Origin: Advenella kashmirensis WT001
Lineage (GTDB): Bacteria > Pseudomonadota > Gammaproteobacteria > Burkholderiales > Burkholderiaceae_B
NCBI RefSeq assembly: GCF_000219915.2
Contig: NC_017964.1
Location: forward strand, 1,798,001 to 1,862,000
Direction: 5' to 3'
Length of the DNA stretch: 64,000 nucleotides
Shown here: piece by piece, positions 1 to 64,000 of the stretch
Position numbering within the stretch: the stretch's first letter is position 1
Layout: each line of letters starts with the position of its first letter
Notes under the pieces: model-generated
Told to the model about the DNA's origin: nothing
What the model saw: only the letters and a program-made list of their open reading frames with translations
Database searches by the model: none
Position numbers and translations under genes: made by a program

Positions 1-122
1 TTGCGCTGAAGGAACAGCCATGCCGCAGCCGGCTTATCGGACGTAAACGGATATTCCAGATGTAAAGGAACGTCACAGGGACAGCAACGGGCGGTTTTGC
101 TGGGGTCGGCCAAGGCATCCAT
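1..122 (-). CDS. possible 5' part of an unrecognised gene, cut by window edge
   Basis: An open frame on the minus strand starts with ATG at 122 and runs without a stop through base 1 (about 40 codons, beginning MDALADPSK). It lies 28 bases after the stop of the cytochrome b561-like gene, so it could be the next gene of the same operon. There is only a weak ribosome binding site and I recognise no family. It may be a chance frame. Confidence 0.25.
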   Translation of the reverse strand, partial: MDALADPSKTARCCPCDVPLHLEYPFTSDKPAAAWLFLQR

Positions 123-150
123 TGCCTGCGAGGCCAACCCCCGGGGCTGC

Positions 151-851
151 TCAGAATCGCGAGAGCCAGAACACAAAGGCAGCGCACACTAATAATATGA
201 TGGATGCACGAATCGCGACGGCGGCATTATCCTGGCTGTGCGCTGGCGGTTTTGCCGCCACATTCCGATCTGCCGGTAGGTCGCCCGTTACCATGGCGCG
301 TATCAGGGCTGCCGGCGAAACACACTGTAATAGGCAATTGCGCACAGGTGCAATGCTACCAGTGCAACCAGTATCCATTCGCTTGCGTGATGGATACTGT
401 TGAAAAATCGGCTGAGCGAAGGATTCAGGCCGCTTAGCGGACCTTCGAAAAGAATGTCATCACTGGCAAAGAGCCCGCTGGTTGCCTGCAATCCGAAAGC
501 CAGCAGCATGGCAACCACAGACCATGCGCCCAATGGGTTGTGGCCAGCCCATGTTGTTGTGCGTAATTTTGCGGCACGTAAATAGGCGGCAATTTTCCGT
601 GGCCCCACGACAAATTGTGTAAACCGCGCGTAATACGGACCCATGAAGCCCCAGATAAGGCGGAAAAGTATGAGGGTAAGCACGGCATAGCCGAAACGGG
701 AATGCCAGGTCATCCAGTCCAGGCCGGTTTCGGACAGCCAGCCTTCCGTAATACCGGCAGACTTGACGCAAAAATAGGCGCCTGCCACGCAAAAAACCAA
801 CAGCCAGTGAAACAGTCGCAAAGGCAGATCCCAGACTCTGATATTATTCAT
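151..851 (-). CDS. cytochrome b561-family membrane protein (one-base frameshift)
   Basis: The protein begins MNNIRVWDLPLRLFHWLL, the usual start of b-type di-haem cytochrome b561/Ni-Fe hydrogenase cytochrome b subunits. It has four hydrophobic segments and haem-ligand histidines (FHW near residue 15, WHSRFGY near 50, HHASEWIL near 155, ALHLCAI near 168). Such proteins pass electrons between the quinone pool and periplasmic or membrane partners. The frame stops early at 303, but the next frame continues with LIRAMVTGDLP and a final hydrophobic segment ending at 151. Restoring one C in the run read at 306-308 (plus strand GGG) joins them into a normal-length protein of about 233 residues. The partner of this cytochrome is not in the window. 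Confidence 0.75.
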
Positions 852-985
852 TCGTCATTTTCCAGCAGGTTGCTTTCGAGCCGAATTCCATTGCCCGACT
901 TTACCGTTATTTTAACATTTGCAGTGTAATTGCCTCAGAGTTGGTCTATGATAAGCGAACTATTTAAATCAGCTTACAGGTACTC

Positions 986-1549
986 ATGTCGCGTTCAACT
1001 AAAGTTCTTCTTGCGATCATTGCAGCAGCCGTGCTGGCAGGGTGTTCCTCGACCAAAACCGGCAGGGACCGCTCAATCAGCCATTCCCCGCGCGACCAAG
1101 TGCAGCGAATCGAGTATGACGAAAGCGCCTATGCCTTGCCGGTAGGGCAGCCCACCATGCTGGTGGGACGCGCGTTCATTTATGATGCCATTAACGGTGG
1201 GGAACGCAGCGGCGGGAATGTCGACGTCGTGCTCAATCCCGTATCGGCCATGAGTGACCAGTGGTTCAATGCAGTCTGTCGTCGCGGTAATGTACTGGCA
1301 GGCAAAGCAGACCCGCGCTACGCGGCCAGGGCCTATGCGTCCAAAACCAATTCTTTCGGCCAGTTTGCGTTCACCAACGTGCCTGCCGGCGAATATTACC
1401 TTACCACGCGGCTTTACTGGATGGATACCAAACCCTTCTCGGGCGCCGTCCAGTATGGCGGATTGCTGGCCAAAAAAGTACGGCTTGTTCCTGGGACAAA
1501 TACAATCAATCTGTCCGACAGCGACAAATGCCGGGGTTATTTTCATTAA
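986..1549 (+). CDS. predicted outer-membrane lipoprotein with a carboxypeptidase-regulatory-like domain
   Basis: The protein has 187 residues. Its N-terminus is a lipoprotein signal peptide with lipobox LAGC (Cys near residue 20), followed by SSTKTGRD. The middle resembles a small beta-sandwich: the stretch NSFGQFAFTNVPAGEYYLTT (about 127-146) is the typical end of carboxypeptidase-regulatory-like or Cna-B-type domains. No catalytic motif is seen. It is the first of three consecutive lipoprotein genes on the plus strand, but spacers of 196 and 163 bases suggest separate promoters. Function unknown. Confidence 0.7.
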   Translation: MSRSTKVLLAIIAAAVLAGCSSTKTGRDRSISHSPRDQVQRIEYDESAYALPVGQPTMLVGRAFIYDAINGGERSGGNVDVVLNPVSAMSDQWFNAVCRRGNVLAGKADPRYAARAYASKTNSFGQFAFTNVPAGEYYLTTRLYWMDTKPFSGAVQYGGLLAKKVRLVPGTNTINLSDSDKCRGYFH

Positions 1550-1745
1550 TCATGCAGTTATCGGCTGATTTGCGGCAATGGGTGATCATCCATGTTATCC
1601 GGCGCCCAGCGTTTTTCTCCACATACAACTTGCTTCATTCACATTTTGCAATGAATTTACCCGGCTTTAATGATTAAATTCAGGCAGGAAAAGCTCTGCT
1701 TTGTGTTATTGCAGCATTTTTTTCATTTTATTAGAAAGGCAAACT

Positions 1746-2288
1746 ATGAAATTAATTACGCTTGTTACGGTCGCTGCAGTGACGACCGCTGTTGCGGGAT
1801 GCAGTTTTTTTGAAAAAAAGGCCACATCAGGAACCGTTGCCGCCACATCAACCACGCCCGGCGGCTCAGCGACCGCCGTTCAGACGACTGGTGCCGGTAA
1901 TCTGGAAGTATATGTGGGTTCGACAGCCAAGCCTAAAGCGACCAAGGGCAAGTCAGCCAAAACCATTCCTCTGCAGGTTGGAGACCAGACTTACCAGGGT
2001 GTTGGTCCCATTCTTACCCGTGCCGATATCAAGAATGTTTTCGTGACCAAGGCTGGTGATCGTCCCGCTTTGGGGCTGCGCGTAACGCCAGAAGGCGCCC
2101 GCAAGCTGAACGCCGAAATTTCCGGCAAATCAGTCAAGGGGAAAATGGTTTTGGCCAGCCTGAACGACTCCATTTTTTCAACAACGATTGCTTCGCCTGG
2201 CGCCGTGGACGATGGCGTGCTGCTGATGCCCATGGCTACGTTGAATAACGCCAAAACAGCGGCAGACATTATTCGTGGTAAAAAATAA
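1746..2288 (+). CDS. lipoprotein with a SecD P1-like domain
   Basis: I chose ATG 1746 because it follows GAAAGGC and opens a clean lipoprotein signal peptide (MKLITLVTV, lipobox VAGC); an upstream in-frame start at 1701 would spoil the signal. The mature part has a low-complexity Thr/Ala/Gly linker. A domain follows (LTRADIKNV, then LGLRVTPEGARKLN, then KMVLASLNDSIFSTTI and a final AADIIRGKK) with the order seen in the periplasmic P1 head of SecD: a V/LTxxDI start, an L-T-x-E-G-A-R helix, a substrate-like strand, and an LRxG-like end. It has no SecD membrane domain. Length is 180 residues. Function unknown; a periplasmic binding or chaperone role is inference. The next gene is a likely divergent paralogue. 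Confidence 0.7.
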   Translation: MKLITLVTVAAVTTAVAGCSFFEKKATSGTVAATSTTPGGSATAVQTTGAGNLEVYVGSTAKPKATKGKSAKTIPLQVGDQTYQGVGPILTRADIKNVFVTKAGDRPALGLRVTPEGARKLNAEISGKSVKGKMVLASLNDSIFSTTIASPGAVDDGVLLMPMATLNNAKTAADIIRGKK

Positions 2289-2451
2289 GATCATCCGGGT
2301 CTTCGGTTTTGATGTACCGGTTGCGTTGCTTGCAGTGTTCACTCTGAATATTGTTAACAATTGAGCGTTGTTTTTTCTCTGAATCTGTTGTAACGTAAAC
2401 GGACGACTTTATGCGAAGTTGTTCTCAAATTAGTTTTAATTAGGAAATACT

Positions 2452-2940
2452 ATGAAATTATCCAGAAAAGTTGCGTTGATTGTGCTTCCTCTGGCTGCGG
2501 TACTGGCCGGATGTAACTCAATGAAGACTGGTACCGAGAGCAGTCCCGGCACTGCACAGACCCCTGCTGCAAAAGGTACTGCAGTAGACGTATTCCTGGC
2601 TTCTGACAAAGTCATCAAAAGTTATCGTCCTGTTAAGCTGAGTGAGAAACAGACCATTTATGTTAGCAAAACACCAATCATCACTCGCGCCAATTTGACG
2701 AGCGTTGATCGTGTTCGCGACAGCCAGGGCCGTTCTTTTGTCAAACTGTCTCTGAATCCTGCCGGTGTTGCCGCTTTGAATGCAGCGCCCAAGGAACAGG
2801 GCTATGCGACAACCGTAGGTGGTCAGTTGGCTTCCCTCACGGGTATTCGCCAGAATAACGATTTCCTCTTCATGGTCCGGGATGATCAGGTTGCCGGATC
2901 CGTTGTCGAGGCCATCGCGCCAAAAACAGCAGCTAAATAA
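2452..2940 (+). CDS. lipoprotein, likely paralogue of the preceding SecD P1-like lipoprotein
   Basis: The protein has 162 residues. It begins MKLSRKVALIVLPLAA with lipobox LAGC, so it should be lipidated at Cys near residue 22. A polar linker precedes TPIITRANLTSVDRV and VKLSLNPAGVAALNAA, which match the arrangement of LTRADIKNV and LRVTPEGARKLN in the gene just upstream. The same SecD-P1-like fold is therefore likely, although less well conserved here. The start has a GGAAAT ribosome binding site. A strong rho-independent terminator follows the stop. Function unknown; the tandem arrangement suggests duplication. Confidence 0.7.
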   Translation: MKLSRKVALIVLPLAAVLAGCNSMKTGTESSPGTAQTPAAKGTAVDVFLASDKVIKSYRPVKLSEKQTIYVSKTPIITRANLTSVDRVRDSQGRSFVKLSLNPAGVAALNAAPKEQGYATTVGGQLASLTGIRQNNDFLFMVRDDQVAGSVVEAIAPKTAAK

Positions 2941-2985
2941 TTTCAGCTGCCTGCATTGCCACCTGTTTTGTAAGTGGCAATACCA

Positions 2986-3011
2986 GCCTCGCCTTGTGGC
3001 GAGGCTTTTTT
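2986..3011 (+). terminator. rho-independent terminator after the lipoprotein genes
   Basis: A perfect 8-bp stem (GCCTCGCC / GGCGAGGC) with loop TTGT is followed by six T residues. It lies 45 bases after the stop at 2940. Confidence 0.9.
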
Positions 3012-3077
3012 ACGACCTTTGATATTGTCATGTATAAGTCGTATTCTATGGTGCTTGATGTCCAATAAAGGTGCACA

Positions 3078-4787
3078 ATGCTGTCGCTATTTCCTGTTCG
3101 TTTTCTGGCATTTTTCCTCGTCATTCTCGGTACGGTGGTCTGCCTGGTCCTTGGCATAACCGTTGCCGCGGGATGGTATGTGGCTGCGCTCGTGTTTTTG
3201 CTACTGACAATGCTTGGCATTCATGATCTTATTCAGCCTCGTCATTCGGTTAAACGCAATTATCCGGTCATCGGCAACCTGCGCTTTGTGCTGGAATTCA
3301 TTCGGCCCGAATTGCGCCAGTACTTCATCGAAAGCGATACCGATACGCTGCCCTTTTCGCGCGCACAACGCTCTATCGTTTATCAGCGGGCCAAACAGCA
3401 AATTGACAAGCGTCCCTTTGGGACGATAGAAAATGTCTACAGCGACGATTACGAATGGGTCAATCATTCCATGATGCCCAGTCATATTCCTGATCGCGAT
3501 TTTCGGATCACCGTGGGACAGGGGCAGTGCAGTCAGCCCTATGACATATCCGTGTTCAACATTTCTGCAATGAGTTTTGGCGCGCTGTCGGCCAACGCTA
3601 TCCGCTCGCTCAACCGCGGCGCCAAGGCAGGTGGGTTTGCCCATGACACAGGAGAAGGCGGAATCAGCAGCTATCACCTTGAAGCCGGTGGCGATCTGAT
3701 CTGGAACATTGGTTCCGGTTACTTTGGTTGCAGGGATGAAAACGGACATTTTTCCGATAGCGCATTTGCCCAGAAAGCGACCATGCCTAATATAAAAATG
3801 ATTGAAATCAAGCTGTCGCAGGGTGCCAAGCCGGGCCATGGTGGCATCCTGCCCGGTGCCAAAGTCACAGCTGAAATAGCTCAGGTGCGTGGCGTGACGC
3901 CAGGCGTTGACTGCGACTCGCCAGCGGCGCATTCGGCATTCAGTACGCCGGTCGAGCTATTGCAGTTTGTCCAGCGTCTGCGCCGGCTATCCGGCGGCAA
4001 GCCGGTGGGCTTTAAGTTGTGTATTGGCCATCCCTGGGAGTGGTTTGCCATCGTCAAGGCCATGCTGGAAACCGATATCACGCCAGACTTTATCGTGGTG
4101 GACGGTTCCGAAGGCGGAACCGGCGCAGCGCCCGTGGAGTTCGTCGATCATATGGGCGTGCCGCTTAAAGAGGCGTTGCGGTTGGTGCACAATGCGCTGG
4201 TCGGTGTCGGGTTGCGTGAGCGCATCAAGATTGGCGCATCGGGAAAAATTATTTCTGCCTTTGATATGCTCAGAACACTCGCGCTGGGCGCAGACTGGTG
4301 CAATAGCGCACGTGGCTTCATGTTTGCCGTAGGCTGTATTCAGGCACAGGCCTGTCATACCGGCAAGTGTCCTTCGGGCGTGGCTACCCAGGATCCTTCA
4401 CGTCAGCGCGCCATTGTTGTGATGGATAAGGCAGACAGAGTGACGCATTTTCATCGCAATTCAGTGCATGCGCTGGCCGAGCTGCTGCAGGCCGCCGGGC
4501 TGACACACCCCAACCAATTGCGAGCGCATCATGTGGTGCGGCGTATATCCAGTTCCGAAGTCAAAGTACTGTCGGCGATATACCCGGAACTGGAAAAGGG
4601 CGACTTGCTCAAAGGCCGTTATCGTCTGAAGATTTTCGAGGTCTGCTGGCCGCTGGCTCAGGCGCATTCTTTTCAACCAGCGCGCTCCATTGATCTGGTC
4701 GCCAGCGAGATCAACACCGGCTATCAGGCTGGTGAGAAATCGGTAGAAAAGGATGCGCCGTTCGATAAGGCGCTGCAACCGCTTTAA
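3078..4787 (+). CDS. glutamate synthase-like FMN-binding protein (GltB central domain family)
   Basis: This 569-residue protein has two N-terminal membrane segments (about residues 8-50) and then the FMN/Fe-S synthase domain of glutamate synthase. Visible motifs are ISAMSFGALSANAI, the GEGGISSYH loop, KPGHGGILPGAKV, DGSEGGTGAAP, and a cluster GCIQAQACHTGKCPSG that supplies Fe-S cysteines. It lacks the N-terminal glutaminase domain of GltB, so it belongs to the stand-alone 'FMN-binding glutamate synthase family' of unproven reaction. The start follows AAAGGTG. It stands alone between a terminator and a convergent gene. Confidence 0.85.
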   Translation: MLSLFPVRFLAFFLVILGTVVCLVLGITVAAGWYVAALVFLLLTMLGIHDLIQPRHSVKRNYPVIGNLRFVLEFIRPELRQYFIESDTDTLPFSRAQRSIVYQRAKQQIDKRPFGTIENVYSDDYEWVNHSMMPSHIPDRDFRITVGQGQCSQPYDISVFNISAMSFGALSANAIRSLNRGAKAGGFAHDTGEGGISSYHLEAGGDLIWNIGSGYFGCRDENGHFSDSAFAQKATMPNIKMIEIKLSQGAKPGHGGILPGAKVTAEIAQVRGVTPGVDCDSPAAHSAFSTPVELLQFVQRLRRLSGGKPVGFKLCIGHPWEWFAIVKAMLETDITPDFIVVDGSEGGTGAAPVEFVDHMGVPLKEALRLVHNALVGVGLRERIKIGASGKIISAFDMLRTLALGADWCNSARGFMFAVGCIQAQACHTGKCPSGVATQDPSRQRAIVVMDKADRVTHFHRNSVHALAELLQAAGLTHPNQLRAHHVVRRISSSEVKVLSAIYPELEKGDLLKGRYRLKIFEVCWPLAQAHSFQPARSIDLVASEINTGYQAGEKSVEKDAPFDKALQPL

Positions 4788-4830
4788 ATTGCTTGCCGTC
4801 AGGGCCGCAGGCGCAGCCCGGCGTCAAGAG

Positions 4831-4865
4831 TGCAAGGCGTACACGTTATCGGTTGACGCCTTGCA
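4831..4865. repeat. inverted repeat between convergent genes
   Basis: Ten-base arms (TGCAAGGCGT at 4831-4840, ACGCCTTGCA at 4856-4865) flank a 15-base spacer. It lies between the convergent genes ending at 4787 and 4922 and could act as a weak terminator for either, but no T run follows. Confidence 0.5.
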
Positions 4866-4921
4866 AGTGCGGGGTTGGTGATATTGCCCGGGCTTTCGCT
4901 ACAGGCGGTCGCGGCAGCAGC

Positions 4922-5458
4922 TTATTGCGCGGCGGGTGCCGCTGGCTTGGCGGGTGTCTCTGGTGCAGCAGGGGTTGCTGGTGCAGATGATGCTGCCCGC
5001 GCCAGTTTTTCGCAATTTGCCGTGAAATCCTTGATGAAGCGGTTTTTTTCTGCGATTTTCTCTTTGGGCGTAGACCACAGCAGCTCGACAAACTCGATAA
5101 ATGAGGAGACGCGTTCGTCTGGAATGGCCGTGTTGTTGCTGACTGCTTCGTTGGCTTCATCCTGCGTCTTGCCATTTATGCGCATATCATAAAGCTGCGC
5201 AATGATCTTGCCTGCATCGGTGCAGGTAAGCGTGACGGGCGCGGTATCAGTGCTGGCGTCCTCACCTTGCGCATTCTGGTAGGGGTCTTCCTGCTTGGGC
5301 GGCGGCGCTGGCGCTGGAGGAGGCTGGCGCAATTCTGACTGCTGCGGTAGTTCGACATCGTCGTCATTGAACAGTGTTGTCTCAATAATTTTCCACGCAC
5401 CAAAGGCAATGGCTGTTGCAATCAGCAGCAAAATGAGCAACTTTATGAACGATTTCAT
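4922..5458 (-). CDS. membrane-anchored Pro/Ala-rich protein of unknown function
   Basis: ATG 5458 is preferred over 5518 because AAGGAT stands at the right distance and the protein then starts with a single membrane anchor (MKSFIKLLILLLIATAIAFG). The 178-residue protein continues with an acidic and proline-rich linker (QPPPAPAPPP near 45-55). A compact middle domain with two cysteines (TCTDAG and ANCEKLA) may form a periplasmic disulphide. The tail is Ala/Pro-rich. The topology suggests a short cytoplasmic end and a periplasmic body. I do not recognise the family. Confidence 0.6.
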   Translation of the reverse strand: MKSFIKLLILLLIATAIAFGAWKIIETTLFNDDDVELPQQSELRQPPPAPAPPPKQEDPYQNAQGEDASTDTAPVTLTCTDAGKIIAQLYDMRINGKTQDEANEAVSNNTAIPDERVSSFIEFVELLWSTPKEKIAEKNRFIKDFTANCEKLARAASSAPATPAAPETPAKPAAPAAQ

Positions 5459-5664
5459 GTATATCCTTACGCTTGTGAACGGAGGTACAAACCGCCGTTC
5501 CTGACTATGACGAATCAATATACTATAACTTATTTGTGGCGGTCAGAAAATTCAGTAACCGATAAACATATTTACGAAATCATACGGTCATCCTGCCGAG
5601 GTCGGCGTGGTGTTGGCATTGTCACAATTTACCTGTTTCAGCGAAAAGCAAGGGGCTAAACGGC

Positions 5665-6459
5665 CTAGCGGCTTGCCAGCAATTGCGGACAGCGATGGTC
5701 CTGGAAGTCTCCTTCAGACGACGCGCCGGGGCGGTGGGTCGCAAACAGTAGAAACTGCCGTTCAGACAAGGGGTAGAGCGCCAGACTGACATTGGCCATG
5801 TCCTGTCGTGCGTGTGCCAGCGTGGTGATGGTCAAGGCGATGGCGCCGCGCTGCTCAAGCTCGCCCAGCGACAGGGTCCGCGCCTGGTACGCATGGCCAT
5901 TGATGCCACCCGGCACCGGTTGCCACTGCGAATTGAACTGCGATTGCATGGCAAGCAGGCGTTCGCGCAGGGCGGGGCGAATACATGAAATGTGGGTATG
6001 CAGATGATTCTGACTGCGGCCCGACTTTGAATTGATGGTAAAGGAATAGTCCTGCACGGGGATGGCTCTGCCCAACAATCGATCCATGTAATGGCGAGCG
6101 TGCCAGGCTTGCGCAAAATACGGGGTACGGCTTGCACTCAGCAGCGTCGGATCTTCCAGACCCGTCACGTGCCGGGTGGGCATATGCAAATATTGTAACG
6201 GTCCGTTTTTGTCCTTGAAGATGACGTAGCCCTTATCCATATCAACCTTGATGCATGGCAGGGGCGGATTCTTGCCGGCCAATTGATTGGGGATGCATTG
6301 GTCATGCACAAAATGCCAGAGTATGTCGCCGCGTGCCACCTGTTTGGTAGGCACTGCCGCCTTTGGTTCGGGAACAGCAGATGTATTGCATGCCGTCAGC
6401 AGGCTGACGGCCATGAGCATTGCGGCAAGCCCGCAACGGGACCGGACAGACATAATCAC
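5665..6459 (-). CDS. cdh: CDP-diacylglycerol pyrophosphatase (Cdh family)
   Basis: The enzyme hydrolyses CDP-diacylglycerol to phosphatidate and CMP. The 264-residue protein starts with a lipoprotein-type signal (LLTACN, Cys near residue 24). It shows the Cdh signatures: an early CIPNQ segment, GPLQYLHMPT, INSKSGRSQNHLHTHISCIRP with the HxHxH histidine triad of the HIT-like superfamily (about residues 151-156), and PGGINGHAYQ. Length is close to E. coli Cdh. It lies 23 bases after an LplT-like transporter gene on the same strand, so the two are probably one phospholipid-turnover operon. Confidence 0.88.
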   Translation of the reverse strand: MIMSVRSRCGLAAMLMAVSLLTACNTSAVPEPKAAVPTKQVARGDILWHFVHDQCIPNQLAGKNPPLPCIKVDMDKGYVIFKDKNGPLQYLHMPTRHVTGLEDPTLLSASRTPYFAQAWHARHYMDRLLGRAIPVQDYSFTINSKSGRSQNHLHTHISCIRPALRERLLAMQSQFNSQWQPVPGGINGHAYQARTLSLGELEQRGAIALTITTLAHARQDMANVSLALYPLSERQFLLFATHRPGASSEGDFQDHRCPQLLASR

Positions 6460-6482
6460 TCCTTGTTCAGCGTGCTTGCCAA

Positions 6483-7829
6483 TTACTCCATGGGTTCGCG
6501 CATTTCAGTAATGTACGAATGGTCGGAGCGCATGACGACAAATACAAAAATGGCATTGGCGATGCCAAGGAAAAGAACAATCAACGGGACCGTACTGAAG
6601 GTAATCAACAGGCCGGTAATGACCGAACTGGCCACCAGGAAAATGGCATTCATGATATTGTTGGCAGCAATCACACGCGAGGAATGGGTTTTTGGTGTCT
6701 TTTGCTGGATCAGCACATAAAGCGGCACGCTGTACAGTCCGGCCGACATGCTCAGCAGGAACAGGCCGGCGATCAACAGCCAATTTGCAGGTAGCCTGAT
6801 AAATTCGTGCAGCGCCAGCAGATGCGTGCCATTCAAATCATGGGCCAGAAAATACAGTGCAATGGAAAAGACGGTCATGCCGGCGGCGCCCACGGGAACG
6901 AGTTTGAGCACATTCAGCCCTTTTTTGCCGATCCAGCCGCAAAGGACAGAGCCAAATCCCACACCGATGGAAAATACGCCCAGCAGCAGGGTAGCAACCT
7001 GTTCGTCGCCACGCAGAATTTCCTTGGCAAAGACCGGGAATATATTCAGATACACCGCACCAAAAAACCACATCCAGCTGATCAGCAAAATGCTTTTGAA
7101 CACATGCAGATCATGAAAGGCGTACTTGATGTTTTCTATCGTGCCGCCGATCGGATTCCAGTCCAGCTTCAGATCGGCAGCAGATACGGGGGTGGGCGGA
7201 ACCAGTCCTGAGCAAAGCCGGCCTGCAATTGCAATTAATACGCAACTGGCAGCCACATAATGGTAACCGAAGCCTTCGATGCCGGCCATGAACCCGCCTG
7301 CCATATTGCCCAGCAGAATCGCGACAAAAGTGCCCATTTCAACCCAGCCGTTGCTGCTGACCAGTGTGGTGCCGTGAAAGACCTGGGGCAGATAGGCAAA
7401 CTTGACAGGTCCGAAAACGGTGGAATGGATGCCCATGAGCAGCACGCATAGCAGCAGAATGTACACGTGCTGGTAAATGAGAGCGAACGCGGCCAATGCC
7501 ATGATGCCGATCTCAGCAGTTTTGATCCAGCGCATGAAGCGCGCTTTTTCGAATTTGTCTGACATTTGCCCGCTCACTGCAGACAGCAGTAAAAACGGGA
7601 TAATGAACATGCCATTGATCACGACGCCGGCCATTTCCGGCGGCAACCAGCTGACCGAAACATGATACGTAAGCATGATGGTGACCGCAAACTTGAACAG
7701 ATTGTCATTGGCCGCACCCGATATCTGGGTCCAGAAATAGGGGGCAAAACGCCGTTGCAGCATGATATGGGTCGCATCGTCAGATGCAACGCCATTTTTG
7801 GCAGTATCGTGGGAAGAGGGATTTGTCAT
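6483..7829 (-). CDS. major facilitator transporter, LplT-like (lysophospholipid flippase family)
   Basis: The 448-residue protein has about 12 hydrophobic segments. The N-terminal half contains SGAANDNLFKFA, GQMSDKFEKARFMRWIKTAEI and STVFGPVKFAYLPQ. These are hallmarks of LplT and of the transporter half of Aas-type fusions, which move lysophospholipids across the inner membrane for re-acylation. No acyltransferase domain is attached or adjacent. The downstream neighbour is cdh, which supports a phospholipid role. Exact substrate is inference. Confidence 0.75.
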   Translation of the reverse strand: MTNPSSHDTAKNGVASDDATHIMLQRRFAPYFWTQISGAANDNLFKFAVTIMLTYHVSVSWLPPEMAGVVINGMFIIPFLLLSAVSGQMSDKFEKARFMRWIKTAEIGIMALAAFALIYQHVYILLLCVLLMGIHSTVFGPVKFAYLPQVFHGTTLVSSNGWVEMGTFVAILLGNMAGGFMAGIEGFGYHYVAASCVLIAIAGRLCSGLVPPTPVSAADLKLDWNPIGGTIENIKYAFHDLHVFKSILLISWMWFFGAVYLNIFPVFAKEILRGDEQVATLLLGVFSIGVGFGSVLCGWIGKKGLNVLKLVPVGAAGMTVFSIALYFLAHDLNGTHLLALHEFIRLPANWLLIAGLFLLSMSAGLYSVPLYVLIQQKTPKTHSSRVIAANNIMNAIFLVASSVITGLLITFSTVPLIVLFLGIANAIFVFVVMRSDHSYITEMREPME

Positions 7830-8020
7830 GAAAATATATGTTACAGCAGCGGGACCTGCCGGACAGAAACAACAGTCGCAACATTAAACCAAAATGCAGG
7901 TTCGCGGTTAAGGAATAGCGGTTTAGTTAAAATGTATCATTGGATCTGTCAGAATTTCGTCATTCTGTCAACACAATCGGCTAAACTCTGAGCACCGAAA
8001 ACACGTTTGCGAGTGGCGAT

Positions 8021-8524
8021 ATGCAACGGTTCCTGACAACATTGATATTAGCAATCTGCGCGCCGGCGTATGCCATGGGCTGGGCTGCGCCTGCATCGGC
8101 GCCTTCCCAGCGCAGCGACGCTTTGGCTGGCGGCGCCGATCGCTGTGAAGTCGTGCTGGACTCGTTCAACAAGACCGCGCTTGGCGGACGGATTGATACG
8201 GCGCAGCTTGCCGACATCGTGCGCTCCCTGACATCGCGCAAGCAGCTACCCGCCTATTTTGTGACCAAAAAACAGGCCCGGCAAGCGGGGTGGTCGCCAG
8301 GACAATATTTGTCCGATATACCCGCATTGCGTGGCAAGTCTATCGGCGGTGACCATTTTGGCAACTATGAGCGTCGACTGCCCAGAGGACAATGGAAAGA
8401 GGCCGATCTGGACTACCGCGGGAAAAAACGCAACGCCAAACGACTGGTCTTCGGCCAGGGCGGCCAGCAGTACGTGACCGTGGATCATTATGAGACATTT
8501 CACAAGGTGCCAGCATGTCGATGA
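8021..8524 (+). CDS. secreted barnase-type ribonuclease
   Basis: The 167-residue protein has a Sec signal peptide (MQRFLTTLILAICAPAYA, likely cut after residue 18). A mature N1/barnase-family guanyl-specific RNase follows. The catalytic residues of barnase can be placed: Glu127 in WKEAD, Arg137 and Arg141 in KRNAKR, and His156 in DHYETF. The GWSPG and IGGDHFGN segments also fit the family. The enzyme would cleave RNA after G, outside the cell or in competitors. The gene's 3' end overlaps the barstar gene, which supplies cytoplasmic protection. Confidence 0.9.
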   Translation: MQRFLTTLILAICAPAYAMGWAAPASAPSQRSDALAGGADRCEVVLDSFNKTALGGRIDTAQLADIVRSLTSRKQLPAYFVTKKQARQAGWSPGQYLSDIPALRGKSIGGDHFGNYERRLPRGQWKEADLDYRGKKRNAKRLVFGQGGQQYVTVDHYETFHKVPACR

Positions 8525-8844
8525 GAACCTCCAAACGCAGGAGAATGAAGGCCCAACGCCGCACCCCCGCGCCGCTCAAGACCTGCGAACTGACGCATAT
8601 TCATTCGATTGATGACGTTTACGACCAGTTGCAAATCGCGCTGCATTTGCCCCAGTATTTCGGTCGCAATCTTGATGCACTATACGATAGCCTGAGCACG
8701 GATGTAAAGGGCCCTTACCGGATTGTCTGGCACGGCCATGCCAGAAGCGCGATTGAGCTGGGTGAGCTGTATTATGAAGGATTGCTGGATATTTTCAGGG
8801 CGGTGGCCAGCGAACGTGACGATGTCCAGCTGGAGCTGGATTGA
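8515..8844 (+). CDS. barstar-family ribonuclease inhibitor
   Basis: Barstar binds barnase in the cytoplasm and blocks its active site. The 109-residue protein has the signature QYFGRNLDALYDSL (about 47-60); Asp53 and Asp57 match barstar Asp35 and Asp39, which plug the RNase active site. ATG 8515 has AAGGTG six bases upstream; ATG 8521 would instead give an ATGA overlap with the barnase stop. Either way the genes overlap and are probably translationally coupled. About 20 basic residues (SKRRRMKAQRR) precede the domain, which is unusual for barstar. Confidence 0.9.
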   Translation: MSMRTSKRRRMKAQRRTPAPLKTCELTHIHSIDDVYDQLQIALHLPQYFGRNLDALYDSLSTDVKGPYRIVWHGHARSAIELGELYYEGLLDIFRAVASERDDVQLELD

Positions 8845-9029
8845 GCGAGTAAGCGCAACAGGACAAGGCTAATTCGTTCAGGGCCGGTCAACCGGGATGG
8901 GGCGCGGGGTATGCTGGTCTGGGCAAGTGCAAAGACGCAGCATGTGCGTAAACGGCCCGGATCAGCGCAGCGAGCATATTGCGCAGAGCGCGCCTTGGCC
9001 GGTGGTTCTTTTCATCGAACTCACGGCAG

Positions 9030-9067
9030 AAAAAAAACCGGCCATGGGCAGTGCCATGAACCGGTTT
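9030..9067 (-). terminator. rho-independent terminator after sstT
   Basis: The outer stem AAACCGG/CCGGTTT and inner stem CATGG/CCATG form a hairpin. On the minus strand it is followed by eight T residues (A run at 9030-9037). It lies 36 bases past the sstT stop. Confidence 0.8.
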
Positions 9068-9102
9068 GCTGTTTGTCAGTGCAGCTTGCAAAGCGTGCTG
9101 TT

Positions 9103-10337
9103 TCAGATTGCGTTCTGGCGTTCTGCCCCCGGGCTCTGCATGGCTTGGTCCGCCGCAGCAGTAAACAACACATCGGTCGATGAATTGAGCGCCGTTTCGC
9201 TGGAGTCCTGCACCACACTGATGATGAAGCCGACCGTAACCACCTGTGCGGCCAGATCATTGTTGATGCCAAACAGACTGCAGGCCATCGGAATCAACAG
9301 TAGCGAACCGCCAGGTACGCCCGAGGCGCCGCAGCGCCGATTGTTGCCAGCACACTTAACAATAGTGCCGTCGGAATATCAACCGGAATGTTCAATGTAT
9401 GGACGGCAGCCAATGTCAGCACTGTGATGGTAACAGCGGCCCCGGCCATGTTGATGGTTGCGCCCAGCGGGATGGAGACCGAGTAGGTATCTTCGTGCAA
9501 GCCCAGTTTTTTGCAAAGCAGAAGATTAACCGGAATGTTGGCGGCAGAGCTGCGCGTAAAAAAGGCGGTCACACCGCTTTCGGCCAGGCACCGAAATACC
9601 AGCGGATAGGGATTACGGCGAATTTTGAAATACACTATAAGCGGATTGACGATCAGTGCGACAAACAACATGCACCCCACCAGAACCAGCAACAGTCGGC
9701 CATAGGCCTTGAGTTCGCCCAGACCGGTGGTTGCCACGGTCACTGCAATCAGACTGAAAATGCCCAATGGCGCCAGGCGGATCACCCAGCGCACGACATT
9801 GGTCACGGCTTGCGCGGCGTCGCTCAGGATAGATTTGGTGCCCGCGCTAGCGTGACGCAGGCTGACACCCAATAAAATGGCCCAGCTCAGGATGCCGATA
9901 TAATTGGCTGTCAGGATGGCATTGACGGGGTTATCGATTATGTTGAGTACCAGCGATCGCAACACTTCTACAATCCCTGCCGGGGCGCTTTGCGTAACCT
10001 GGCTGGTTACCAGGGTGAGCGTGGTGGGAAAGGCAAAGCTGGCCACCACGGCAACCAATGCCGCCGAAAATGTACCCAGCACATAAAGTAATAAAATGGG
10101 CTTGATATAAACTTCGGTGCCACTACGATGCTGGGCAATTGCAGCCATGACCAGGACAAAGACCAGCACCGGTGCGACGGCCTTGAGGGCGCCGGTAAAG
10201 AAGGTGCCGATAATCTGACTCGCTTGGGCGGCTTGTGGGAAAAATACGCCAAATAAAATACCAAGAACCAGACCGATGATGATCTGGCGAACGAGATTGC
10301 CGCGGGCGATAGCGGCCAAAAAATGCTGCAAAGTCAT
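9103..10337 (-). CDS. sstT: Na+/serine-threonine symporter SstT (one-base frameshift)
   Basis: This dicarboxylate/amino acid:cation symporter family protein takes up serine and threonine with sodium. The first 340 residues match Sst[16 protein letters not shown], a [15 protein letters not shown] loop and [17 protein letters not shown]. The frame then ends at 9294, but the next frame carries [22 protein letters not shown] and a [19 protein letters not shown] tail, both characteristic of SstT. Adding one base near 9332 (GC-TGC to GCC TGC) joins them into about 411 residues, the normal length. It appears monocistronic with its own terminator. Confidence 0.88.
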
Positions 10338-10602
10338 GACATTATTCCAGAATGCATGTGTTCCGGCAGAACCGTGGGCAGCAGCACCACGGGTACCAGC
10401 TCAGACGCGCGGCGGCAAAGGCTGATCCGTATCTGCAGGAAAACGTAAGACGTGTTGCGGTCGGGCAACGAAAAAATGGGATGCGCGGCTCAGGTTTGTC
10501 CCGAAAAAACGCGATGGGCGTCATCTTAGCTGCTTTTTTGCTCTTTGTGTTTCGAAATGATGACATCAGGCCAAAACGGGTCAGCGCGCAGGGTAGCTGG
10601 TT

Positions 10603-11196
10603 TTACCGGCTATTGGTCGTTGTCGTCCCAGGTTCGGGTCGCCTGAATCGTCGCGGCTGATGACCGGCTTGGGGGGCAGCGCCAGCACTGTCTGCGCCAT
10701 CTGAGCCGTTATGCGTGTCGGCCTTGATGACGCTGATTTCGCCATTGGCTTCCAGAAAAGCACGCTTGACCTGCACCAACTCATCTACGCCATTGATGCG
10801 CAACTGTTCCAGTAATTCGGCGCGGGTGACGTATTCGCGCCGCATATTTTTAAGCTGCAGGATGCCATCCTTGACCAGTAACAGCCGATCAGGCGAGAGC
10901 ACACGGTCTACCACCGGAAAGAAGTATCCCAGGCGGTCGACCAGAAATGACCAAAGAACGATGCCGGCTGCCACGAGCAAGCCATCCGTGACGGTGTCAG
11001 AAGATCCCGATAGCCCATTGCCGACGGCTTCCGATACCAGCATTACGACGACGATGTCGGCAAAACCCAATGAGCCGATGTTGCGTCGCCCGCCGAACCG
11101 GAATAGTAGATAAATGCCCCAGTAGATGGCCGTACTGCGTAAAAAGGCCTCGCCGAATGTTTGTTGCATTTGAAATATTTCGCTTAGCATAATCAT
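10603..11196 (-). CDS. DUF421/YetF-family membrane protein
   Basis: ATG 11196 has AGGA eight bases upstream; 11226 has no such site. The 197-residue protein has three N-terminal membrane segments, including the family signature FRFGGRRNIGSLGFADIVV. A soluble domain of the YetF type follows (LLVKDGILQLKNMRREYVTRAELLEQLRINGV, then AFLEANGEISVIK). The C-terminal 35 residues are polar and low in complexity. The family function is unknown. The gene is flanked by unrelated genes. Confidence 0.8.
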   Translation of the reverse strand: MIMLSEIFQMQQTFGEAFLRSTAIYWGIYLLFRFGGRRNIGSLGFADIVVVMLVSEAVGNGLSGSSDTVTDGLLVAAGIVLWSFLVDRLGYFFPVVDRVLSPDRLLLVKDGILQLKNMRREYVTRAELLEQLRINGVDELVQVKRAFLEANGEISVIKADTHNGSDGADSAGAAPQAGHQPRRFRRPEPGTTTTNSR

Positions 11197-11273
11197 AAGG
11201 AAATTCCTGTGAAGGTCGGGGAACACGAACAGGGAGTTAACCTGCAGAGTATACCCTGCGGCCCTCGACCATC

Positions 11274-11308
11274 AAAAAACCGCCCTGTGCTGGTGAGCAC
11301 AGGGCGGT
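11274..11308 (-). terminator. rho-independent terminator after tctBA
   Basis: A perfect 13-bp stem (ACCGCCCTGTGCT / AGCACAGGGCGGT) with loop GGTG is followed on the minus strand by a T run (A run at 11274-11279). It ends the tctB-tctA transcript. Confidence 0.9.
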
Positions 11309-11360
11309 CGTTAACTGCTGCCAGGCAGACCCGGGCATGTGGTCTGCCTGGGGCGGTGGT

Positions 11361-12868
11361 TTATTCTTCTTCGACGAACGTTTCTTCGCGTTTCTTGCGA
11401 ATCGAGGGCAGTGCAACCAGCACCACCAGCGCCGCGGCCAGGATCAGCAGTGACATGGACAGCGGACGAGTGACGAATGTACTGAATTCACCACGGGACA
11501 ATAGCAGGGCGCGACGGAAATTCTCTTCCATCATCGGGCCCAGTACCAGTCCCAGCAACAGCGGTGCGCCTTCACATTTGAGTTTGCTCCACAGATACCC
11601 AATCACACCGAAAATGGCCATGATGTATATATCAAACACGTTATAGTTCAGCGAGTAAACACCGATAGTGCAGAACAGAACAATGGCCGGGAAGAGGACT
11701 CGGTAGGGTACTTTGAGCAGCTTGACCCACAGACCGATGAGCGGCAGGTTCAGAATCACCAACATCAGATTACCGATCCACATGGAAGCAATCAGGCCCC
11801 AGAACAGTTCCGGGTGGCTGGACATGACCTGTGGTCCCGGCTGGATGTTGTGAATAGTCATGGCGCCGACCATCAATGCCATCACGGCGTTGCCGGGAAT
11901 ACCCAGCGTCAGCAATGGGATGAAGGATGTCTGCGCAGCGGCGTTATTGGCCGACTCAGGTCCTGCCAGTCCGGCAGGATGACCTTTGCCAAAGCGATGT
12001 GGCTGCCTGGAAATTTTCTTTTCCAGCGTGTAAGAAGCGAAGGACGACAGCACAGCGCCGCCTCCGGGCAAGATACCCAGCGCCGATCCCAGCAGCGTGC
12101 CGCGGATACATGCCGGTGCCGCTTCACGTAGTTCCTGACGGTTCGGGTACAGCGCGCCAATCTTGTCTGTAATATCCACCCGATTTTCTTTCTGCGCCAG
12201 GTTGTTCATGATTTCGGCCAGACCGAAAACGCCCATGGCAACCACGGCAAAGTCAATGCCGTCCTGCAGTTCGGGAATGCCAAAGTCAAAGCGGGCCACG
12301 CCGGAGTTCACATCGGTGCCGACCATGCCCAGCAACAGCCCCAGCAGGATCATGCAAATTGCCTTGGGCAGGGAGCCAGAAGCCAGTACGACAGCGCCGA
12401 CCAGACCCAGTACCATCAGCGAGAAGTACTCGGCGGGTCCGAATTTGAATGCAACTTCGGCCAAGGGCGGCGCAAAGGCAGCCAGCAGCAGGGTGGCAAA
12501 ACAGCCGGCAAAGAACGAGCCCATTGCAGCGATCGCCAGCGCAGCGCCGGCGCGACCGTTTTTGGCCATTTGATGGCCGTCCAGCACGGTAACGACTGCC
12601 GATGTCTCGCCAGGCAGGCGACCAGGATAGCCGTGGTCGAGCCGCCATATTGCGCGCCATAATAAATCCCGGCAAGCATGATCAGGCCCGCGGTTGGGGG
12701 CAGAATGTAGGTTAACGGCAGCAGCATGGCAATCGTGGGCACAGGGCCGATGCCGGGCAAGACGCCGATCAGGGTGCCCAGAATACATCCGAGCAGGGCA
12801 TAGGCCAGGTTTTCAGGCGTAAAGGCAACCGAAAACCCCAGGGCCAGATGTTGTAATAAGTCCAGCAT
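11361..12868 (-). CDS. tctA: tripartite tricarboxylate transporter large membrane subunit TctA (one-base frameshift)
   Basis: TctA forms the transport channel of TTT systems that take up carboxylates with help from TctB and a periplasmic TctC. The start is ATG 12868 (MLDLLQHLALGF), two bases after the tctB stop. Signatures are GTLIGVLPGIGPVPTIAMLLPLT (first half of the conserved repeat) and GSALGILPGGGAVLSSF (second). The frame breaks near 12617: TTAILV continues as LPGETSAVVTVLDG in another frame, cured by one C (CC to CCC). The joined length, about 502 residues, is normal. Confidence 0.88.
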
Positions 12869-12870
12869 GA

Positions 12871-13416
12871 TTATTTTCCTTTGATCCGACGTACCAGCAT
12901 GACGACTGCAATCACCACACCCAGCGGGATAGTGATCTGTGCCAGAGTGCTCCATTCGGCAATCGGTTCCGGCCAAAGTGGGAATATCAGACCCAGGCCT
13001 TTGACGAAGGCCAGCCAGGCGAACACGGTCAGGAAGATGGCGTTGCCCACGGCTATTGTCAGACTGAACTCATGACTGGCCAGGCTGCAGAAAATGACCA
13101 GCAGTGGAGTGGCAATGTACAGCCCAAGGTGGTCCAGCATAATGCCGTACAGGCAGATACTGCCAATAATCAGAAATAGAATATCCCAGTCGAAATGGCC
13201 AACAGCGCTGTCCTCGGCCGGCTCGCCGCGCAGGGCGTTGAATGTGACGATTGCGCCCAGCAATGCCATACAGACAGCCAGCCAGAAAGGGAAATAGCCT
13301 GGGCCCATGCGGCTTGGCGTGCCCATGTCATAGCTGTAGGAAAATATGACAAAGCCCAGGCCGATGACCACAAACATCAGGCCGGACCAGAAGTCCTGTT
13401 GATTTTTTATCTGCAT
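12871..13416 (-). CDS. tctB: tripartite tricarboxylate transporter small membrane subunit TctB
   Basis: The 181-residue protein has four hydrophobic segments and the typical TctB start (DFWSGLMFVVIGLGFVIFS, then the SRMGPGYFPFWLA motif near residues 35-47). It is the small partner of TctA, which follows at once on the same strand. No tctC (solute-binding protein) is visible nearby, so the binding protein must be encoded elsewhere. A divergent two-component system starts 229 bases upstream. Confidence 0.85.
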   Translation of the reverse strand: MQIKNQQDFWSGLMFVVIGLGFVIFSYSYDMGTPSRMGPGYFPFWLAVCMALLGAIVTFNALRGEPAEDSAVGHFDWDILFLIIGSICLYGIMLDHLGLYIATPLLVIFCSLASHEFSLTIAVGNAIFLTVFAWLAFVKGLGLIFPLWPEPIAEWSTLAQITIPLGVVIAVVMLVRRIKGK

Positions 13417-13644
13417 AATTTACCTTTTAAGTCTCCACTAAAATTGCAGGTGTATAGCCTGAGGATTGTATAGAGACAAAAGTCTTGCAGAGGATGACGA
13501 AAACATTACCGTTTTGTCATGATTGCATTTGAATAAAAATGTATATTGGAATTCGGATCAGTACGGCACACGCGCGGCATGAAATTGTATGATGCTCGGG
13601 TGGCGGCGCAACGCCGGCAAAAGGTATAGATATAGGGGACGCTC

Positions 13645-14345
13645 ATGTGGCACTGTTTGGTCATTGAGGATGATTATGAAAACGCAAGGTATATTGCCAA
13701 TGGCCTGAATGAGTTGCGGCACGATGCTGTGGTCTGCGGCAATGGCGCGGACGGCATGCGACGCGCCTGTGAAGAGCAATGGGATATTATTATCCTGGAC
13801 CGGATGTTGCCTGGAAATATAGATGGCCTGTCTATTCTTTCCACACTGCGCGCGCTGGGCAACAAGACGCCTGTGCTGGTGCTCAGCGCCCTGTCGGGCG
13901 TGGACGAACGCGTTCGTGGCCTCAAATCGGGCGGCGATGATTACCTCACAAAACCCTTTGCCTTTTCCGAGCTGATCGCCCGGATCGAGGCGCTGATCCG
14001 GCGGGCCGGCAGTGACGATACCATTAAGCAGTTGCGAGTAGGGGATCTGACGCTTGATTTGATCAGCCGCAAGGTAGAGCGTGGCGGCAAACTTATCAAT
14101 TTGCAGCCGCGCGAATATCGTCTGCTTGTCCATATGATGCAGAACGCAGGCAACGTGGTGACCCGCACCATGTTGCTCGAATCTGTATGGGATTATCGTT
14201 TTGATCCACAATCGAATGTGATTGATGTTCAGATCAGTCGCCTGCGCCGCAAGATTGACACCGGCTTTCAAACCCAGCTGATTCACACGGTATGGGGCGA
14301 GGGCTATGTGCTGTCGGCTCAGGGACAGGCCAGCGGGCAGGATAA
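13645..14345 (+). CDS. OmpR-family response regulator (TctD-like), 3' end uncertain
   Basis: The receiver domain has the acidic pair ED at 9-10, phosphoacceptor Asp52 in IILDRMLPG, and KPF near residue 110. A winged-helix DNA-binding domain follows (PREYRLLVHMM, NVIDVQISRLRRKID, then TVWGEGYVL). As read, the frame runs on to 14535, 182 bases into the kinase gene, with a tail unlike any response regulator. If one base is missing in the GGG at 14322-14324, the protein ends at TAA 14343-14345, eight bases before the kinase start. I prefer this end. Divergence from tctBA suggests that transporter as its target. Confidence 0.8.
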
Positions 14346-14353
14346 CGCGCATC

Positions 14354-15723
14354 ATGATTCGTCAATTTGTCCGTTTTCTGGATCGGACATGGAATTCGAT
14401 TTCCTTTCGACTGACATTCAATTATGGAATGCTGGCCATCTTTTCCATCCTGATCCTGATGGCATTTATTTATTTGCAGGTGGTCGGTGCGCTGCATTCC
14501 CAATTGCAGCGGCAAATCGCGTCCACCACTCATAGACTGGTGACCGATTTCGAAGCCGGTGGCTCAGACCGGCTTATCCGTTCCCTTGCCTTTACGCTGT
14601 CCGATGACGTGGATTCAGACAAGGGGCTGTATCTGTTGCTCAATCAGACCGGTGAAAAGGTGATCGGCAACCTGGATGCGGCGCCGCTCTCGCGGCTGTC
14701 GGAGATAGCGGAAGCTGAGGTGAGCAACGAGGGAGTTGCGCTGAGCGGCCGGTTCAAGATATCGACACTGGATGACGGTAGCACGCTAATTGTCGGTGTG
14801 GATCTGGCCGACACCAATAGAACCATCGCATTGATCGGGCAGGCCTGCCTGGTCACGCTATTTGTTGCGTTGATGCTGGTGATCGTGGGAACGTTTATAT
14901 TCAGGCGCGAGCTTGATTACCGGGTCAGCAGCATTCATAAGACAGCCACGCAAATTAGCAGTGGGCAACTGTCCTCGCGAATACCACTGTCTGAAATACA
15001 CGATGAGTTTTATCATCTGAGCCGTGAAATCAATTCAATGCTGGATCGTATCGAGGCACTCATGAAAGGCGTTCGCCATGTGTCCGATACGATTGCGCAT
15101 AATCTGCGTACGCCACTAACACGCATTATCAGCAGGCTGCGCACTGTGCAACGGCCTGGCCATTCGGCGCAGGAGGTGCTGCAGGCCACGCATTTTGCCG
15201 TTCAGGAAATTGAAAATCTGAATCAGCTATTTGAGAAATTATTGCAGATCTCCGAGATTGAAGCCGGCGTACATCGGCAACGCTTTCGCATCTGTGATTT
15301 TTCAGCGATCGCAGACGATGTTATTGACCTTTACAGTGCCTTTGCCGAAGATCGGCATCACCAGCTGTCGTTAAGTATCCAGGCGACTGCCATATCCAGG
15401 GGGATGCGGACCTGCTGGCCAGCATGCTGGCCAACCTGGTGGACAATGCATTGAAATACACCAGTGAGCATGTCTGGGTCAGTTTGCATGCAGAGCAGGG
15501 CCAGTTATCGATTCGAATTGAAGACGATGGCCCTGGTATACCTGCCAGCGAATATGGCAATGTCGGCAAACACTTCTATCAACTGGATCCCAATGCCACC
15601 GGCTTTGGGCTTGGGCTCAAAAGCGCCATGGCCATTGTGGCCATGCACGAAGGAACGCTGACGTTTGAGGACCGCCGGCCTGGGCTCACAATCACAATTG
15701 TGTTTCCGATCGAGCAGGGTTAA
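14354..15723 (+). CDS. sensor histidine kinase of the TctD/TctE-like pair (one-base frameshift)
   Basis: ATG 14354 opens a membrane segment (FNYGMLAIFSILILMAFIYL). A periplasmic sensor region, a second membrane segment (about 170-190) and a HAMP region follow. The H-box is VSDTIAHNLRTPLTR with the phosphorylated His. The ATPase part lies in the next frame: ADLLASMLANLVDNALKYT (N box), EDDGPGIP (G1) and GFGLGLKSAMAIVAMHEG (G2). One missing base near 15393 separates the two. Repaired length is about 456 residues. The cognate regulator is just upstream. Confidence 0.85.
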
Positions 15724-15751
15724 GTGCCGCTCACTGGCCGAATACAGGGTG

Positions 15752-16024
15752 TCAGCCGAAGTTGGGCGCTCGTCTGCCGACCTTGGTTACACCCGATTCA
15801 TCAATTTGATAGAAATCGTTCGGGCTGTTCCAGCACTCGTCAAATAATGCATCCAGACGTTCTGGTCCGAGTTTGTCGTATGCGTTTTCCTTGACCAGCA
15901 CAAATCCATCCCGATGGCTGTTCATATAGTATTTCACAAGTGATAGCTGTTTGCCCACCCGGTAAGCTTCGTAGACCACGCCTAATGCATCGCCTTTACG
16001 TACAGCCCATTTTTCAAATGCCAT
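15752..16024 (-). CDS. small hypothetical protein
   Basis: ATG 16024 has GGGAGA at a good distance and gives a 90-residue soluble protein starting MAFEKWAVRKGDALG. It has no signal peptide, membrane segment or motif that I recognise. Its stop lies 28 bases from the convergent kinase gene. The frame extends upstream to 16096, but that part has no ribosome binding site. Confidence 0.5.
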   Translation of the reverse strand: MAFEKWAVRKGDALGVVYEAYRVGKQLSLVKYYMNSHRDGFVLVKENAYDKLGPERLDALFDECWNSPNDFYQIDESGVTKVGRRAPNFG

Positions 16025-16111
16025 CGCTGTCTCCCAGCTCAATTGCCCACTATACAGCAGATACGGCAATTGTATGCTGTCAAAGCAGTGATGCAATGAT
16101 GCAGTGATGCG

Positions 16112-16135
16112 GCGAGGTGGCGAGGTGGCGAGGTG
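16112..16135. repeat. 3 x 8-bp tandem repeat
   Basis: GCGAGGTG occurs three times in a row between the small hypothetical gene and the acetyltransferase gene. It is preceded by imperfect TGATGCA repeats (16090-16110). It looks like simple slippage; no function is evident. Confidence 0.8.
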
Positions 16136-16164
16136 GTCCGGGGATCAGCAGATGGCTCTGGCCC

Positions 16165-16641
16165 TTATTCTGGTCCACACTCAGTCTTGGTCAGCTGCAG
16201 CACCAGGCGTAACATGTCATAAAGCCTGATGCCGTCTTCAATGATAGGTTTGTTGTAGTTGTCGATGAAAAAATTACGTTCAATGCCAGTCACTCGAAAG
16301 CCTTGTCGTTGGTAAAAGGCGAGTTGGTATCCGAACGACCCTGTTCCCACTTCCAATTGTTGAGCGCCGGATCGACGATAAAAATCGATAACCCACTTGA
16401 GCAGCAACGTGCCTGTACCTGATTTTTGGTGCTCCGGATGCACGGCGATGCTCATGATTTCGTGCGATGTGGGTCCCAACGGCCGTACCAGGCATGCGCC
16501 AATCACCATTGCGCCGAGGGAAGCGACAAAACATCCTGATTGGTGAAGATACGAGCGAATCTTTTCCTCGGACGGGTCGGCAAGCAGCAATAGATCAATT
16601 GGCGCTTGCGTTGGCGGCACTTGTTGAATGAGGAGCGGCAT
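16165..16641 (-). CDS. GNAT-family N-acetyltransferase
   Basis: The 158-residue protein has the GNAT core: HEIMSIAVHPEHQKSGTGTLLLKWVIDFY, with QKSGTG as the acetyl-CoA pyrophosphate loop (about 72-77). LEVGTGSFGYQLAFYQRQGFR (motif B) and DNYNKPIIEDG follow. Known relatives acetylate small amines or protein N-termini; the substrate cannot be told here. It lies between a small hypothetical gene and an AT-rich gene, all on the minus strand. Confidence 0.8.
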   Translation of the reverse strand: MPLLIQQVPPTQAPIDLLLLADPSEEKIRSYLHQSGCFVASLGAMVIGACLVRPLGPTSHEIMSIAVHPEHQKSGTGTLLLKWVIDFYRRSGAQQLEVGTGSFGYQLAFYQRQGFRVTGIERNFFIDNYNKPIIEDGIRLYDMLRLVLQLTKTECGPE

Positions 16642-16705
16642 ATTTTAGATGTGGTATTCAAAAAATTGCAGTGCAGAGTTGTGTGTGGTCATGCGGGCAG
16701 TGAAA

Positions 16706-18046
16706 CTATTGCGCAGGAAGATCAACATTGATCCGCTTGCTGTCGCGCTTCCCATTATCAAGAACGTAACCCGTAACTTCAATTTTGTTTGGACGTCCAC
16801 TGATCTCAAATAGCGTACTATTTTCAGGGGAGTACGGTTTGATCGATGTTCGTTGACCATCTATGAAAAGATAGAATGCGAAAAAGGGTTTAATAAAAAC
16901 ACCAGGGACTACATGAACTGACGCCAATAAATTCGAACCATCTAGCGTTGCGGTCACTTCAAATTTTTCTTCTTCTTGCGCAGTGTCGATGCTCTGTTGT
17001 TCCGAAGCGACCACTAAATCTATGGGTGTGTCGCTTTGTTGTGCCAAAGCAGTCAAGCCGATAGGTATATCGCTTTGTTGTTTCGGATCTGTTAAGTCGA
17101 GTGGTACATCCGAATTGTCTATTAACCACTTCAAGCAAGTTGTGACCGTTTTTTGATTGGGCGCATCCAGTCCTTCGTCGAGTACGTCGAAGTGGGCAAA
17201 TACATTATTCACGCGTTGATTTGTAAGATTTTTGCTATCGATAGCAAATCCAAGATTGTTTAAGAATGGACTTGCATGTGACGCGACATGCACGTCTGTT
17301 TTGTTTTCCAGAAACAATAGCTTTACAGCACTCGGAATCTGATAATTGCGTTGCAAGTCGTAATATATACCCTCGCGAACTAGGCGGGCTGCTAAGTCCT
17401 GCTGCGAAATTTCGTCATTTATACTTAATTCTGAATTACGTGTCGGGAAGGCATTTTTCAAATAGCTAATCACAAATGTCTTGTCGCATTGGGCTAAGGA
17501 AGTTTGAGGATTCCAAACAAGGCAGCCCGTGGATTCAGTCATGTACGGTAAAACAGATAAGGCGCCGAAACTACCTGCAGAGCCGCCGAATAATACTAAC
17601 CGCGCATTATAGTGTCGAGCAAGTTTGTTGAGCCAAGTACCAATGACTTCAATCGCCTTTGGTGCATTCTCGTTCCCGGTATACCACGCAATATTGAGAT
17701 CCTCGGATTTCGAGATTGTCGGATCTGCAACCGCTAAAACGGGTAGTCGCAATTGCTCCGCAATATCAAGTCCAAAGAAGAACGGACCTTTTTGTTTGTC
17801 TCGAAGCGCCATATCGCCGGTAAATCCCACCAGCAAAATACGTTCTTGTGATGGGCTGCATTCATCGAGCAGAACATGATTGTGCAGGAGCAGATCAATG
17901 GAATTTCCATCGGTAACGAATATGCGATGGATGCCGTCCTGATCCCAGGAGGCGTCTGGCGTTATTTCGTCGCTGTGATGGTCGATAACGTTCTCATTCC
18001 ATTGGAAAACATCGTACAAATCATGTGTGTTGTTTGCGTTTTTCAT
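16706..18046 (-). CDS. alpha/beta-hydrolase-like protein with internal 13-residue repeats, AT-rich
   Basis: The 446-residue protein has no signal peptide. Residues about 70-220 look like an alpha/beta-hydrolase core: ERILLVGFTGDMA, then IAWYTGNENAPKAIEVI, the nucleophile-elbow-like LVLFGGSAGSFGALSVLPY (GxSxG near 165-170) and LVWNPQTSL. Similar cores occur, as I recall, in uncharacterised proteins of capsule or glycan loci; this is unverified. Residues about 303-341 hold three 13-residue repeats of the type SDxPIxLxxxxQQ. The C-terminal 100 residues are beta-rich. Base composition is visibly more AT-rich than its neighbours and a tRNA gene lies upstream, which suggests horizontal transfer. 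Substrate unknown. Confidence 0.6.
   Translation of the reverse strand: MKNANNTHDLYDVFQWNENVIDHHSDEITPDASWDQDGIHRIFVTDGNSIDLLLHNHVLLDECSPSQERILLVGFTGDMALRDKQKGPFFFGLDIAEQLRLPVLAVADPTISKSEDLNIAWYTGNENAPKAIEVIGTWLNKLARHYNARLVLFGGSAGSFGALSVLPYMTESTGCLVWNPQTSLAQCDKTFVISYLKNAFPTRNSELSINDEISQQDLAARLVREGIYYDLQRNYQIPSAVKLLFLENKTDVHVASHASPFLNNLGFAIDSKNLTNQRVNNVFAHFDVLDEGLDAPNQKTVTTCLKWLIDNSDVPLDLTDPKQQSDIPIGLTALAQQSDTPIDLVVASEQQSIDTAQEEEKFEVTATLDGSNLLASVHVVPGVFIKPFFAFYLFIDGQRTSIKPYSPENSTLFEISGRPNKIEVTGYVLDNGKRDSKRINVDLPAQ
17022..17138 (-). repeat. 3 x 39-bp imperfect repeat inside the hydrolase-like gene
   Basis: Units start near 17022, 17061 and 17100 (TATCGCTTTGTTG-type core, best between the first two). 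The 39-base period keeps the reading frame and encodes 13-residue repeats ending in QQ. The unit number could vary by slippage. Confidence 0.7.
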
Positions 18047-18445
18047 GCGGAATTCGTGAGTTCAAAAGGAATAATATAGCTCGATTGAACGAATTAGTCG
18101 TGTGAAGCCGCCAGATCCAAGATTTTCACAAAAACTCTCAGGTGTCTATTTGGTATCGCATGTGCGTTGCTTGTCTTGAAGCGGATCCCGTTAAGTGCTG
18201 TCACCAATGCTTTTCATTTTTTTGAGTATTTGGGAAAATTACCGCGCAGATACAAACCTGCCGCTGTTGGCACGCACATGGGCAAGTTGGCACGCTTAGG
18301 TCGGCACGCCATTATTTGTGATTAAGGAAAGCGGGGGATTCTGAAATGCTTAAGAGGTATGCGCAGCAAATGCGGAACATCCGACCATCCACGCAAACAT
18401 GGTTATCGTTTGGCAGCCGCAAGTTGTTGAGTTTGTTGCAGACAA
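18047..18445. other. intergenic, no gene seen
   Basis: This stretch of about 400 bases lies between the AT-rich hydrolase-like gene and the tRNA terminator. It has no convincing coding frame, no long repeat and no transposase remnant. The part next to 18047 must hold the promoter of the minus-strand hydrolase-like gene. Confidence 0.5.
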
Positions 18446-18471
18446 CAAAAAGGCCGCGTGCGAGGCGGCCT
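18446..18471 (-). terminator. rho-independent terminator after the tRNA gene
   Basis: A 7-bp stem AGGCCGC/GCGGCCT with a 7-base loop is followed on the minus strand by five T residues (A run 18447-18451). It is 38 bases past the tRNA 3' end. Confidence 0.85.
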
Positions 18472-18508
18472 AAGTATTTGATATTGCAATAGAATAAAAC
18501 TGTGTAAA

Positions 18509-18584
18509 TGGTGGCTCTTCCCGATTCGAACGGGGGACCTGCGGATTATGATTCCGTCGCTCTAACCGACTGAGCTAAAGAGCC
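18509..18584 (-). tRNA. tRNA-Met (CAT anticodon), one base missing in T-stem as read
   Basis: The minus-strand sequence folds as a tRNA. The acceptor stem is GGCTCTT/AAGAGCC, the D-arm GCTC...GAGC, the anticodon loop ATCATAA with anticodon CAT, and the T-loop TTCGAAT; CCA is encoded. It is most likely elongator tRNA-Met, although a lysidine-modified tRNA-Ile2 also has CAT. The T-stem 5' strand is CCCCG but the 3' strand reads CGGG, one G short of the CGGGG needed (near 18520-18522). This matches the homopolymer shortening seen across the window. Confidence 0.92.
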
Positions 18585-18717
18585 ATTCTCACAGCTTTCA
18601 CCTCACAAAAATGAGGCTTCATTCAAACTGGCGCTGCATACAAAAAACCTGATTGATCGCAGAGCAACTGAATGAAGCATGAAACTATATCAGGATTTTT
18701 TTTTCTGCGCAAGCTTT

Positions 18718-19944
18718 TTATTGCAACGCACGCAGGATTTTCTGCCCGGCGCGTCCGTCCGGCGTCAGCCCAAGCTTGCTTTGCTCTGTTTTGATGGCCT
18801 CGCGCGTTTTGCTGCCGATCAGACCGTCGGGTTCACCGATATCGTAGCCTCGGCCCAGCAGGGCTTTTTGCAGCGTTACCCGGTCGGCTCGCGACAGGCC
18901 GGGGTCGTCCGTGGGCCAGGCGGTAACAAAGGGGCCCGCGCCGCGCAGCCGATCACTTAAATGCGCAATGGCCAGGGCGTAGCTTTCGGCCGCGTTATAG
19001 CCATAAATCACGTCGAAATTTCGAAATACCAGGAATGCTGGTCCGGCAGCGCCCGCTGGCGTCAGCAGGCCCGCTTTCTGGTTGCCTGAAACACGCGCAT
19101 CCAGCGGCTGGCCGTCTATGGTCGTGACACCTCGCGCAGCCCAGGTCGAGATGGATTTTTTATTACGTCGGCCTTCACCCGCCGTGTTCATGCCGGCAGG
19201 CAGGCGCACTTCAAATCCCCAGGGTTGTCCGGTCTGCCAGCCGCCCTTGGCAAGAAAGTTGGCGGTCGATGCCAGCGCATCAGCCGAGTTGTCCATCAGG
19301 TCGCGGCGCCCGTCGCCATCGAAATCCACGGCCAGCCGCTCAAAGGTGGAGGGCATAAATTGCGTGTGTCCGAAAGCGCCCGCCCAGGAACCGACCAGGC
19401 GCTGCGGTTGGATGTCGCCTGATTGCAGAATCCGTAGCGTGGCAAAAAATTCTTTCTGAAAGTAGGCCTGTCGACGTCCGTAACAACTGAGCGTGCCTAG
19501 CGCCTGTACCAGCGGATATTTACCCTGTGTCTGTCCGAAGTTGCTTTCTACACCCCAGACCGCCACGACCGTGGCCGGGTCTACGCCGTATTGTGCAGAT
19601 ACACGCTGTAATACATCGGCATGGCGGGTAAGGTTGCTTTTGCCTTCACTAACCCGTTGCTCATCCACCAACCCGGCCAGATAGTCCCAGATTGGCTGGC
19701 GAAATTCCGGCTGGTAATTGAGCTTTTCCAGAATACTCATATCCGGCGTGACGCCCTGGGTAAACCGGGCAAAGGATTGCGTGGAAATACCGGCGCGGGC
19801 TGCCTGTGGTTGCAGTTTTTGCAGGCATGCGGCAAAATCGCCGCCGTTTTGTGCAAACGCCGCGCCCGGAATGCCAATTGTAATTAATATGGCAAGCCGC
19901 TGCAGTGAGCGAGAATGAGAACGGCGCGAGCGGCTGATAGGCAT
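18718..19944 (-). CDS. lytic murein transglycosylase, MltB-like (SLT_2 family) with peptidoglycan-binding domain
   Basis: The enzyme cleaves peptidoglycan between MurNAc and GlcNAc to form 1,6-anhydro ends. ATG 19944 has AGGAG nine bases upstream and opens a signal peptide (LAILITIGIPGAAFAQ). The catalytic domain has VVAVWGVESNFGQTQGKYPL, with the catalytic Glu in GVES, and GAFGHTQFMPSTF, FDGDGRRDLMDN and FAYNAAESYALAI-like segments. The C-terminal 60 residues form a PG_binding_1 domain (ADRVTLQKALLGRGYDIGEPDG). It stands alone beside the tRNA gene. Confidence 0.88.
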   Translation of the reverse strand: MPISRSRRSHSRSLQRLAILITIGIPGAAFAQNGGDFAACLQKLQPQAARAGISTQSFARFTQGVTPDMSILEKLNYQPEFRQPIWDYLAGLVDEQRVSEGKSNLTRHADVLQRVSAQYGVDPATVVAVWGVESNFGQTQGKYPLVQALGTLSCYGRRQAYFQKEFFATLRILQSGDIQPQRLVGSWAGAFGHTQFMPSTFERLAVDFDGDGRRDLMDNSADALASTANFLAKGGWQTGQPWGFEVRLPAGMNTAGEGRRNKKSISTWAARGVTTIDGQPLDARVSGNQKAGLLTPAGAAGPAFLVFRNFDVIYGYNAAESYALAIAHLSDRLRGAGPFVTAWPTDDPGLSRADRVTLQKALLGRGYDIGEPDGLIGSKTREAIKTEQSKLGLTPDGRAGQKILRALQ

Positions 19945-20115
19945 GAATACTGCTCCTGATTGTGATCGAATCGTGTAATGGATTGAAGTCAAATTCTAAC
20001 GTATGTGCCATTTTGTTTGTGATTTCATGTGTTTGGCGGAAAACATGGGTAAAATTGACCGCAGTTCGTTAGAATCAGTATCCATTATCCTATTCACTCG
20101 TTGAGATTGCATTGT

Positions 20116-22324
20116 ATGAAGTTGAAAGTATTGGCAACGGCTCTGGCACTTCTGGCTACCTCGGCCTGTGTATACGCCGACTCAGAAGCGCTGAACCGTA
20201 TCGAACGGCTTGAGCAGTCGCAATCCACGCAGCATCAGTTGCTGGTTCAGAACAGCAGCCCTTCGGCCAATGCTTCTAAAGCGCCGGTCTCGCAGAAGAA
20301 GCCCGAGAAAAAAGCGCTGGAACCCACCGTCGATCAGGCCAAGGCTGCCATTATCGTGGCCAATATCCTGACGCGCTTTGAGTATGACAAGAAGCCGCTG
20401 GACGAGAATATGTCGCATGCGGTATTCAAGGAATACCTCAAAATGATGGATCCGGCAAAGTTGTATCTGCTCAAGTCGGACATCGATGAATTCGAGCCGG
20501 TGCGCCAGAATATTCACACCATGCTGATGACCGGTCGTCTTGCGCCGGCGTTTGCCATGTTTGAAAAATATCGCGATCGTGTTGAACAACGATTCGATCA
20601 TGCTCTGGCCCTGCTGGATAAGCCGTTTAACTTTGACGTTGAAGAATCCTTCAATCTGGATCGCAAGAAAGCGGAATGGGCGACTTCTGAACAGCAGATC
20701 AACGATCTGTGGCGCAAGCGGGTCAAGAATGATTATCTGCGTTTGAAACTGGCCGGCAGCAAAGACAGCGTCATTGTCGAGAAACTCAAAAAGCGCTATA
20801 TAAACAATCGCAACCAGATCATGCGCATGAACGGCGAAGACGTTGCCGAGATGTTCCTGAATGCCTACGGCAACAGCACCGATCCACATACGTCATATTA
20901 CAGCCCCAGCTCTGCAAAAAATTTCGACGTACAAATCAGCCTGTCGGTAGAGGCATTGGCGCCGTCTTGCAAAAGCGCGATGAATACGGACAAATCCGTG
21001 AAGTGGTGCCCGGTGGCCCGGCAGCCAAATCCGGCAAACTCAATCCGGGCGATCGCATTGTAGCGGTTGGCCAGGGTGAATCGGGCCCCATGGAAGACGT
21101 GGTCGACTGGCGTCTGGATGATATCGTCAAGCTGATTCGCGGCAAGCGCGGCACAACGGTGCGTATTGAGATCATTCCGGCCGAAAGGGGCATGGAAGGC
21201 AAGCACACGACGGTTTCTATCGTCCGCCAGAGAGTAACCATGGAAGATCAGGCCGCCCGCTATCGTATCTATGAAGCGGGGGCCGATGGTGATAAGCGCA
21301 AGGTTGGCATCATCACGATCCCCAGCTTCTACGAAGATTTTGACGCGAAAGCGCGCGGTGAAAGCAATTACAAAAGCCTGACCCGCGATGTCCGGGTGAT
21401 TCTTGAAAAGCTTGAAAAGGAAGGCGTGGACGGCGTTCTGCTGGATCTGCGCAACAATGGTGGCGGTTCGCTGAGCGAAGCGGCCAACCTGAGTGGTCTG
21501 TTCCTGGGCGGCCCCAATCCGATCGTGCAGGTCAGTACCGCCGAGGGAACCACGTCCAATGTTCGCAGTGCAACGGGCAAAATCGTCTGGAACAAACCGG
21601 TAGGGGTCATGGTCAATCGCATTTCGGCCTCTGCATCGGAAATTTTTGCCGCTGTAATTCAGGATTATGGGCGCGGCGTCGTCATTGGTGATCCGACATG
21701 GGGCAAAGGCTCCGTGCAGACCATTCGAGGTCTGGATGAGTTTTTGCGGCGACATGAAGGCGAGGAGCTGGGGTCGCTCAAATGGACCATCCAGAAATTC
21801 TTCCGTGTCAACGGCAGCTCTACGCAGGCAAAGGGTGTTGTACCCGATATCGTGTTCCCGTCAGCCTTTGATCCTACTGAACTGGGCGAGTCCAGTTATG
21901 AGAACGCGATGCCATGGAGTAAAATCGCGCCGACCAAGTACAGTGGATACGATTCGCTCGCTGAAAAAATCGGACCACTCAAAACCATGCACGAGCAGCG
22001 TACGCAGCAATCGGAAAGCTGGAAGCTGTTGCTAGACGAGTTGGCATACGCCCGCAAGACATCCGACAAGAAAGTTATTTCACTGCGTTATGCCACACGT
22101 TTGGAAGAGCGTGAAAAAATGTCCATGGAACAGTCACAGTTTGAAGAGCGCCGTAAAAAACTGGGTGAATCCGATGTTAACTCTTTCCGTCTTGATGATG
22201 GCCTGGCAGCAGGGGAAGCAATCTGACGCAAGAGCTGGCGGACGAGAAAAAACGTAAGGAAAGCCTGGATATTGCTATCAAGGAAGCTGCCAACATCGTG
22301 GCGGATCTGGCAAAACAGAAGTAG
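20116..22324 (+). CDS. prc: tail-specific periplasmic protease Prc/Tsp, S41 family (two one-base frameshifts)
   Basis: Prc degrades periplasmic proteins from their C-termini and trims cell-wall enzymes. ATG 20116 opens a signal peptide (MKLKVLATALALLATSA). The N-terminal helical domain, the PDZ domain (IREVVPGGPAAKSGKLNPGDRIVAV) and the S41 core follow. The core has GVLLDLRNNGGGS, the serine region RISASASEIFAA and the lysine region DPTWGKGSVQT. The frame shifts near 20952 (GAGGC to GAG GGC restores VEGIGAVLQKRDEY). It shifts again near 22219, where GEA continues as LTQELADEKKRKES to a stop at 22324. Repaired length is about 736 residues. Confidence 0.9.
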
Positions 22325-22364
22325 TCTTTCGGCGCATTTGGTTACAACGATTCACAACTCGCGC

Positions 22365-22406
22365 AAACAGACATATCGCATTTACCCGTACGATATGTCT
22401 GTTTTT
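22365..22406 (+). terminator. rho-independent terminator after prc
   Basis: A perfect 14-bp stem (AAACAGACATATCG / CGATATGTCTGTTT) with a 12-base loop ends in a T run. The A-rich left arm means it may also work on the other strand. Confidence 0.88.
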
Positions 22407-22452
22407 GCAATCGAGCAGGCAGATACCCGTGCTGATTCCGTTTCCAAAGCTG

Positions 22453-23602
22453 ATGCAGTGTGCACTCATCGTCGCTACGATGAGTGTCTTCTATCCAGGC
22501 GTAACTCAAGCCCAGGAACCGTCCGCAAACCCCGCGCTGACCGTGACGGTGCAAACAGTCAATTCCACACAGATCATCCCCGGTTTTGGGGCCACCGGCA
22601 ATGTTCGCGCCTGGCATGATGCCAGCGTCAGCGCCCAGACCAGCGGTCTTCGGCTCAAAGCGCTGTACGCTGATGTGGGCGATAGAGTCAAAGTGGGACA
22701 GATGCTGGCGGAATTTGAAGATACCTCCAGTCGGGGCGATCTGACCCAGGCTGAGGCGCTGCTTGGCAGGTCACGTCCAGGCGTCGCTGGATACGGCCAG
22801 GCGAAATGCAGACCGTATCCGGAAAATCCGCGGCAGCGGCGCCATCAGTCAATCCGAAGTAGACCAGGCCCTGTCAGGTGAAAAAAATGCCATGGCCGAC
22901 GTCACTGCTGCCAAGGCGGCACTGCAAACCCAGACACAACGCAGCTCCTATACGAAATTGCTGGCGCCCTCCGATGGCGTCATTTCGGTGCGTAACGCGG
23001 TTATCGGTGCTGTGGTCAATCCAGGTCAGGAAATTTTTCATCTGGTTGTCGATAACCGCCTGGAGTGGCAGGCGCAACTGGGTATGCGCAATCTCATGCA
23101 GGTTAGTGAAGGCATGCCGGTGCAGCTTGTTTTGCCAAATGACCGAAGGGTAGCGGGGCGGGTGCGGCAGATCGGCCCCACGTTGGATGAGCAGACGCGC
23201 CAGGGTATTGTTTATGTTGATCTGGCATCTGATCCGCAATTGCGCGCCGGCATGTTCTTGCGAGGGCGCTTTGAGTTGCCGCTTAAACAGGGGCTGACGG
23301 TGCCGCGTCAGGCGCTGGTGCTGCGTGATGGATTCTATTTTGTTTTTGTGCTCGGAAACGACAATAAGGTCGCGCAAACCAAGGTACAACTCGGTGGCGC
23401 AGTCAGCAATACGATAGAGGTAACAGCGGGTCTGCGCGAAGGCGATCGGGTCGTGACGCAAGGCGCGGCGTTTCTGAATGACCAGGATACAGTGCGGGTG
23501 GTCCAGACCGCAGCGGCGCCGTCTGCTGATGAGACTCGCAAACCGGCAGGCACTGGACCTGATTCGCCGGCCGCATCTGCTACCGGTCCCTCCGAGAACT
23601 GA
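22453..23602 (+). CDS. RND efflux pump periplasmic adaptor (AcrA/MexE family; one-base insertion)
   Basis: The adaptor links an inner-membrane RND pump to an outer-membrane channel. I take ATG 22453, which begins a signal peptide ending GVTQAQ; an earlier TTG at 22405 lies inside the prc terminator. The lipoyl-type segment is VSAQTSGLRLKALYADVGDRVKVGQ. A helical hairpin follows, then SYTKLLAPSDGVISVRNAVIGAVVNPG, a beta-barrel and the membrane-proximal domain. The frame changes near 22763, where one extra T must be removed (CTGCTTGG to CTGCTGG) to give ALLAGHVQASLDTARRN. The C-terminus is Ala/Pro-rich. The pump gene begins three bases on. Confidence 0.85.
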
Positions 23603-23604
23603 AC

Positions 23605-26600
23605 ATGAACGTTTCTGCGTGGTCGATAAAAAACCCGTTGCCTGCATGCATGTTGTTCGTGCTGCTGACATTGATGGGGCTGTATTCGTTTCATGCAATG
23701 CGGATCCAGAATTTTCCGGACATCGATCTGCCTACGGTGGTGGTCACGACCGTCCTGGAAGGGGCAACGCCAAGCCAGCTTGAGAATGATGTCGCTCGCA
23801 AGATCGAGGATAATCTGGCAACGGTGCAGGGCATAGATCATGTCTTTAGCACCTTGCAGGATGGCGTGGCGACCATTACTGCGCAGTTTGAACTGGAAAA
23901 ACCCATACAGGAAGCGGTGGATGACGTACGCTCGTCAGTGGCTTCGGTGCGCAATGAGTTGCCGGCCAATACCGAGGAACCCATCGTCACCAAACTGGAT
24001 CTGGCGCAGCAGCCGATCCTGGCATTCACCGTCAGTTCCTCGCGTCGTGATGTAACGGATGTGTCCTGGCTGGTAGACAATACCATTGCCCGTAAACTGC
24101 TCACGGTCTCTGGCGTTGGCAAGGTCAGCCGGGTGGGCGGGCGTGACCGGCAGGTACGCGTAGACATGGACCCGGTGCTATTGCAAGGGTTGGGTGCAAC
24201 GGTTGCCGACGTCTCCCGGCAGCTCAAATCTGTGCAGCAGGAACAGTCGGGGGGCAAGGCTGAGCTGGGTCTGCAGAAGCAACCCATTCGTACGCTGGCG
24301 CCGTAAAAAGCGCGGCAGAGCTGGAAGATTTGCGCATACCACTGAGCAACGGCAAAGTCATTACATTGGGCGAAGTGGCTACCGTGCGCGATAGTTTTGC
24401 CGACCCGGTCACGGCTGCATTTCTTGATGGCAAGCCTGTCGTGGCGTTCGAAGTGGCACGCAGTCGCGGGGCGGGAGAGGTCGATGTCGGGCGGGGCGTG
24501 ATGCAGGCGCTGGAGCAGATCAAGGCGCAGTATCCCGATCTGACCTTCCGCACAGCATTCGATATGGTGGAGCCGGTCCAGTCTGAATATGACGGGGCCA
24601 TGACTATGCTGTACGAGGGCGCGTTGCTGGCGGTGCTGGCCGTCTGGCTGTTTTTGCGCGATATCAGGCGACCCTGGTATCGGCCGTCGCTTTGCCCTTG
24701 TCCATCATACCGGCATTTGTCGGCATGTATTTCTTTGGATTTACGATCAATGGCGTCACGCTGCTGGCTTTGTCCCTGGTGGTTGGTATTCTGGTGGATG
24801 ACGCGATTGTTGAGGTCGAGAATATCGTGCGACACCTGCAGTCGGGTAAGTCTCCCTATCGCGCCGCGATGGAGGCGGCCGATGAAATTGGCCTTGCCGT
24901 CGTGGCCACCACCTTTACCCTGATTGCCGTGTTTTTGCCTACGGCTTTTATGAGCGGTATTGCCGGCAAGTTCTTCAAGCAATTTGGCTGGACGGCCGCC
25001 ATGGCTGTCTTTGCTTCCCTGGTCGTGGCCCGTATGCTCACACCCATGATGTGTGCCTACATTTTGAAAGGCAAGAAACAGGTGCCCAAAGATCCGGCAT
25101 GGATGAGGCTTTATATGAAGTGGGTGGATCGCTCGCTGCGGCATCGATGGGTTACCGTATTTATTGCTGGTCTGTTCTTTGTTGGTTCGATCGTTATTAT
25201 TCCGCTACTGCCTACGGGCTTCATGCCTGCCGATGATCTGTCGCAGACGCAAGTCTATGTGGAAATGCAGCCGGGCACGCCATTGTCGCAAACCGAGAAG
25301 ACGGCCGAGCGGGTGCGCCAGCTGGTCATGGAAAATCCATCGGTGCGGTCGGTGTACACCAGTATTGGTGGCGGGGCGGCGGGGGGCGATCCATTTGCCG
25401 GCGGCCAGACCCAGGAAGAGCGCAAGGCCACGTTGACGGTGCTGTTGCAGGCGCGCAACGAGCGGCCGGTCAAGCAGGAGATTGAGGCTGATATTCGCCG
25501 GCGCCTGCAAGTCGTTCCGGGCGTGCGGCTCAAAGTGGGACTGGGCGGCTCGGGCGAGAAATATATGCTGGTGCTCTCAAGCGAGCAGCCCGATGTGCTG
25601 TTGCAGACCGCACTACAGGTTGGACGACAACTGCGGTCTATAGAGGGGCTGGGTAATATCTCGTCCTCGGCCAGCCTGATTCGTCCGGAAATAGAAGTGC
25701 ATCCGCGTTTCGATGATGCGGCGCAACTGGGTGTCACCAGTGCGGCAATGGCCGATACCCTGCGTGTTGCCACGGCCGGCGACTTTGAAGTGGCATTGTC
25801 CAAACTCAATCTGGATCAGCGCCAGATTCCGATCGTGGTTGCACTGGAAAAATGGGCAATCAAAGACCTGGATTTCATTGAGAATTTACGCGTGCCCGGT
25901 GCAAACGGGCCGGTGCCGTTAAGCAGCGTGGCCGATGTACGCCTGGGTGGTGGTCCGGCGGTCATCAATCGCTATGATCGGGCCCGTAATATCACATTTG
26001 AAATTGAACTTTCGGGCATCGCGCTGGGCGACGTGGTCAAGCAGGTAAGGCAGTTACCTGCCATGAAGTCGTTACCCGCCAGCGTGGCAGTCATCGATAT
26101 CGGCGATGCCGAGGTCATGGAAGAATTGTTCCAGAGTTTTGGGCTGGCGATTGTCATTGGGATTGTCTGCATTTATATTGTCCTGGTGCTGCTTTTCAAG
26201 CAGTTTCTTCAGCCGTTGACAATCCTGGCCGCGTTGCCGCTATCGTTGGGTGGTGCTTTCGTGGGCCTGCTGCTGGCCGACAAGAGTTTTTCCATGCCGT
26301 CGCTGATCGGTCTGATCATGCTCATGGGGATTGCGACCAAAAACTCGATTCTGCTGGTCGAATATGCGATTCTGGCGATCAAGGAAAAGGGCATGACGCG
26401 CCTGGACGCGCTTCGGGATGCCTGCCACAAGCGCGCTCGTCCGATTTTGATGACCACCCTTGCCATGGGCGCCGGCATGGTGCCGCTGGCCGTTGGTTGG
26501 GGTGCTGCAGATCCGGCCTTTCGTTCACCAATGGCCATCGCCGTGCTCGGAGGCTGATTACATCCACGTTTCTGAGCTTGCTGGTGATTCCGGCGGTGTT

Positions 26601-26670
26601 CCTGATTGTGGACGATGTAAGTGGCTTTTTCCGACGCCATACGGGTAAATTGTTCAATGATCCGGAGTGA
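23605..26670 (+). CDS. RND efflux inner-membrane pump (AcrB/MdtB-C family; three one-base frameshifts)
   Basis: This proton-driven multidrug or metabolite exporter has 12 membrane segments and two large periplasmic loops. Motifs include the N-terminal NVSAWSIKNPLPACM, NFPDIDLPTVVVTT, the TM4 proton-relay region VVGILVDDAIVEVENIV (Asp-Asp), and GIATKNSILLVEYAI in the second half. The coding sequence is broken near 24302 (LAP then VKSAAELEDL), near 24667 (RDIR then ATLVSAVALPLSIIP) and near 26547 (VLGG then LITSTFLSLLVIP), each repaired by one added base. It ends at 26670. Repaired length is about 1,022 residues, normal for the family. Substrates cannot be inferred. Confidence 0.88.
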
Positions 26671-26810
26671 GGTATGGCCGTGGCTATGCCTGGTGCGGCA
26701 GCAGTGTGACAAAGAGGCGCAGCCACTTTCAGCAGCCGGTACAAGCGCGGCAACCAGTGCCGTAGCGGTAGAGGACAACACGAAAGGGGATAGACAAGGG
26801 TGATCGGACA

Positions 26811-27779
26811 ATGAACATTGTGCTTTTCGGAAAAACCGGCCAGGTGGGGCGAGCGTTGCAACCGGTGCTGGCACCGTTGGGGCAGGTCATTGCGCCAGAC
26901 AGGCCGCGGCACGCGTCAGGGCAGTCAGTGGTATCGGCTGAATCGGCCAATCGGCATGAACCTTGGCAGGCCGATTTCCTGGATCCGGCGTGTTTGTACG
27001 AGCGCACGCTTGCCTTATCGCCTGATGTGATCGTCAATGCGGCCGCCTACACCGCCGTTGAGGAGGCCGAAAACAATCAGGCCACCGCCTTGCTGGTTAA
27101 TGCCCAAGCGCCGGCGGTATTGGCGCGGGCAGCTGCTCAATGTGGCGCCTTGTTAATCCATTATTCCACTGACTACGTTTTTGACGGCAGCGGAACACGG
27201 CCCTGGAACGAGACTGATATTGCCCGACCGGTTAATGTTTATGGGCACAGCAAACTGGCTGCAGATCAGGCAATTGCGCGCAGTGGTTGCAGGCACCTGA
27301 TCTTTCGGACCAGTTGGGTATATGGTCGCCAGGGCCGTGGTTTTCTGCAGCAAATGATGCAACTGGCTATGCGCCGTCAGTGCTTGCGGGTGGTAAACGA
27401 CCAGATCGGCGCGCCGACCAGTGCATGTTTGATCGCTGAAATTACTGCCGCGGTACTTAATAAATATCGTAGGCATCCGGCGGCGATTGAAGACGGTTTA
27501 TATCACCTGGCAGCTAGCGGAGAAACCAGCTGGTTCGGCTATGCCTGCCATGTTTTTGCACGCATGCGCGCCAACGGGCTGGATCTGGCGCTGGATCGTG
27601 TCGTGCCGGTTAGCACACTGGAATACGGCAGCGCTGTACGGCGACCGTTGAATAGCAGGCTGAACACCAGCAAGCTGGCCGGTACTTTCGGCCTGTCGCT
27701 GCCCTGCTGGCAGCAGGGCGTTGACGCTACTGTGGATGCGCTATGCGTGGAGGCCAGGGATGGTCGCTTCCTATTGTGA
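26811..27779 (+). CDS. rfbD: dTDP-4-dehydrorhamnose reductase
   Basis: The enzyme is the last step of dTDP-L-rhamnose synthesis: NADPH reduces dTDP-4-keto-rhamnose. The 322-residue protein has the Rossmann start MNIVLFGKTGQVGRAL, the VNAAAYTAVEEAE segment, the STDYVFDG active-site Thr/Asp stretch, and the catalytic YGHSK (Tyr-x-x-x-Lys, about 147-151). NDQIGAPTSA is also typical. The partner genes rmlA, rmlB and rmlC are not in the window. It converges on and overlaps the next gene by 9 bases. Confidence 0.88.
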   Translation: MNIVLFGKTGQVGRALQPVLAPLGQVIAPDRPRHASGQSVVSAESANRHEPWQADFLDPACLYERTLALSPDVIVNAAAYTAVEEAENNQATALLVNAQAPAVLARAAAQCGALLIHYSTDYVFDGSGTRPWNETDIARPVNVYGHSKLAADQAIARSGCRHLIFRTSWVYGRQGRGFLQQMMQLAMRRQCLRVVNDQIGAPTSACLIAEITAAVLNKYRRHPAAIEDGLYHLAASGETSWFGYACHVFARMRANGLDLALDRVVPVSTLEYGSAVRRPLNSRLNTSKLAGTFGLSLPCWQQGVDATVDALCVEARDGRFLL

Positions 27780-28565
27780 TGATGGGCCTGCGATGGCCGG
27801 TTTCAGGTCATAGAAAATCTTGCCTGCATCAATAAATTTGTAAAGCATGCTCTCGACGCAGACAGTCTGTCCCTGCTGGTTCAGCTGACGCATGGACTCG
27901 AGCATCTCCTGCAATAAAGCGATAAAAGACGGCACCAGCGCCGTATCCATGCTCCAGTAGCCATTGGAAAACTGCAGCGCCAGTGCGCCGGCGGCATTGG
28001 CGGCCAGTGTTGCGTTTGGAAATACGTAGCGTTCCTGAGCTCTGTCGGCAAAGTGCACGGTATCGCTTGCTGCCGACACCAGTTGTACGCCGGGCGACAT
28101 TTTGAATACTCTTTTGAACGATTTGTACAGATCATGGTGTTGCCCGACTTGCAGAAACCATTGCAGGCACGTCAGTTCACTGAAGGCGGCAATCGTCTGG
28201 TGGCTGCCCAGAGTGCGATCAAAGCCCTGAATCTGTTCGTTGCCAGCATAACTCATGAGGTAGTCAACCTGCTCAATCAAGGCATCATGCTGCGGCTGGG
28301 ACAAGGGATAGGCAGAATACTCCACGAGTGCGATGCGCGAGCCGGGTGCGTGGGTGTTAATGCTGGCGATTGTGGCCATTAGATTGTCATAGCTTTGCGT
28401 CGCCTGACTGCCAGCGGCTTGCGCATGGCCGTTATCATGCGTGTGCTCGCCCGATGCGCCGTTACCGGCCCGATCGCCGACTTGCTGCAGGCCTGCGCTG
28501 CCAGCATAAGGCGCGTTGGTGGCGCTGGTAATAATGAAAAGCGCGTTTGTGCTAGTATCTGTCAT
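27771..28565 (-). CDS. unrecognised protein
   Basis: The 264-residue soluble protein has no signal peptide. After ALFIITSATNAPYAG comes a Gly/His-rich insert (about 25-55), then DNLMATIASINTHAPGSRIALVEYSAYPL. This order, an ITSA strand followed by a 'many attempts' helix and a strand ending in E-x-S, resembles uncharacterised nucleotide-sugar-related or virus-like proteins I vaguely recall. I cannot name the family. The rest is helical with a CLQWFLQ segment. It overlaps rfbD tail to tail, so a link with surface sugars is possible but unproven. Confidence 0.6.
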   Translation of the reverse strand: MTDTSTNALFIITSATNAPYAGSAGLQQVGDRAGNGASGEHTHDNGHAQAAGSQATQSYDNLMATIASINTHAPGSRIALVEYSAYPLSQPQHDALIEQVDYLMSYAGNEQIQGFDRTLGSHQTIAAFSELTCLQWFLQVGQHHDLYKSFKRVFKMSPGVQLVSAASDTVHFADRAQERYVFPNATLAANAAGALALQFSNGYWSMDTALVPSFIALLQEMLESMRQLNQQGQTVCVESMLYKFIDAGKIFYDLKPAIAGPSSQ

Positions 28566-28771
28566 GAGTAAGTGCCGCGGACACTATGGCCCGGAATAAT
28601 GCCAAGTAAACCGGCTATTTTAGCAAGTTACGCAAGCTTGGGCTGCCCCAAGTGCCGCTGCCGGGTAAATGGGGCACGATCCCTTCTGCGCAATCGCTTA
28701 AACACGACACCTTAAACACGAACTGTTCACTCGCCTGTGCTTATGATAACTACCCCGGAATGCTTTTCTAT

Positions 28772-29323
28772 ATGAACGACATCAGCCAGATTGAAAATCG
28801 TGTGCGCCGATGGCTTGAAAAAGCCGTCATCGGCCTCAATCTTTGTCCTTTCGCCAAAAGTGTTTATGTCAAAGACCAGGTTCGGATTGCTATATGTCAT
28901 GCGCAGGACAAACATACGCTAACGGCACAGTTATACGAGGAGTTGCAGTTGCTGGCCAGTACGCCGGCGCAACAGACAGACACCACGCTGCTGGTTGTGC
29001 CCTCTATGTTCGAGCAGTTTAGCGATTTTAACGATTATCTGGATATTGCCGAAGCGGTGCTGGATGAGCTGGAACTGGTCGGTGAAATACAACTTGCGAG
29101 TTTTCATCCTGCATATCAGTTTGCCGACACCGAACCGGACGACCTAAGCAACTATACCAACCGTGCACCGTATCCGATTTTGCATCTGTTGCGTGAAGAC
29201 AGCCTGGATAAGGCTGCAGAGCAGTACCCGGATGCCAGTGTGATTTTTCAGCGCAATATCGACGTGGTCCGGGCGCTGGGGCACGAGGGATGGCATCGGC
29301 TGTTGCAGGATGATCAAGAGTAA
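28772..29323 (+). CDS. DUF1415-family protein
   Basis: ATG 28772 gives the typical start (MNDISQIENRVRRWLEKAVIGLNLCPFAKSV). The N-terminal NLCPFA segment, LLVVPSMFEQFSDFNDYLDIAE and the FHPAYQFADTEPDDLSNYTNRAPYP core match DUF1415 proteins, which are about 185 residues and of unknown role. The conserved Cys and the HP...F...D/E residues suggest an enzyme or metal site; this is inference. The permuted tmRNA gene follows. Confidence 0.8.
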   Translation: MNDISQIENRVRRWLEKAVIGLNLCPFAKSVYVKDQVRIAICHAQDKHTLTAQLYEELQLLASTPAQQTDTTLLVVPSMFEQFSDFNDYLDIAEAVLDELELVGEIQLASFHPAYQFADTEPDDLSNYTNRAPYPILHLLREDSLDKAAEQYPDASVIFQRNIDVVRALGHEGWHRLLQDDQE

Positions 29324-29397
29324 CCTATTGAAATGCAATAGCTTTTCTAGTGATTGTGGTATTGTGGATTGTGCATGGTTTGTGGTATTATGTAATC

Positions 29398-29701
29398 TAA
29401 GCTGTATATCTGGTTGACTGAATGTTTTCTGGACGCGGGTTCGACTCCCGCCGTCTCCACCAACAGTGTATTTGCTGCTGTATCCATAAGACGGATTCAA
29501 GTATGCTGCTGATGGGGACGCCATGGTTTCGACAGGAAAAGATAGGAAGATCGGCAGCCGGTAGGCGATGACCGTAAATCAAGCAAAACCTTTAAATGCA
29601 AATGACGAAAGTTACGCATTAGCAGCCTAATACTGGCTAGCTAGGAGCTTTATCCACTTGGCAACAGAACGGATAAAAAAGGGAGCTTCGGCTCCCTTTT
29701 T
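29398..29701 (+). ncRNA. ssrA: transfer-messenger RNA, circularly permuted two-piece form
   Basis: The tRNA-like 3' half comes first. It has a T-arm (GCGGG TTCGACT CCCGC, 29435-29451), acceptor strand CGTCTCC (29452-29458), A, and encoded CCA (29460-29462). After 51 bases the 5' half starts with GGGGACG (29514-29520). This pairs fully with CGTCTCC, including the G3-U70 pair read by alanyl-tRNA synthetase. TGGTTTCGACAGG, the usual tmRNA 5' segment, follows. CAGGAAA can pair with TTTTCTG (29424-29430) as helix P2. The tag frame runs from GCA 29598 to TAA 29628-29630 and encodes ANDESYALAA. No T-arm or CCA occurs after the tag. The acceptor-piece start (about 29398) is approximate. Confidence 0.87.
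29676..29701 (+). terminator. rho-independent terminator of the tmRNA gene
   Basis: An 11-bp stem (AAAAAGGGAGC / GCTCCCTTTTT) is capped by a stable TTCG tetraloop and ends in T residues. Confidence 0.9.
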
Positions 29702-29804
29702 CATTGCGTGGCGAACATATGAGGTGGTTGGCTGCGGTTGCCTTGTCAAGGCGAGGTGTTGCATTGTCGGGAGTGTGTCCCTTGTATGCCAGATACCTGT
29801 TTTT

Positions 29805-30401
29805 TTAGCGGATTTCGTAAAGATAAAGTTCAACCCGCCGGTTTACGGCGCGTCCCTGCGCTGTCGAATTGCTCATGAGCGGGTCAATTGATCCCCGACC
29901 TTCGAGCTCAATCAGCACGCTTTTCACATTGCGTTGAATCAGATAATTGACAACGGCAGTGGCGCGTGTGATCGAGAGCGTCTGATTGGTAACCGGATCT
30001 CCCTGAGAATCTGAATGTCCGACTACCTTAATGCGCAAATAGGGCGACTCAGCGAAAGCGCCTGCCACGGCGTTGAGCACCGGCTTCATTTTGTTATTCA
30101 GGCGAGCGCTGCCGCCACGAAAGGCTGTTCCCCCGGGTAAAATCACACGCAGGCTGCCATCGCGCACCCGATTGACCTGAATGCCCAGATTCTGGGTATC
30201 GGAGGCACGAATCTGCCCGATAAGTTCGTTCCAGTTGCTTGGCGTAGTGACACTGCGCTGCATCACTGGCAGTCCGCTAGTGTCAACAGCAATGCCGCCG
30301 CCGGGGTTGTCCACGCCGCCATTGCCGAAAGATGCACAGGCCGATAGCAGCAATCCTGCCGTTGCCATCACCAGGGCCCGTATAAGCGCGCTCAGTTTCA
30401 T
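29805..30401 (-). CDS. OmpA-family lipoprotein (peptidoglycan-binding)
   Basis: ATG 30401 overlaps the gph stop (ATGA). The 198-residue protein has a lipoprotein signal (LLLSACASFG, Cys near residue 22) and a C-terminal OmpA-like domain. RIKVVGHSDSQGDPVTNQTLSITRA and GRGSIDPLMSNSTAQGRAVNRRVEL include the Asp and Arg that bind diaminopimelate in this family. It probably tethers the outer membrane to the cell wall. It is the last gene of ubiG-gph-this gene, all joined by ATGA overlaps. Confidence 0.85.
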   Translation of the reverse strand: MKLSALIRALVMATAGLLLSACASFGNGGVDNPGGGIAVDTSGLPVMQRSVTTPSNWNELIGQIRASDTQNLGIQVNRVRDGSLRVILPGGTAFRGGSARLNNKMKPVLNAVAGAFAESPYLRIKVVGHSDSQGDPVTNQTLSITRATAVVNYLIQRNVKSVLIELEGRGSIDPLMSNSTAQGRAVNRRVELYLYEIR

Positions 30402-31081
30402 GATTTTCCTATGCTTGCCTGTTCTTTGATTTTTACGACGGCATCCCATACATCTTCAGGCATAAGTGCAATCTGGTCAGCATCCCAGGCCTTTACTTCA
30501 TTAGCATCAACGCAATAGCCGTAAGCGGCGGCAACAGTCGGCATACCAGCTGCCTTGCCTGCGATGATATCACGTTCATCATCACCTACATAGATACAGG
30601 TTTCGGGCGCAACCCCGGCCAGTTTTGCGGCGTGCAGCAGCGGCGCAGGGTGCGGTTTGGAATAGGCCAGCGTATCGCCACAGACATTGGCTGCGCTGCG
30701 ATCGGTCAGTTGCAGATAATCGAACATCGGCAGCGACAGCGCTTCGGCCTTGTTGGTCACGATACCCCAGCGCAGGCCGGAATTTTCCAGTTTGCTAAAT
30801 AACTGTTCAATGCCCGGAAACAGCGTGGTATTCCGGGTCATGCAGGCGCGGTAATCTTCGAGAAACCGCAGGCGCGTTGGTTCGTAGTCTTCGTCGTCCG
30901 GGGTAAGCGCCAATGCGACCCTCAGCAGCCCGCGTGCCCCCTGCGATGCAACACAGCGCAGCATTTCATAAGGGAGTGGCGGCATTCCCCGATACTGGCG
31001 CTGCAGGTTTGCGGCGTGCGCCAGATCAGGAGCGCTGTCTGCCAGCGTACCGTCAAAGTCGAAAAGCACAGTGGTGATCAT
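30398..31081 (-). CDS. gph: phosphoglycolate phosphatase (HAD family)
   Basis: Gph removes 2-phosphoglycolate formed by DNA repair and oxidative side reactions. The 227-residue HAD protein has the nucleophile motif [15 protein letters not shown] at the start, GIVTNKAE (motif II), a lysine in [10 protein letters not shown], and [16 protein letters not shown] (motif III Asp pair). Its ATG overlaps the ubiG stop (ATGA). The ubiG-gph pairing is common in proteobacteria. Confidence 0.9.
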
Positions 31082-31803
31082 TTGTAGGTCGCCATCAGAT
31101 AGTTGACCGATGTGTCGTTGCTCAGTGAGTAGACATCGGTTATCGGGTTATATTGCATGCCTTTCATGGCCATGGGTTCCAGTCCGGCATTGCGGGCGCT
31201 GGCTGCCAGTTCGCTCGGGCGGATAAAACTGCTGTGGTTGTGCGTATTGCGTGGCAGCAGGTTAAGCACGTACTCGGCGCCAACGATGGCAAACAGAAAG
31301 GATTTGAAATTGCGGTTCAGCGTGGAAAAAAAGACCAGCCCGCCAGGTTTGACCAGCGTGGCGCAGGCGCGGACAATGGAACCCGGATCGGGCACATGTT
31401 CCAGCATTTCCATGCAGGTCACAATGTCGTATTGGGCGGGACGCTCGCTGGCGATCTGTTCTGCGCTGATATTTCGGTATTCCACCTGTACGCCGCTTTC
31501 CAGACCATGCAGGCGAGCTACATTCAGGGATTTTTGCGCCAGGTCGATACCGGTGACCGATGCGCCGCTGGCAGCCATGCTTTCGGCAAGAATGCCGCCG
31601 CCACAGCCGACATCAATGATGGTCTTGCCCCCCAGACCGCCGGCCAGAGACGAGATCCACTCCAGGCGCAACGGGTTAATGGCGTGCAGGGGTTTGAACT
31701 CACTGGTGGGGTCCCACCATTTTGCCGCAAGGTCGCCAAATTTATCCAGTTCGGCCTGACTGGCATTGACGGGCAGGGAAGAGGGCGTGCTGGTCTGTGA
31801 CAT
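31078..31803 (-). CDS. ubiG: ubiquinone biosynthesis O-methyltransferase
   Basis: UbiG does both O-methylations of ubiquinone synthesis with S-adenosylmethionine. The 241-residue protein has the entry [22 protein letters not shown], the SAM motif [30 protein letters not shown], and [11 protein letters not shown]. It is the first gene of the ubiG-gph-lipoprotein operon on the minus strand; its promoter should lie in 31804-31930. Confidence 0.93.
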
Positions 31804-31936
31804 AGGCAGTGGTGGAAAGTGATACCGTGTGTATATGAAAGTGATAGCTGCATTTTACACCACTGGGGATCGCAGGGGAGACAAGCTCGGGCAATCGGGT
31901 CCAGAGAACGCGCCAGGGATGGATTTCGCCAGACGT

Positions 31937-31965
31937 AAAAAAGGCTCCTTGAAGGAGCCCTTTTT
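31937..31965 (-). terminator. rho-independent terminator after ompA
   Basis: A 7-bp stem GGCTCCT/AGGAGCC with loop TGA is followed on the minus strand by six T residues (A run 31937-31942). T residues on the other side make it potentially bidirectional. Confidence 0.88.
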
Positions 31966-32001
31966 ACTGCTACTAGGAGCCTTTTTGCAGGAGACGCTGG
32001 A

Positions 32002-32562
32002 TTAGCGGCGTGTACCTACGATTTCGATCTCTACGCGACGGTTTTTAGCACGGCCTTCGCGAGTTGTGTTGGAGGCAACAGGTTGTGTTTCACCACGGCC
32101 GGAAGCAATGATCTGGTCAGCAGGAACACCACGGGAGATCAGGTAGTTCTTGACTGAAGCAGCACGGCGCTCAGACAGTTTCTGGTTGTATGCATTGGTA
32201 CCAACAGAATCGGTATGACCAGTAGCGATCAGAGATTCCAGGTTCAATTGAGTAACTTGCTGGGCAACTTGATCCAGAATGTTACGGCCTTCTGGTTTGA
32301 GTGTTGCTTTGTCGAAGTCGAAGAATGTATCAGCGTTGAAGGTTACTTTGTTGGCAACGACTTCAGCTTGAGGAGCGCCACAACCTTGAGCTGCGGTTGC
32401 GGGTGTCCAGAAATTGTCGCGCCAGCAGTGTTCATTCGTGCCGTTCATCCAGACCAGACCGTATGGATTAACCCAGTTATCGACGGTTTGCGCTGATGCT
32501 ACACCTGACGTTGCGGCTGCAACAACGGCGAATGCCAATGCGAATTTAGAGGGTTTGTTCAT
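32002..32562 (-). CDS. ompA: OmpA-family outer-membrane/cell-wall protein
   Basis: The 186-residue protein has a signal peptide (FALAFAVVAAATSGVASAQ) and a short N-terminal part with NGTNEHCWRDNFWTPATAAQGC. The OmpA C-terminal domain follows: DTFFDFDKATLKPEGR, SLIATGHTDSVGTNAYNQKLSERRA and SNTTREGRAKNRRVEIEIVG. It has no eight-strand barrel, so it is the short betaproteobacterial form. Codon use is biased (many GTT, ACT, CGT), which suggests high expression. It is followed by a strong terminator. Confidence 0.9.
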   Translation of the reverse strand: MNKPSKFALAFAVVAAATSGVASAQTVDNWVNPYGLVWMNGTNEHCWRDNFWTPATAAQGCGAPQAEVVANKVTFNADTFFDFDKATLKPEGRNILDQVAQQVTQLNLESLIATGHTDSVGTNAYNQKLSERRAASVKNYLISRGVPADQIIASGRGETQPVASNTTREGRAKNRRVEIEIVGTRR

Positions 32563-33048
32563 GTTTCTCCTCGTTGAGCTTGATAGCTAAAAGTTGACTC
32601 GCAGCGAAACCCGCCGCAGATTGAAATTCAGGGTCAGTATAGCAACGCTTGGATATGGATTCAAAGGGTTGCACTAGTTTTCCCTTGTTCGTGGTTCAAT
32701 CTTAAGCGATTTTTGAAGTCTTTGCCGAGACTAAGTCCTACATTTTTAAGGGAACTTTCCAATATTGTCTCTTATGCACCAAATTTGTTGGATTTCAACC
32801 ACAAACCCTGTTTCAAATTTGCTGCAAAAGCGCATTGTCCGAAGCAAGCACCTGAAGGAAATGAAAAATTAAAGCTCAATACTTAAAGTAAAGTCTCAAA
32901 TATATAAAGAGGCCATAAATGTTCACATTACGCGTGTTCCGGTGCGCTGAACGGGCTGTAACAATGATAGAATGACGGATTCGCCCCGCGTGCGAGACCG
33001 GAAAACGCCTGCCGGATTTTCTGACGTTGTATCAAATCAAAATAAGTT
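32563..33048. other. divergent intergenic region between ompA and gyrA
   Basis: This stretch of about 486 bases is AT-rich and has no convincing coding frame. It must hold the strong promoter and leader of ompA (minus strand) and the promoter of the gyrA operon (plus strand). I cannot place the -35/-10 boxes with confidence. Confidence 0.5.
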
Positions 33049-35763
33049 ATGAGTACTATGGATTCTTTTGCCAGGGAAACCCTGCCAATATCGCTAGAAG
33101 AGGAAATGCGCCGAAGCTATCTTGATTACGCCATGAGCGTAATTGTGGGCCGGGCGCTTCCCGATGTCAGGGATGGGTTAAAGCCGGTGCACCGCCGGGT
33201 GTTGTTTGCCATGCACGAGCTGAACAACGACTGGAATCGGGCTTACAAGAAATCCGCTCGTATTGTCGGTGATGTTATCGGTAAGTATCACCCCCATGGT
33301 GACCAGGCGGTGTACGACACCATCGTGCGCATGGCGCAAGACTTTTCCTTGCGCTATATGCTGGTAGACGGGCAGGGTAACTTTGGTTCGGTCGACGGCG
33401 ACAGTGCGGCTGCCATGCGTTATACGGAAATCCGCCTGGCCAAAATTGCGCACGAACTGCTGGCCGATATCGATCAGGAAACAGTCGATTTTGGCCCGAA
33501 CTACGATGGTAGTGAGCAGGAACCGCTGTTGCTGCCTTCGCGCGTACCGAATCTGCTGGTCAACGGCAGCTCAGGTATTGCCGTCGGCATGGCAACCAAT
33601 ATACCGCCGCACAACCTGAGCGAAGTTATCGACGGTTGCCTGTATTGCCTGCGTAATCCGGGCTGCACGCTGGATGAACTGATCGAACTGATTCCCGCAC
33701 CCGATTTCCCCACCGGCGGTATTATTTACGGCATTACCGGGGTGCGCGAGGGCTACCGCACAGGACGCGGACGTGTCGTGATGCGCGCCAAAACCCATTT
33801 CGAAGACATGGAAAAGGGCAATCGTCAGTCCATCATCGTTGACGAGCTGCCATACCAGGTCAACAAAAAGACACTGCAGGAACGCATTGCTGAGCTGGTC
33901 AACGAGAAGAAAATCGAGGGTATTTCGGATATTCGCGACGAGTCTGACAAAGACGGCATGCGCCTGGTCATTGAACTGAAGCGCGGCGAAGTTCCCGAAG
34001 TCATTCTGAACAATCTGTTCAAACATACGCAATTGCAGGATACCTTCGGTATCAACATGGTTGCACTGGTGGAAGGGCAGCCGCGACTGCTTAACCTGAA
34101 GCAGATGGTCGAGTACTTCCTCAGTCATCGCCGGGAAGTGGTCACGCGCCGTACGGTATTTCAGTTGCGCAAGGCGCGCGAACGCGGTCATTTGCTGGAA
34201 GGCCTGGCCGTTGCGCTGGCCAATATCGATGAATTCATCGCGATCATCAAGGGTGCGCCTACGCCACCGGTAGCCCGACAGGAACTGATGGCACGTAACT
34301 GGGATTCGTCTCTGGTACGCGAGCTGCTGCTGCGGGCAGACGATGGCAGTGTGCTGGGTGGCAGTGCCGCCTATCGTCCGGAAACCCTGGCTGACATTTT
34401 CGGGCTGCAAAGCGATGGACTGTATCGTTTAAGCGACATCCAGGCTCAGGAAATCCTGAATATGCGCCTGCAACGCCTGACCGGGCTGGAGCAGGATAAA
34501 ATCGTCAATGAATACCGTGGAATCATGGACACCATTGCCGATTTGCTGGATATCCTGGCCAAACCCGAACGAATTACCGCAATTATTTCCGACGAGCTGG
34601 TTGCCATCAAGGCTGAGTTCTCGACCAACGCCAAGGATGTACGGCGTTCCGAAGTGGTCATGAATGCGACCGAACTGGATACCGAAGACCTTATTACTCC
34701 AGCCGACATGGTCGTGACGCTTTCCAATAGCGGCTATATAAAAAGCCAGCCGCTGTCCGAATATCGTGCACAGAAGCGAGGCGGCAGGGGCAAGCAGGCG
34801 ACGGCAATGAAAGAGGACGACTGGATCGATCAGTTGTTTATCGCCAACACTCACGATTTCCTGTTGTGTTTCTCCGACCGTGGCCGGGTGTACTGGCTCA
34901 AGGTTTGGGAAGTGCCGCAAGGAACGCGTGGTTCTCGCGGACGTCCGATCGTTAATATGTTCCCGCTGATAGATGGCGAGAAAATCACGGTTGTGTTGCC
35001 GGTGCGTGAATTTTCCGACACCAGCTTCGTGTTCATGGCAACGTCTCGTGGTACTGTCAAGAAAACCCCGCTGTCCGATTTCTCCAATCCGCGCAAGGCG
35101 GGCATTATTGCCGTGGCCCTGGACGAAGGCGATTATCTGATTGGCGCCGATCTGACTGACGGTGAGCACGACGTCATGTTGTTCTCCGATGCAGGCAAGG
35201 CAGTACGCTTTGACGAAAATGACGTGCGTCCAATGGGTCGCACTGCACGTGGCGTGCGCGGCATGAATCTGGACGGCGATCAGCAGGTGATTTCGCTGCT
35301 GGTGGCAGGTGACGAGTCTCAAAGCGTGCTGACCGCCACCGAAAATGGCTACGGCAAGCGTACCTCTATTTCGGAATATACACGTCACGGTCGTGGCACC
35401 AAAGGCATGATCGCCATCCAGACCAGCGCCCGCAACGGCAAGGTCGTAGGCGCTGTCCTGGTGAACCCGTCAGACGAAATCATGCTGATCACCACCGGTG
35501 GTGTTCTGGTTCGTACCCGGGTCTCTGAAGTGCGGGAAATGGGCCGCGCCACACAGGGCGTTACATTGATCAGTGTCGATGACGGCAGCAGTTTGTCTGG
35601 CGTACGTCGTGTGGTGGAAAGCGATGCCGATGTTGACGCCGATGAGGCTGACACACCTGCGTTGCCTGTCGCCGGGCAGCCGGATGCACCAGCCGACGGC
35701 AATAACGAGCCATCGGGCGATGCGCCAGGCTCAGAGACACCGGACACCGATACAGAGGCCTGA
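33049..35763 (+). CDS. gyrA: DNA gyrase subunit A
   Basis: GyrA cuts and rejoins DNA during ATP-driven supercoiling with GyrB. The 904-residue protein has the active-site Tyr125 in AAMRYTEIR, the quinolone-determining region [15 protein letters not shown], and the C-terminal beta-pinwheel with GyrA box QKRGGRGK. Gln86 stands where E. coli has Ser83; Asp90 matches Asp87. The C-terminus has a long acidic/Pro tail (about residues 860-904). No frameshift is seen. It heads the gyrA-serC-pheA-hisC-tyrA-aroA-cmk-rpsA-ihfB run. Confidence 0.97.
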
Positions 35764-35801
35764 TTTTTTCAGAGTAAATCACCTTAATTTCAGGGTAAAC
35801 A

Positions 35802-36935
35802 ATGGGTACGCAATTTTGGAATTTTTCGGCCGGGCCGGCTGTCCTGCCCAAGCCTGTTCTGGAGCAGGCAGCCGCCGAAATGCTCGACTGGCGCGGCAGT
35901 GGCATGTCGGTCATGGAAATGAGTCACCGGGGCGCCGAATTTACGCAAATCTGCGACGAGGCTGAAGACGACCTGCGCACCCTGTTGGGCGTCTCTGACG
36001 ATTATGCCGTGATTTTCATGCAGGGTGGTGCCACGGCAGAAAACGCCATTGTCCCGATGAACCTGATTGCGCGCAATCCATCCAATAGCGCCGATTACGT
36101 TCTTACCGGCAGCTGGTCGGTCAAGTCACATAAAGAGGCGCAACGCTACGGCAATGCACGCGTAGCTGCTGCTGCTGATACAGACATGCAGATCGATGGC
36201 GTGACGTATGGTGCCTGGAGCTGGGTGCCGCCGCTTGATTCCTGGCGCGTACAGCCCGATGCCTCTTATCTGCATTATTGCAGCAATGAAACCATTGGTG
36301 GCGTGGAAATAGCGCAAATGCCTGATATGCAGGCGCTGGGTGTGCCTGATGTGCCGCTGGTGCTTGATGCGTCTTCGCATTTTCTGTCACGTCCGCTGGA
36401 TGTTTCCCGCACGGGCATGGTGTATGCGGGCGCACAGAAAAACGCAGGCCCTGCCGGCGTCACTATGGTGATTGTGCGTAGGGATATGCTGGGCCACGCG
36501 CTTGCATGCACGCCATCGGCTTTCGATTATGTGAACGTGGCAAAAGAGCGTTCCCGCTACAACACGCCACCGAGCTACGGCATCTACATTTGCGGGCTGG
36601 TGTTCAAATGGCTGCTCCAACTGGGCGGACTGGCTGAGATTGAAAAACACAACCTGGCCAAATCGCAAGCCTTGTATGCCCAGATAGATAGCAGCGATTT
36701 TTACGCCAATCCGATACAACCTGCGTTCCGTTCGCGCATGAATGTGCCGTTTACGCTGGCCAGCGAAGAGCTGACCAGTCGTTTTCTGAAAGAAGCCGCG
36801 CAACAACATCTGCTGGCGCTCAAAGGACACAAGTCTGTCGGCGGTGTGCGTGCATCCATCTATAACGCCATGCCCATGGAAGGCGTTACAACACTTATTG
36901 ACTTCATGAAAGAGTTCGAGCGCACGCATGGATAA
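35802..36935 (+). CDS. serC: phosphoserine aminotransferase
   Basis: SerC makes 3-phosphoserine (and 4-phosphohydroxythreonine for vitamin B6) by PLP-dependent transamination. The 377-residue protein starts [18 protein letters not shown], and has [26 protein letters not shown] and the PLP lysine in [12 protein letters not shown] (about residue 212). It starts 38 bases after gyrA, and its end overlaps pheA by 8 bases. Confidence 0.95.
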
Positions 36936-38015
36936 TTCACTACAGAATGCGCTCAAACCGCTGCGCGACAAAATTGACCAAATCGACCGCGATATTCTTG
37001 AACTGCTTAATCAGCGGGCGCAAACCGCAATCGATGTAGGTCGGGTCAAGCACGAGCATCAGGCTGACAGCGCCGTACTCAAGCCCGAGCGTGAAGCCCA
37101 GGTCATCCGGCGCTGCAGGAGCTCAATCGCTACGGTACCTTTACTGAAACTGGTGTGCGGGCCGTCTGGGCAGAAATCATTTCGGTGTGCCGAGGCCTGG
37201 AAAAAGGGTTGACCGTGGCCTATCTGGGTCCAGAAGGGTCGTTTTCCGAGCAGGCTGCCATGGAGTTCTACGGTCATTCGGTCCATGCGCTGCCGTGTCC
37301 GTCCTTTGATGAGGTGTTTCGTGCCGTTGAGGCAGGGCAGGCCGATGTCGGCATGGTGCCAGTGGAAAACTCCACCGAAGGGGCCGTCAACAGAACGCTG
37401 GATCTGTTTCTCAATTCCACCGTCAAGGTGCATGGGGTTCGCTCCATTCCCATCCGTCACTGTCTGATGAGCCAGCATGGAACCATGGATGGCGTCAAAA
37501 GCATCATGGCGCATCCGCAAGCACTGGCGCAGTGCCAGAAATGGCTGTCGCAACATCATCCGACGCTTGACATCGTGCCCGCAGCCAGCAATTCCGAGGC
37601 GGCCAGACATGCCGCTCAGGACGAAAGCGTTGCGGCAATCGCCGGCGAAACTGCCGCTGTTTTCTGGAACCTCGGGCTGGTGGCTTCAGGTATTCAGGAC
37701 GACGCCAATAACAAAACCCGCTTTCTGGCTATTGGCAATATTGAAACAGCGCCCAGCGGGCGCGATCAGACCAGCCTGATTTTTGCGGTGCCTAATCGCG
37801 TCGGTGCGGTATACGAGATGATCAGCCCGTTTGCGCGCAATGGCGTGTCAATGACCCGTTTCGAATCCCGGCCAGCGCGTACCGGTCAGTGGGAATATTA
37901 TTTTTATGTCGATGTATTAGGCCACTGTTCTGACGAGAACGTGGCCCGGGCGCTGGAAGAACTGAAACAGCAGTCCGCATTTTTTAAAATTCTGGGTTCC
38001 TACCCAATGCAATAG
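36928..38015 (+). CDS. pheA: chorismate mutase/prephenate dehydratase (P-protein; one-base frameshift)
   Basis: This bifunctional enzyme turns chorismate into phenylpyruvate for phenylalanine. The N-terminal AroQ-type mutase ([21 protein letters not shown]) is followed by the dehydratase ([46 protein letters not shown]). The C-terminal ACT domain holds [18 protein letters not shown], the phenylalanine-binding ESRP motif. The frame shifts near 37113 (CGG CGC TGC to CGG CGC CTG CAG) to restore [10 protein letters not shown]. Repaired length is about 362 residues. It overlaps serC by 8 bases. Confidence 0.93.
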
Positions 38016-38027
38016 AAGGTGATTTGA

Positions 38028-39164
38028 ATGTCCGGTATAGCCAATGGGTTCGGTATATCCAGTAATGTCGATGCAATGATGCCATACCAGGCAGGCAAGC
38101 CTATCGAGGATCTGGCGCGAGAGTACGGGCTTGATCCGGCCAGCATTGTCAAGCTGGCATCCAATGAAAATCCGCTGGGTATGTCCGATTCGGTGCGCCA
38201 GGCAATCAGCACCTTTCTTGAAAGCGTGCCTGGACAGGCGCTGGGTCGCTACCCCGATCCTAATGCCTTTTCACTCAAACAGGCGCTGGCGGCGCATTAC
38301 CAGGTCCCTGCCAACTGGCTGACTGTCGGTAATGGCTCCAACGATCTGCTGGAAATTATTTCGCTGGCCATTCTCGACCAACAGGCATCCTGCGTTTATG
38401 CCGAGCACGCATTCATTGTTTACCAGCTGGCAACGCAGGCGCGCGGCGCCACCCATATTAAAGTGCCGGCGGCGAGTTACGGTCACGATCTACAAGCCAT
38501 GTTCGAGGCTATTGCCGACGATACACGTCTGGTCTTTATTGCCAATCCAAATAATCCCACCGGTACCTTCCATAGCGGCGAAGTAATCCGCAGTTTTGTT
38601 GAAAAAGTGCATGCCGCCTATGGCAATCGCGTCACTGTGGTGCTGGATGAAGCGTATAACGAGTATCTGGATCCGCAACTGCGGTTTGACAGTGCCCAAC
38701 TGGTCAGAGATTTTGCCAATGTCATTGTGGTCCGTACGTTTTCCAAAGCCTATGGTCTGGCAGGGATGCGCATGGGGTTTGCCATTGCGCGCCCGGAAAT
38801 GACTGACTACTTAAATCGCGTTCGCCAGCCGTTCAATGTGAATTTGCTGGCGCAGGTAGCTGCAGTTGCGGCACTCAAGGACACAGCGTTTCTTGAGAAA
38901 ACCTACGAACTGAATCGTGATGGCAAACGCTGGCTCTCGGCGCAGTTTACCGAAATGGGCCTGGAATTTGTCCCCAGCTTCGGCAACTTCATTCTGCTGC
39001 GTGTAGGCGATGCGGCAGCTGTCAATACAGCGCTGCTACAGCGAGGCGTCATCGTGCGCCCAGTTGTCGGCGACGGCCTGCCCGAGCATTTGCGCGTTTC
39101 TATCGGATTACCCGAGGAGAACGCCAAATTCATCAGCGCGCTCAAAGAGGTGCTGGGCAAGTGA
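38028..39164 (+). CDS. hisC: histidinol-phosphate/aromatic aminotransferase
   Basis: This PLP class-II aminotransferase of 378 residues works in histidine synthesis and, in this aromatic-cluster setting, probably also on phenylpyruvate and hydroxyphenylpyruvate. Signatures are KLASNENPLGMS near residue 45, NGSNDLLEII, ANPNNPTGT, DEAYNEY, and the PLP lysine in RTFSKAYGLAGMRMGF (about 240). It lies 12 bases after pheA. Its stop overlaps the tyrA start. Confidence 0.92.
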   Translation: MSGIANGFGISSNVDAMMPYQAGKPIEDLAREYGLDPASIVKLASNENPLGMSDSVRQAISTFLESVPGQALGRYPDPNAFSLKQALAAHYQVPANWLTVGNGSNDLLEIISLAILDQQASCVYAEHAFIVYQLATQARGATHIKVPAASYGHDLQAMFEAIADDTRLVFIANPNNPTGTFHSGEVIRSFVEKVHAAYGNRVTVVLDEAYNEYLDPQLRFDSAQLVRDFANVIVVRTFSKAYGLAGMRMGFAIARPEMTDYLNRVRQPFNVNLLAQVAAVAALKDTAFLEKTYELNRDGKRWLSAQFTEMGLEFVPSFGNFILLRVGDAAAVNTALLQRGVIVRPVVGDGLPEHLRVSIGLPEENAKFISALKEVLGK

Positions 39165-40072
39165 TGGCAAGCAAGGCCAGTGCGCAAGATGCGGCTGCAG
39201 CGCCGCAGCTTCGGATTCCGGTTCTGGCCGTCGTTGGCGTCGGCCTGATTGGCGGCTCACTGGCATTGTCGCTCAAGCGCAATGGGGTTGTCGGCAAGGT
39301 CCTGGGCATCAGTCAGGATCCGGCAAGCATCAACAAGGCGCTGGAACTGGGCATCATCGACACAATTGCGTCTTTCGAGCAGGTCTCGCAGGCAGACGTG
39401 ATCGTCATCGCAACGCCGGTTTCTGCATTTGAATCGGTATGCAATGCGATCAAGCCATTTTTAGCGCCACGCACGATCATTACCGATGTTTGCAGCACCA
39501 AGCAACAGGTGGCTGGCATGGCCCGACGCTCGCTGGGCGACCGCGTGAGGCAGTTTGTTCCCGGACATCCCATTGCAGGCGCTGAAACATCTGGCCCTGC
39601 CGCGGCCAATGCTTTTCTGTTTGAACAAAAGCAGGTTATCCTGGCGCCGTTACAGGAGAATGCGCCGGAGCAGATCGATCTGCTGACCCGGTTATGGGAA
39701 GCCTGTGGTTCCACTGTCAGTTCGATGGGCGCTGCAGCGCATGATCGCATATTTGCCGCCGTCAGCCATATGCCGCACTTTCTGTCTGCGCTTTATATGT
39801 ACAGCCTGCTGGATGCTGAGCAAGCCGATAGCAAGCTTAAATACGCGGGCAGCGGGTTTCGTGATTTCACGCGAATCGCCGCCGGTCCACCGGTCATGTG
39901 GCGCGATATATTTTCAAGTAATCGCGAGTGCATGTTAGAGGAAATTACCCGCTTTCAAGCGTGTCTGGAGCAAGCCCGGCAAATACTGGAGAGCGGCAAC
40001 AACGACGCGTTTGAGGCATGGCTGGCAGCCGCGGCCCAGGCGCGGCGAGATTGGGAGAATCCACCATCATGA
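39161..40072 (+). CDS. tyrA: prephenate dehydrogenase
   Basis: TyrA converts prephenate to 4-hydroxyphenylpyruvate for tyrosine with NAD(P)+. The 303-residue protein has the Rossmann motif VVGVGLIGGSLALSLKR (about 19-35) and DVIVIATPVSAF. FVPGHPIAGAETSGP holds the active-site His, and AVSHMPHFLSALYM and GSGFRDFTRIAAG follow. Two starts are possible, GTG 39161 (overlapping the hisC stop) and ATG 39164. The stop overlaps aroA (ATGA). Confidence 0.93.
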   Translation: MMASKASAQDAAAAPQLRIPVLAVVGVGLIGGSLALSLKRNGVVGKVLGISQDPASINKALELGIIDTIASFEQVSQADVIVIATPVSAFESVCNAIKPFLAPRTIITDVCSTKQQVAGMARRSLGDRVRQFVPGHPIAGAETSGPAAANAFLFEQKQVILAPLQENAPEQIDLLTRLWEACGSTVSSMGAAAHDRIFAAVSHMPHFLSALYMYSLLDAEQADSKLKYAGSGFRDFTRIAAGPPVMWRDIFSSNRECMLEEITRFQACLEQARQILESGNNDAFEAWLAAAAQARRDWENPPS

Positions 40073-41405
40073 GTGAAGCAAGTCAATATCTGGCCCCGGC
40101 TGTACGGGTCCAGGGGAAAATGGCGTTGCCTGGATCGAAAAGCATTTCGAACCGGGTTCTCTTGCTGGCAGCCTGTCAGAAGGCAACACGCACATTGACG
40201 GGCTACTCGATTCGGATGACACGCGCGTCATGCTTGCCGCGTTGCGCGCGCTTGGGCTACAGATTGATCAGGCAGGCGAGAATCAGGTTGTGGTGCACGG
40301 CAAGGGGTCGTTTCCTCAAACGCAGGCAGATCTGTTTCTGGGCAATGCCGGTACAGCGTTTCGCCCATTGACCGCAGCGCTGGCGGTGGCGCAGGGGCAT
40401 TACCGTCTGCATGGCGTGCCCCGTATGCATGAACGTCCGGTCGGAGACCTGGTCACGGCACTGCAGGCTGTGGGTGCACAGATCCGCTATGAGGGCCAAG
40501 TCGGTTACCCGCCGCTGCAGATCTCACCTGCGCAACTGCATGTTGATGGCCCGATCCCGATTCAGGGCAATGTGTCCAGTCAGTTTTTGACCGCCTTTCT
40601 GATGATCGCCCCGATCCTGGCGGCGCGTGTCGGCCACGATATCACCTTGCAGGTTCAGGGAGAGCTGATCTCCAGGCCGTATATCGCCATTACCCTGCAA
40701 TTGATGGCGCGATTTGGCGTGACCGTTGTGCAGGAAGGCTGGCAACGCTTTACCATCGCGGCGGACAGTCGCTACACCAGTCCCGGTACGGTTGCTGTCG
40801 AGGGCGATGCCTCCAGCGCATCTTACTTTCTGGCCCTGGGGCTGCTTGGCCAGGGGCCGGTACAAATCAACGGTATCGGCAGGGACAGCATTCAGGGCGA
40901 TATTGCGTTTGCGCAATTTATCGAGCGGCTGGGCGGAAAAATTACCTATCAGGACCAATGTCTGATCTCCGAGAGACAGCAAAGTGTCGCTGATCAGCCT
41001 TTGCCGGCATTTGACGAAGATTTCAACCTGATTCCCGATGCGGCCATGACAGCAGCGGTGCTGGCCCTGTACGCTGACGGCCCTTGTATGTTGCGCAATA
41101 TTGGCAGTTGGCGCGTCAAGGAAACGGATCGCATTCATGCCATGCATACCGAGTTGAGCAAACTGGGTGCAATGGTTGAATCGGGACCCGACTGGATTCG
41201 TATTACCCCGCCCGAGCCCGGCAAATGGCGAACAGCGCAGATTGCGACCTACGATGATCATCGTATGGCCATGTGCTTTTCGCTGGCCGTATTCGGGCCG
41301 GTTGGCGTTACCATCCTGGATCCTGCGTGCGTCAGCAAGACATTTCCAGACTATTTCTTAGTTTATGATGCGCTTGTTACAACCGCGCAGGAAGGGGTGT
41401 CATGA
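40069..41405 (+). CDS. aroA: 5-enolpyruvylshikimate-3-phosphate synthase (one-base frameshift)
   Basis: AroA joins shikimate-3-phosphate and phosphoenolpyruvate in the shikimate pathway. The first segment has [16 protein letters not shown], the phosphate-binding entry. After the shift come [11 protein letters not shown], the PEP loop [28 protein letters not shown], and [15 protein letters not shown]. The glyphosate-site GNAGTAFRP is of the sensitive class I type. One base is missing near 40203 (GGC TAC to GGC CTA CTC). Start ATG 40069 overlaps the tyrA stop. Repaired length is about 445 residues. Confidence 0.94.
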
Positions 41406-42082
41406 CTGGCCGAGTGCGGGCGGACGATCCTATTCCTGTTATTGCCATTGATGGCCCGACCGCCTCAGGCAAAGGCACGGTCGCTGCCCGGGTGGCCGAT
41501 GCCCTGGGCTGGTCCGTCCTCGATAGCGGCGCGCTGTACCGTCTGAGTGCGCTCGCAGCGCTCAGGCGCGGTGTGGCCGATACTGACGACAATGCGCTGG
41601 CCGATATTGCACGAGGGCTGGATGTCCGCTTTCAGGGCGACAAAGTGTTGCTTGACAACGACGACGTCACCGAGCAGTTGCGCCAGGAGCATATCGGCGA
41701 CATGGCCTCGCGAATTGCACCGCTGCAGCCATTGCGCGATGCCTTGCTGGAGCGCCAGCGGGCGTTTCGGCAGGCTCCAGGCCTGGTTTGCGATGGTCGG
41801 GATATGGGAACCGTCGTATTTCCAGATGCTTCTCTTAAGATTTTCCTGATTGCAGACGTTGATGCGCGTGCGCAAAGACGCTATAAGCAGTTGATCGAAA
41901 AAGGTTTTTCTGCTAATCTTGGCGACTTGTTAAAGGATTTGAAAGCGCGCGACGACCGGGATCAGAACCGTTTGGTGGCGCCACTGAAACCAGCAGATGA
42001 TGCCGTAGTGGTCGATTCTTCCGATTTGGGAATTGATCAGACCGTCGAGCGCATCCTGGCTCACTGGCGCAACAAAACGTAA
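41402..42082 (+). CDS. cmk: cytidylate kinase
   Basis: Cmk phosphorylates CMP and dCMP with ATP. The 226-residue P-loop protein has [52 protein letters not shown] and a lid segment with RDDRDQNR. Its ATG overlaps the aroA stop. A spacer of about 360 bases with a strong hairpin separates it from rpsA. Confidence 0.94.
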
Positions 42083-42446
42083 CAGCGAATGAGCGGGCCG
42101 GTAAGTCGGCTGGAACCGGGGGTGATTGTTCAGCAGTCGTCGGTTCAGCGTTTTTCGGTTCAGCATCGTCCGCATTCATATCCGATGCACCAGCGCGGTC
42201 AGGCAGCAGGATTGCAGTAGCAGTACCAATATTCCCCTGAGGTTGCCAGTATTATGGCTGCCCCATAGGGCACAGAGCAGTTTTTCAACGGTCATGGCAG
42301 GCGCGAAAGTCACCTGCGTTACTGTTGAATTTCAAGGGCTTTCGTCTGAGTTCAGACGAAAGGTTTTTTCACTCCGCCGCGGCAGGCTGTTCTGCCAAAG
42401 CGTGTTTTTAAGGCCAGGAGACCGTGATGGTCCCGGGATTTTTCTA
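42083..42446. other. cmk-rpsA spacer with terminator/attenuator hairpin
   Basis: This spacer of 364 bases has no supported gene. It contains two TCGGTTCAGC repeats (42136-42164) and the hairpin at 42339-42369. The second half should hold an rpsA promoter or leader. Confidence 0.5.
42339..42369 (+). terminator. rho-independent terminator or attenuator upstream of rpsA
   Basis: An 11-bp perfect stem (CTTTCGTCTGA / TCAGACGAAAG) with a very short GT loop as drawn is followed by GTTTTTT. It sits 78 bases before the rpsA start, so it may set rpsA expression relative to cmk. Confidence 0.85.
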
Positions 42447-44162
42447 ATGTCATCCATTTCTTTACAAGACGCCACTGGTGGCGAAAGCTTTGCTGATCTA
42501 TTTGCTCAAAGCGTAAAAAACCAGGATATGAAATCAGGTGAAGTGATTTCAGCCGAAGTGGTCCGTGTCGATCACAACTTTGTCGTAGTTAATGCGGGAT
42601 TGAAGTCCGAATCTCTCATCCCTCTCGAAGAATTCCTGAATGATCAGGGCGAACTGGAAGTTGCCGAAGGTGACTTCGTTTCTGTTGCCATTGATTCACT
42701 CGAAAACGGTTACGGCGACACCATCCTGTCCCGTGATCGTGCTAAACGTCTGTCTGCATGGCTGTCACTCGAGAAAGCGCTCGAGTCTGGCGAAATGGTA
42801 ACCGGCACCATCACTGGAAAAGTGAAGGAGCGGCCTTACTGTCATGACTAACGGCATTCGCGCCTTTTTGCCTGGTTCACTGGTTGATCTGCGTCCTGTC
42901 AAGGATACGACGCCATACGAAGGCAAAACGATGGAGTTTAAAGTTATTAAACTCGATCGCAAACGCAATAACGTCGTGCTGTCACGTCGTTCTGTTCTTG
43001 AAGTGAACATGGGCGAAGAGCGTCAGAAACTGCTGGAAAACCTGAAAGAAGGCGCAGTGGTTACCGGTGTGGTCAAAAACATTACCGATTACGGCGCATT
43101 CGTTGACCTGGGCGGTATCGACGGTCTGTTGCACATTACCGATATGGCATGGCGTCGTGTTCGCCACCCATCTGAAGTCCTGTCCGTTGGTCAGGAAGTG
43201 CAGGCCAAGGTTCTTAAGTTTGATCAGGACAAGAGCCGCGTTTCCCTGGGCGTCAAACAGCTGGGCGAAGATCCATGGGTCGGTCTGGCACGTCGCTATC
43301 CGCAAGGCACACGCCTGTTCGGTAAAGTCACCAATCTTACTGACTACGGTGCGTTTGTTGAAGTCGAAACCGGTATCGAAGGTCTGGTACACGTTTCCGA
43401 AATGGACTGGACCAACAAAAACGTTGATCCGCGCAAAGTGGTTAGCCTGGGCGAAGAAGTTGAAGTCATGGTTCTGGAAATCGACGAAGATCGTCGTCGT
43501 ATTTCACTTGGCATGAAACAGTGCCGTGCGAACCCATGGGAAGATTTTGCCACCAACTTCAAACGTGGTGACAAAGTCCATGGCGCAATCAAATCCATTA
43601 CCGACTTTGGCGTATTCATCGGTCTGCCTGGCGGTATCGATGGTCTGGTTCACCTGTCTGACCTGTCATGGGCCGATTCTGGTGAAGAAGCCGTGCGCAA
43701 CTTCAAGAAAGGCGACGAGATTGATGCCGTGGTACTGGCGATCGATACCGACAAAGAGCGTATTTCTCTTGGTATCAAACAGCTCGAAGGCGATCCGTTC
43801 AACAACTACGTTGCAACGAACGACAAGGGCGCCGTTGTTCCTGGCGTGATCAAGTCTGTTGAAGCCAAAGGTGCAGTTGTTACGCTGTCACTTGAGGTTG
43901 AAGGCTATCTGCGCGCTTCTGAAATTTCAGCCGGCCGTGTCGAAGATGCGACCACTGTCCTGAAAGAAGGCCAGAACATCGAAGCCATGATCCTGAACGT
44001 CGATCGCAAGGCGCGTTCAATCCAGTTGTCAATCAAGGCACGTGACAATGCTGAGACCGCGCAGAGGCGTTGCAACGCATGAGCGATACCAGTGCGTCAT
44101 CCGGTACGACTAACCTGGGAGCTTTGCTCAAGGCGAAGCTCGACCAAGCTAAAGACGATTAA
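42447..44162 (+). CDS. rpsA: 30S ribosomal protein S1 (one insertion and one deletion as read)
   Basis: S1 binds mRNA on the 30S subunit and is normally essential. The start [19 protein letters not shown] and six S1 repeats are visible (for example [32 protein letters not shown] and similar segments). The frame is broken near 42830, where one extra A must be removed (AAGGAGCGG to AAGGGCGG, restoring [14 protein letters not shown]). It is broken again near 44064, where one G must be added to give [11 protein letters not shown] and the true stop at 44160-44162. Repaired length is about 571 residues. Codon use is that of a highly expressed gene. ihfB begins three bases later. Confidence 0.95.
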
Positions 44163-44165
44163 GCT

Positions 44166-44528
44166 GTGACTAAATCAGAGTTGATTGAAGCACTAGCGGC
44201 CAGCTATCCACAGCTGGCTGCCCGTGACACCGACTTCGCTGTCAAGACGATGCTTGATGCCATGACCGTTGCTCTATCCAGAGGTCAGCGCATTGAAATT
44301 CGCGGTTTTGGCAGCTTCTCGCTGTCAACGCGTGCTCCACGGGTTGGGCGCAATCCCAAGTCCGGCGAACAGGTGATGGTCCCCGGCAAACGGGTGCCTC
44401 ACTTTAAGGCGGGCAAAGAATTGCGCGAGCGCGTTGATTCTGTTTTTACCTCTGCTGACGATACCAAGCAGGATTCATCCGAGAATGGCCAATTTGACGC
44501 CCAGGCGGCCAAGGTAGCCAATCTCTGA
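44166..44528 (+). CDS. ihfB: integration host factor subunit beta
   Basis: IHF beta pairs with IhfA to bend DNA by about 180 degrees. The protein begins with a GTG at 44166. It shows [63 protein letters not shown], with the DNA-intercalating Pro in NPKSG. It is 120 residues against about 94 in E. coli, because of a polar 26-residue C-terminal tail. It directly follows rpsA and precedes a strong terminator, so it closes the gyrA-to-ihfB run. Confidence 0.94.
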
Positions 44529-44564
44529 TTAAATCAGGCAGGTGTTCGTTTCTTAATGAAGTCC

Positions 44565-44594
44565 AAAAACCCCGATTACAAAATCGGGGTTTTT
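44565..44594 (+). terminator. rho-independent terminator after ihfB
   Basis: Stem CCCCGATT/AATCGGGG, loop ACAA, flanked by A5 and T5 tracts. It ends the rpsA-ihfB transcript before lapA. Confidence 0.93.
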
Positions 44595-44653
44595 GTTTTT
44601 AGACAGCCAATTCGCATTACAATGACGAATAATTCAATTTCAGGAGCAGGCCA

Positions 44654-45031
44654 ATGCGTTACATTGTCTGGGCATTGCGAATCATCGTTTTTCTGTTGGT
44701 ATTATTGTTCGCACTCAAAAACACCGACCCCGTCACTGTGCGGTTTTTTGGTGATTATACCTTTGCCGGTGTACCGCTCATTGTCGTGCTATTGCTTGCA
44801 TTTTTCGTTGGCGCACTGTTTGCCTGGCTGGTCAGCATTCCAACGCGCTTGCGCAAAACCCGTGAAGTCGGGCGTCTCAAGGGCGAGGTAGAGCGCCTGA
44901 ACCGTGATGTGGCAGATACCCGCCAGTCGCTGGAAGCGCTCAAGGCCGAAGAATTGCGGCTGCGCAGCAGCGTTGCCTCAACAAGCACCGCCTTGAACAC
45001 GCCTGCCCGGGAGACCGCAGTTGGACTTTGA
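44654..45031 (+). CDS. lapA: LapA-family inner-membrane protein (LPS assembly)
   Basis: The 125-residue protein has two membrane segments (about 5-25 and 38-60: ALRIIVFLLVLLFALKNTDPVTVRFFG and VPLIVVLLLAFFVGALFAWL). A cytoplasmic coiled coil follows (KGEVERLNRDVADTRQSLEAL). The KNTDPVTVRFF motif is the LapA/DUF1049 signature. In E. coli LapA helps LapB control LpxC and LPS synthesis. A GGAGCAGG ribosome binding site precedes the ATG; lapB starts three bases after the stop. Confidence 0.88.
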   Translation: MRYIVWALRIIVFLLVLLFALKNTDPVTVRFFGDYTFAGVPLIVVLLLAFFVGALFAWLVSIPTRLRKTREVGRLKGEVERLNRDVADTRQSLEALKAEELRLRSSVASTSTALNTPARETAVGL

Positions 45032-45034
45032 AGC

Positions 45035-46239
45035 ATGGTGCTGATTCTGATCCCCATTTTGTTCGGACTGGGGTGGATCGCAGCCAAGGTGGATGTCCGG
45101 CAGATCGTCTCTGAAAGCAGGAATTTGCCCGATTCCTATTTTCGCGGGCTCAATTTTCTGCTCAATGAAGATCATGACAAGGCGATTGATGCATTTGTCG
45201 AAGTAGCCAAGCTCGATTCGGAAACAACCGAATTGCATTTTGCGCTTGGCAACCTGTTTCGGCGTCGCGGCGAAATCGAGCGAGCCATTCGGGTACATCA
45301 AAGCCTGCTGTCCCGCTCAGATTTACCGCGCCCCGACAGAGAGCATGCCCTGCATGAAATCGCCCAGGATTACTTCAAGGCGGGTATGTTTGACCGCGCT
45401 GAAAATGCGTTCAAGGAAGTGCAAAATACCAGTTATGGCGTTTCCGCGACCCGGGCGCTGATTCGTATTTACGAAGCAGAGCACGATTGGGAAAAAGCGA
45501 TTGCCGCCGCGGCGCGCCTGCGCGAACTGACCGACGAACCGTTGCCGCAACGCGTCCATTATCATTGCGAGCGGGCTCAGGCCGCATTAAGTGCGAAAGA
45601 GCCGGATTTTGACCGTGTTGCCGCAGAGCTGGATGCCGCCGAGCGCGAAGCCAGGCACAACATGGAGCAAGGTGGTTCCCAGGCGTCTTATGCGCGTATC
45701 GCCATGTTGCGCGCCTATCTGGCCCGCCGCCTGGCGACGCCAGTACCGAGCGCCAGTGGCTGCTCTCATCGCTGGAACGATCACCTGAGTTTGCCGGCCT
45801 GGTGGCCAAGCAAATCATGGATAATTTCGCTGCCAGCGGCCAGGAAGAACAAGCACTCAGCCTGCTCAGGGGTCATTACTTTGCGCATCCTTCACTGGAT
45901 GTATTCGAAGTGGTGTTTGCCGCATTGCGCAAGCAGGGGTTTGCCCCCGCCTGGCAGTTTGCTCAGGACTCCTTGCGCCAGCATCCGTCTCTGCTAGGCT
46001 TTGACAAAGTGCTGCAAAGCGAATTGGCGCAAGAGCAGCATTCGGGCGGGCAGGGCGAACTGCAGCAACATATGCCCGATTTTGACCTGCCTTTATTGCG
46101 CGCCATGATTGACAAGCACACCCGGCGTATGGACAAATATGCCTGCCGGATCTGCGGATTCCAGGCACAGACCTATTACTGGCAATGCCCTGGCTGCAAT
46201 TCATGGGAAACTTACTCGCCACGCCGCCCAGAGGAATAG
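45035..46239 (+). CDS. lapB: LPS assembly protein LapB/YciM, TPR protein (one-base frameshift)
   Basis: LapB brings LpxC to FtsH for proteolysis and so limits LPS synthesis. The N-terminal membrane anchor (ILIPILFGLGWIAAKVD) is followed by TPR repeats (YFRGLNFLLNEDHDKAIDAFVEVA and others). A C-terminal rubredoxin-like knuckle has YACRICGFQAQTYYWQCPGC, with the two CxxC pairs that bind metal. The frame shifts near 45734 (CTGGC to CTG GGC, giving ARRLGDASTERQWLL). Repaired length is about 401 residues. Genes for heptose synthesis follow, matching an LPS role. Confidence 0.92.
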
Positions 46240-46243
46240 TCGT

Positions 46244-47173
46244 ATGCGTGCATTTCCGATAGAAAAAATCAGACAGATCCGTGTTCTGGTGGTGGGCGAT
46301 GTGATGCTTGACCGCTACTGGTTCGGAGAAGTCGAGCGTATTTCGCCAGAGGCCCCAGTGCCGGTAGTGCGCGTGGCCAAACGGGAAGACCGGTTGGGCG
46401 GCGGGGCCAACGTGGCCCGCAACATTGTTGCGCTCGGCGGTGGGGTCACCTTGTTGGGCATCGTGGGCGACGATGAGGCCGGCGAGCAGATCGCCAGGCT
46501 GGCGCGCGAAGCCGGTATCGATACCCAGTTATTGATCGACGCCTCCATGCATACAACGCTGAAAATGCGTGTACTGGGGCGTCAGCAGCAATTGTTGCGA
46601 ATTGACTTTGACTATCTGCCCGACGAACAGACCCTGCAGCGGCTGGAACAACAGTATCGCCGCCTGCTGGACGATCATGATATTGTGGTTCTCTCCGATT
46701 ATGCCAAAGGTGTGCTCACGCATTGTGCACTGCTGATTAAACTGGCGCGCGAACGCGACATACCGGTCCTGGTTGATCCCAAAGGGGAAGAGTATGACCG
46801 TTATGCGGGCGCGAACCTGATTTCTCCGAACCGCGGAGAAATGCAGCAGGCAGTTGGCAAGTGGAAGACGGAAGAAGAACTGACGTTGTCTGCACAGAGC
46901 CTGCGCCAACGGCTTGCGCTTGAGGCGCTGCTGATTACGCGCTCGGAACAGGGAATGACGTTATACACCGAGGCCGGGCGATTCCATGTGGATGCAGCTG
47001 CGCAAGAGGTTTTTGATGTCTCCGGGGCCGGCGATACGGTTCTGGCGACCATGGCCGTGACCCGAGCCGCTGGCGCAGACTGGCATGAGGCCGTCGAATG
47101 GGCTAACCAGGCCGGTGGTATAGTAGTAGGTAAACTCGGAACATCTATTGTAAGTGCAGAGGAACTGACATGA
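46244..47173 (+). CDS. hldA: D-glycero-beta-D-manno-heptose-7-phosphate kinase (HldA/RfaE domain I)
   Basis: The enzyme phosphorylates heptose-7-phosphate at C1 in LPS core heptose synthesis. ATG 46244 has GAGGAA upstream. The PfkB/ribokinase-type protein has [58 protein letters not shown] and [14 protein letters not shown] (catalytic GAGD near residue 262). It has 309 residues and lacks the adenylyltransferase half of bifunctional HldE, so a separate hldC is expected elsewhere. It overlaps hldD by four bases. Confidence 0.92.
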
Positions 47174-48162
47174 TTATCGTAACCGGAGCCGCGGGTTTCA
47201 TTGGCAGCAATCTCGTGCGTGGCCTGAACAACAGGGGCATTACCAATATTCTGGCTGTAGACGATCTGACCGATGGCGACAAGTTCGTCAATCTGCGGTC
47301 AGGAATCATTGCCGATTATATGGACAAGGACGAATTTCGTACCCGCGTCAACAGCGGCCAGTTCGGCCCGATTACGGCCATTTTTCATCAGGGCGCCTGT
47401 TCGGACACCACTGAGAGAAACGGTCGTTACATGATGGATAACAACTATCGGGTGACGCTGGAGCTATTTAATTTCTGCCAGGCACGCAGTATTCCCTTTA
47501 TTTACGCCTCTTCCGCCGCAGTGTACGGTGGGGGACCCGATTACATCGAGGCGCTCGAAAATGAAAAGCCACTGAACGTATACGGCTATTCAAAGTTCCT
47601 GTTTGACCAGGTCGTGCGCGAGCGTTTTGAGCATCGTACGGCACAAGTCGTGGGTCTTCGCTACTTCAATGTGTACGGTCCGAACGAACAGCACAAGGGC
47701 CGTATGGCCTCTGTTGCCTTTCACAATATGAACCAGTTTCTGACGGAAGGTCATGTGCGGCTTTTTGGCGGCTGGGATGGCTACGAAGACGGCGGTCAGC
47801 GGCGCGATTTTATTTCAGTAGATGATGTGGTCGCAGTCAACCTGTTTTTCCTGGATCATCCGGAACAGTCTGGTATTTTCAATTGCGGTACCGGCCGGGC
47901 GCAGCCCTTTAACGACATCGCCTGCGCGGTCGTCAATACCCTGAGGGAAGAGAGAAACGAAGCGCGCCTGTCGCTGGATGCGCTGGTCCGCGAGGGGCTG
48001 ATTCGCTATATTCCATTCCCCGATGATCTCAAAGGACGCTATCAAAGCTTTACGCAGGCTGACACCACCCGGCTGCGGGCTGCTGGTTTCAAGGCCGAGA
48101 TGAACGATGTGGAGCAGGGCGTATCCAGTTATATTCGCCGCTTGCGTTCGGATAACGCATAG
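47170..48162 (+). CDS. hldD: ADP-L-glycero-D-manno-heptose-6-epimerase
   Basis: HldD (RfaD) makes the ADP-heptose form used for the LPS inner core. The 330-residue short-chain dehydrogenase has the NADP motif [17 protein letters not shown] and [12 protein letters not shown]. The SSAAVYGG Ser segment, the catalytic YGYSK (about 139-143), and [22 protein letters not shown] follow. ATG overlaps the hldA stop (ATGA). A terminator-like hairpin lies about 120 bases downstream. Confidence 0.95.
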
Positions 48163-48500
48163 CGCTTGCAGCCGGGAGTTTGCGTCCAGGCTTTTGCGGG
48201 CCACTTCAGGCAAATCCACTGTACCAGACGTATCAGAGGTATCCGACTGATCAGGTCCGTCAGGTCTATCATGGTCGTTGAACCAACCCGGAGCACATCA
48301 AGTGCGTCCGGGTTTTCTATTGTCGTTGACGATGGCCACCCAAATCAGGTCCTGTCCCTATGTCTCCCACACCTGAACCTATCGGTTTGCTCGCCTCGGT
48401 TTCCGCCATCGGATCATTCTATCTGCCAGCCAGGTTCCGCTAGCGTCGCTATGGCACACTATAGGCATCTTTTTTTACCGTTCTTCGTGTCGTCTTGCTT
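48163..48500. other. hldD-comEA spacer
   Basis: This stretch of about 338 bases has no supported gene. It contains the terminator hairpin at 48285-48316 and several short GGTC/CAGGTC-type repeats before it. Confidence 0.5.
48285..48316 (+). terminator. rho-independent terminator after hldD
   Basis: Arms AACCCGGA and TCCGGGTT enclose an inner GCAC/GTGC pair with a one-base bulge and loop ATCAA. A T run follows. Confidence 0.75.
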
Positions 48501-49048
48501 ATGTCATTTGTCCGTGACTGCCGTTGCCAGCTTTTGCTGTTTTGTTTTTTTCTTGTATCAGGGTTTTCTCCCGTTCATGCGCTAGACCTGAATCAGGCAA
48601 CGCGGGCCCAACTGCGTGCCATCAAGGGCGTTGGCGATAAATTGGCTGACCGCATTCTGACGGCCCGGCAGCGAGGCCGCTTTGTCTCCCTGGAGGATCT
48701 GGCGGCCGGGTTGCCGGGGTGGGGCCGAAAAAACTGCAGGTATTGCGCGAACAGGGCGTTCGGGTGGGCGCACTTGCCGGGTACCCTGTCGGGCACCCGT
48801 CGGTCAGTGCCCGGTCACGCAGCAGCAAGCCTGGCCGTTCTGATCCTGGTCAGTTCGCGTCGGTCAGAGATAAATTGGTTGTTGGTCGCGAATCAACAGA
48901 TGATCAGAAGCGTGCCGGCGAGCACCTGACGTACGCGCCCATTCCGGCCATGCCAATGTTGATCCGGCCACGCCCGCGGGCAGGCAGCGAACCGGCAGGG
49001 TTGGGAAAGGGTCCTGCCGGCACCGGCGCACAGGTCAAAACCCATTGA
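48501..49048 (+). CDS. ComEA-like helix-hairpin-helix protein (one-base frameshift)
   Basis: ATG 48501 opens a signal peptide or anchor (LLLFCFFLVSGFSPVHALD). One helix-hairpin-helix DNA-binding unit follows: LNQATRAQLRAIKGVGDKLADRILTARQRGRFVSLEDL. The frame breaks in a G run near 48717; five G instead of four gives LPGVGPKKLQVLREQGV and a C-terminal polar, Arg/Ser/Pro-rich tail to 49048. Repaired length is about 182 residues. ComEA proteins bind incoming DNA during transformation. The hldD-comEA-cysM order is one I recall from betaproteobacteria. Confidence 0.78.
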
Positions 49049-49202
49049 TGGGTCAGGGAATAAGCCATGCAGGCTTTATTATGAGTGCTATGATTACCCT
49101 CACCAAGCGCCTGTTCAGCCCACTTCGGGTGGCCAGGGTTGTTCGCAACTTACGATGCCCACATGGATTTTCGGGGTATCCCACATTCCATTCAGACCTA
49201 TC

Positions 49203-50117
49203 ATGACAAAATCGTACCCTACAATCGAAGATACCATCGGCAACACGCCTCTGGTGCGCCTGCAGCGCATCCCAGCACACCTGGGCGAGGCGCGCGGCAA
49301 TGTGATTCTGGCCAAGCTTGAAGGCAATAATCCGGCCGGTTCTGTCAAGGACAGGCCGGCATTGTCCATGATCCGACATGCGCAGGCACGCGGTGAAATC
49401 CGGCCCGGCGACACGCTTATCGAAGCCACCAGCGGCAATACCGGTATTGCGTTGGCCATGGCAGCGGCCATCAGTGGCTATAAAATGATTCTGATCATGC
49501 CAGATAACCTGTCTGTGGAACGTCGTGCATCGATGAATGCTTACGGCGCCCAGCTGATCCTGACGCCGGCAGACAAAGGCGGGATGGAGTATGCGCGGGA
49601 TCTGGCTCAATCGATGCAAGCCGAAGGCAAGGGCAAGGTGCTCGACCAGTTTGCCAACCCCGATAACCCACGCGCCCACATCGAAGGCACCGGGCCGGAA
49701 ATCTGGCAGCAAACAGATGGACAGGTGACGCATTTCGTGAGCGCCATGGGAACCACCGGCACGATCATGGGGGTTGGCTCTTACCTGAAATCGCGTAATG
49801 CCCAGATCCAGATCATCGGTGCACAACCGGCTCCTGGCGCGTCCATTCCCGGTATCAGAAAATGGTCCGAAGAATATCAGCCGGCTATCTATAATCGGGC
49901 AGGTGTTGATCACTTTGAGCTGATCGGGCAGCAGGAGGCCGAAGACATGGCTCGTCATATGGCCGCCAACGAAGGCATTTTCGGCGGTATTTCGTCTGCG
50001 GGTGCCCTGGTGGCTGCTTTGCGTACCGCGGAACGCGTGAACAACGCCACCATTGTTTTCATTGTCTGTGATCGCGGGGATCGCTATTTGTCCCAGGGCG
50101 TATTCAATCCTGTGTGA
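49203..50117 (+). CDS. cysM: cysteine synthase B
   Basis: CysM makes cysteine from O-acetylserine and sulphide or thiosulphate. ATG 49203 gives the usual start (YPTIEDTIGNTPLVRLQRI); an upstream in-frame ATG at 49155 adds 16 atypical residues. PLP lysine is in GNNPAGSVKDRPAL (about residue 43). EATSGNTGIALA and SAMGTTGTIMGVG bind substrate and PLP phosphate. The length of 304 residues fits CysM, not CysK. An FNR box lies 54 bases after the stop. Confidence 0.93.
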   Translation: MTKSYPTIEDTIGNTPLVRLQRIPAHLGEARGNVILAKLEGNNPAGSVKDRPALSMIRHAQARGEIRPGDTLIEATSGNTGIALAMAAAISGYKMILIMPDNLSVERRASMNAYGAQLILTPADKGGMEYARDLAQSMQAEGKGKVLDQFANPDNPRAHIEGTGPEIWQQTDGQVTHFVSAMGTTGTIMGVGSYLKSRNAQIQIIGAQPAPGASIPGIRKWSEEYQPAIYNRAGVDHFELIGQQEAEDMARHMAANEGIFGGISSAGALVAALRTAERVNNATIVFIVCDRGDRYLSQGVFNPV

Positions 50118-50170
50118 ACAGGCCATGATCGGCCACGGTCGAGCACAATGCGCATCAGGTGCCGAATAGT

Positions 50171-50184
50171 TTGATATAGATCAA
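50171..50184. promoter_or_regulatory. FNR/Anr-type binding site upstream of the CcoI-like gene
   Basis: TTGATATAGATCAA is a perfect TTGAT-N4-ATCAA palindrome, 24 bases before the first possible start codon (50208). It implies oxygen control, probably by the fnr-like gene at 57033-57791. Confidence 0.8.
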
Positions 50185-50207
50185 GATAGTTTTCTGGAAT
50201 CGATACT

Positions 50208-51200
50208 ATGATCGGGGGCATGAAACCCGCCTCCATCTTCTCGATTCCCAGCGACCTGGGCGTTCAGGAACGCCTGCAGCGCAGGCACATGCTTGCCCGG
50301 CTCGGGCTGGCCTGGCTGGTCATGATGCAGGTCATGATGTTCGCCTTCCCGGGCTATCTGCGTGCCAGCTACGTTGATGCGGAAACGGTCGATACGCTGG
50401 ATACAGCAATTATCGTCATGAACTGGTGCAGTCTGCTTCTGACCGTGCCGGTGCTGCTTTATTGCGCCTGGCCCATCTGGCGGGGTTTTGTCAGCCGGGA
50501 TCCACAGGATACCCATCAACAATCCATGAATTGGCCCATTGGCCTGGGTATTGTGGTGGCGTTTATTCCCAGCGCCATCGCAACCTTTCGCCAATCCGGC
50601 GACGTCTATTTCGAATCCATTGCCATGTTCGTCGCTTTCGTGCTTACGGCGCGCTATCTGGCGCTTGCTGCCAGGCAGTCGGGCGGCACGGCATTCGATC
50701 AGCTTTTCGATCAGGAGTTCAGATTGCTGGCCGATACAGCCGACCGGATCGGGCTGTATTTCGTGAGTATACAAATTGCGCTCTCCCTGGTTTCTGCGCT
50801 CGTCTGGTATTTCTATATTGATGCCGAGCACGCCTTGCCAGTATTGGTTGCGCTGTTTGTCATGAGTTGTCCCTGCGCCATGGCGATGGCAGTTCCTTCT
50901 GCACAGGCAGCGGCGCGCGCCATTGTTCTTGGTAGTCCGCCACTTTGCCAGCAAGCACTTGCTGGCTTGCGTGCGCAAACCGTTAGCGTCGCTCGCCGTT
51001 CTCTTTACGGCTCGTTGTTGTGGCATCTGCTTATGATTCCATTTGCCATGATTGGCCTGGTGCAGCCATGGCTTGCAGCCATAACCATGCTGGTTTCATC
51101 GCTGGCAGTCGCGTTCTATGCCTGGCATTTCTATAAGAACTACACCTTCGGCAAGCCCGTCGGCTCCGGCACTATCGCGGTTAACTCGTCGTCGGCCTAG
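50208..51200 (+). CDS. CcoI-like copper P-type ATPase membrane core lacking all catalytic domains
   Basis: The 330-residue protein has eight predicted membrane segments. They align in order with those of CcoI/FixI copper ATPases: LGLAWLVMMQVMMFAF (TM1), WCSLLLTVPVLLYCAWPIW (TM2), WPIGLGIVVAFIPSAIA (TM3), YFESIAMFVAFVLTARYLALAAR (TM4), the ADRIGLYFV entry to TM5, the copper motif SCPCAMAMAVPSAQAAA (CPC 221-223) in TM6, and PWLAAITMLVSSLAV with MxxSS in TM8. The N-terminal metal-binding domain, the actuator domain between TM4 and TM5 (TGE), and the phosphorylation/ATP domain between TM6 and TM7 (DKTGT) are all absent. The TM7 YN pair is replaced by WH. There is no frameshift. ccoS follows, so a role in cbb3 copper supply or assembly without ATP hydrolysis is likely. 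A later ATG (50220) is possible. Confidence 0.85.
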   Translation: MIGGMKPASIFSIPSDLGVQERLQRRHMLARLGLAWLVMMQVMMFAFPGYLRASYVDAETVDTLDTAIIVMNWCSLLLTVPVLLYCAWPIWRGFVSRDPQDTHQQSMNWPIGLGIVVAFIPSAIATFRQSGDVYFESIAMFVAFVLTARYLALAARQSGGTAFDQLFDQEFRLLADTADRIGLYFVSIQIALSLVSALVWYFYIDAEHALPVLVALFVMSCPCAMAMAVPSAQAAARAIVLGSPPLCQQALAGLRAQTVSVARRSLYGSLLWHLLMIPFAMIGLVQPWLAAITMLVSSLAVAFYAWHFYKNYTFGKPVGSGTIAVNSSSA

Positions 51201-51207
51201 TACTGCC

Positions 51208-51414
51208 ATGGACGTATTCTTTCTTCTGGTTTTCCTGGCTTTTCTGTTCGTCATGAGTATCGGCGGCGTGCTGTACTGGGCAGTGATGTCCGGTCAGTTC
51301 GAAGACAGCGACACCAACGCAAGCGTGATATTGCAAGATGATGATGCTGTTATCGGATCGTCCGATAGCGGGCGCGACGGCGTCGCCGTCCGCGCTTCTT
51401 CTGCCAAATCGTAG
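51208..51414 (+). CDS. ccoS: cbb3 oxidase maturation protein CcoS
   Basis: The 68-residue protein has one N-terminal membrane segment (MDVFFLLVFLAFLFVMSIGGVLYWA) and the CcoS signature WAVMSGQFEDSDTNASVILQDDD. It is needed for cofactor insertion into cbb3-type cytochrome oxidase. It begins seven bases after the CcoI-like gene and precedes ccoN. The C-terminal 20 residues are a variable polar tail. Confidence 0.88.
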   Translation: MDVFFLLVFLAFLFVMSIGGVLYWAVMSGQFEDSDTNASVILQDDDAVIGSSDSGRDGVAVRASSAKS

Positions 51415-51541
51415 CGGCTGAATCACCGCTGCCACTGCGTCCGCGTGTCGAGAGTCACTTGATAAAACTGTTGTTTTCCTCGTCACAGCCCGGCTGGCTA
51501 AGCATGGTTTTGCGCCTGTTTAACCTATGTCTTGGAGCAAC

Positions 51542-51555
51542 TTGATATTTATCAA
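51542..51555. promoter_or_regulatory. FNR/Anr-type binding site upstream of ccoN
   Basis: TTGATATTTATCAA is a perfect TTGAT-N4-ATCAA palindrome ending 59 bases before the ccoN ATG. The position fits an activator site for low-oxygen expression of the oxidase operon. Confidence 0.85.
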
Positions 51556-51614
51556 ATCGCTGCGTTCGGATCTATTTAAGATTGAACAATAGGGTTTTTT
51601 TTAGGGGAAATTTT

Positions 51615-53084
51615 ATGCGTACCCAGAATGCGCGCTCCGCAGACGCGGAGAACTTCAATTACACAGTCGTGCGCCAGTTCACCATCATGACCGTTGTGTG
51701 GGGAATTGTTGGCATGTTTGTGGGTGTCTACATTGCAGCACAACTGGTCTGGCCGGAACTGAACGTCGTGGACTGGCTCAGTTACGGTCGTCTGCGCCCG
51801 CTGCACACCAATGCGGTTATTTTTGCCTTTGGTGGTAGTGCACTGTTTGCGACCTCCTATTACGTCGTCCAGCGCACCTGTCAGACACGCCTGTTCTGTG
51901 GGCCACTGGCCTCGTTTACTTTCTGGGGCTGGCAACTGGTCATTGTGCCGCTGCGATCACACTGCCGGCCGGCTACACCACCAGTAAAGAATATGCCGAG
52001 CTTGAATGGCCTATCGACATTTTGATTACGCTGGTCTGGGTCGCCTACGCGATCGTCTTTTTCGGGACGGTGGCCAAACGCAAGATGAAGCACATTTATG
52101 TGGCCAACTGGTTCTACGGCTCGTTCATCCTGACGATCGCCATTCTGCATATCTTCAACAACATCGAGTTGCCCTATAGCTGGTTCAACTCCTATTCCGC
52201 TTACGCGGGCGCACAGGACGCCATGGTGCAATGGTGTACGGCCATAACGCGGTGGGTTTTTTCCTTACCACCAGTTTCCTGGGCATGATGTATTACTTCG
52301 TGCCAAAACAGGCCAATCGTCCGATCTATTCCTATCGCCTGTCCATTGTTCACTTCTGGGCGCTGGCCTTTACCTATATGTGGGCCGGCCCGCATCATTT
52401 GCTCTACACCTCATTGCCTGACTGGACGCAAAGCCTGGGCATGGCGTTCTCCCTGATTCTGCTGGCGCCTTCCTGGGGTGGCATGATCAACGGCATCATG
52501 ACCATGTCCGGCGCGTGGCACAAGCTGCGTACCGATCCTATTTTGAAGTTTCTGGTTGTGGCGCTGTCGTTCTATGGCATGTCTACCTTTGAAGGTTCAA
52601 TGATGTCCATCCGGACCGTGAATGCGCTGTCCCACTACACCGAATGGACTGTCGCACATGTGCACTCGGGTGCGCTGGGCTGGGTCGCATGATTACTTTT
52701 GGCAGCTTGTATTACATGATTCCTCGTTTGTACGGACGCGAGTCCATGTATAGCAATTCCTTGATTGAGGCCCATTTTTGGATGGCCACCATCGGCGTCG
52801 TGCTGTATATCGCATCAATGTGGATTGCCGGTGTGATGGAAGGGCTGATGTGGCGTTCGACAGAAGCCGACGGTACGCTGACCTACGCTTTTGTTCAGGC
52901 GCTGGCATCTAAATATGTGCTGTATATCATCCGCATTGTCGGTGGGATGTGTTTCCTGAGTGGCGTGCTGGTGATGTTCTACAACATGATCATGACCATC
53001 AAGGGAATCAAGGGTGTCAACCCGCAAGTGCCTGATTTCGTCGGTCACGATGCCCGTATTGCTCAACCCGCTACTGCTGTTTAA
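51615..53084 (+). CDS. ccoN: cbb3-type cytochrome c oxidase subunit I (three one-base frameshifts)
   Basis: CcoN holds haem b and the haem b3-CuB site of the high-affinity terminal oxidase. ATG 51615 follows AGGGGAAA. Pieces in order are [18 protein letters not shown] (haem ligand His), [47 protein letters not shown] (CuB region), [15 protein letters not shown], and [22 protein letters not shown] with the haem histidines. The coding sequence is broken near 51947 (GTG CC to GTG GCC), near 52236 (TGG TG to TGG TGG) and near 52689 (GC ATG to GCN ATG), each by one missing base. Repaired length is about 490 residues, normal for CcoN. Confidence 0.93.
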
Positions 53085-53094
53085 GAGATTTATC

Positions 53095-53754
53095 ATGACG
53101 AATCAAAAAAAGCGTTTGTTCACCCATGAAACACTGGAAAAAAACGTCGGGCTTCTGATTATCTTTTCGATCCTCGTCGTTGCCGTCGCTGGTCTGGTGC
53201 AAATCGTGCCGCTGTTTTTCCAGCACTACACAACAAAGGCAGCGCCTGGTGTTGAACCTCTGCAGGCACTGCAGCTCATCGGCCGGGATGTTTACATCAA
53301 AGAAGGCTGTGTCGGCTGTCATTCCCAGCAGATCCGTACGCTGCAGTCCGAAGTGTCCCGTTACGGCCCTTATTCGGTGGCTGGCGAGTTCGTGTACGAC
53401 CATCCGTTCCTGTGGGGTTCCAAACGGACCGGACCTGATCTGGCCCGGGTGGGCGGGCGCTATTCAGATGAATGGCATCGTATCCACTTGCGCAATCCGC
53501 GCGACGTGGTGAAGGAGTCCAATATGCCGGGTTATTACTGGCTGCAGAACAAGGACGTGTCCAATGAAAATATTCAAGCGCGCATGAAGGCATTGCGGAC
53601 CCTGGGCGTGCCATATACCGATCAGCAAATCAACGAAGCACCGGCTGCGCTCAAGGGTAAAACGGAAGAGGACGCCATCATTGCCTATTTGCAAAGCCTG
53701 GGCATCGGATATCTGGCTGCAATGCGTGAACAGGACGCAGCGGCGTCCAACTAG
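53095..53754 (+). CDS. ccoO: cbb3-type cytochrome c oxidase subunit II
   Basis: CcoO is the membrane-anchored mono-haem cytochrome c of the oxidase. ATG 53095 starts [12 protein letters not shown]. One membrane segment (about 20-40) is followed by the haem c motif GCVGCHSQQ (C72, C75, H76). [38 protein letters not shown] and ESNMPGY (probable Met ligand) complete the family pattern. The gene lies 10 bases after ccoN and is intact (219 residues). Confidence 0.95.
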
Positions 53755-53778
53755 ACGGGAACAGGGACAGGTGAACAT

Positions 53779-53949
53779 ATGGACCTCGTGATCGGGATCA
53801 TGACCATCGTATCCATTATGACCTTTTTCGGGATCATTGCCTGGGCCTGGTCCAGGCATCGGGTGAGCGATAACGAAGAGGCATCGTATCTGCCGTTTGC
53901 CGTCCCCGACGAAGCAACGACAACTCGTGGTGAAGGGTATAAAAAATGA
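53779..53949 (+). CDS. ccoQ: cbb3-type oxidase small subunit CcoQ/FixQ
   Basis: The 56-residue protein has one membrane helix (VIGIMTIVSIMTFFGIIAWAW) followed by SRHRVSDNEEASYLPF, the typical CcoQ cytoplasmic tail. It stabilises the oxidase complex. It lies between ccoO and ccoP, and its TGA overlaps the ccoP ATG. It is a short gene that length-limited gene finders may miss. Confidence 0.9.
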   Translation: MDLVIGIMTIVSIMTFFGIIAWAWSRHRVSDNEEASYLPFAVPDEATTTRGEGYKK

Positions 53950-54848
53950 GTGATTTTTTCAGTAATTCTTGGAGTTATTACATTGCCATCGTGTCTCTGG
54001 CCGGGGTGGTATGGTGCGTGTGGCTGCTGTTTACCCAGCGTCGATGGCTCAAGAGCGCAACGCCGCAAGTCGAAGATACCGGTCATGTCTGGGATGAAGA
54101 CTTGCGCGAGCTCAATAATCCCGTGCCGCGCTGGTGGACGGTCATGTACTTGGGGCTTTGTGTTATCGCACTGAGTATCATGGTGCTGTATCCGGCGCTC
54201 GGCTCATATCCTGGGCTGCTCGGATATACCGCTGCCAAGCAGGTCGTTGCCGAACGCGAGGAACAGGCGGCGCAAATCAAACCTTTATTTGACAAGTTCT
54301 CTGCGTTATCTGTTCAGGAACTGGCGGCCAATCCCGAGGCAAACGCCATCGGCAAGCGGCTCTTTCTGAATAACTGTGCGCAATGCCATGGGTCCGATGC
54401 CAAAGGTTCGCCCAACTTTCCTAATCTGGCTGACGGCGACTGGCTCTACGGTGGCACACCCGAAGTGATTGTCAAATCCATCACCGAAGGACGGCACGGC
54501 GTAATGGCGCCTCTTGCTGCGGTCATTACACCTTCGCAGGCCAATGAAATTGCCCACTATGTGCGTTCGCTTTCCGGTCTGGCCAGCGATCCGACCTTGC
54601 TGGCTGCCGGAGAGGCCGGGTTCAAAAAGGTATGCTTCGCCTGTCATGGTATGGACGCCAAGGGAAACCAGGCGCTGGGCGCACCCAACCTGACCGATGC
54701 GATCTGGCTCGGCGGCAGCTCCCGCGAGACTATTGTCAACACGATTTTGCACGGACGCCAGGGTGTGATGCCAGCACAGAAACATAATTTGTCCGAAGAT
54801 CAGATCCGCATGCTGGCCGCCTATGTTTGGGGTTTATCCAATAAATAA
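53946..54848 (+). CDS. ccoP: cbb3-type cytochrome c oxidase subunit III (di-haem)
   Basis: CcoP receives electrons from soluble cytochrome c. The 300-residue protein has an N-terminal membrane hairpin (YYIAIVSLAGVVWCVWLLF and WWTVMYLGLCVIALSIMVLYP). Two CxxCH haem c motifs follow: NCAQCHG (about 143) and VCFACHG (about 229). WDEDLRELNNPVPRWW and the GGTPEVIVKSITEGRHGVMAPL and GGSSRETIVNTILHGRQGVMP repeats (Met ligands) are typical. It overlaps ccoQ by four bases. Confidence 0.95.
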   Translation: MSDFFSNSWSYYIAIVSLAGVVWCVWLLFTQRRWLKSATPQVEDTGHVWDEDLRELNNPVPRWWTVMYLGLCVIALSIMVLYPALGSYPGLLGYTAAKQVVAEREEQAAQIKPLFDKFSALSVQELAANPEANAIGKRLFLNNCAQCHGSDAKGSPNFPNLADGDWLYGGTPEVIVKSITEGRHGVMAPLAAVITPSQANEIAHYVRSLSGLASDPTLLAAGEAGFKKVCFACHGMDAKGNQALGAPNLTDAIWLGGSSRETIVNTILHGRQGVMPAQKHNLSEDQIRMLAAYVWGLSNK

Positions 54849-54872
54849 TCACGCATAGAAGAACCATCAATC

Positions 54873-56368
54873 ATGTCTGACAAGCAACCAGAGCCGTCTG
54901 CCAATCAGGATGTGCCTGCCTGGCAACCACCCAGGCTGGTCCCGGCGCAGGCCGCCTCCGCCGATGACAGCAGCACGCAGATCGAGGAGATTCGCGCAAA
55001 AATATATCCGCGCTCTGTAACCGGTGTGTTTGCCAAATGGCGGATCATTCTGGTGCTTGTCACGCAGGCGGTGTTCTATGGCTTGCCCTGGCTGCAATGG
55101 AATGGGCGCCAGGCGGTGTTATTCGATCTGGCAGAGCGCAAATTCTATATCTTCGGCATTGTGCTCTGGCCGCAGGATGTTTTTTATCTGGCCATCATCC
55201 TGATCATTTCGGCCTATGGGCTGTTCCTGTTTACTGCACTTGCCGGCCGGCTGTTTTGTGGGTATGCCTGTCCGCAAACGGTCTATACCGAAATTTTCAT
55301 GTGGATAGAGCGCAAGATCGAAGGTGATCGTGTTGCCCGTATCCGGCTCGATGAATCTCCAATGAGCTTGCGCAAGTTCAGGATAAAAGCCACCAAGCAT
55401 TTTTTATGGATTGTGGTGGCCTGGTGGACGGGCTCGACCTTTATTGGCTATTTTTCGCCTATTCGGGAACTGGGCGTTGAGCTCATCCATTTGGAACTGG
55501 GTTTTTGGCAGTGGTTCTGGATGATCTTTTATTCCTTTGCGACCTGGGGCAACGCCGGTTTCTTGCGGGAGTCCGTCTGTAAGTACATGTGCCCTATGCG
55601 CGCTTTCAAAGCGTGATGGTCGACAAGGATACATTTGTAGTGACTTATGACCGGATCCGCGGCGAGCCGCGCGGTCGTCGCTCCAAGAAAGTGATTCCCA
55701 GCCAGGCCGGCCTGGGCGATTGCGTTGACTGCACCATATGCGTACAAGTCTGTCCAACCGGAATCGACATCAGGGACGGTCTGCAGTATATGTGCATTGG
55801 CTGTGGCGCCTGTATTGACGCCTGTGACCAGGTGATGGACAAAATGAATTATCCGCGCGGACTGATTCGCTATACATCGGAAAGCGGTATGCTCGATGGG
55901 CTTGACAGCAAACAGGCCCGTCAGCGTTTGTTCAAGCCTCGTATTTATGTGTACATCGCACTGCTGAGCGTCTTCATTATCGGCCTGCTGATTTCGCTCT
56001 CGCTTCGCTCACCGTTAAGGGTTGATATCGTGCGTGACCGTGGCGTGCTTGGGCGAGAGATACCGGGTGGAATGATCGAGAATATCTATCGTATTCAGGT
56101 TATCAATATGTCGGAAAAAGATCAGAAATTTGTTCTTAAAGCCACCTCCAAAGAGATGCCGCAAGTCACGGTATTAGTCGGGGAAGACAATGAGCAACAG
56201 ATCGATGTGCCGGCTTTTTCCAACCAATGGGTTCCCATGGTCATTCGCGTGCCGGTACAGGGCTCGGCCAAGGGATTGCATCCATTGAGTCTGCATATTG
56301 AAAACACGGATAAGACCGATGGCGCATTATCGGCCCAACAGGAAACTACTTTTTTTGTCCCTAATTGA
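54873..56368 (+). CDS. ccoG: cbb3 oxidase maturation protein CcoG (RdxA/FixG; one-base frameshift)
   Basis: CcoG is a membrane Fe-S protein now thought to reduce copper for cbb3 assembly. Segments: RSVTGVFAKWRIILVLVTQAVFYGLPWLQWNGRQ, GRLFCGYACPQTVYTEIFMWIER, then FLRESVCKYMCPYARFQSVM, and two [4Fe-4S] motifs, GDCVDCTICVQVCPTGIDIR and MCIGCGACIDACDQVM. The C-terminal Ig-like periplasmic domain ends TTFFVPN. The frame shifts near 55594 (three C read, four needed in TGC CCC TAT). Repaired length is about 499 residues. Confidence 0.93.
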
Positions 56369-56382
56369 CAAGGAGCACAAGG

Positions 56383-56625
56383 ATGCAACTGCAGGAACGA
56401 GATAATGGACCGTGGTACCGGGAGCCTTGGCCGTGGCTGCTGATGGCCGGTCCTTTTGTGGCCATTGTCGGCTGCGTGATTACCATTGTTCTGGCATTCC
56501 AGAACAACCCCGACCGCGATGTACGACTGGATGCCCGCAAGCAGGGGCTGGTTGTGACGCGTGAAGGAACCGGGCCGCTGGTCCCGCATGCGCCGCCAAT
56601 CCATACCAACGTCAAGCGGGAGTAA
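56383..56625 (+). CDS. ccoH: short FixH/CcoH-like membrane protein
   Basis: ATG 56383 has AAGGAG upstream. The 80-residue protein starts with the CcoH-type entry RDNGPWYREPWPWLLMAGPFVAIVGCVITIVLAF (one membrane segment) and later has ARKQGLVV, a remnant of the usual YYKQGL motif. Typical CcoH/FixH is roughly twice as long with a beta-rich periplasmic domain, which is missing. It follows ccoG and probably helps cbb3 assembly. Confidence 0.75.
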   Translation: MQLQERDNGPWYREPWPWLLMAGPFVAIVGCVITIVLAFQNNPDRDVRLDARKQGLVVTREGTGPLVPHAPPIHTNVKRE

Positions 56626-56627
56626 TT

Positions 56628-56882
56628 ATGCGCACGATCATGTGGATACTCTGGCCATCCTTTCTCGCTGCCGGATTTGCCAGTGGCGTGGTATTTGCGC
56701 TGGTTGATCCGCGGGATATTCCCTTGTTTGGGCATATTCGCATATCCAGTGAGCTGGCCTATGCTGCCGGATTTTTCCTCTTCTGGTTGACCGCCGCGTT
56801 CTCCAGCACACTCAGTTTTTTCATGGCTAACAGCGGCAACCAACTCTCACTGTTTTCCCGGCAAACCGAACTGGACGATTAA
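56628..56882 (+). CDS. small membrane protein of the cbb3 cluster
   Basis: The 84-residue protein has two hydrophobic segments (about 4-27 and 43-65) and starts two bases after the ccoH-like stop. A short segment VDPRDIPLFGHI lies between them. I believe similar small proteins sit at this place in other betaproteobacterial cbb3 clusters, but no function is known to me. It ends the plus-strand oxidase operon. Confidence 0.65.
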   Translation: MRTIMWILWPSFLAAGFASGVVFALVDPRDIPLFGHIRISSELAYAAGFFLFWLTAAFSSTLSFFMANSGNQLSLFSRQTELDD

Positions 56883-57032
56883 CAATGCGCCAGAGCGCAC
56901 TCTGTGAGTGGCAGTCTCTCTTGGTAATTGAACGGCAGGTTTTGTGCGCTCAGCCTCGGGATGCATCAGTATGAGGTGATGATAAAAATGCCAGCCACCA
57001 TTGCTGGCTTGGCGGCCTCACAAAAGGCGCAT

Positions 57033-57791
57033 TCAGGCAAGCGCCTTGCGCAAGTCAGCTCGGTGTATATTCTCGTTTTGAATCAATGTTTGCAGCCCGT
57101 TAAAATCCAGGATTCGTACTTCACGTTGATGAATACGAATCAACCCTTCCTTGGCAAACCGCGACAGCAGGCGGCTCACCGTTTCAAGCGTCAGCCCCAG
57201 ATAATTGCCAATTTCCTCGCGACTCATGCGAAGCACGTATTCACTTCCCGAATAGCCCAGGCAGGCGAAGCGCTGCGATAAATTGATCAGGAATGCAGCA
57301 AGCCGTTGTTCGGAGCGCATCGCGCCCAGCGATAGCACCATGCTGTGCGAGCGCGAGATTTCCTGGCTCATCAACCGTGTGACGCGATAGGCCAGGGCGG
57401 GAATTTCCTTAGACAGATAACTCAGGTCGTTCATGCGGATGACACATACCTCTGTATCTTCCATGGCGATTGCATTGGATACATGTACGTTCTCTGCAAG
57501 CGCATCAAGACCAATGATTTCACCGGCAAAGACAAAACCGGTAATTTGCATATGGCCTGATTCGTTCTCCAGTTGCAGTTTCATGGAGCCCGAGCGGATA
57601 CCATACAGGGCCGTGAGTCGATCGCCCGCTTTAAAAAAGAGGGTGCCTTTGGGGATACGGATTCGTTCCTTGACTAATTCATTCAGTCGTGCCGCGTCTT
57701 GTGCACTGAGCCCCTGCGGTACGCAAATATGCCCCAGCACACAAGTATTGCAGTAAACGGAATCCTTGTTCAGAAGCTGATGTTTAATCAT
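57033..57791 (-). CDS. fnr: FNR-type oxygen-responsive transcription regulator
   Basis: The Crp/Fnr-family protein of 252 residues starts at ATG 57791 (an in-frame upstream extension to 57971 has no FNR similarity). Cys14, Cys17 and Cys23 in YCNTCVLGHIC plus Cys116 in TEVCVIRM are the four ligands expected for an oxygen-labile [4Fe-4S] cluster. The cNMP-like beta-roll (RSGSMKLQLENESGHMQITGF) and the helix-turn-helix MSREEIGNYLGLTLETVSRLLSRF (E-x-x-S-R recognition helix, TTGAT half-sites) follow. It is convergent with the cbb3 operon, whose two FNR boxes it probably binds. Confidence 0.93.
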   Translation of the reverse strand: MIKHQLLNKDSVYCNTCVLGHICVPQGLSAQDAARLNELVKERIRIPKGTLFFKAGDRLTALYGIRSGSMKLQLENESGHMQITGFVFAGEIIGLDALAENVHVSNAIAMEDTEVCVIRMNDLSYLSKEIPALAYRVTRLMSQEISRSHSMVLSLGAMRSEQRLAAFLINLSQRFACLGYSGSEYVLRMSREEIGNYLGLTLETVSRLLSRFAKEGLIRIHQREVRILDFNGLQTLIQNENIHRADLRKALA

Positions 57792-58094
57792 GGTATGCGC
57801 GTGACCTTGATAGCAATTAAAAATGCGGGAACGGCGGTTAATTGTAGTTTTTATGATCGGGTAACGCAGCCGATGGAAGGCTTGCAGCGACACGACACTA
57901 CTCGTACAGCAGGTAACCATCACAACGTGTAATGCAAGAGGATTATCCCTGTAATCCCCATGTTTTTTCATATATATTTCTTACATATTATAACATAGTC
58001 GATCTATCGCTTTCGGATCGGTCAGGCGCAAACAGCGCCCTGCGGGAGTATGCGTCTAGCGAAGTTTTTGCCTTGCAGCCTGGTGTTGCTTGTA
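57792..58094. other. intergenic region between fnr and livF
   Basis: This stretch of about 300 bases should hold the fnr promoter (minus strand). I see no coding frame with support and no perfect FNR box. Confidence 0.45.
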
Positions 58095-58852
58095 TCAGAC
58101 CGCCAGAAAATGTGCTTTGGCCTGCGCGTCGTGGACAAGCGCGTGCATCGTGTCTTCATATTTGATCTGGCCTTTTTCCAGGATGTAGACCCGGTCGCAT
58201 ACCTGCCGGGCGAAATCCATGTTCTGTTCCGACAACAGAATGCTTACGCCTTGCTCTTTAAGGGCAAGCACCATCTTTATCATCTGTTCGACCACAATGG
58301 GCGCTACGCCTTCGGAGGGTTCGTCCAGCAGCAGCAGGTAGGGGTTGCCCATCAGGGTGCGCGCAACGGCAAGCATTTGCTGTTCGCCACCGCTCATTTG
58401 CCCTCCGCGCCGTGAACGCATGCCTGCCAGATTGGGAAATAGCGTAAAAATTGACTCAACCGACCAATGGGCGACAGCCTGGCCATCTGGCCAGACGCGA
58501 GGGGGCTGTCTGCCGGTATCGAGGTTTTCCATGACACTCAGATCGGCAAAAATCCGCCGTTCTTCAGGGACGAAGCCGATACCGGCCCGCGCAATCTGAT
58601 ATGGTTTCCAGGCACCAATATCGTGGCCCATAAACTGGAGCGTACCGCGATGGTGTACCAGCCCCATAATGCTTTCTATGGTCGTGGATTTACCGGCGCC
58701 GTTACGGCCCATCAAGGCCACCACTTCACCTTTTCCGACAGACAGGTTGATATCAAACAGGATATGGGCGGCACCATACCAGGCGTCAGATTCTGAACTT
58801 GCAATAGTGTTTGCTGTTGATGCGTGCCGGTAGCAGGCGATAAACGGGTCAT
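58095..58852 (-). CDS. livF: branched-chain amino acid-type ABC transporter ATP-binding protein LivF (one-base frameshift near start)
   Basis: The ATPase has Walker A GRNGAGKSTT, the Q-loop region GFVPEERRIF, ABC signature MSGGEQQMLAVARTL and Walker B LLLLDEPSEGVAP. The apparent long frame from 58907 has an unrelated N-terminus. In the next frame an ATG at 58852 overlaps the livG stop (ATGA) and encodes MTRLSPATGTHQQQTLLQVQNL. It joins AWYGAAHILFDINLSV if one base is added near 58786. The resulting start is the usual LivF type. It is the last gene of livJ-livHM-livG-livF. Confidence 0.9.
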
Positions 58853-59664
58853 GGGCGTACCCCGGTTGCTGTATCTGTCCCGGCGTGCGAGAGGGCAGAT
58901 GGGACACTGTCTTGCTGCAGGTTCAGGCCTGTACCGAAATACACCTGCCGCACGTTAGGGTCGTCGCGAATTTCGCGCGGCGTGCCCTGTGCGATGAGTT
59001 GGCCCCGGGCCAGCACAAGTATTCTGTCGGCAAATCCAAAGACCACGTCCATGCTGTGTTCGGTAAACAATACAGCAGTATTGCGCGCCTGGGCGATGTC
59101 GCGTGTCAATGTCATCAACTCCTGGCGCTCGCGGGGTGCCATCCCTGCGGTGGGTTCATCCATCAGCAGGAGCCTGGGTTCACTGGCCAGCGCCATGGCA
59201 AGTTCAACACGTTTGACATCGCCATAAGCCAGTTCCGAGCATGGGCGATCGGCCTGCGTCAGCATGCCAACCTGTTCAAGGAGGGAACTGGCCTGCTGTC
59301 GGTACAGCCTGTCGGCCGACTGCCATATGTGATAGGTGCGACGTCGATAGGCGAGCAGGGCATTTTGAATGTTCTGCAACACGGTAAAAGAACTGAAGGT
59401 GGCAGCAATCTGAAAGGTGCGGCCCACGCCTTTTTTCCATATCTGTCGTGCCGGCAGATTGGCAATGGACTCGCCGGCAAGCAGGATACTGCCACGCGTA
59501 ACCGGCAATTGTCCGCCGATCATATTGAATGTGGTTGTTTTGCCTGCCCCGTTCGGGCCGATCAGCGCCAGCAGTTCGCCGGCCTGTAAACTAAAACTGA
59601 TATCGTCCACGGCAATGAAGTCGCCATAGCGGCGGCTCAGATGATTGACCTCAAGCAAATTCAT
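58849..59664 (-). CDS. livG: branched-chain amino acid-type ABC transporter ATP-binding protein LivG
   Basis: The 271-residue protein starts MNLLEVNHLSRRYGDFIAVDDISF. It has Walker A GPNGAGKTTTFNMI, GVGRTFQ (Q-loop), the LivG-type signature ELAYGDVKRVELAMALA, and Walker B LLLMDEPTAGM. It pairs with LivF to power the permease. Four-base overlaps join it to livHM upstream and livF downstream. Confidence 0.92.
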   Translation of the reverse strand: MNLLEVNHLSRRYGDFIAVDDISFSLQAGELLALIGPNGAGKTTTFNMIGGQLPVTRGSILLAGESIANLPARQIWKKGVGRTFQIAATFSSFTVLQNIQNALLAYRRRTYHIWQSADRLYRQQASSLLEQVGMLTQADRPCSELAYGDVKRVELAMALASEPRLLLMDEPTAGMAPRERQELMTLTRDIAQARNTAVLFTEHSMDVVFGFADRILVLARGQLIAQGTPREIRDDPNVRQVYFGTGLNLQQDSVPSALSHAGTDTATGVRP

Positions 59665-61579
59665 GGCTGTTTTCCTGCTGCTTGGATCCGACTTTCAGTG
59701 CGAAACCACTGTCCAATCCGATGTCCAAGGCCGCCCAGGCCTTGCGGGAAAAGCATTACCAATAACAGGATAATCAAACCGAACAGTCCTTTCCAGTACT
59801 CAGTAATGCCAGTAATGTAGTCATGGAGCAGAACATAAAACGCTGCGCCACTTAAGGGACCGGTGATCGATTGAATGCCGCCCAGCAGGACCATGACAAG
59901 GCCATCGATTGATTTGCTCACGTACAGCTCTTCGGGCGATATGCTGCCTTTGGAAAAGACAAAGAGTGCACCGGCCAGTCCGGCAAAAAAACCTGCTATG
60001 ACAAATGCAATCCACTGCACACGCATGCTGTCGATGCCGATGGCGCCGCTGCGTTGTATTGAGTCACGGCTGGCCCGAAGCGCATAGCCCAGCGGTGAAA
60101 ACAATAACCAGCGCAGCGCCAGCACCGATAGCAGCACGACGGCCAGCACAAAGTAATAAAAATGGACGGGGTCTTCCAGCCAGGCGGCCGGCCAGATGCC
60201 AATCATGCCGTTGGAGCCGCCGGTGACATCATTCCATTGATAAGCCACGGACCACGTAATCTGGGCAAAGGCCAGCGTGAGCATGGCAAGATAAATACCG
60301 GACAGGCGCACGCAAAACCAGCCGTAGATCAGCGCAGCGATGGCCGCGACGAAGGGCGCCAGTGCCATCGCAAAGGGCATGGGAAGGGCATACCGCTGCA
60401 GCAGCAATGCAGCAGCATAGGCGCCCACACCATAATAGGCGGCATGGCCAAACGAGTGCATGCCGCCTGCACCCATGATGAAATGCAGGCTTGCGGCAAA
60501 GAGCACGGCAATGAGGATATCCTGTATCAATACTGGCAAATAGGGATAAATATCGATCGCCAGGGGCACACTGATGAGTAGCGCAATGATGCATATACCG
60601 ATTGTTTTAAGCAGTGCACCGGCCGGACGGTAAGGCGCTTCGGGTACGCCGGTATTTCGCGGTGTTCCGGTACGGGCGCCAAATAGTCCCCACGGCTTGA
60701 AGACAAGCACGACGGCCATGATCAGAAACTCGACAACCAGGGTCAGTTGGGGCAGGGCAATGTCAATGCCGGCCAGATGCACGGTTCCCAGCCCGATGCA
60801 CAGTGCTTTGATTTGGGCAATAATAAACGCTGCAACAAAAGCGCCCGGGATGGAGCTCATGCCGCCGATCACCACCACGGCAAAGGCGTCGCCAATGGTC
60901 AACAAGTCCAGGGTCAGGCTGGCCGGCTCGATGGGCAGCTGCAACGCGCCACCCAGTCCGGCCAGGAATGCGCCCAGTGCGAATACGCCGGTGAACAGCC
61001 AGCTCTGGTTTACGCCCAGTGCCTCAAGCATCTGTCTGTCCTGGGTCGCCGCACGGATCAGCGTGCCCCAGCGCGTGCGATTAAGCAGTAGCCAGAGCAG
61101 TAGCAGTACAATCGGGCCGACCAGAATCAGTAGCAGGTTATAGGTCGGAAATTGCCTGCCGAAGATGGGTACGGAACTGGCCAGAGCGGGCGCTTGCGGA
61201 CCAAGCAGATCCTCGGGGCCCACAACCACAAGGCCAGGTCACTGAGAACCAGAACCAGGGCGAAGGTGGCGAGCAATTGAAACAGCTCGGGGGCTTGGTA
61301 GATACGCCTTAGCACCAGCAGTTCGATGACCGCGCCCAGCGCGCCGACCAGCAGCGCGGCAAGCAGCAATGCGAGCCAGAACCCGCCCGGGTTTGGGGGC
61401 AAATAATGTGTCGCCAGACTGTAGGCAAAATACAGACCGAACATATACAGCGACCCATGGGCAAAATTGACAATGCGGCTGACACCGAAAATCAGCGATA
61501 GACCGCAAGCGACCATGAATAGCGATGAGGTACCGGCCAGGCCGTTGAGAAACAGAACCGCAAATCCGCTCAGATCCAT
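59661..61579 (-). CDS. fused LivH-LivM ABC transporter permease (one-base frameshift)
   Basis: One polypeptide carries both permease halves. The LivH part (from ATG 61579, MDLSGFAVLFLNGLAGTSS) has IVNFAHGSLYMFG and GALGAVIELLVLRRIY, then RAATQDRQMLEALGVN and VVIGGMSSIPGAFV. The LivM part (from about residue 315) has LIQDILIAVLFAASLHFIMGAGGMHSFGHAAYYGVGAY and ALRASRDSIQRSGAIGID. There is no stop between them. A missing G near 61220 (TGG GCC to TGG GGC CCC GAG) breaks the LivH part. Repaired length is about 640 residues. Such fusions occur in related genera, as I recall. Confidence 0.88.
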
Positions 61580-61751
61580 GAGCACTCCTGTGCACAGTCT
61601 GCGCCGGTTGTCCGGCGCCGGCCAATTGCCGTTACGCAACGCGTGGTACCGGCTTCAAATAAGTGTCCAGGCGCGTGCAGGGGTGGCTGGCGGGCTCCGT
61701 GACTGCACCGGGTACCCTCTCTTGATAAATGGATCATCGCGGGCCGCATCG

Positions 61752-62971
61752 CTACTTTGCGGGGCGCATCTTGGTCACTTGCGCATCATCGGGCTGGACA
61801 GTGGCGCCATCGATATAGCGGATGTCTGTCATGATGCCGCGACCGTCCTTGACGTCCAGCTTGCCGACATATGCACCCAGGGTCGATTGATGATCCTGCG
61901 GACGATAGGAAATCGGGCCGAACGGCGATACAACTTCAAGACCTGAGAATGCCTTGCGGATTGCCTCGGTATCGGTTGCGCCTGCCTTGCGAAATCCTTC
62001 TGCAAGTGATTTGATGGCCATATAGCCGACGATGGAACCGAGCCGCGGATAGTCGTTGAATCGTTTTTGATACGCTTCAAGAAATGCCTTGTGCTCGGGC
62101 GTGTCGATAAATTGCCATGGGTAACCAGTAACGATCCAGCCTTTTGGCGTATCGGCTCCCAGGGTATCCAGATATTCGGGTTCCCCGGTCAACAGGCTGA
62201 CAACGGGCATGTTATCAAAGAATTTGCGGGTGGTGCCGGCGCGGACAAACTTGGTGACATCAGGGCCGAACAGGACATTGAAAATAGCATCGGGCTTGGC
62301 CTCGCCCAGTGCCTGGATCACATTGCCGGCATCAACTTTATTCAGTGGCGTGGCCTGTTCGGCCACGAATTGCACATCTGGTTGCGCCTGTTTCAACAGG
62401 GTTTTGAAAGTCTCGGCCGCAGACTGCCCATACTCGTAGTTGGGGTAGACGATCGCCCAGCGTTTTTTATTGAGCTTGGCCGCTTCAGGCACCAGCATAG
62501 CTACTTGCATATAGGTAGAAGCGCGAAGACGGTAGGTATAGTCATTGCCGTCAGCCCAGACCAGTTTGTCGGTCAGCGGTTCGCTGGCCAGATAAAACAC
62601 CTTTCGGTGAGCTGCAAAATCGGCTAGCGCCAGCCCGATATTGGACAAAAAGCCACCAGTCAGCGCATGTACCTTGTCCCGGCTGACCAGAGCCTGGGCT
62701 TCCTTGATCGCATTGCCCTGATTGCCTGCATCGTCGCGGATAATGATTTTCAGCTTGCGACCATTGATCCCGCCATCAGCATTGGCCTGCTCCGCCGCCA
62801 ATACCATGCCGTTTTTATAGGGTTCCAGAAAAGCAGGAAAAATCTTGTAGCTATTGATTTCGCCGATACGTATTTCATCTGCCGGTTGCGCATGGACGGT
62901 GGGTGCCATAGCCAGACACGTCATTACACTCGTGATGATCGCCAACAACCTTTCGGGGCGCCTTTTTGCAT
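61752..62971 (-). CDS. ABC transporter periplasmic substrate-binding protein (LivJ/K or amide-binding family; one-base frameshift in signal peptide)
   Basis: Type-I periplasmic binding protein for the downstream Liv-type transporter. Segments IRIGEINSYKIFPAFLEPYKNGMVLAAEQANADGGINGRKLKIIIRDD, VHALTGGFLSNIGLALAD, NYEYGQSAAETFK and GWIVTGYPWQF fit the family. The long frame has no good start. However, ATG 62971 with AGGAG just upstream reads MQKRRPERLLAIITSVMTC if one A is added in the run at 62963-62967, giving a normal signal peptide (cut after HAQ). Ligand (amino acid, amide or aromatic acid) is undetermined. Confidence 0.88.
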
Positions 62972-63573
62972 GATATCTCCTGATAATGCCTCATTTTTTT
63001 GATGTATCCCTAAGTGTAATTTAGTTACCGCTATTTTGATAAATAATGTGATCTTGATCATGGATTTTGTTGCTGGCGTATTCGCGGCTTTTTACGCTTG
63101 GAGCATGGGCGTTGGCAAGGCTGCGACAGGCGCTGGCATAGTACTGAATCGGCAAGGACAAAAATTGATCTGCGGCAGGCCGCGCGCGCCGATGCGATCG
63201 CGGTCATGGTAGCTGGCAAGCGGCATGATGGCAATTGGAAGAATGTGGCATGGTTCTCACATTACCAAACGAGCGCTTTGCCAACGAGCTGAGGCGCCCG
63301 GAAAAGCTGCGAATAAAACAGACAGATTGATCTATAATGTTGTGTCTGGTCAAAGCAGGCCGTTCGTGCCCGCTTGTTGCTGCAGTTATATGATTGCCAT
63401 AGGGGGGCCGATCTCCCGGGCTTTTGCCATCCTTGTGGTTTCGCAGCCAGTCTTGTAACGTTTTCGTTTTCCAATTTTTTAGTTGCTGTCATTGCAGATG
63501 TCGCTGGCCAAGCGCTGACGAGGCTGTGTGCCGGTGACCGCCCATACCGTTTCGCACTTAGAGGATTTTGATT
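62972..63573. other. divergent intergenic region
   Basis: This stretch of about 600 bases lies between the binding-protein gene and the LysE-like gene. It holds the promoters of both. Weak frames on either strand have no family similarity or ribosome binding site, and I see no RNA gene or repeat. Confidence 0.5.
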
Positions 63574-64000
63574 ATGTCATGGCAATTGTGGTCAGCGTTT
63601 TTCCTGGCATGCTGGATTATCAGCATTTCGCCCGGCGCGGGCGCGATCGCTTCCATGTCTGCCGGCGTCAACCACGGCGTGCGCCGCGGGCTCTGGAATA
63701 TTCTGGGCCTGCAACTGGCGCTGGCGGCGCAGATCGCGATTGTCGCCGCCGGCGTGGGCGTATTGCTGACAACGACCAGCTGGGCCTTTGCGCTAATCAA
63801 GTGGTTCGGGGTTTTATATTTGCTTTATCTGGCCTGGCAACAGTGGCGGGCTCCGGTGCGTGTGATACAGCTGGACGCCCCCGTGTCAGACGTGCCTGCA
63901 CATCGATTGGTATTGCGCGGCTTCCTGGTCAACATGAGCAATCCCAAGGCAATGGTATTTCTGCTTGCTGTGTTACCGCAATTTATCGACCCGCGCGCGC
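63574..64000 (+). CDS. LysE/RhtB-family amino acid exporter, cut by window end
   Basis: The protein starts MSWQLWSAFFLACWIISISPGAGAIASMSAGVNHGVRRGLWN. The SPGAGA motif near residue 20 and LWNILGLQLAL are the RhtB/LysE signature. Later segments WFGVLYLLYLAWQQWR and GFLVNMSNPKAMVFLLAVLPQFID are also typical. About 142 of roughly 205 residues are present. These inner-membrane proteins export amino acids or their lactones. The start has AGAGGA upstream. Confidence 0.88.
   Translation, partial: MSWQLWSAFFLACWIISISPGAGAIASMSAGVNHGVRRGLWNILGLQLALAAQIAIVAAGVGVLLTTTSWAFALIKWFGVLYLLYLAWQQWRAPVRVIQLDAPVSDVPAHRLVLRGFLVNMSNPKAMVFLLAVLPQFIDPRA

Follow-up and report, generated by a model that had tools for sequence, protein, structure and literature searches.

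An ATPase-less membrane core of CcoI in the cbb3 oxidase cluster of Advenella kashmirensis WT001 and other Alcaligenaceae

The cbb3 oxidase cluster of Advenella kashmirensis WT001 contains a gene whose product consists of the eight membrane helices of a CcoI copper ATPase and lacks the N-terminal metal-binding, actuator (A) and phosphorylation/ATP (P/N) domains. The gene, here called the core, lies in the stretch of 64,000 nucleotides that was analysed as a whole (the window), and its features are collected in Table 1. Judging from sequence comparisons, the core almost certainly descends from CcoI, lost the ATP machinery and has been conserved in the cbb3 cluster under strong selection. We propose that it serves as an intramembrane relay of Cu(I) to the CuB site of CcoN, and we give the whole account, from CcoI descent through ATPase loss and selected retention to this relay, a probability of roughly one half.

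Domain losses in the core protein

The core reading frame is intact, with an ATG at 50208 and a stop codon at 51198-51200 in the ORF list and translation. In the alignment of homologues, the majority of relatives begin at the counterpart of M5; translation may therefore actually start at 50220, giving 326 aa. The helices MA, MB and M1-M6 are all present, as located from AF2 helices and an alignment with P1B structures whose rows span residues 17-321; together with the 112-row alignment described below, this bears out the initial annotation, which had recognized eight membrane segments with CPC and MxxSS motifs.

Table 1. Features of the core gene and its surroundings (window positions)
Feature	Position	Strand	Remark
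FNR/Anr-type box TTGATATAGATCAA upstream of core gene	50171..50184	+	exact match
CcoI membrane core ('mini-CcoI')	50208..51200	+	single open frame, 330 aa
CPC copper motif C221-P222-C223, helix M4	50868..50876	+	invariant in 112/112 cores, 14/14 full CcoIs
W272-H273, helix M5, in place of copper-ATPase Tyr-Asn	51021..51026	+	aligned to Tyr-Asn of 3rfu
MxxSS motif M294, S297, S298, helix M6	51087..51101	+	invariant in 112/112 cores
ccoS, 68 aa	51208..51414	+	ORF; name from position and presumed CcoS features
FNR/Anr-type box TTGATATTTATCAA upstream of ccoN	51542..51555	+	exact match
ccoN	51582..53084	+	several frames in WT001 assembly; single 490-aa frame in congener G001

In Pfam searches, the protein matched just the end of E1-E2_ATPase (PF00122; profile positions 113-174 of 181, protein residues 176-236), and its matches to the NCBIfam copper-ATPase models fell far under the cut-offs. 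Homologues among the matches listed are named 'P-type ATPase', 'hypothetical protein', 'membrane protein' or '(putative) copper transporting ATPase'. With VIA-align, no other transporter family stood clearly above the helical background, an absence that by itself proves nothing.

The alignment used for comparison with full-length proteins (A2) holds 112 core rows: 98 from the best 120 of 599 matched homologues, 13 sequences from fetched loci and the window protein. As best matches of a core query, these rows cover the nearer members of the group. They were compared with 14 full CcoIs, the 14th of which (L033) comes from an ORF beginning inside the membrane part. Three blocks are missing from the cores. 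Upstream of R25, cores have 18-25 residues versus 107-196 in 13 full CcoIs (L033 left out); at the A-domain site, between R149 and A178, 30-37 versus 134-138 in all 14; and at the P/N-domain site, between P230 and L266, 35-40 versus 274-310. The proposal that the N-terminal, actuator and phosphorylation/ATP domains are gone at three places is thus confirmed. By eye, the stretch directly before M5 apparently retains the end of the P domain when aligned with full CcoIs. The M4 Pro is kept alongside CPC and MxxSS. Neither DKTGT nor CxxC occurs in any of the 112 cores; the bare string TGE is found in 12 and GDG in one, and we take these as chance occurrences because the corresponding domains are missing. 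All 112 members matched E1-E2_ATPase at E<=0.01, and no P-domain, HMA or PF12156 family was among the seven Pfam families matched by any of them. Among the genomes compared, none was noticed in which some of these blocks were lost and others kept.

Among known proteins, the closest counterpart is CcoI/FixI (CopA2, a P1B-1 ATPase), with which the core has in common the locus, the eight-helix membrane part, the CPC and MxxSS motifs and MQ.MM in the first helix. Its identity to CcoI/FixI of other families of the order is 31-46% over about residues 18-170. CcoI/FixI differs in having N-terminal metal-binding, A, P and N domains with the ATPase motifs, all lacking in the core, and Tyr-Asn rather than Trp-His in M5. 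CopA (CopA1; 3rfu/4bbj) and ATP7B likewise possess the catalytic domains that the core lacks; identity to 4bbj is 17% in the Foldseek alignment and 26% in VIA-align. Conserved families of P-type ATPases that lack every catalytic domain are, to our knowledge, not otherwise known, and the core would be the first. The earlier statement that no protein of this kind has been described stands within the open-access literature searched, a scope that leaves out most subscription journals and bioRxiv preprints: no description of an ATPase-less CcoI core was found there. A survey of beta-proteobacterial copper proteins left out the ATPase category concerned, by its own statement in the portion available (PMC6769254), and the available portions of PMC10654040, PMC10903467, PMC7794356 and PMC12617631 hold nothing on the core.

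Distribution, descent and selection

At a threshold of E<=1e-50, the core was found in 184 of 268 Alcaligenaceae genomes and 31 of 43 genera; the best score of a full CcoI against the core model in the sample of the order, 1.3e-48, was weaker than this threshold. Named carriers include Advenella incenata (G001), Achromobacter sp. Root83 (G012) and Zwartia hollandica (G262), and the core of G032 starts like that of Taylorella equigenitalis P0064. Considering also its linkage to ccoN and the FNR boxes described below, the initial reading, in which CcoI has been reduced to the membrane core and retained within the oxidase programme, holds family-wide. An origin by artefact or frameshift was rejected, as the same reduced protein occurs throughout the Alcaligenaceae.

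The idea that the core is a pseudogene or sequencing artefact draws on the many broken genes of the WT001 genome, among them ccoN and ccoG, and on the 578 genes with potential frameshifts reported for Advenella (Tetrathiobacter) kashmirensis WT001 in the available part of PMC3669393, with which the broken ccoN and ccoG in the window are consistent. It is refuted by the 184 matching genomes, the nearly constant linker lengths and Ka/Ks values of 0.08-0.14 (15 pairs, six congeners). Among the matches listed, a stop within the matched stretch was seen just in G032, G245 and G131. In the window, ccoG (54873-56368) is split into several frames; it is a single 498-aa frame in G001.

Five weak matches (G267, G285, G130, G114 and G275) were re-inspected. 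Both halves of the core are present in G267, G285 and G130, interrupted in the last; the core of G114 is split in two and incomplete. The G275 match lies at the end of a contig and goes no further than position 126, and is therefore indistinguishable from a full CcoI. The interruption in G130 (4.0 Mb) measures ~1.07 kb and lies between M2 and M3 (G130:C1:2212589-2214594; L175, L180); as the ccoN match of this genome is likewise weaker and in two pieces, the two genes may be decaying together. In the g27 loci of G285 (L176) and G267 (L177), the M2-M3 linker is roughly 30-40 residues longer, with no obvious A-domain motif.

CcoN (TIGR00780) scored above the cut-off in 199 of the 268 genomes, and 215 matched at E<=1e-50. 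We counted 206 cbb3 genomes, namely 203 with ccoN at E<1e-120 plus the window genome (G000), whose ccoN is frame-broken, and G079 and G243, whose ccoN is cut by a contig end. These comprise 182 with the core (180 from the E<1e-120 set, plus G000 and G079), 20 with a full CcoI and four cut by contig ends; ccoN was not matched in G114 and G275, two of the 184 core genomes. Full CcoI was identified by ORF in G020, G021, G035, G154, G155, G182, G192, G193, G194, G196, G218, G221, G223, G229, G252 and G243 (partial in G252 and G243, starting late in G020), and by PF12156 in 844-846 aa frames in G222, G224, G227 and G230. From coordinates and locus lengths, the loci of G143, G171, G204 and G206 end at or near ccoN/ccoS by contig end.

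Across the order, 399 genomes searched with the core model gave 106 matches at E<=1e-40. Nine were complete cores, all from Alcaligenaceae, and no complete core was found outside this family in the sample. In the other 97 genomes the match was confined to about residues 11-186 of the model and fell mostly in frames of at least 600 aa; three such frames are shorter, at 404-476 aa (G502, G433 and G368). A scan of genome contigs yielded at least 80 core loci, all from genera that we take to belong to the Alcaligenaceae or from entries named 'Alcaligenaceae' or 'beta proteobacterium'.

In an unrooted tree of the membrane part (33 cores, 14 full CcoIs, 299 columns), ultrafast bootstrap support for a single group of all full CcoIs is 100%. 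The ccoN genes of full-CcoI loci, including L075 and L076, which carry CcoI, are grouped at 93 in a second unrooted tree. Genus g27 contains core genomes plus G035 with a full CcoI, and both trees place G035 with the full CcoIs or their loci. Independent origins of the cores were set aside on the basis of these two groupings; the single origin is our inference from unrooted trees, by which the ATP machinery was apparently lost once, in the Alcaligenaceae. Homologues with CPC and without DKTGT, which had been suggested for mapping on a phylogeny, do exist: all 112 cores are of this type, and cores are split from full CcoIs at 100%.

The oxidase locus and the other copper proteins

The gene order in most loci is ccoI-ccoS-ccoNOQP-ccoG, with the core occupying the place of ccoI. 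In 100 of the 101 genomes that have both positions among the matches listed, the core is followed by ccoN on the same strand, the two being separated by 257-678 bases (median 400; 100 genomes, among those matches). The exception is G257, in which the two lie on different contigs, both near contig ends. In most of the full-CcoI loci inspected, the full gene stands at the same place as the core; in G154, G155 and G218 it comes after ccoP. The loci of these three genomes (L172, L173 and L063, respectively) are divergent cbb3 clusters with the CcoI gene downstream of ccoP, their ccoN shares only ~60% identity with ccoN of the window type, and the TGE string was not found in the G218 CcoI.

The frame that follows the core in the window is assigned to ccoS by its position and by features of CcoS; in other loci ccoS was sought by blastp with the congener copy as query. 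After ccoG, an 86-aa FixH/CcoH-like membrane ORF was noted by eye (56365-56625), shorter than what we take to be the size of CcoH. The FNR box before the core and ccoS after it, both recognized earlier, are borne out, with an exact box at 50171-50184 and a ccoS start at 51208. Two exact boxes (TTGATN4ATCAA) occur in the whole window versus 0.10 expected. The region from 400 bases upstream of the ORF to 60 bases within it was scanned in 28 core loci, allowing one mismatch; 23 have a box, exact in 20, and five have none near the core start at that tolerance. An fnr-like gene is also found at the cbb3 cluster. These boxes and this gene would suit a sensor of copper state, signalling to a regulator whether the oxidase is metallated, but such a role is very improbable, considering that no signalling domain is common to the A2 members, of which one in 112 weakly matches 'Sensor'.

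Another explanation is that the core is energised in trans, with A and P/N domains supplied by another protein such as CopA. A copper ATPase above the TIGR01511 cut-off is indeed available in all 30 genomes tested, 28 of them with the core. In the small genomes G023, G032 and G248 (1.7-2.3 Mb), TIGR01511 matches at E<=0.01 amount to one CopA-type ATPase, in a frame of 718-732 aa, and three core stretches, which are the three membrane blocks of the core. Because these are the sole copper-ATPase matches, there is no split catalytic subunit in the three genomes, and a second full CcoI or such a subunit was rejected there. In larger core genomes a split subunit is only unlikely, since several full-length copper ATPases are present in some of them. 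P-type ATPases couple through covalently linked domains, and the linkers remaining in the core are short. Together with the lack of a separate catalytic chain in the three small genomes, this makes energisation in trans improbable.

The initial annotation had also considered the core as a partner of a full CcoI encoded elsewhere, which is not supported. PF12156, the N-terminal domain of full CcoI, was found in eight of 268 genomes and in none of the 184 core genomes, and the three small genomes hold no such protein. A second PF12156-type CcoI was accordingly rejected in all 184 by this profile search; the test covers CcoI of that type, a CcoI without PF12156 in the larger genomes being outside its reach.

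SenC and PCuAC domains were present in 16 of 16 genomes tested; they do not discriminate, because the four full-CcoI genomes among these have them equally. In G023, G032 and G248, the CopA match and a SenC or PCuAC match are about 2 kb or less apart, an arrangement consistent with CopA supplying these chaperones; but such a SenC/PCuAC neighbour of CopA is also seen in G035, which has a full CcoI, and is missing from several larger core genomes. The CopA-type ATPase of the window genome (G000:C1:3905834-3907411, L045) has just 542 aa and is without the N-terminal part, whereas its counterparts in the congeners G001, G003, G007 and G009 have 777-792 aa. Other P-type ATPase matches in G000 are also in short or split frames (C1:1481991-1483710 and C1:3383442-3384990).

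The copper site and a proposed role in CuB assembly

Ten residues are invariant in all 112 cores: M40, M43, C221, P222, C223, P230, H273, M294, S297 and S298. The Tyr-Asn pair usual in M5 is absent, with Trp-His in its place in the window protein. At position 273, His in 112 of 112 cores stands against Asn in 14 of 14 full CcoIs; position 272 is Trp in 107 cores and Phe in five, versus Tyr in 13 of 14 full CcoIs; and position 268 is Gly in 106 of 112 cores versus Trp in all 14 full CcoIs. From these residues, the copper site looks to have been remodelled once and then fixed. Counted along the alignment, core positions 107, 136, 152, 179, 272-273, 294 and 298 correspond to M148, E189, E205, D337, Y688-N689, M717 and S721 of 3rfu, residues that we take to be copper entry, binding and exit sites. 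At the cytosolic entry positions, that of M148 is Met in 111 of 112 cores, that of E205 is Glu in 97 and that of D337 is Asp in 75, and full CcoIs are likewise variable there in the A2 comparison. As the cytosolic entry residues are largely kept, residue conservation by itself does not favour periplasmic loading.

The main rival to a copper relay is a passive Cu(I) permease, an open membrane path along which copper would follow its electrochemical gradient. In its favour, the core keeps most of the translocation path, the residues at the M148 and E189 positions among them. With a negative-inside potential, passive flow would be inward, making the core a copper importer, not an exporter, and an ungated inward leak of the toxic metal would be costly. 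Moreover, the central site has gained an invariant His, which suggests tighter holding, and the linkage to ccoN fits delivery better than general import. We consider a permease unlikely, and of the two roles, passive channel and copper delivery for CcoN, copper delivery is favoured. A copper-independent assembly scaffold for CcoN and CcoS, kept for its protein contacts alone, seems less likely still: the core adjoins ccoS and ccoN and many residues beyond the copper ligands are conserved, but the ligands CPC, H273, M294 and S298 themselves are invariant in the 112 rows.

For copper delivery to CcoN, the following route can be envisaged. CopA-type ATPases would pump copper across the membrane, and SenC/PCuAC-type chaperones would pick it up in the periplasm. 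The core could then take Cu(I) into its CPC/His/Met site as an intramembrane relay and pass it to the CuB site while touching nascent CcoN, a contact suggested by gene order, and CcoS. The change from Asn to His may make the copper site steadier, which would serve holding and transfer better than a pumping cycle. Tentatively, and at somewhat less than even odds, a P-type ATPase lineage would thus have become, through loss of the cytosolic domains and the Asn-to-His change, an energy-free intramembrane Cu(I) chaperone/insertase for the CuB site of cbb3.

CcoI figures in the literature as an ATP-powered exporter that supplies cbb3 oxidase with copper. In the available part of a study of Rhodobacter capsulatus CcoI (PMC8475189), ATP-dependent Cu(I) transport was demonstrated and taken as the function of the protein, which counts against the relay. 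Loss of ccoI was rescued by neither added copper nor extra CopA, which its authors found surprising; a CPC-site mutant was inactive, the N-terminal sites were important but not essential, and a CcoI-SenC fusion was functional. CcoA/CalT, as described in the available text of PMC5829832, is also a membrane protein that moves copper for the CuB site of cbb3, comparable to the role proposed for the core, but belongs to a different protein family, the MFS, with MxxxM and HxxxM motifs. SenC and PCuAC share with the core its proposed role of Cu(I) hand-over to the oxidase; they are periplasmic domains of other families and are co-present with the core.

If the chaperone/insertase reading is true, pumping would be separable from the role of CcoI in oxidase assembly and not the core of it. 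Should the core support CuB insertion, the indispensable function of CcoI would be local copper hand-over, not transport. The Alcaligenaceae offer a natural separating experiment, in which the engine is gone and the membrane copper site is strongly selected at the oxidase locus, and the core would provide a compact system in which to study how the membrane part of P1B ATPases coordinates Cu(I).
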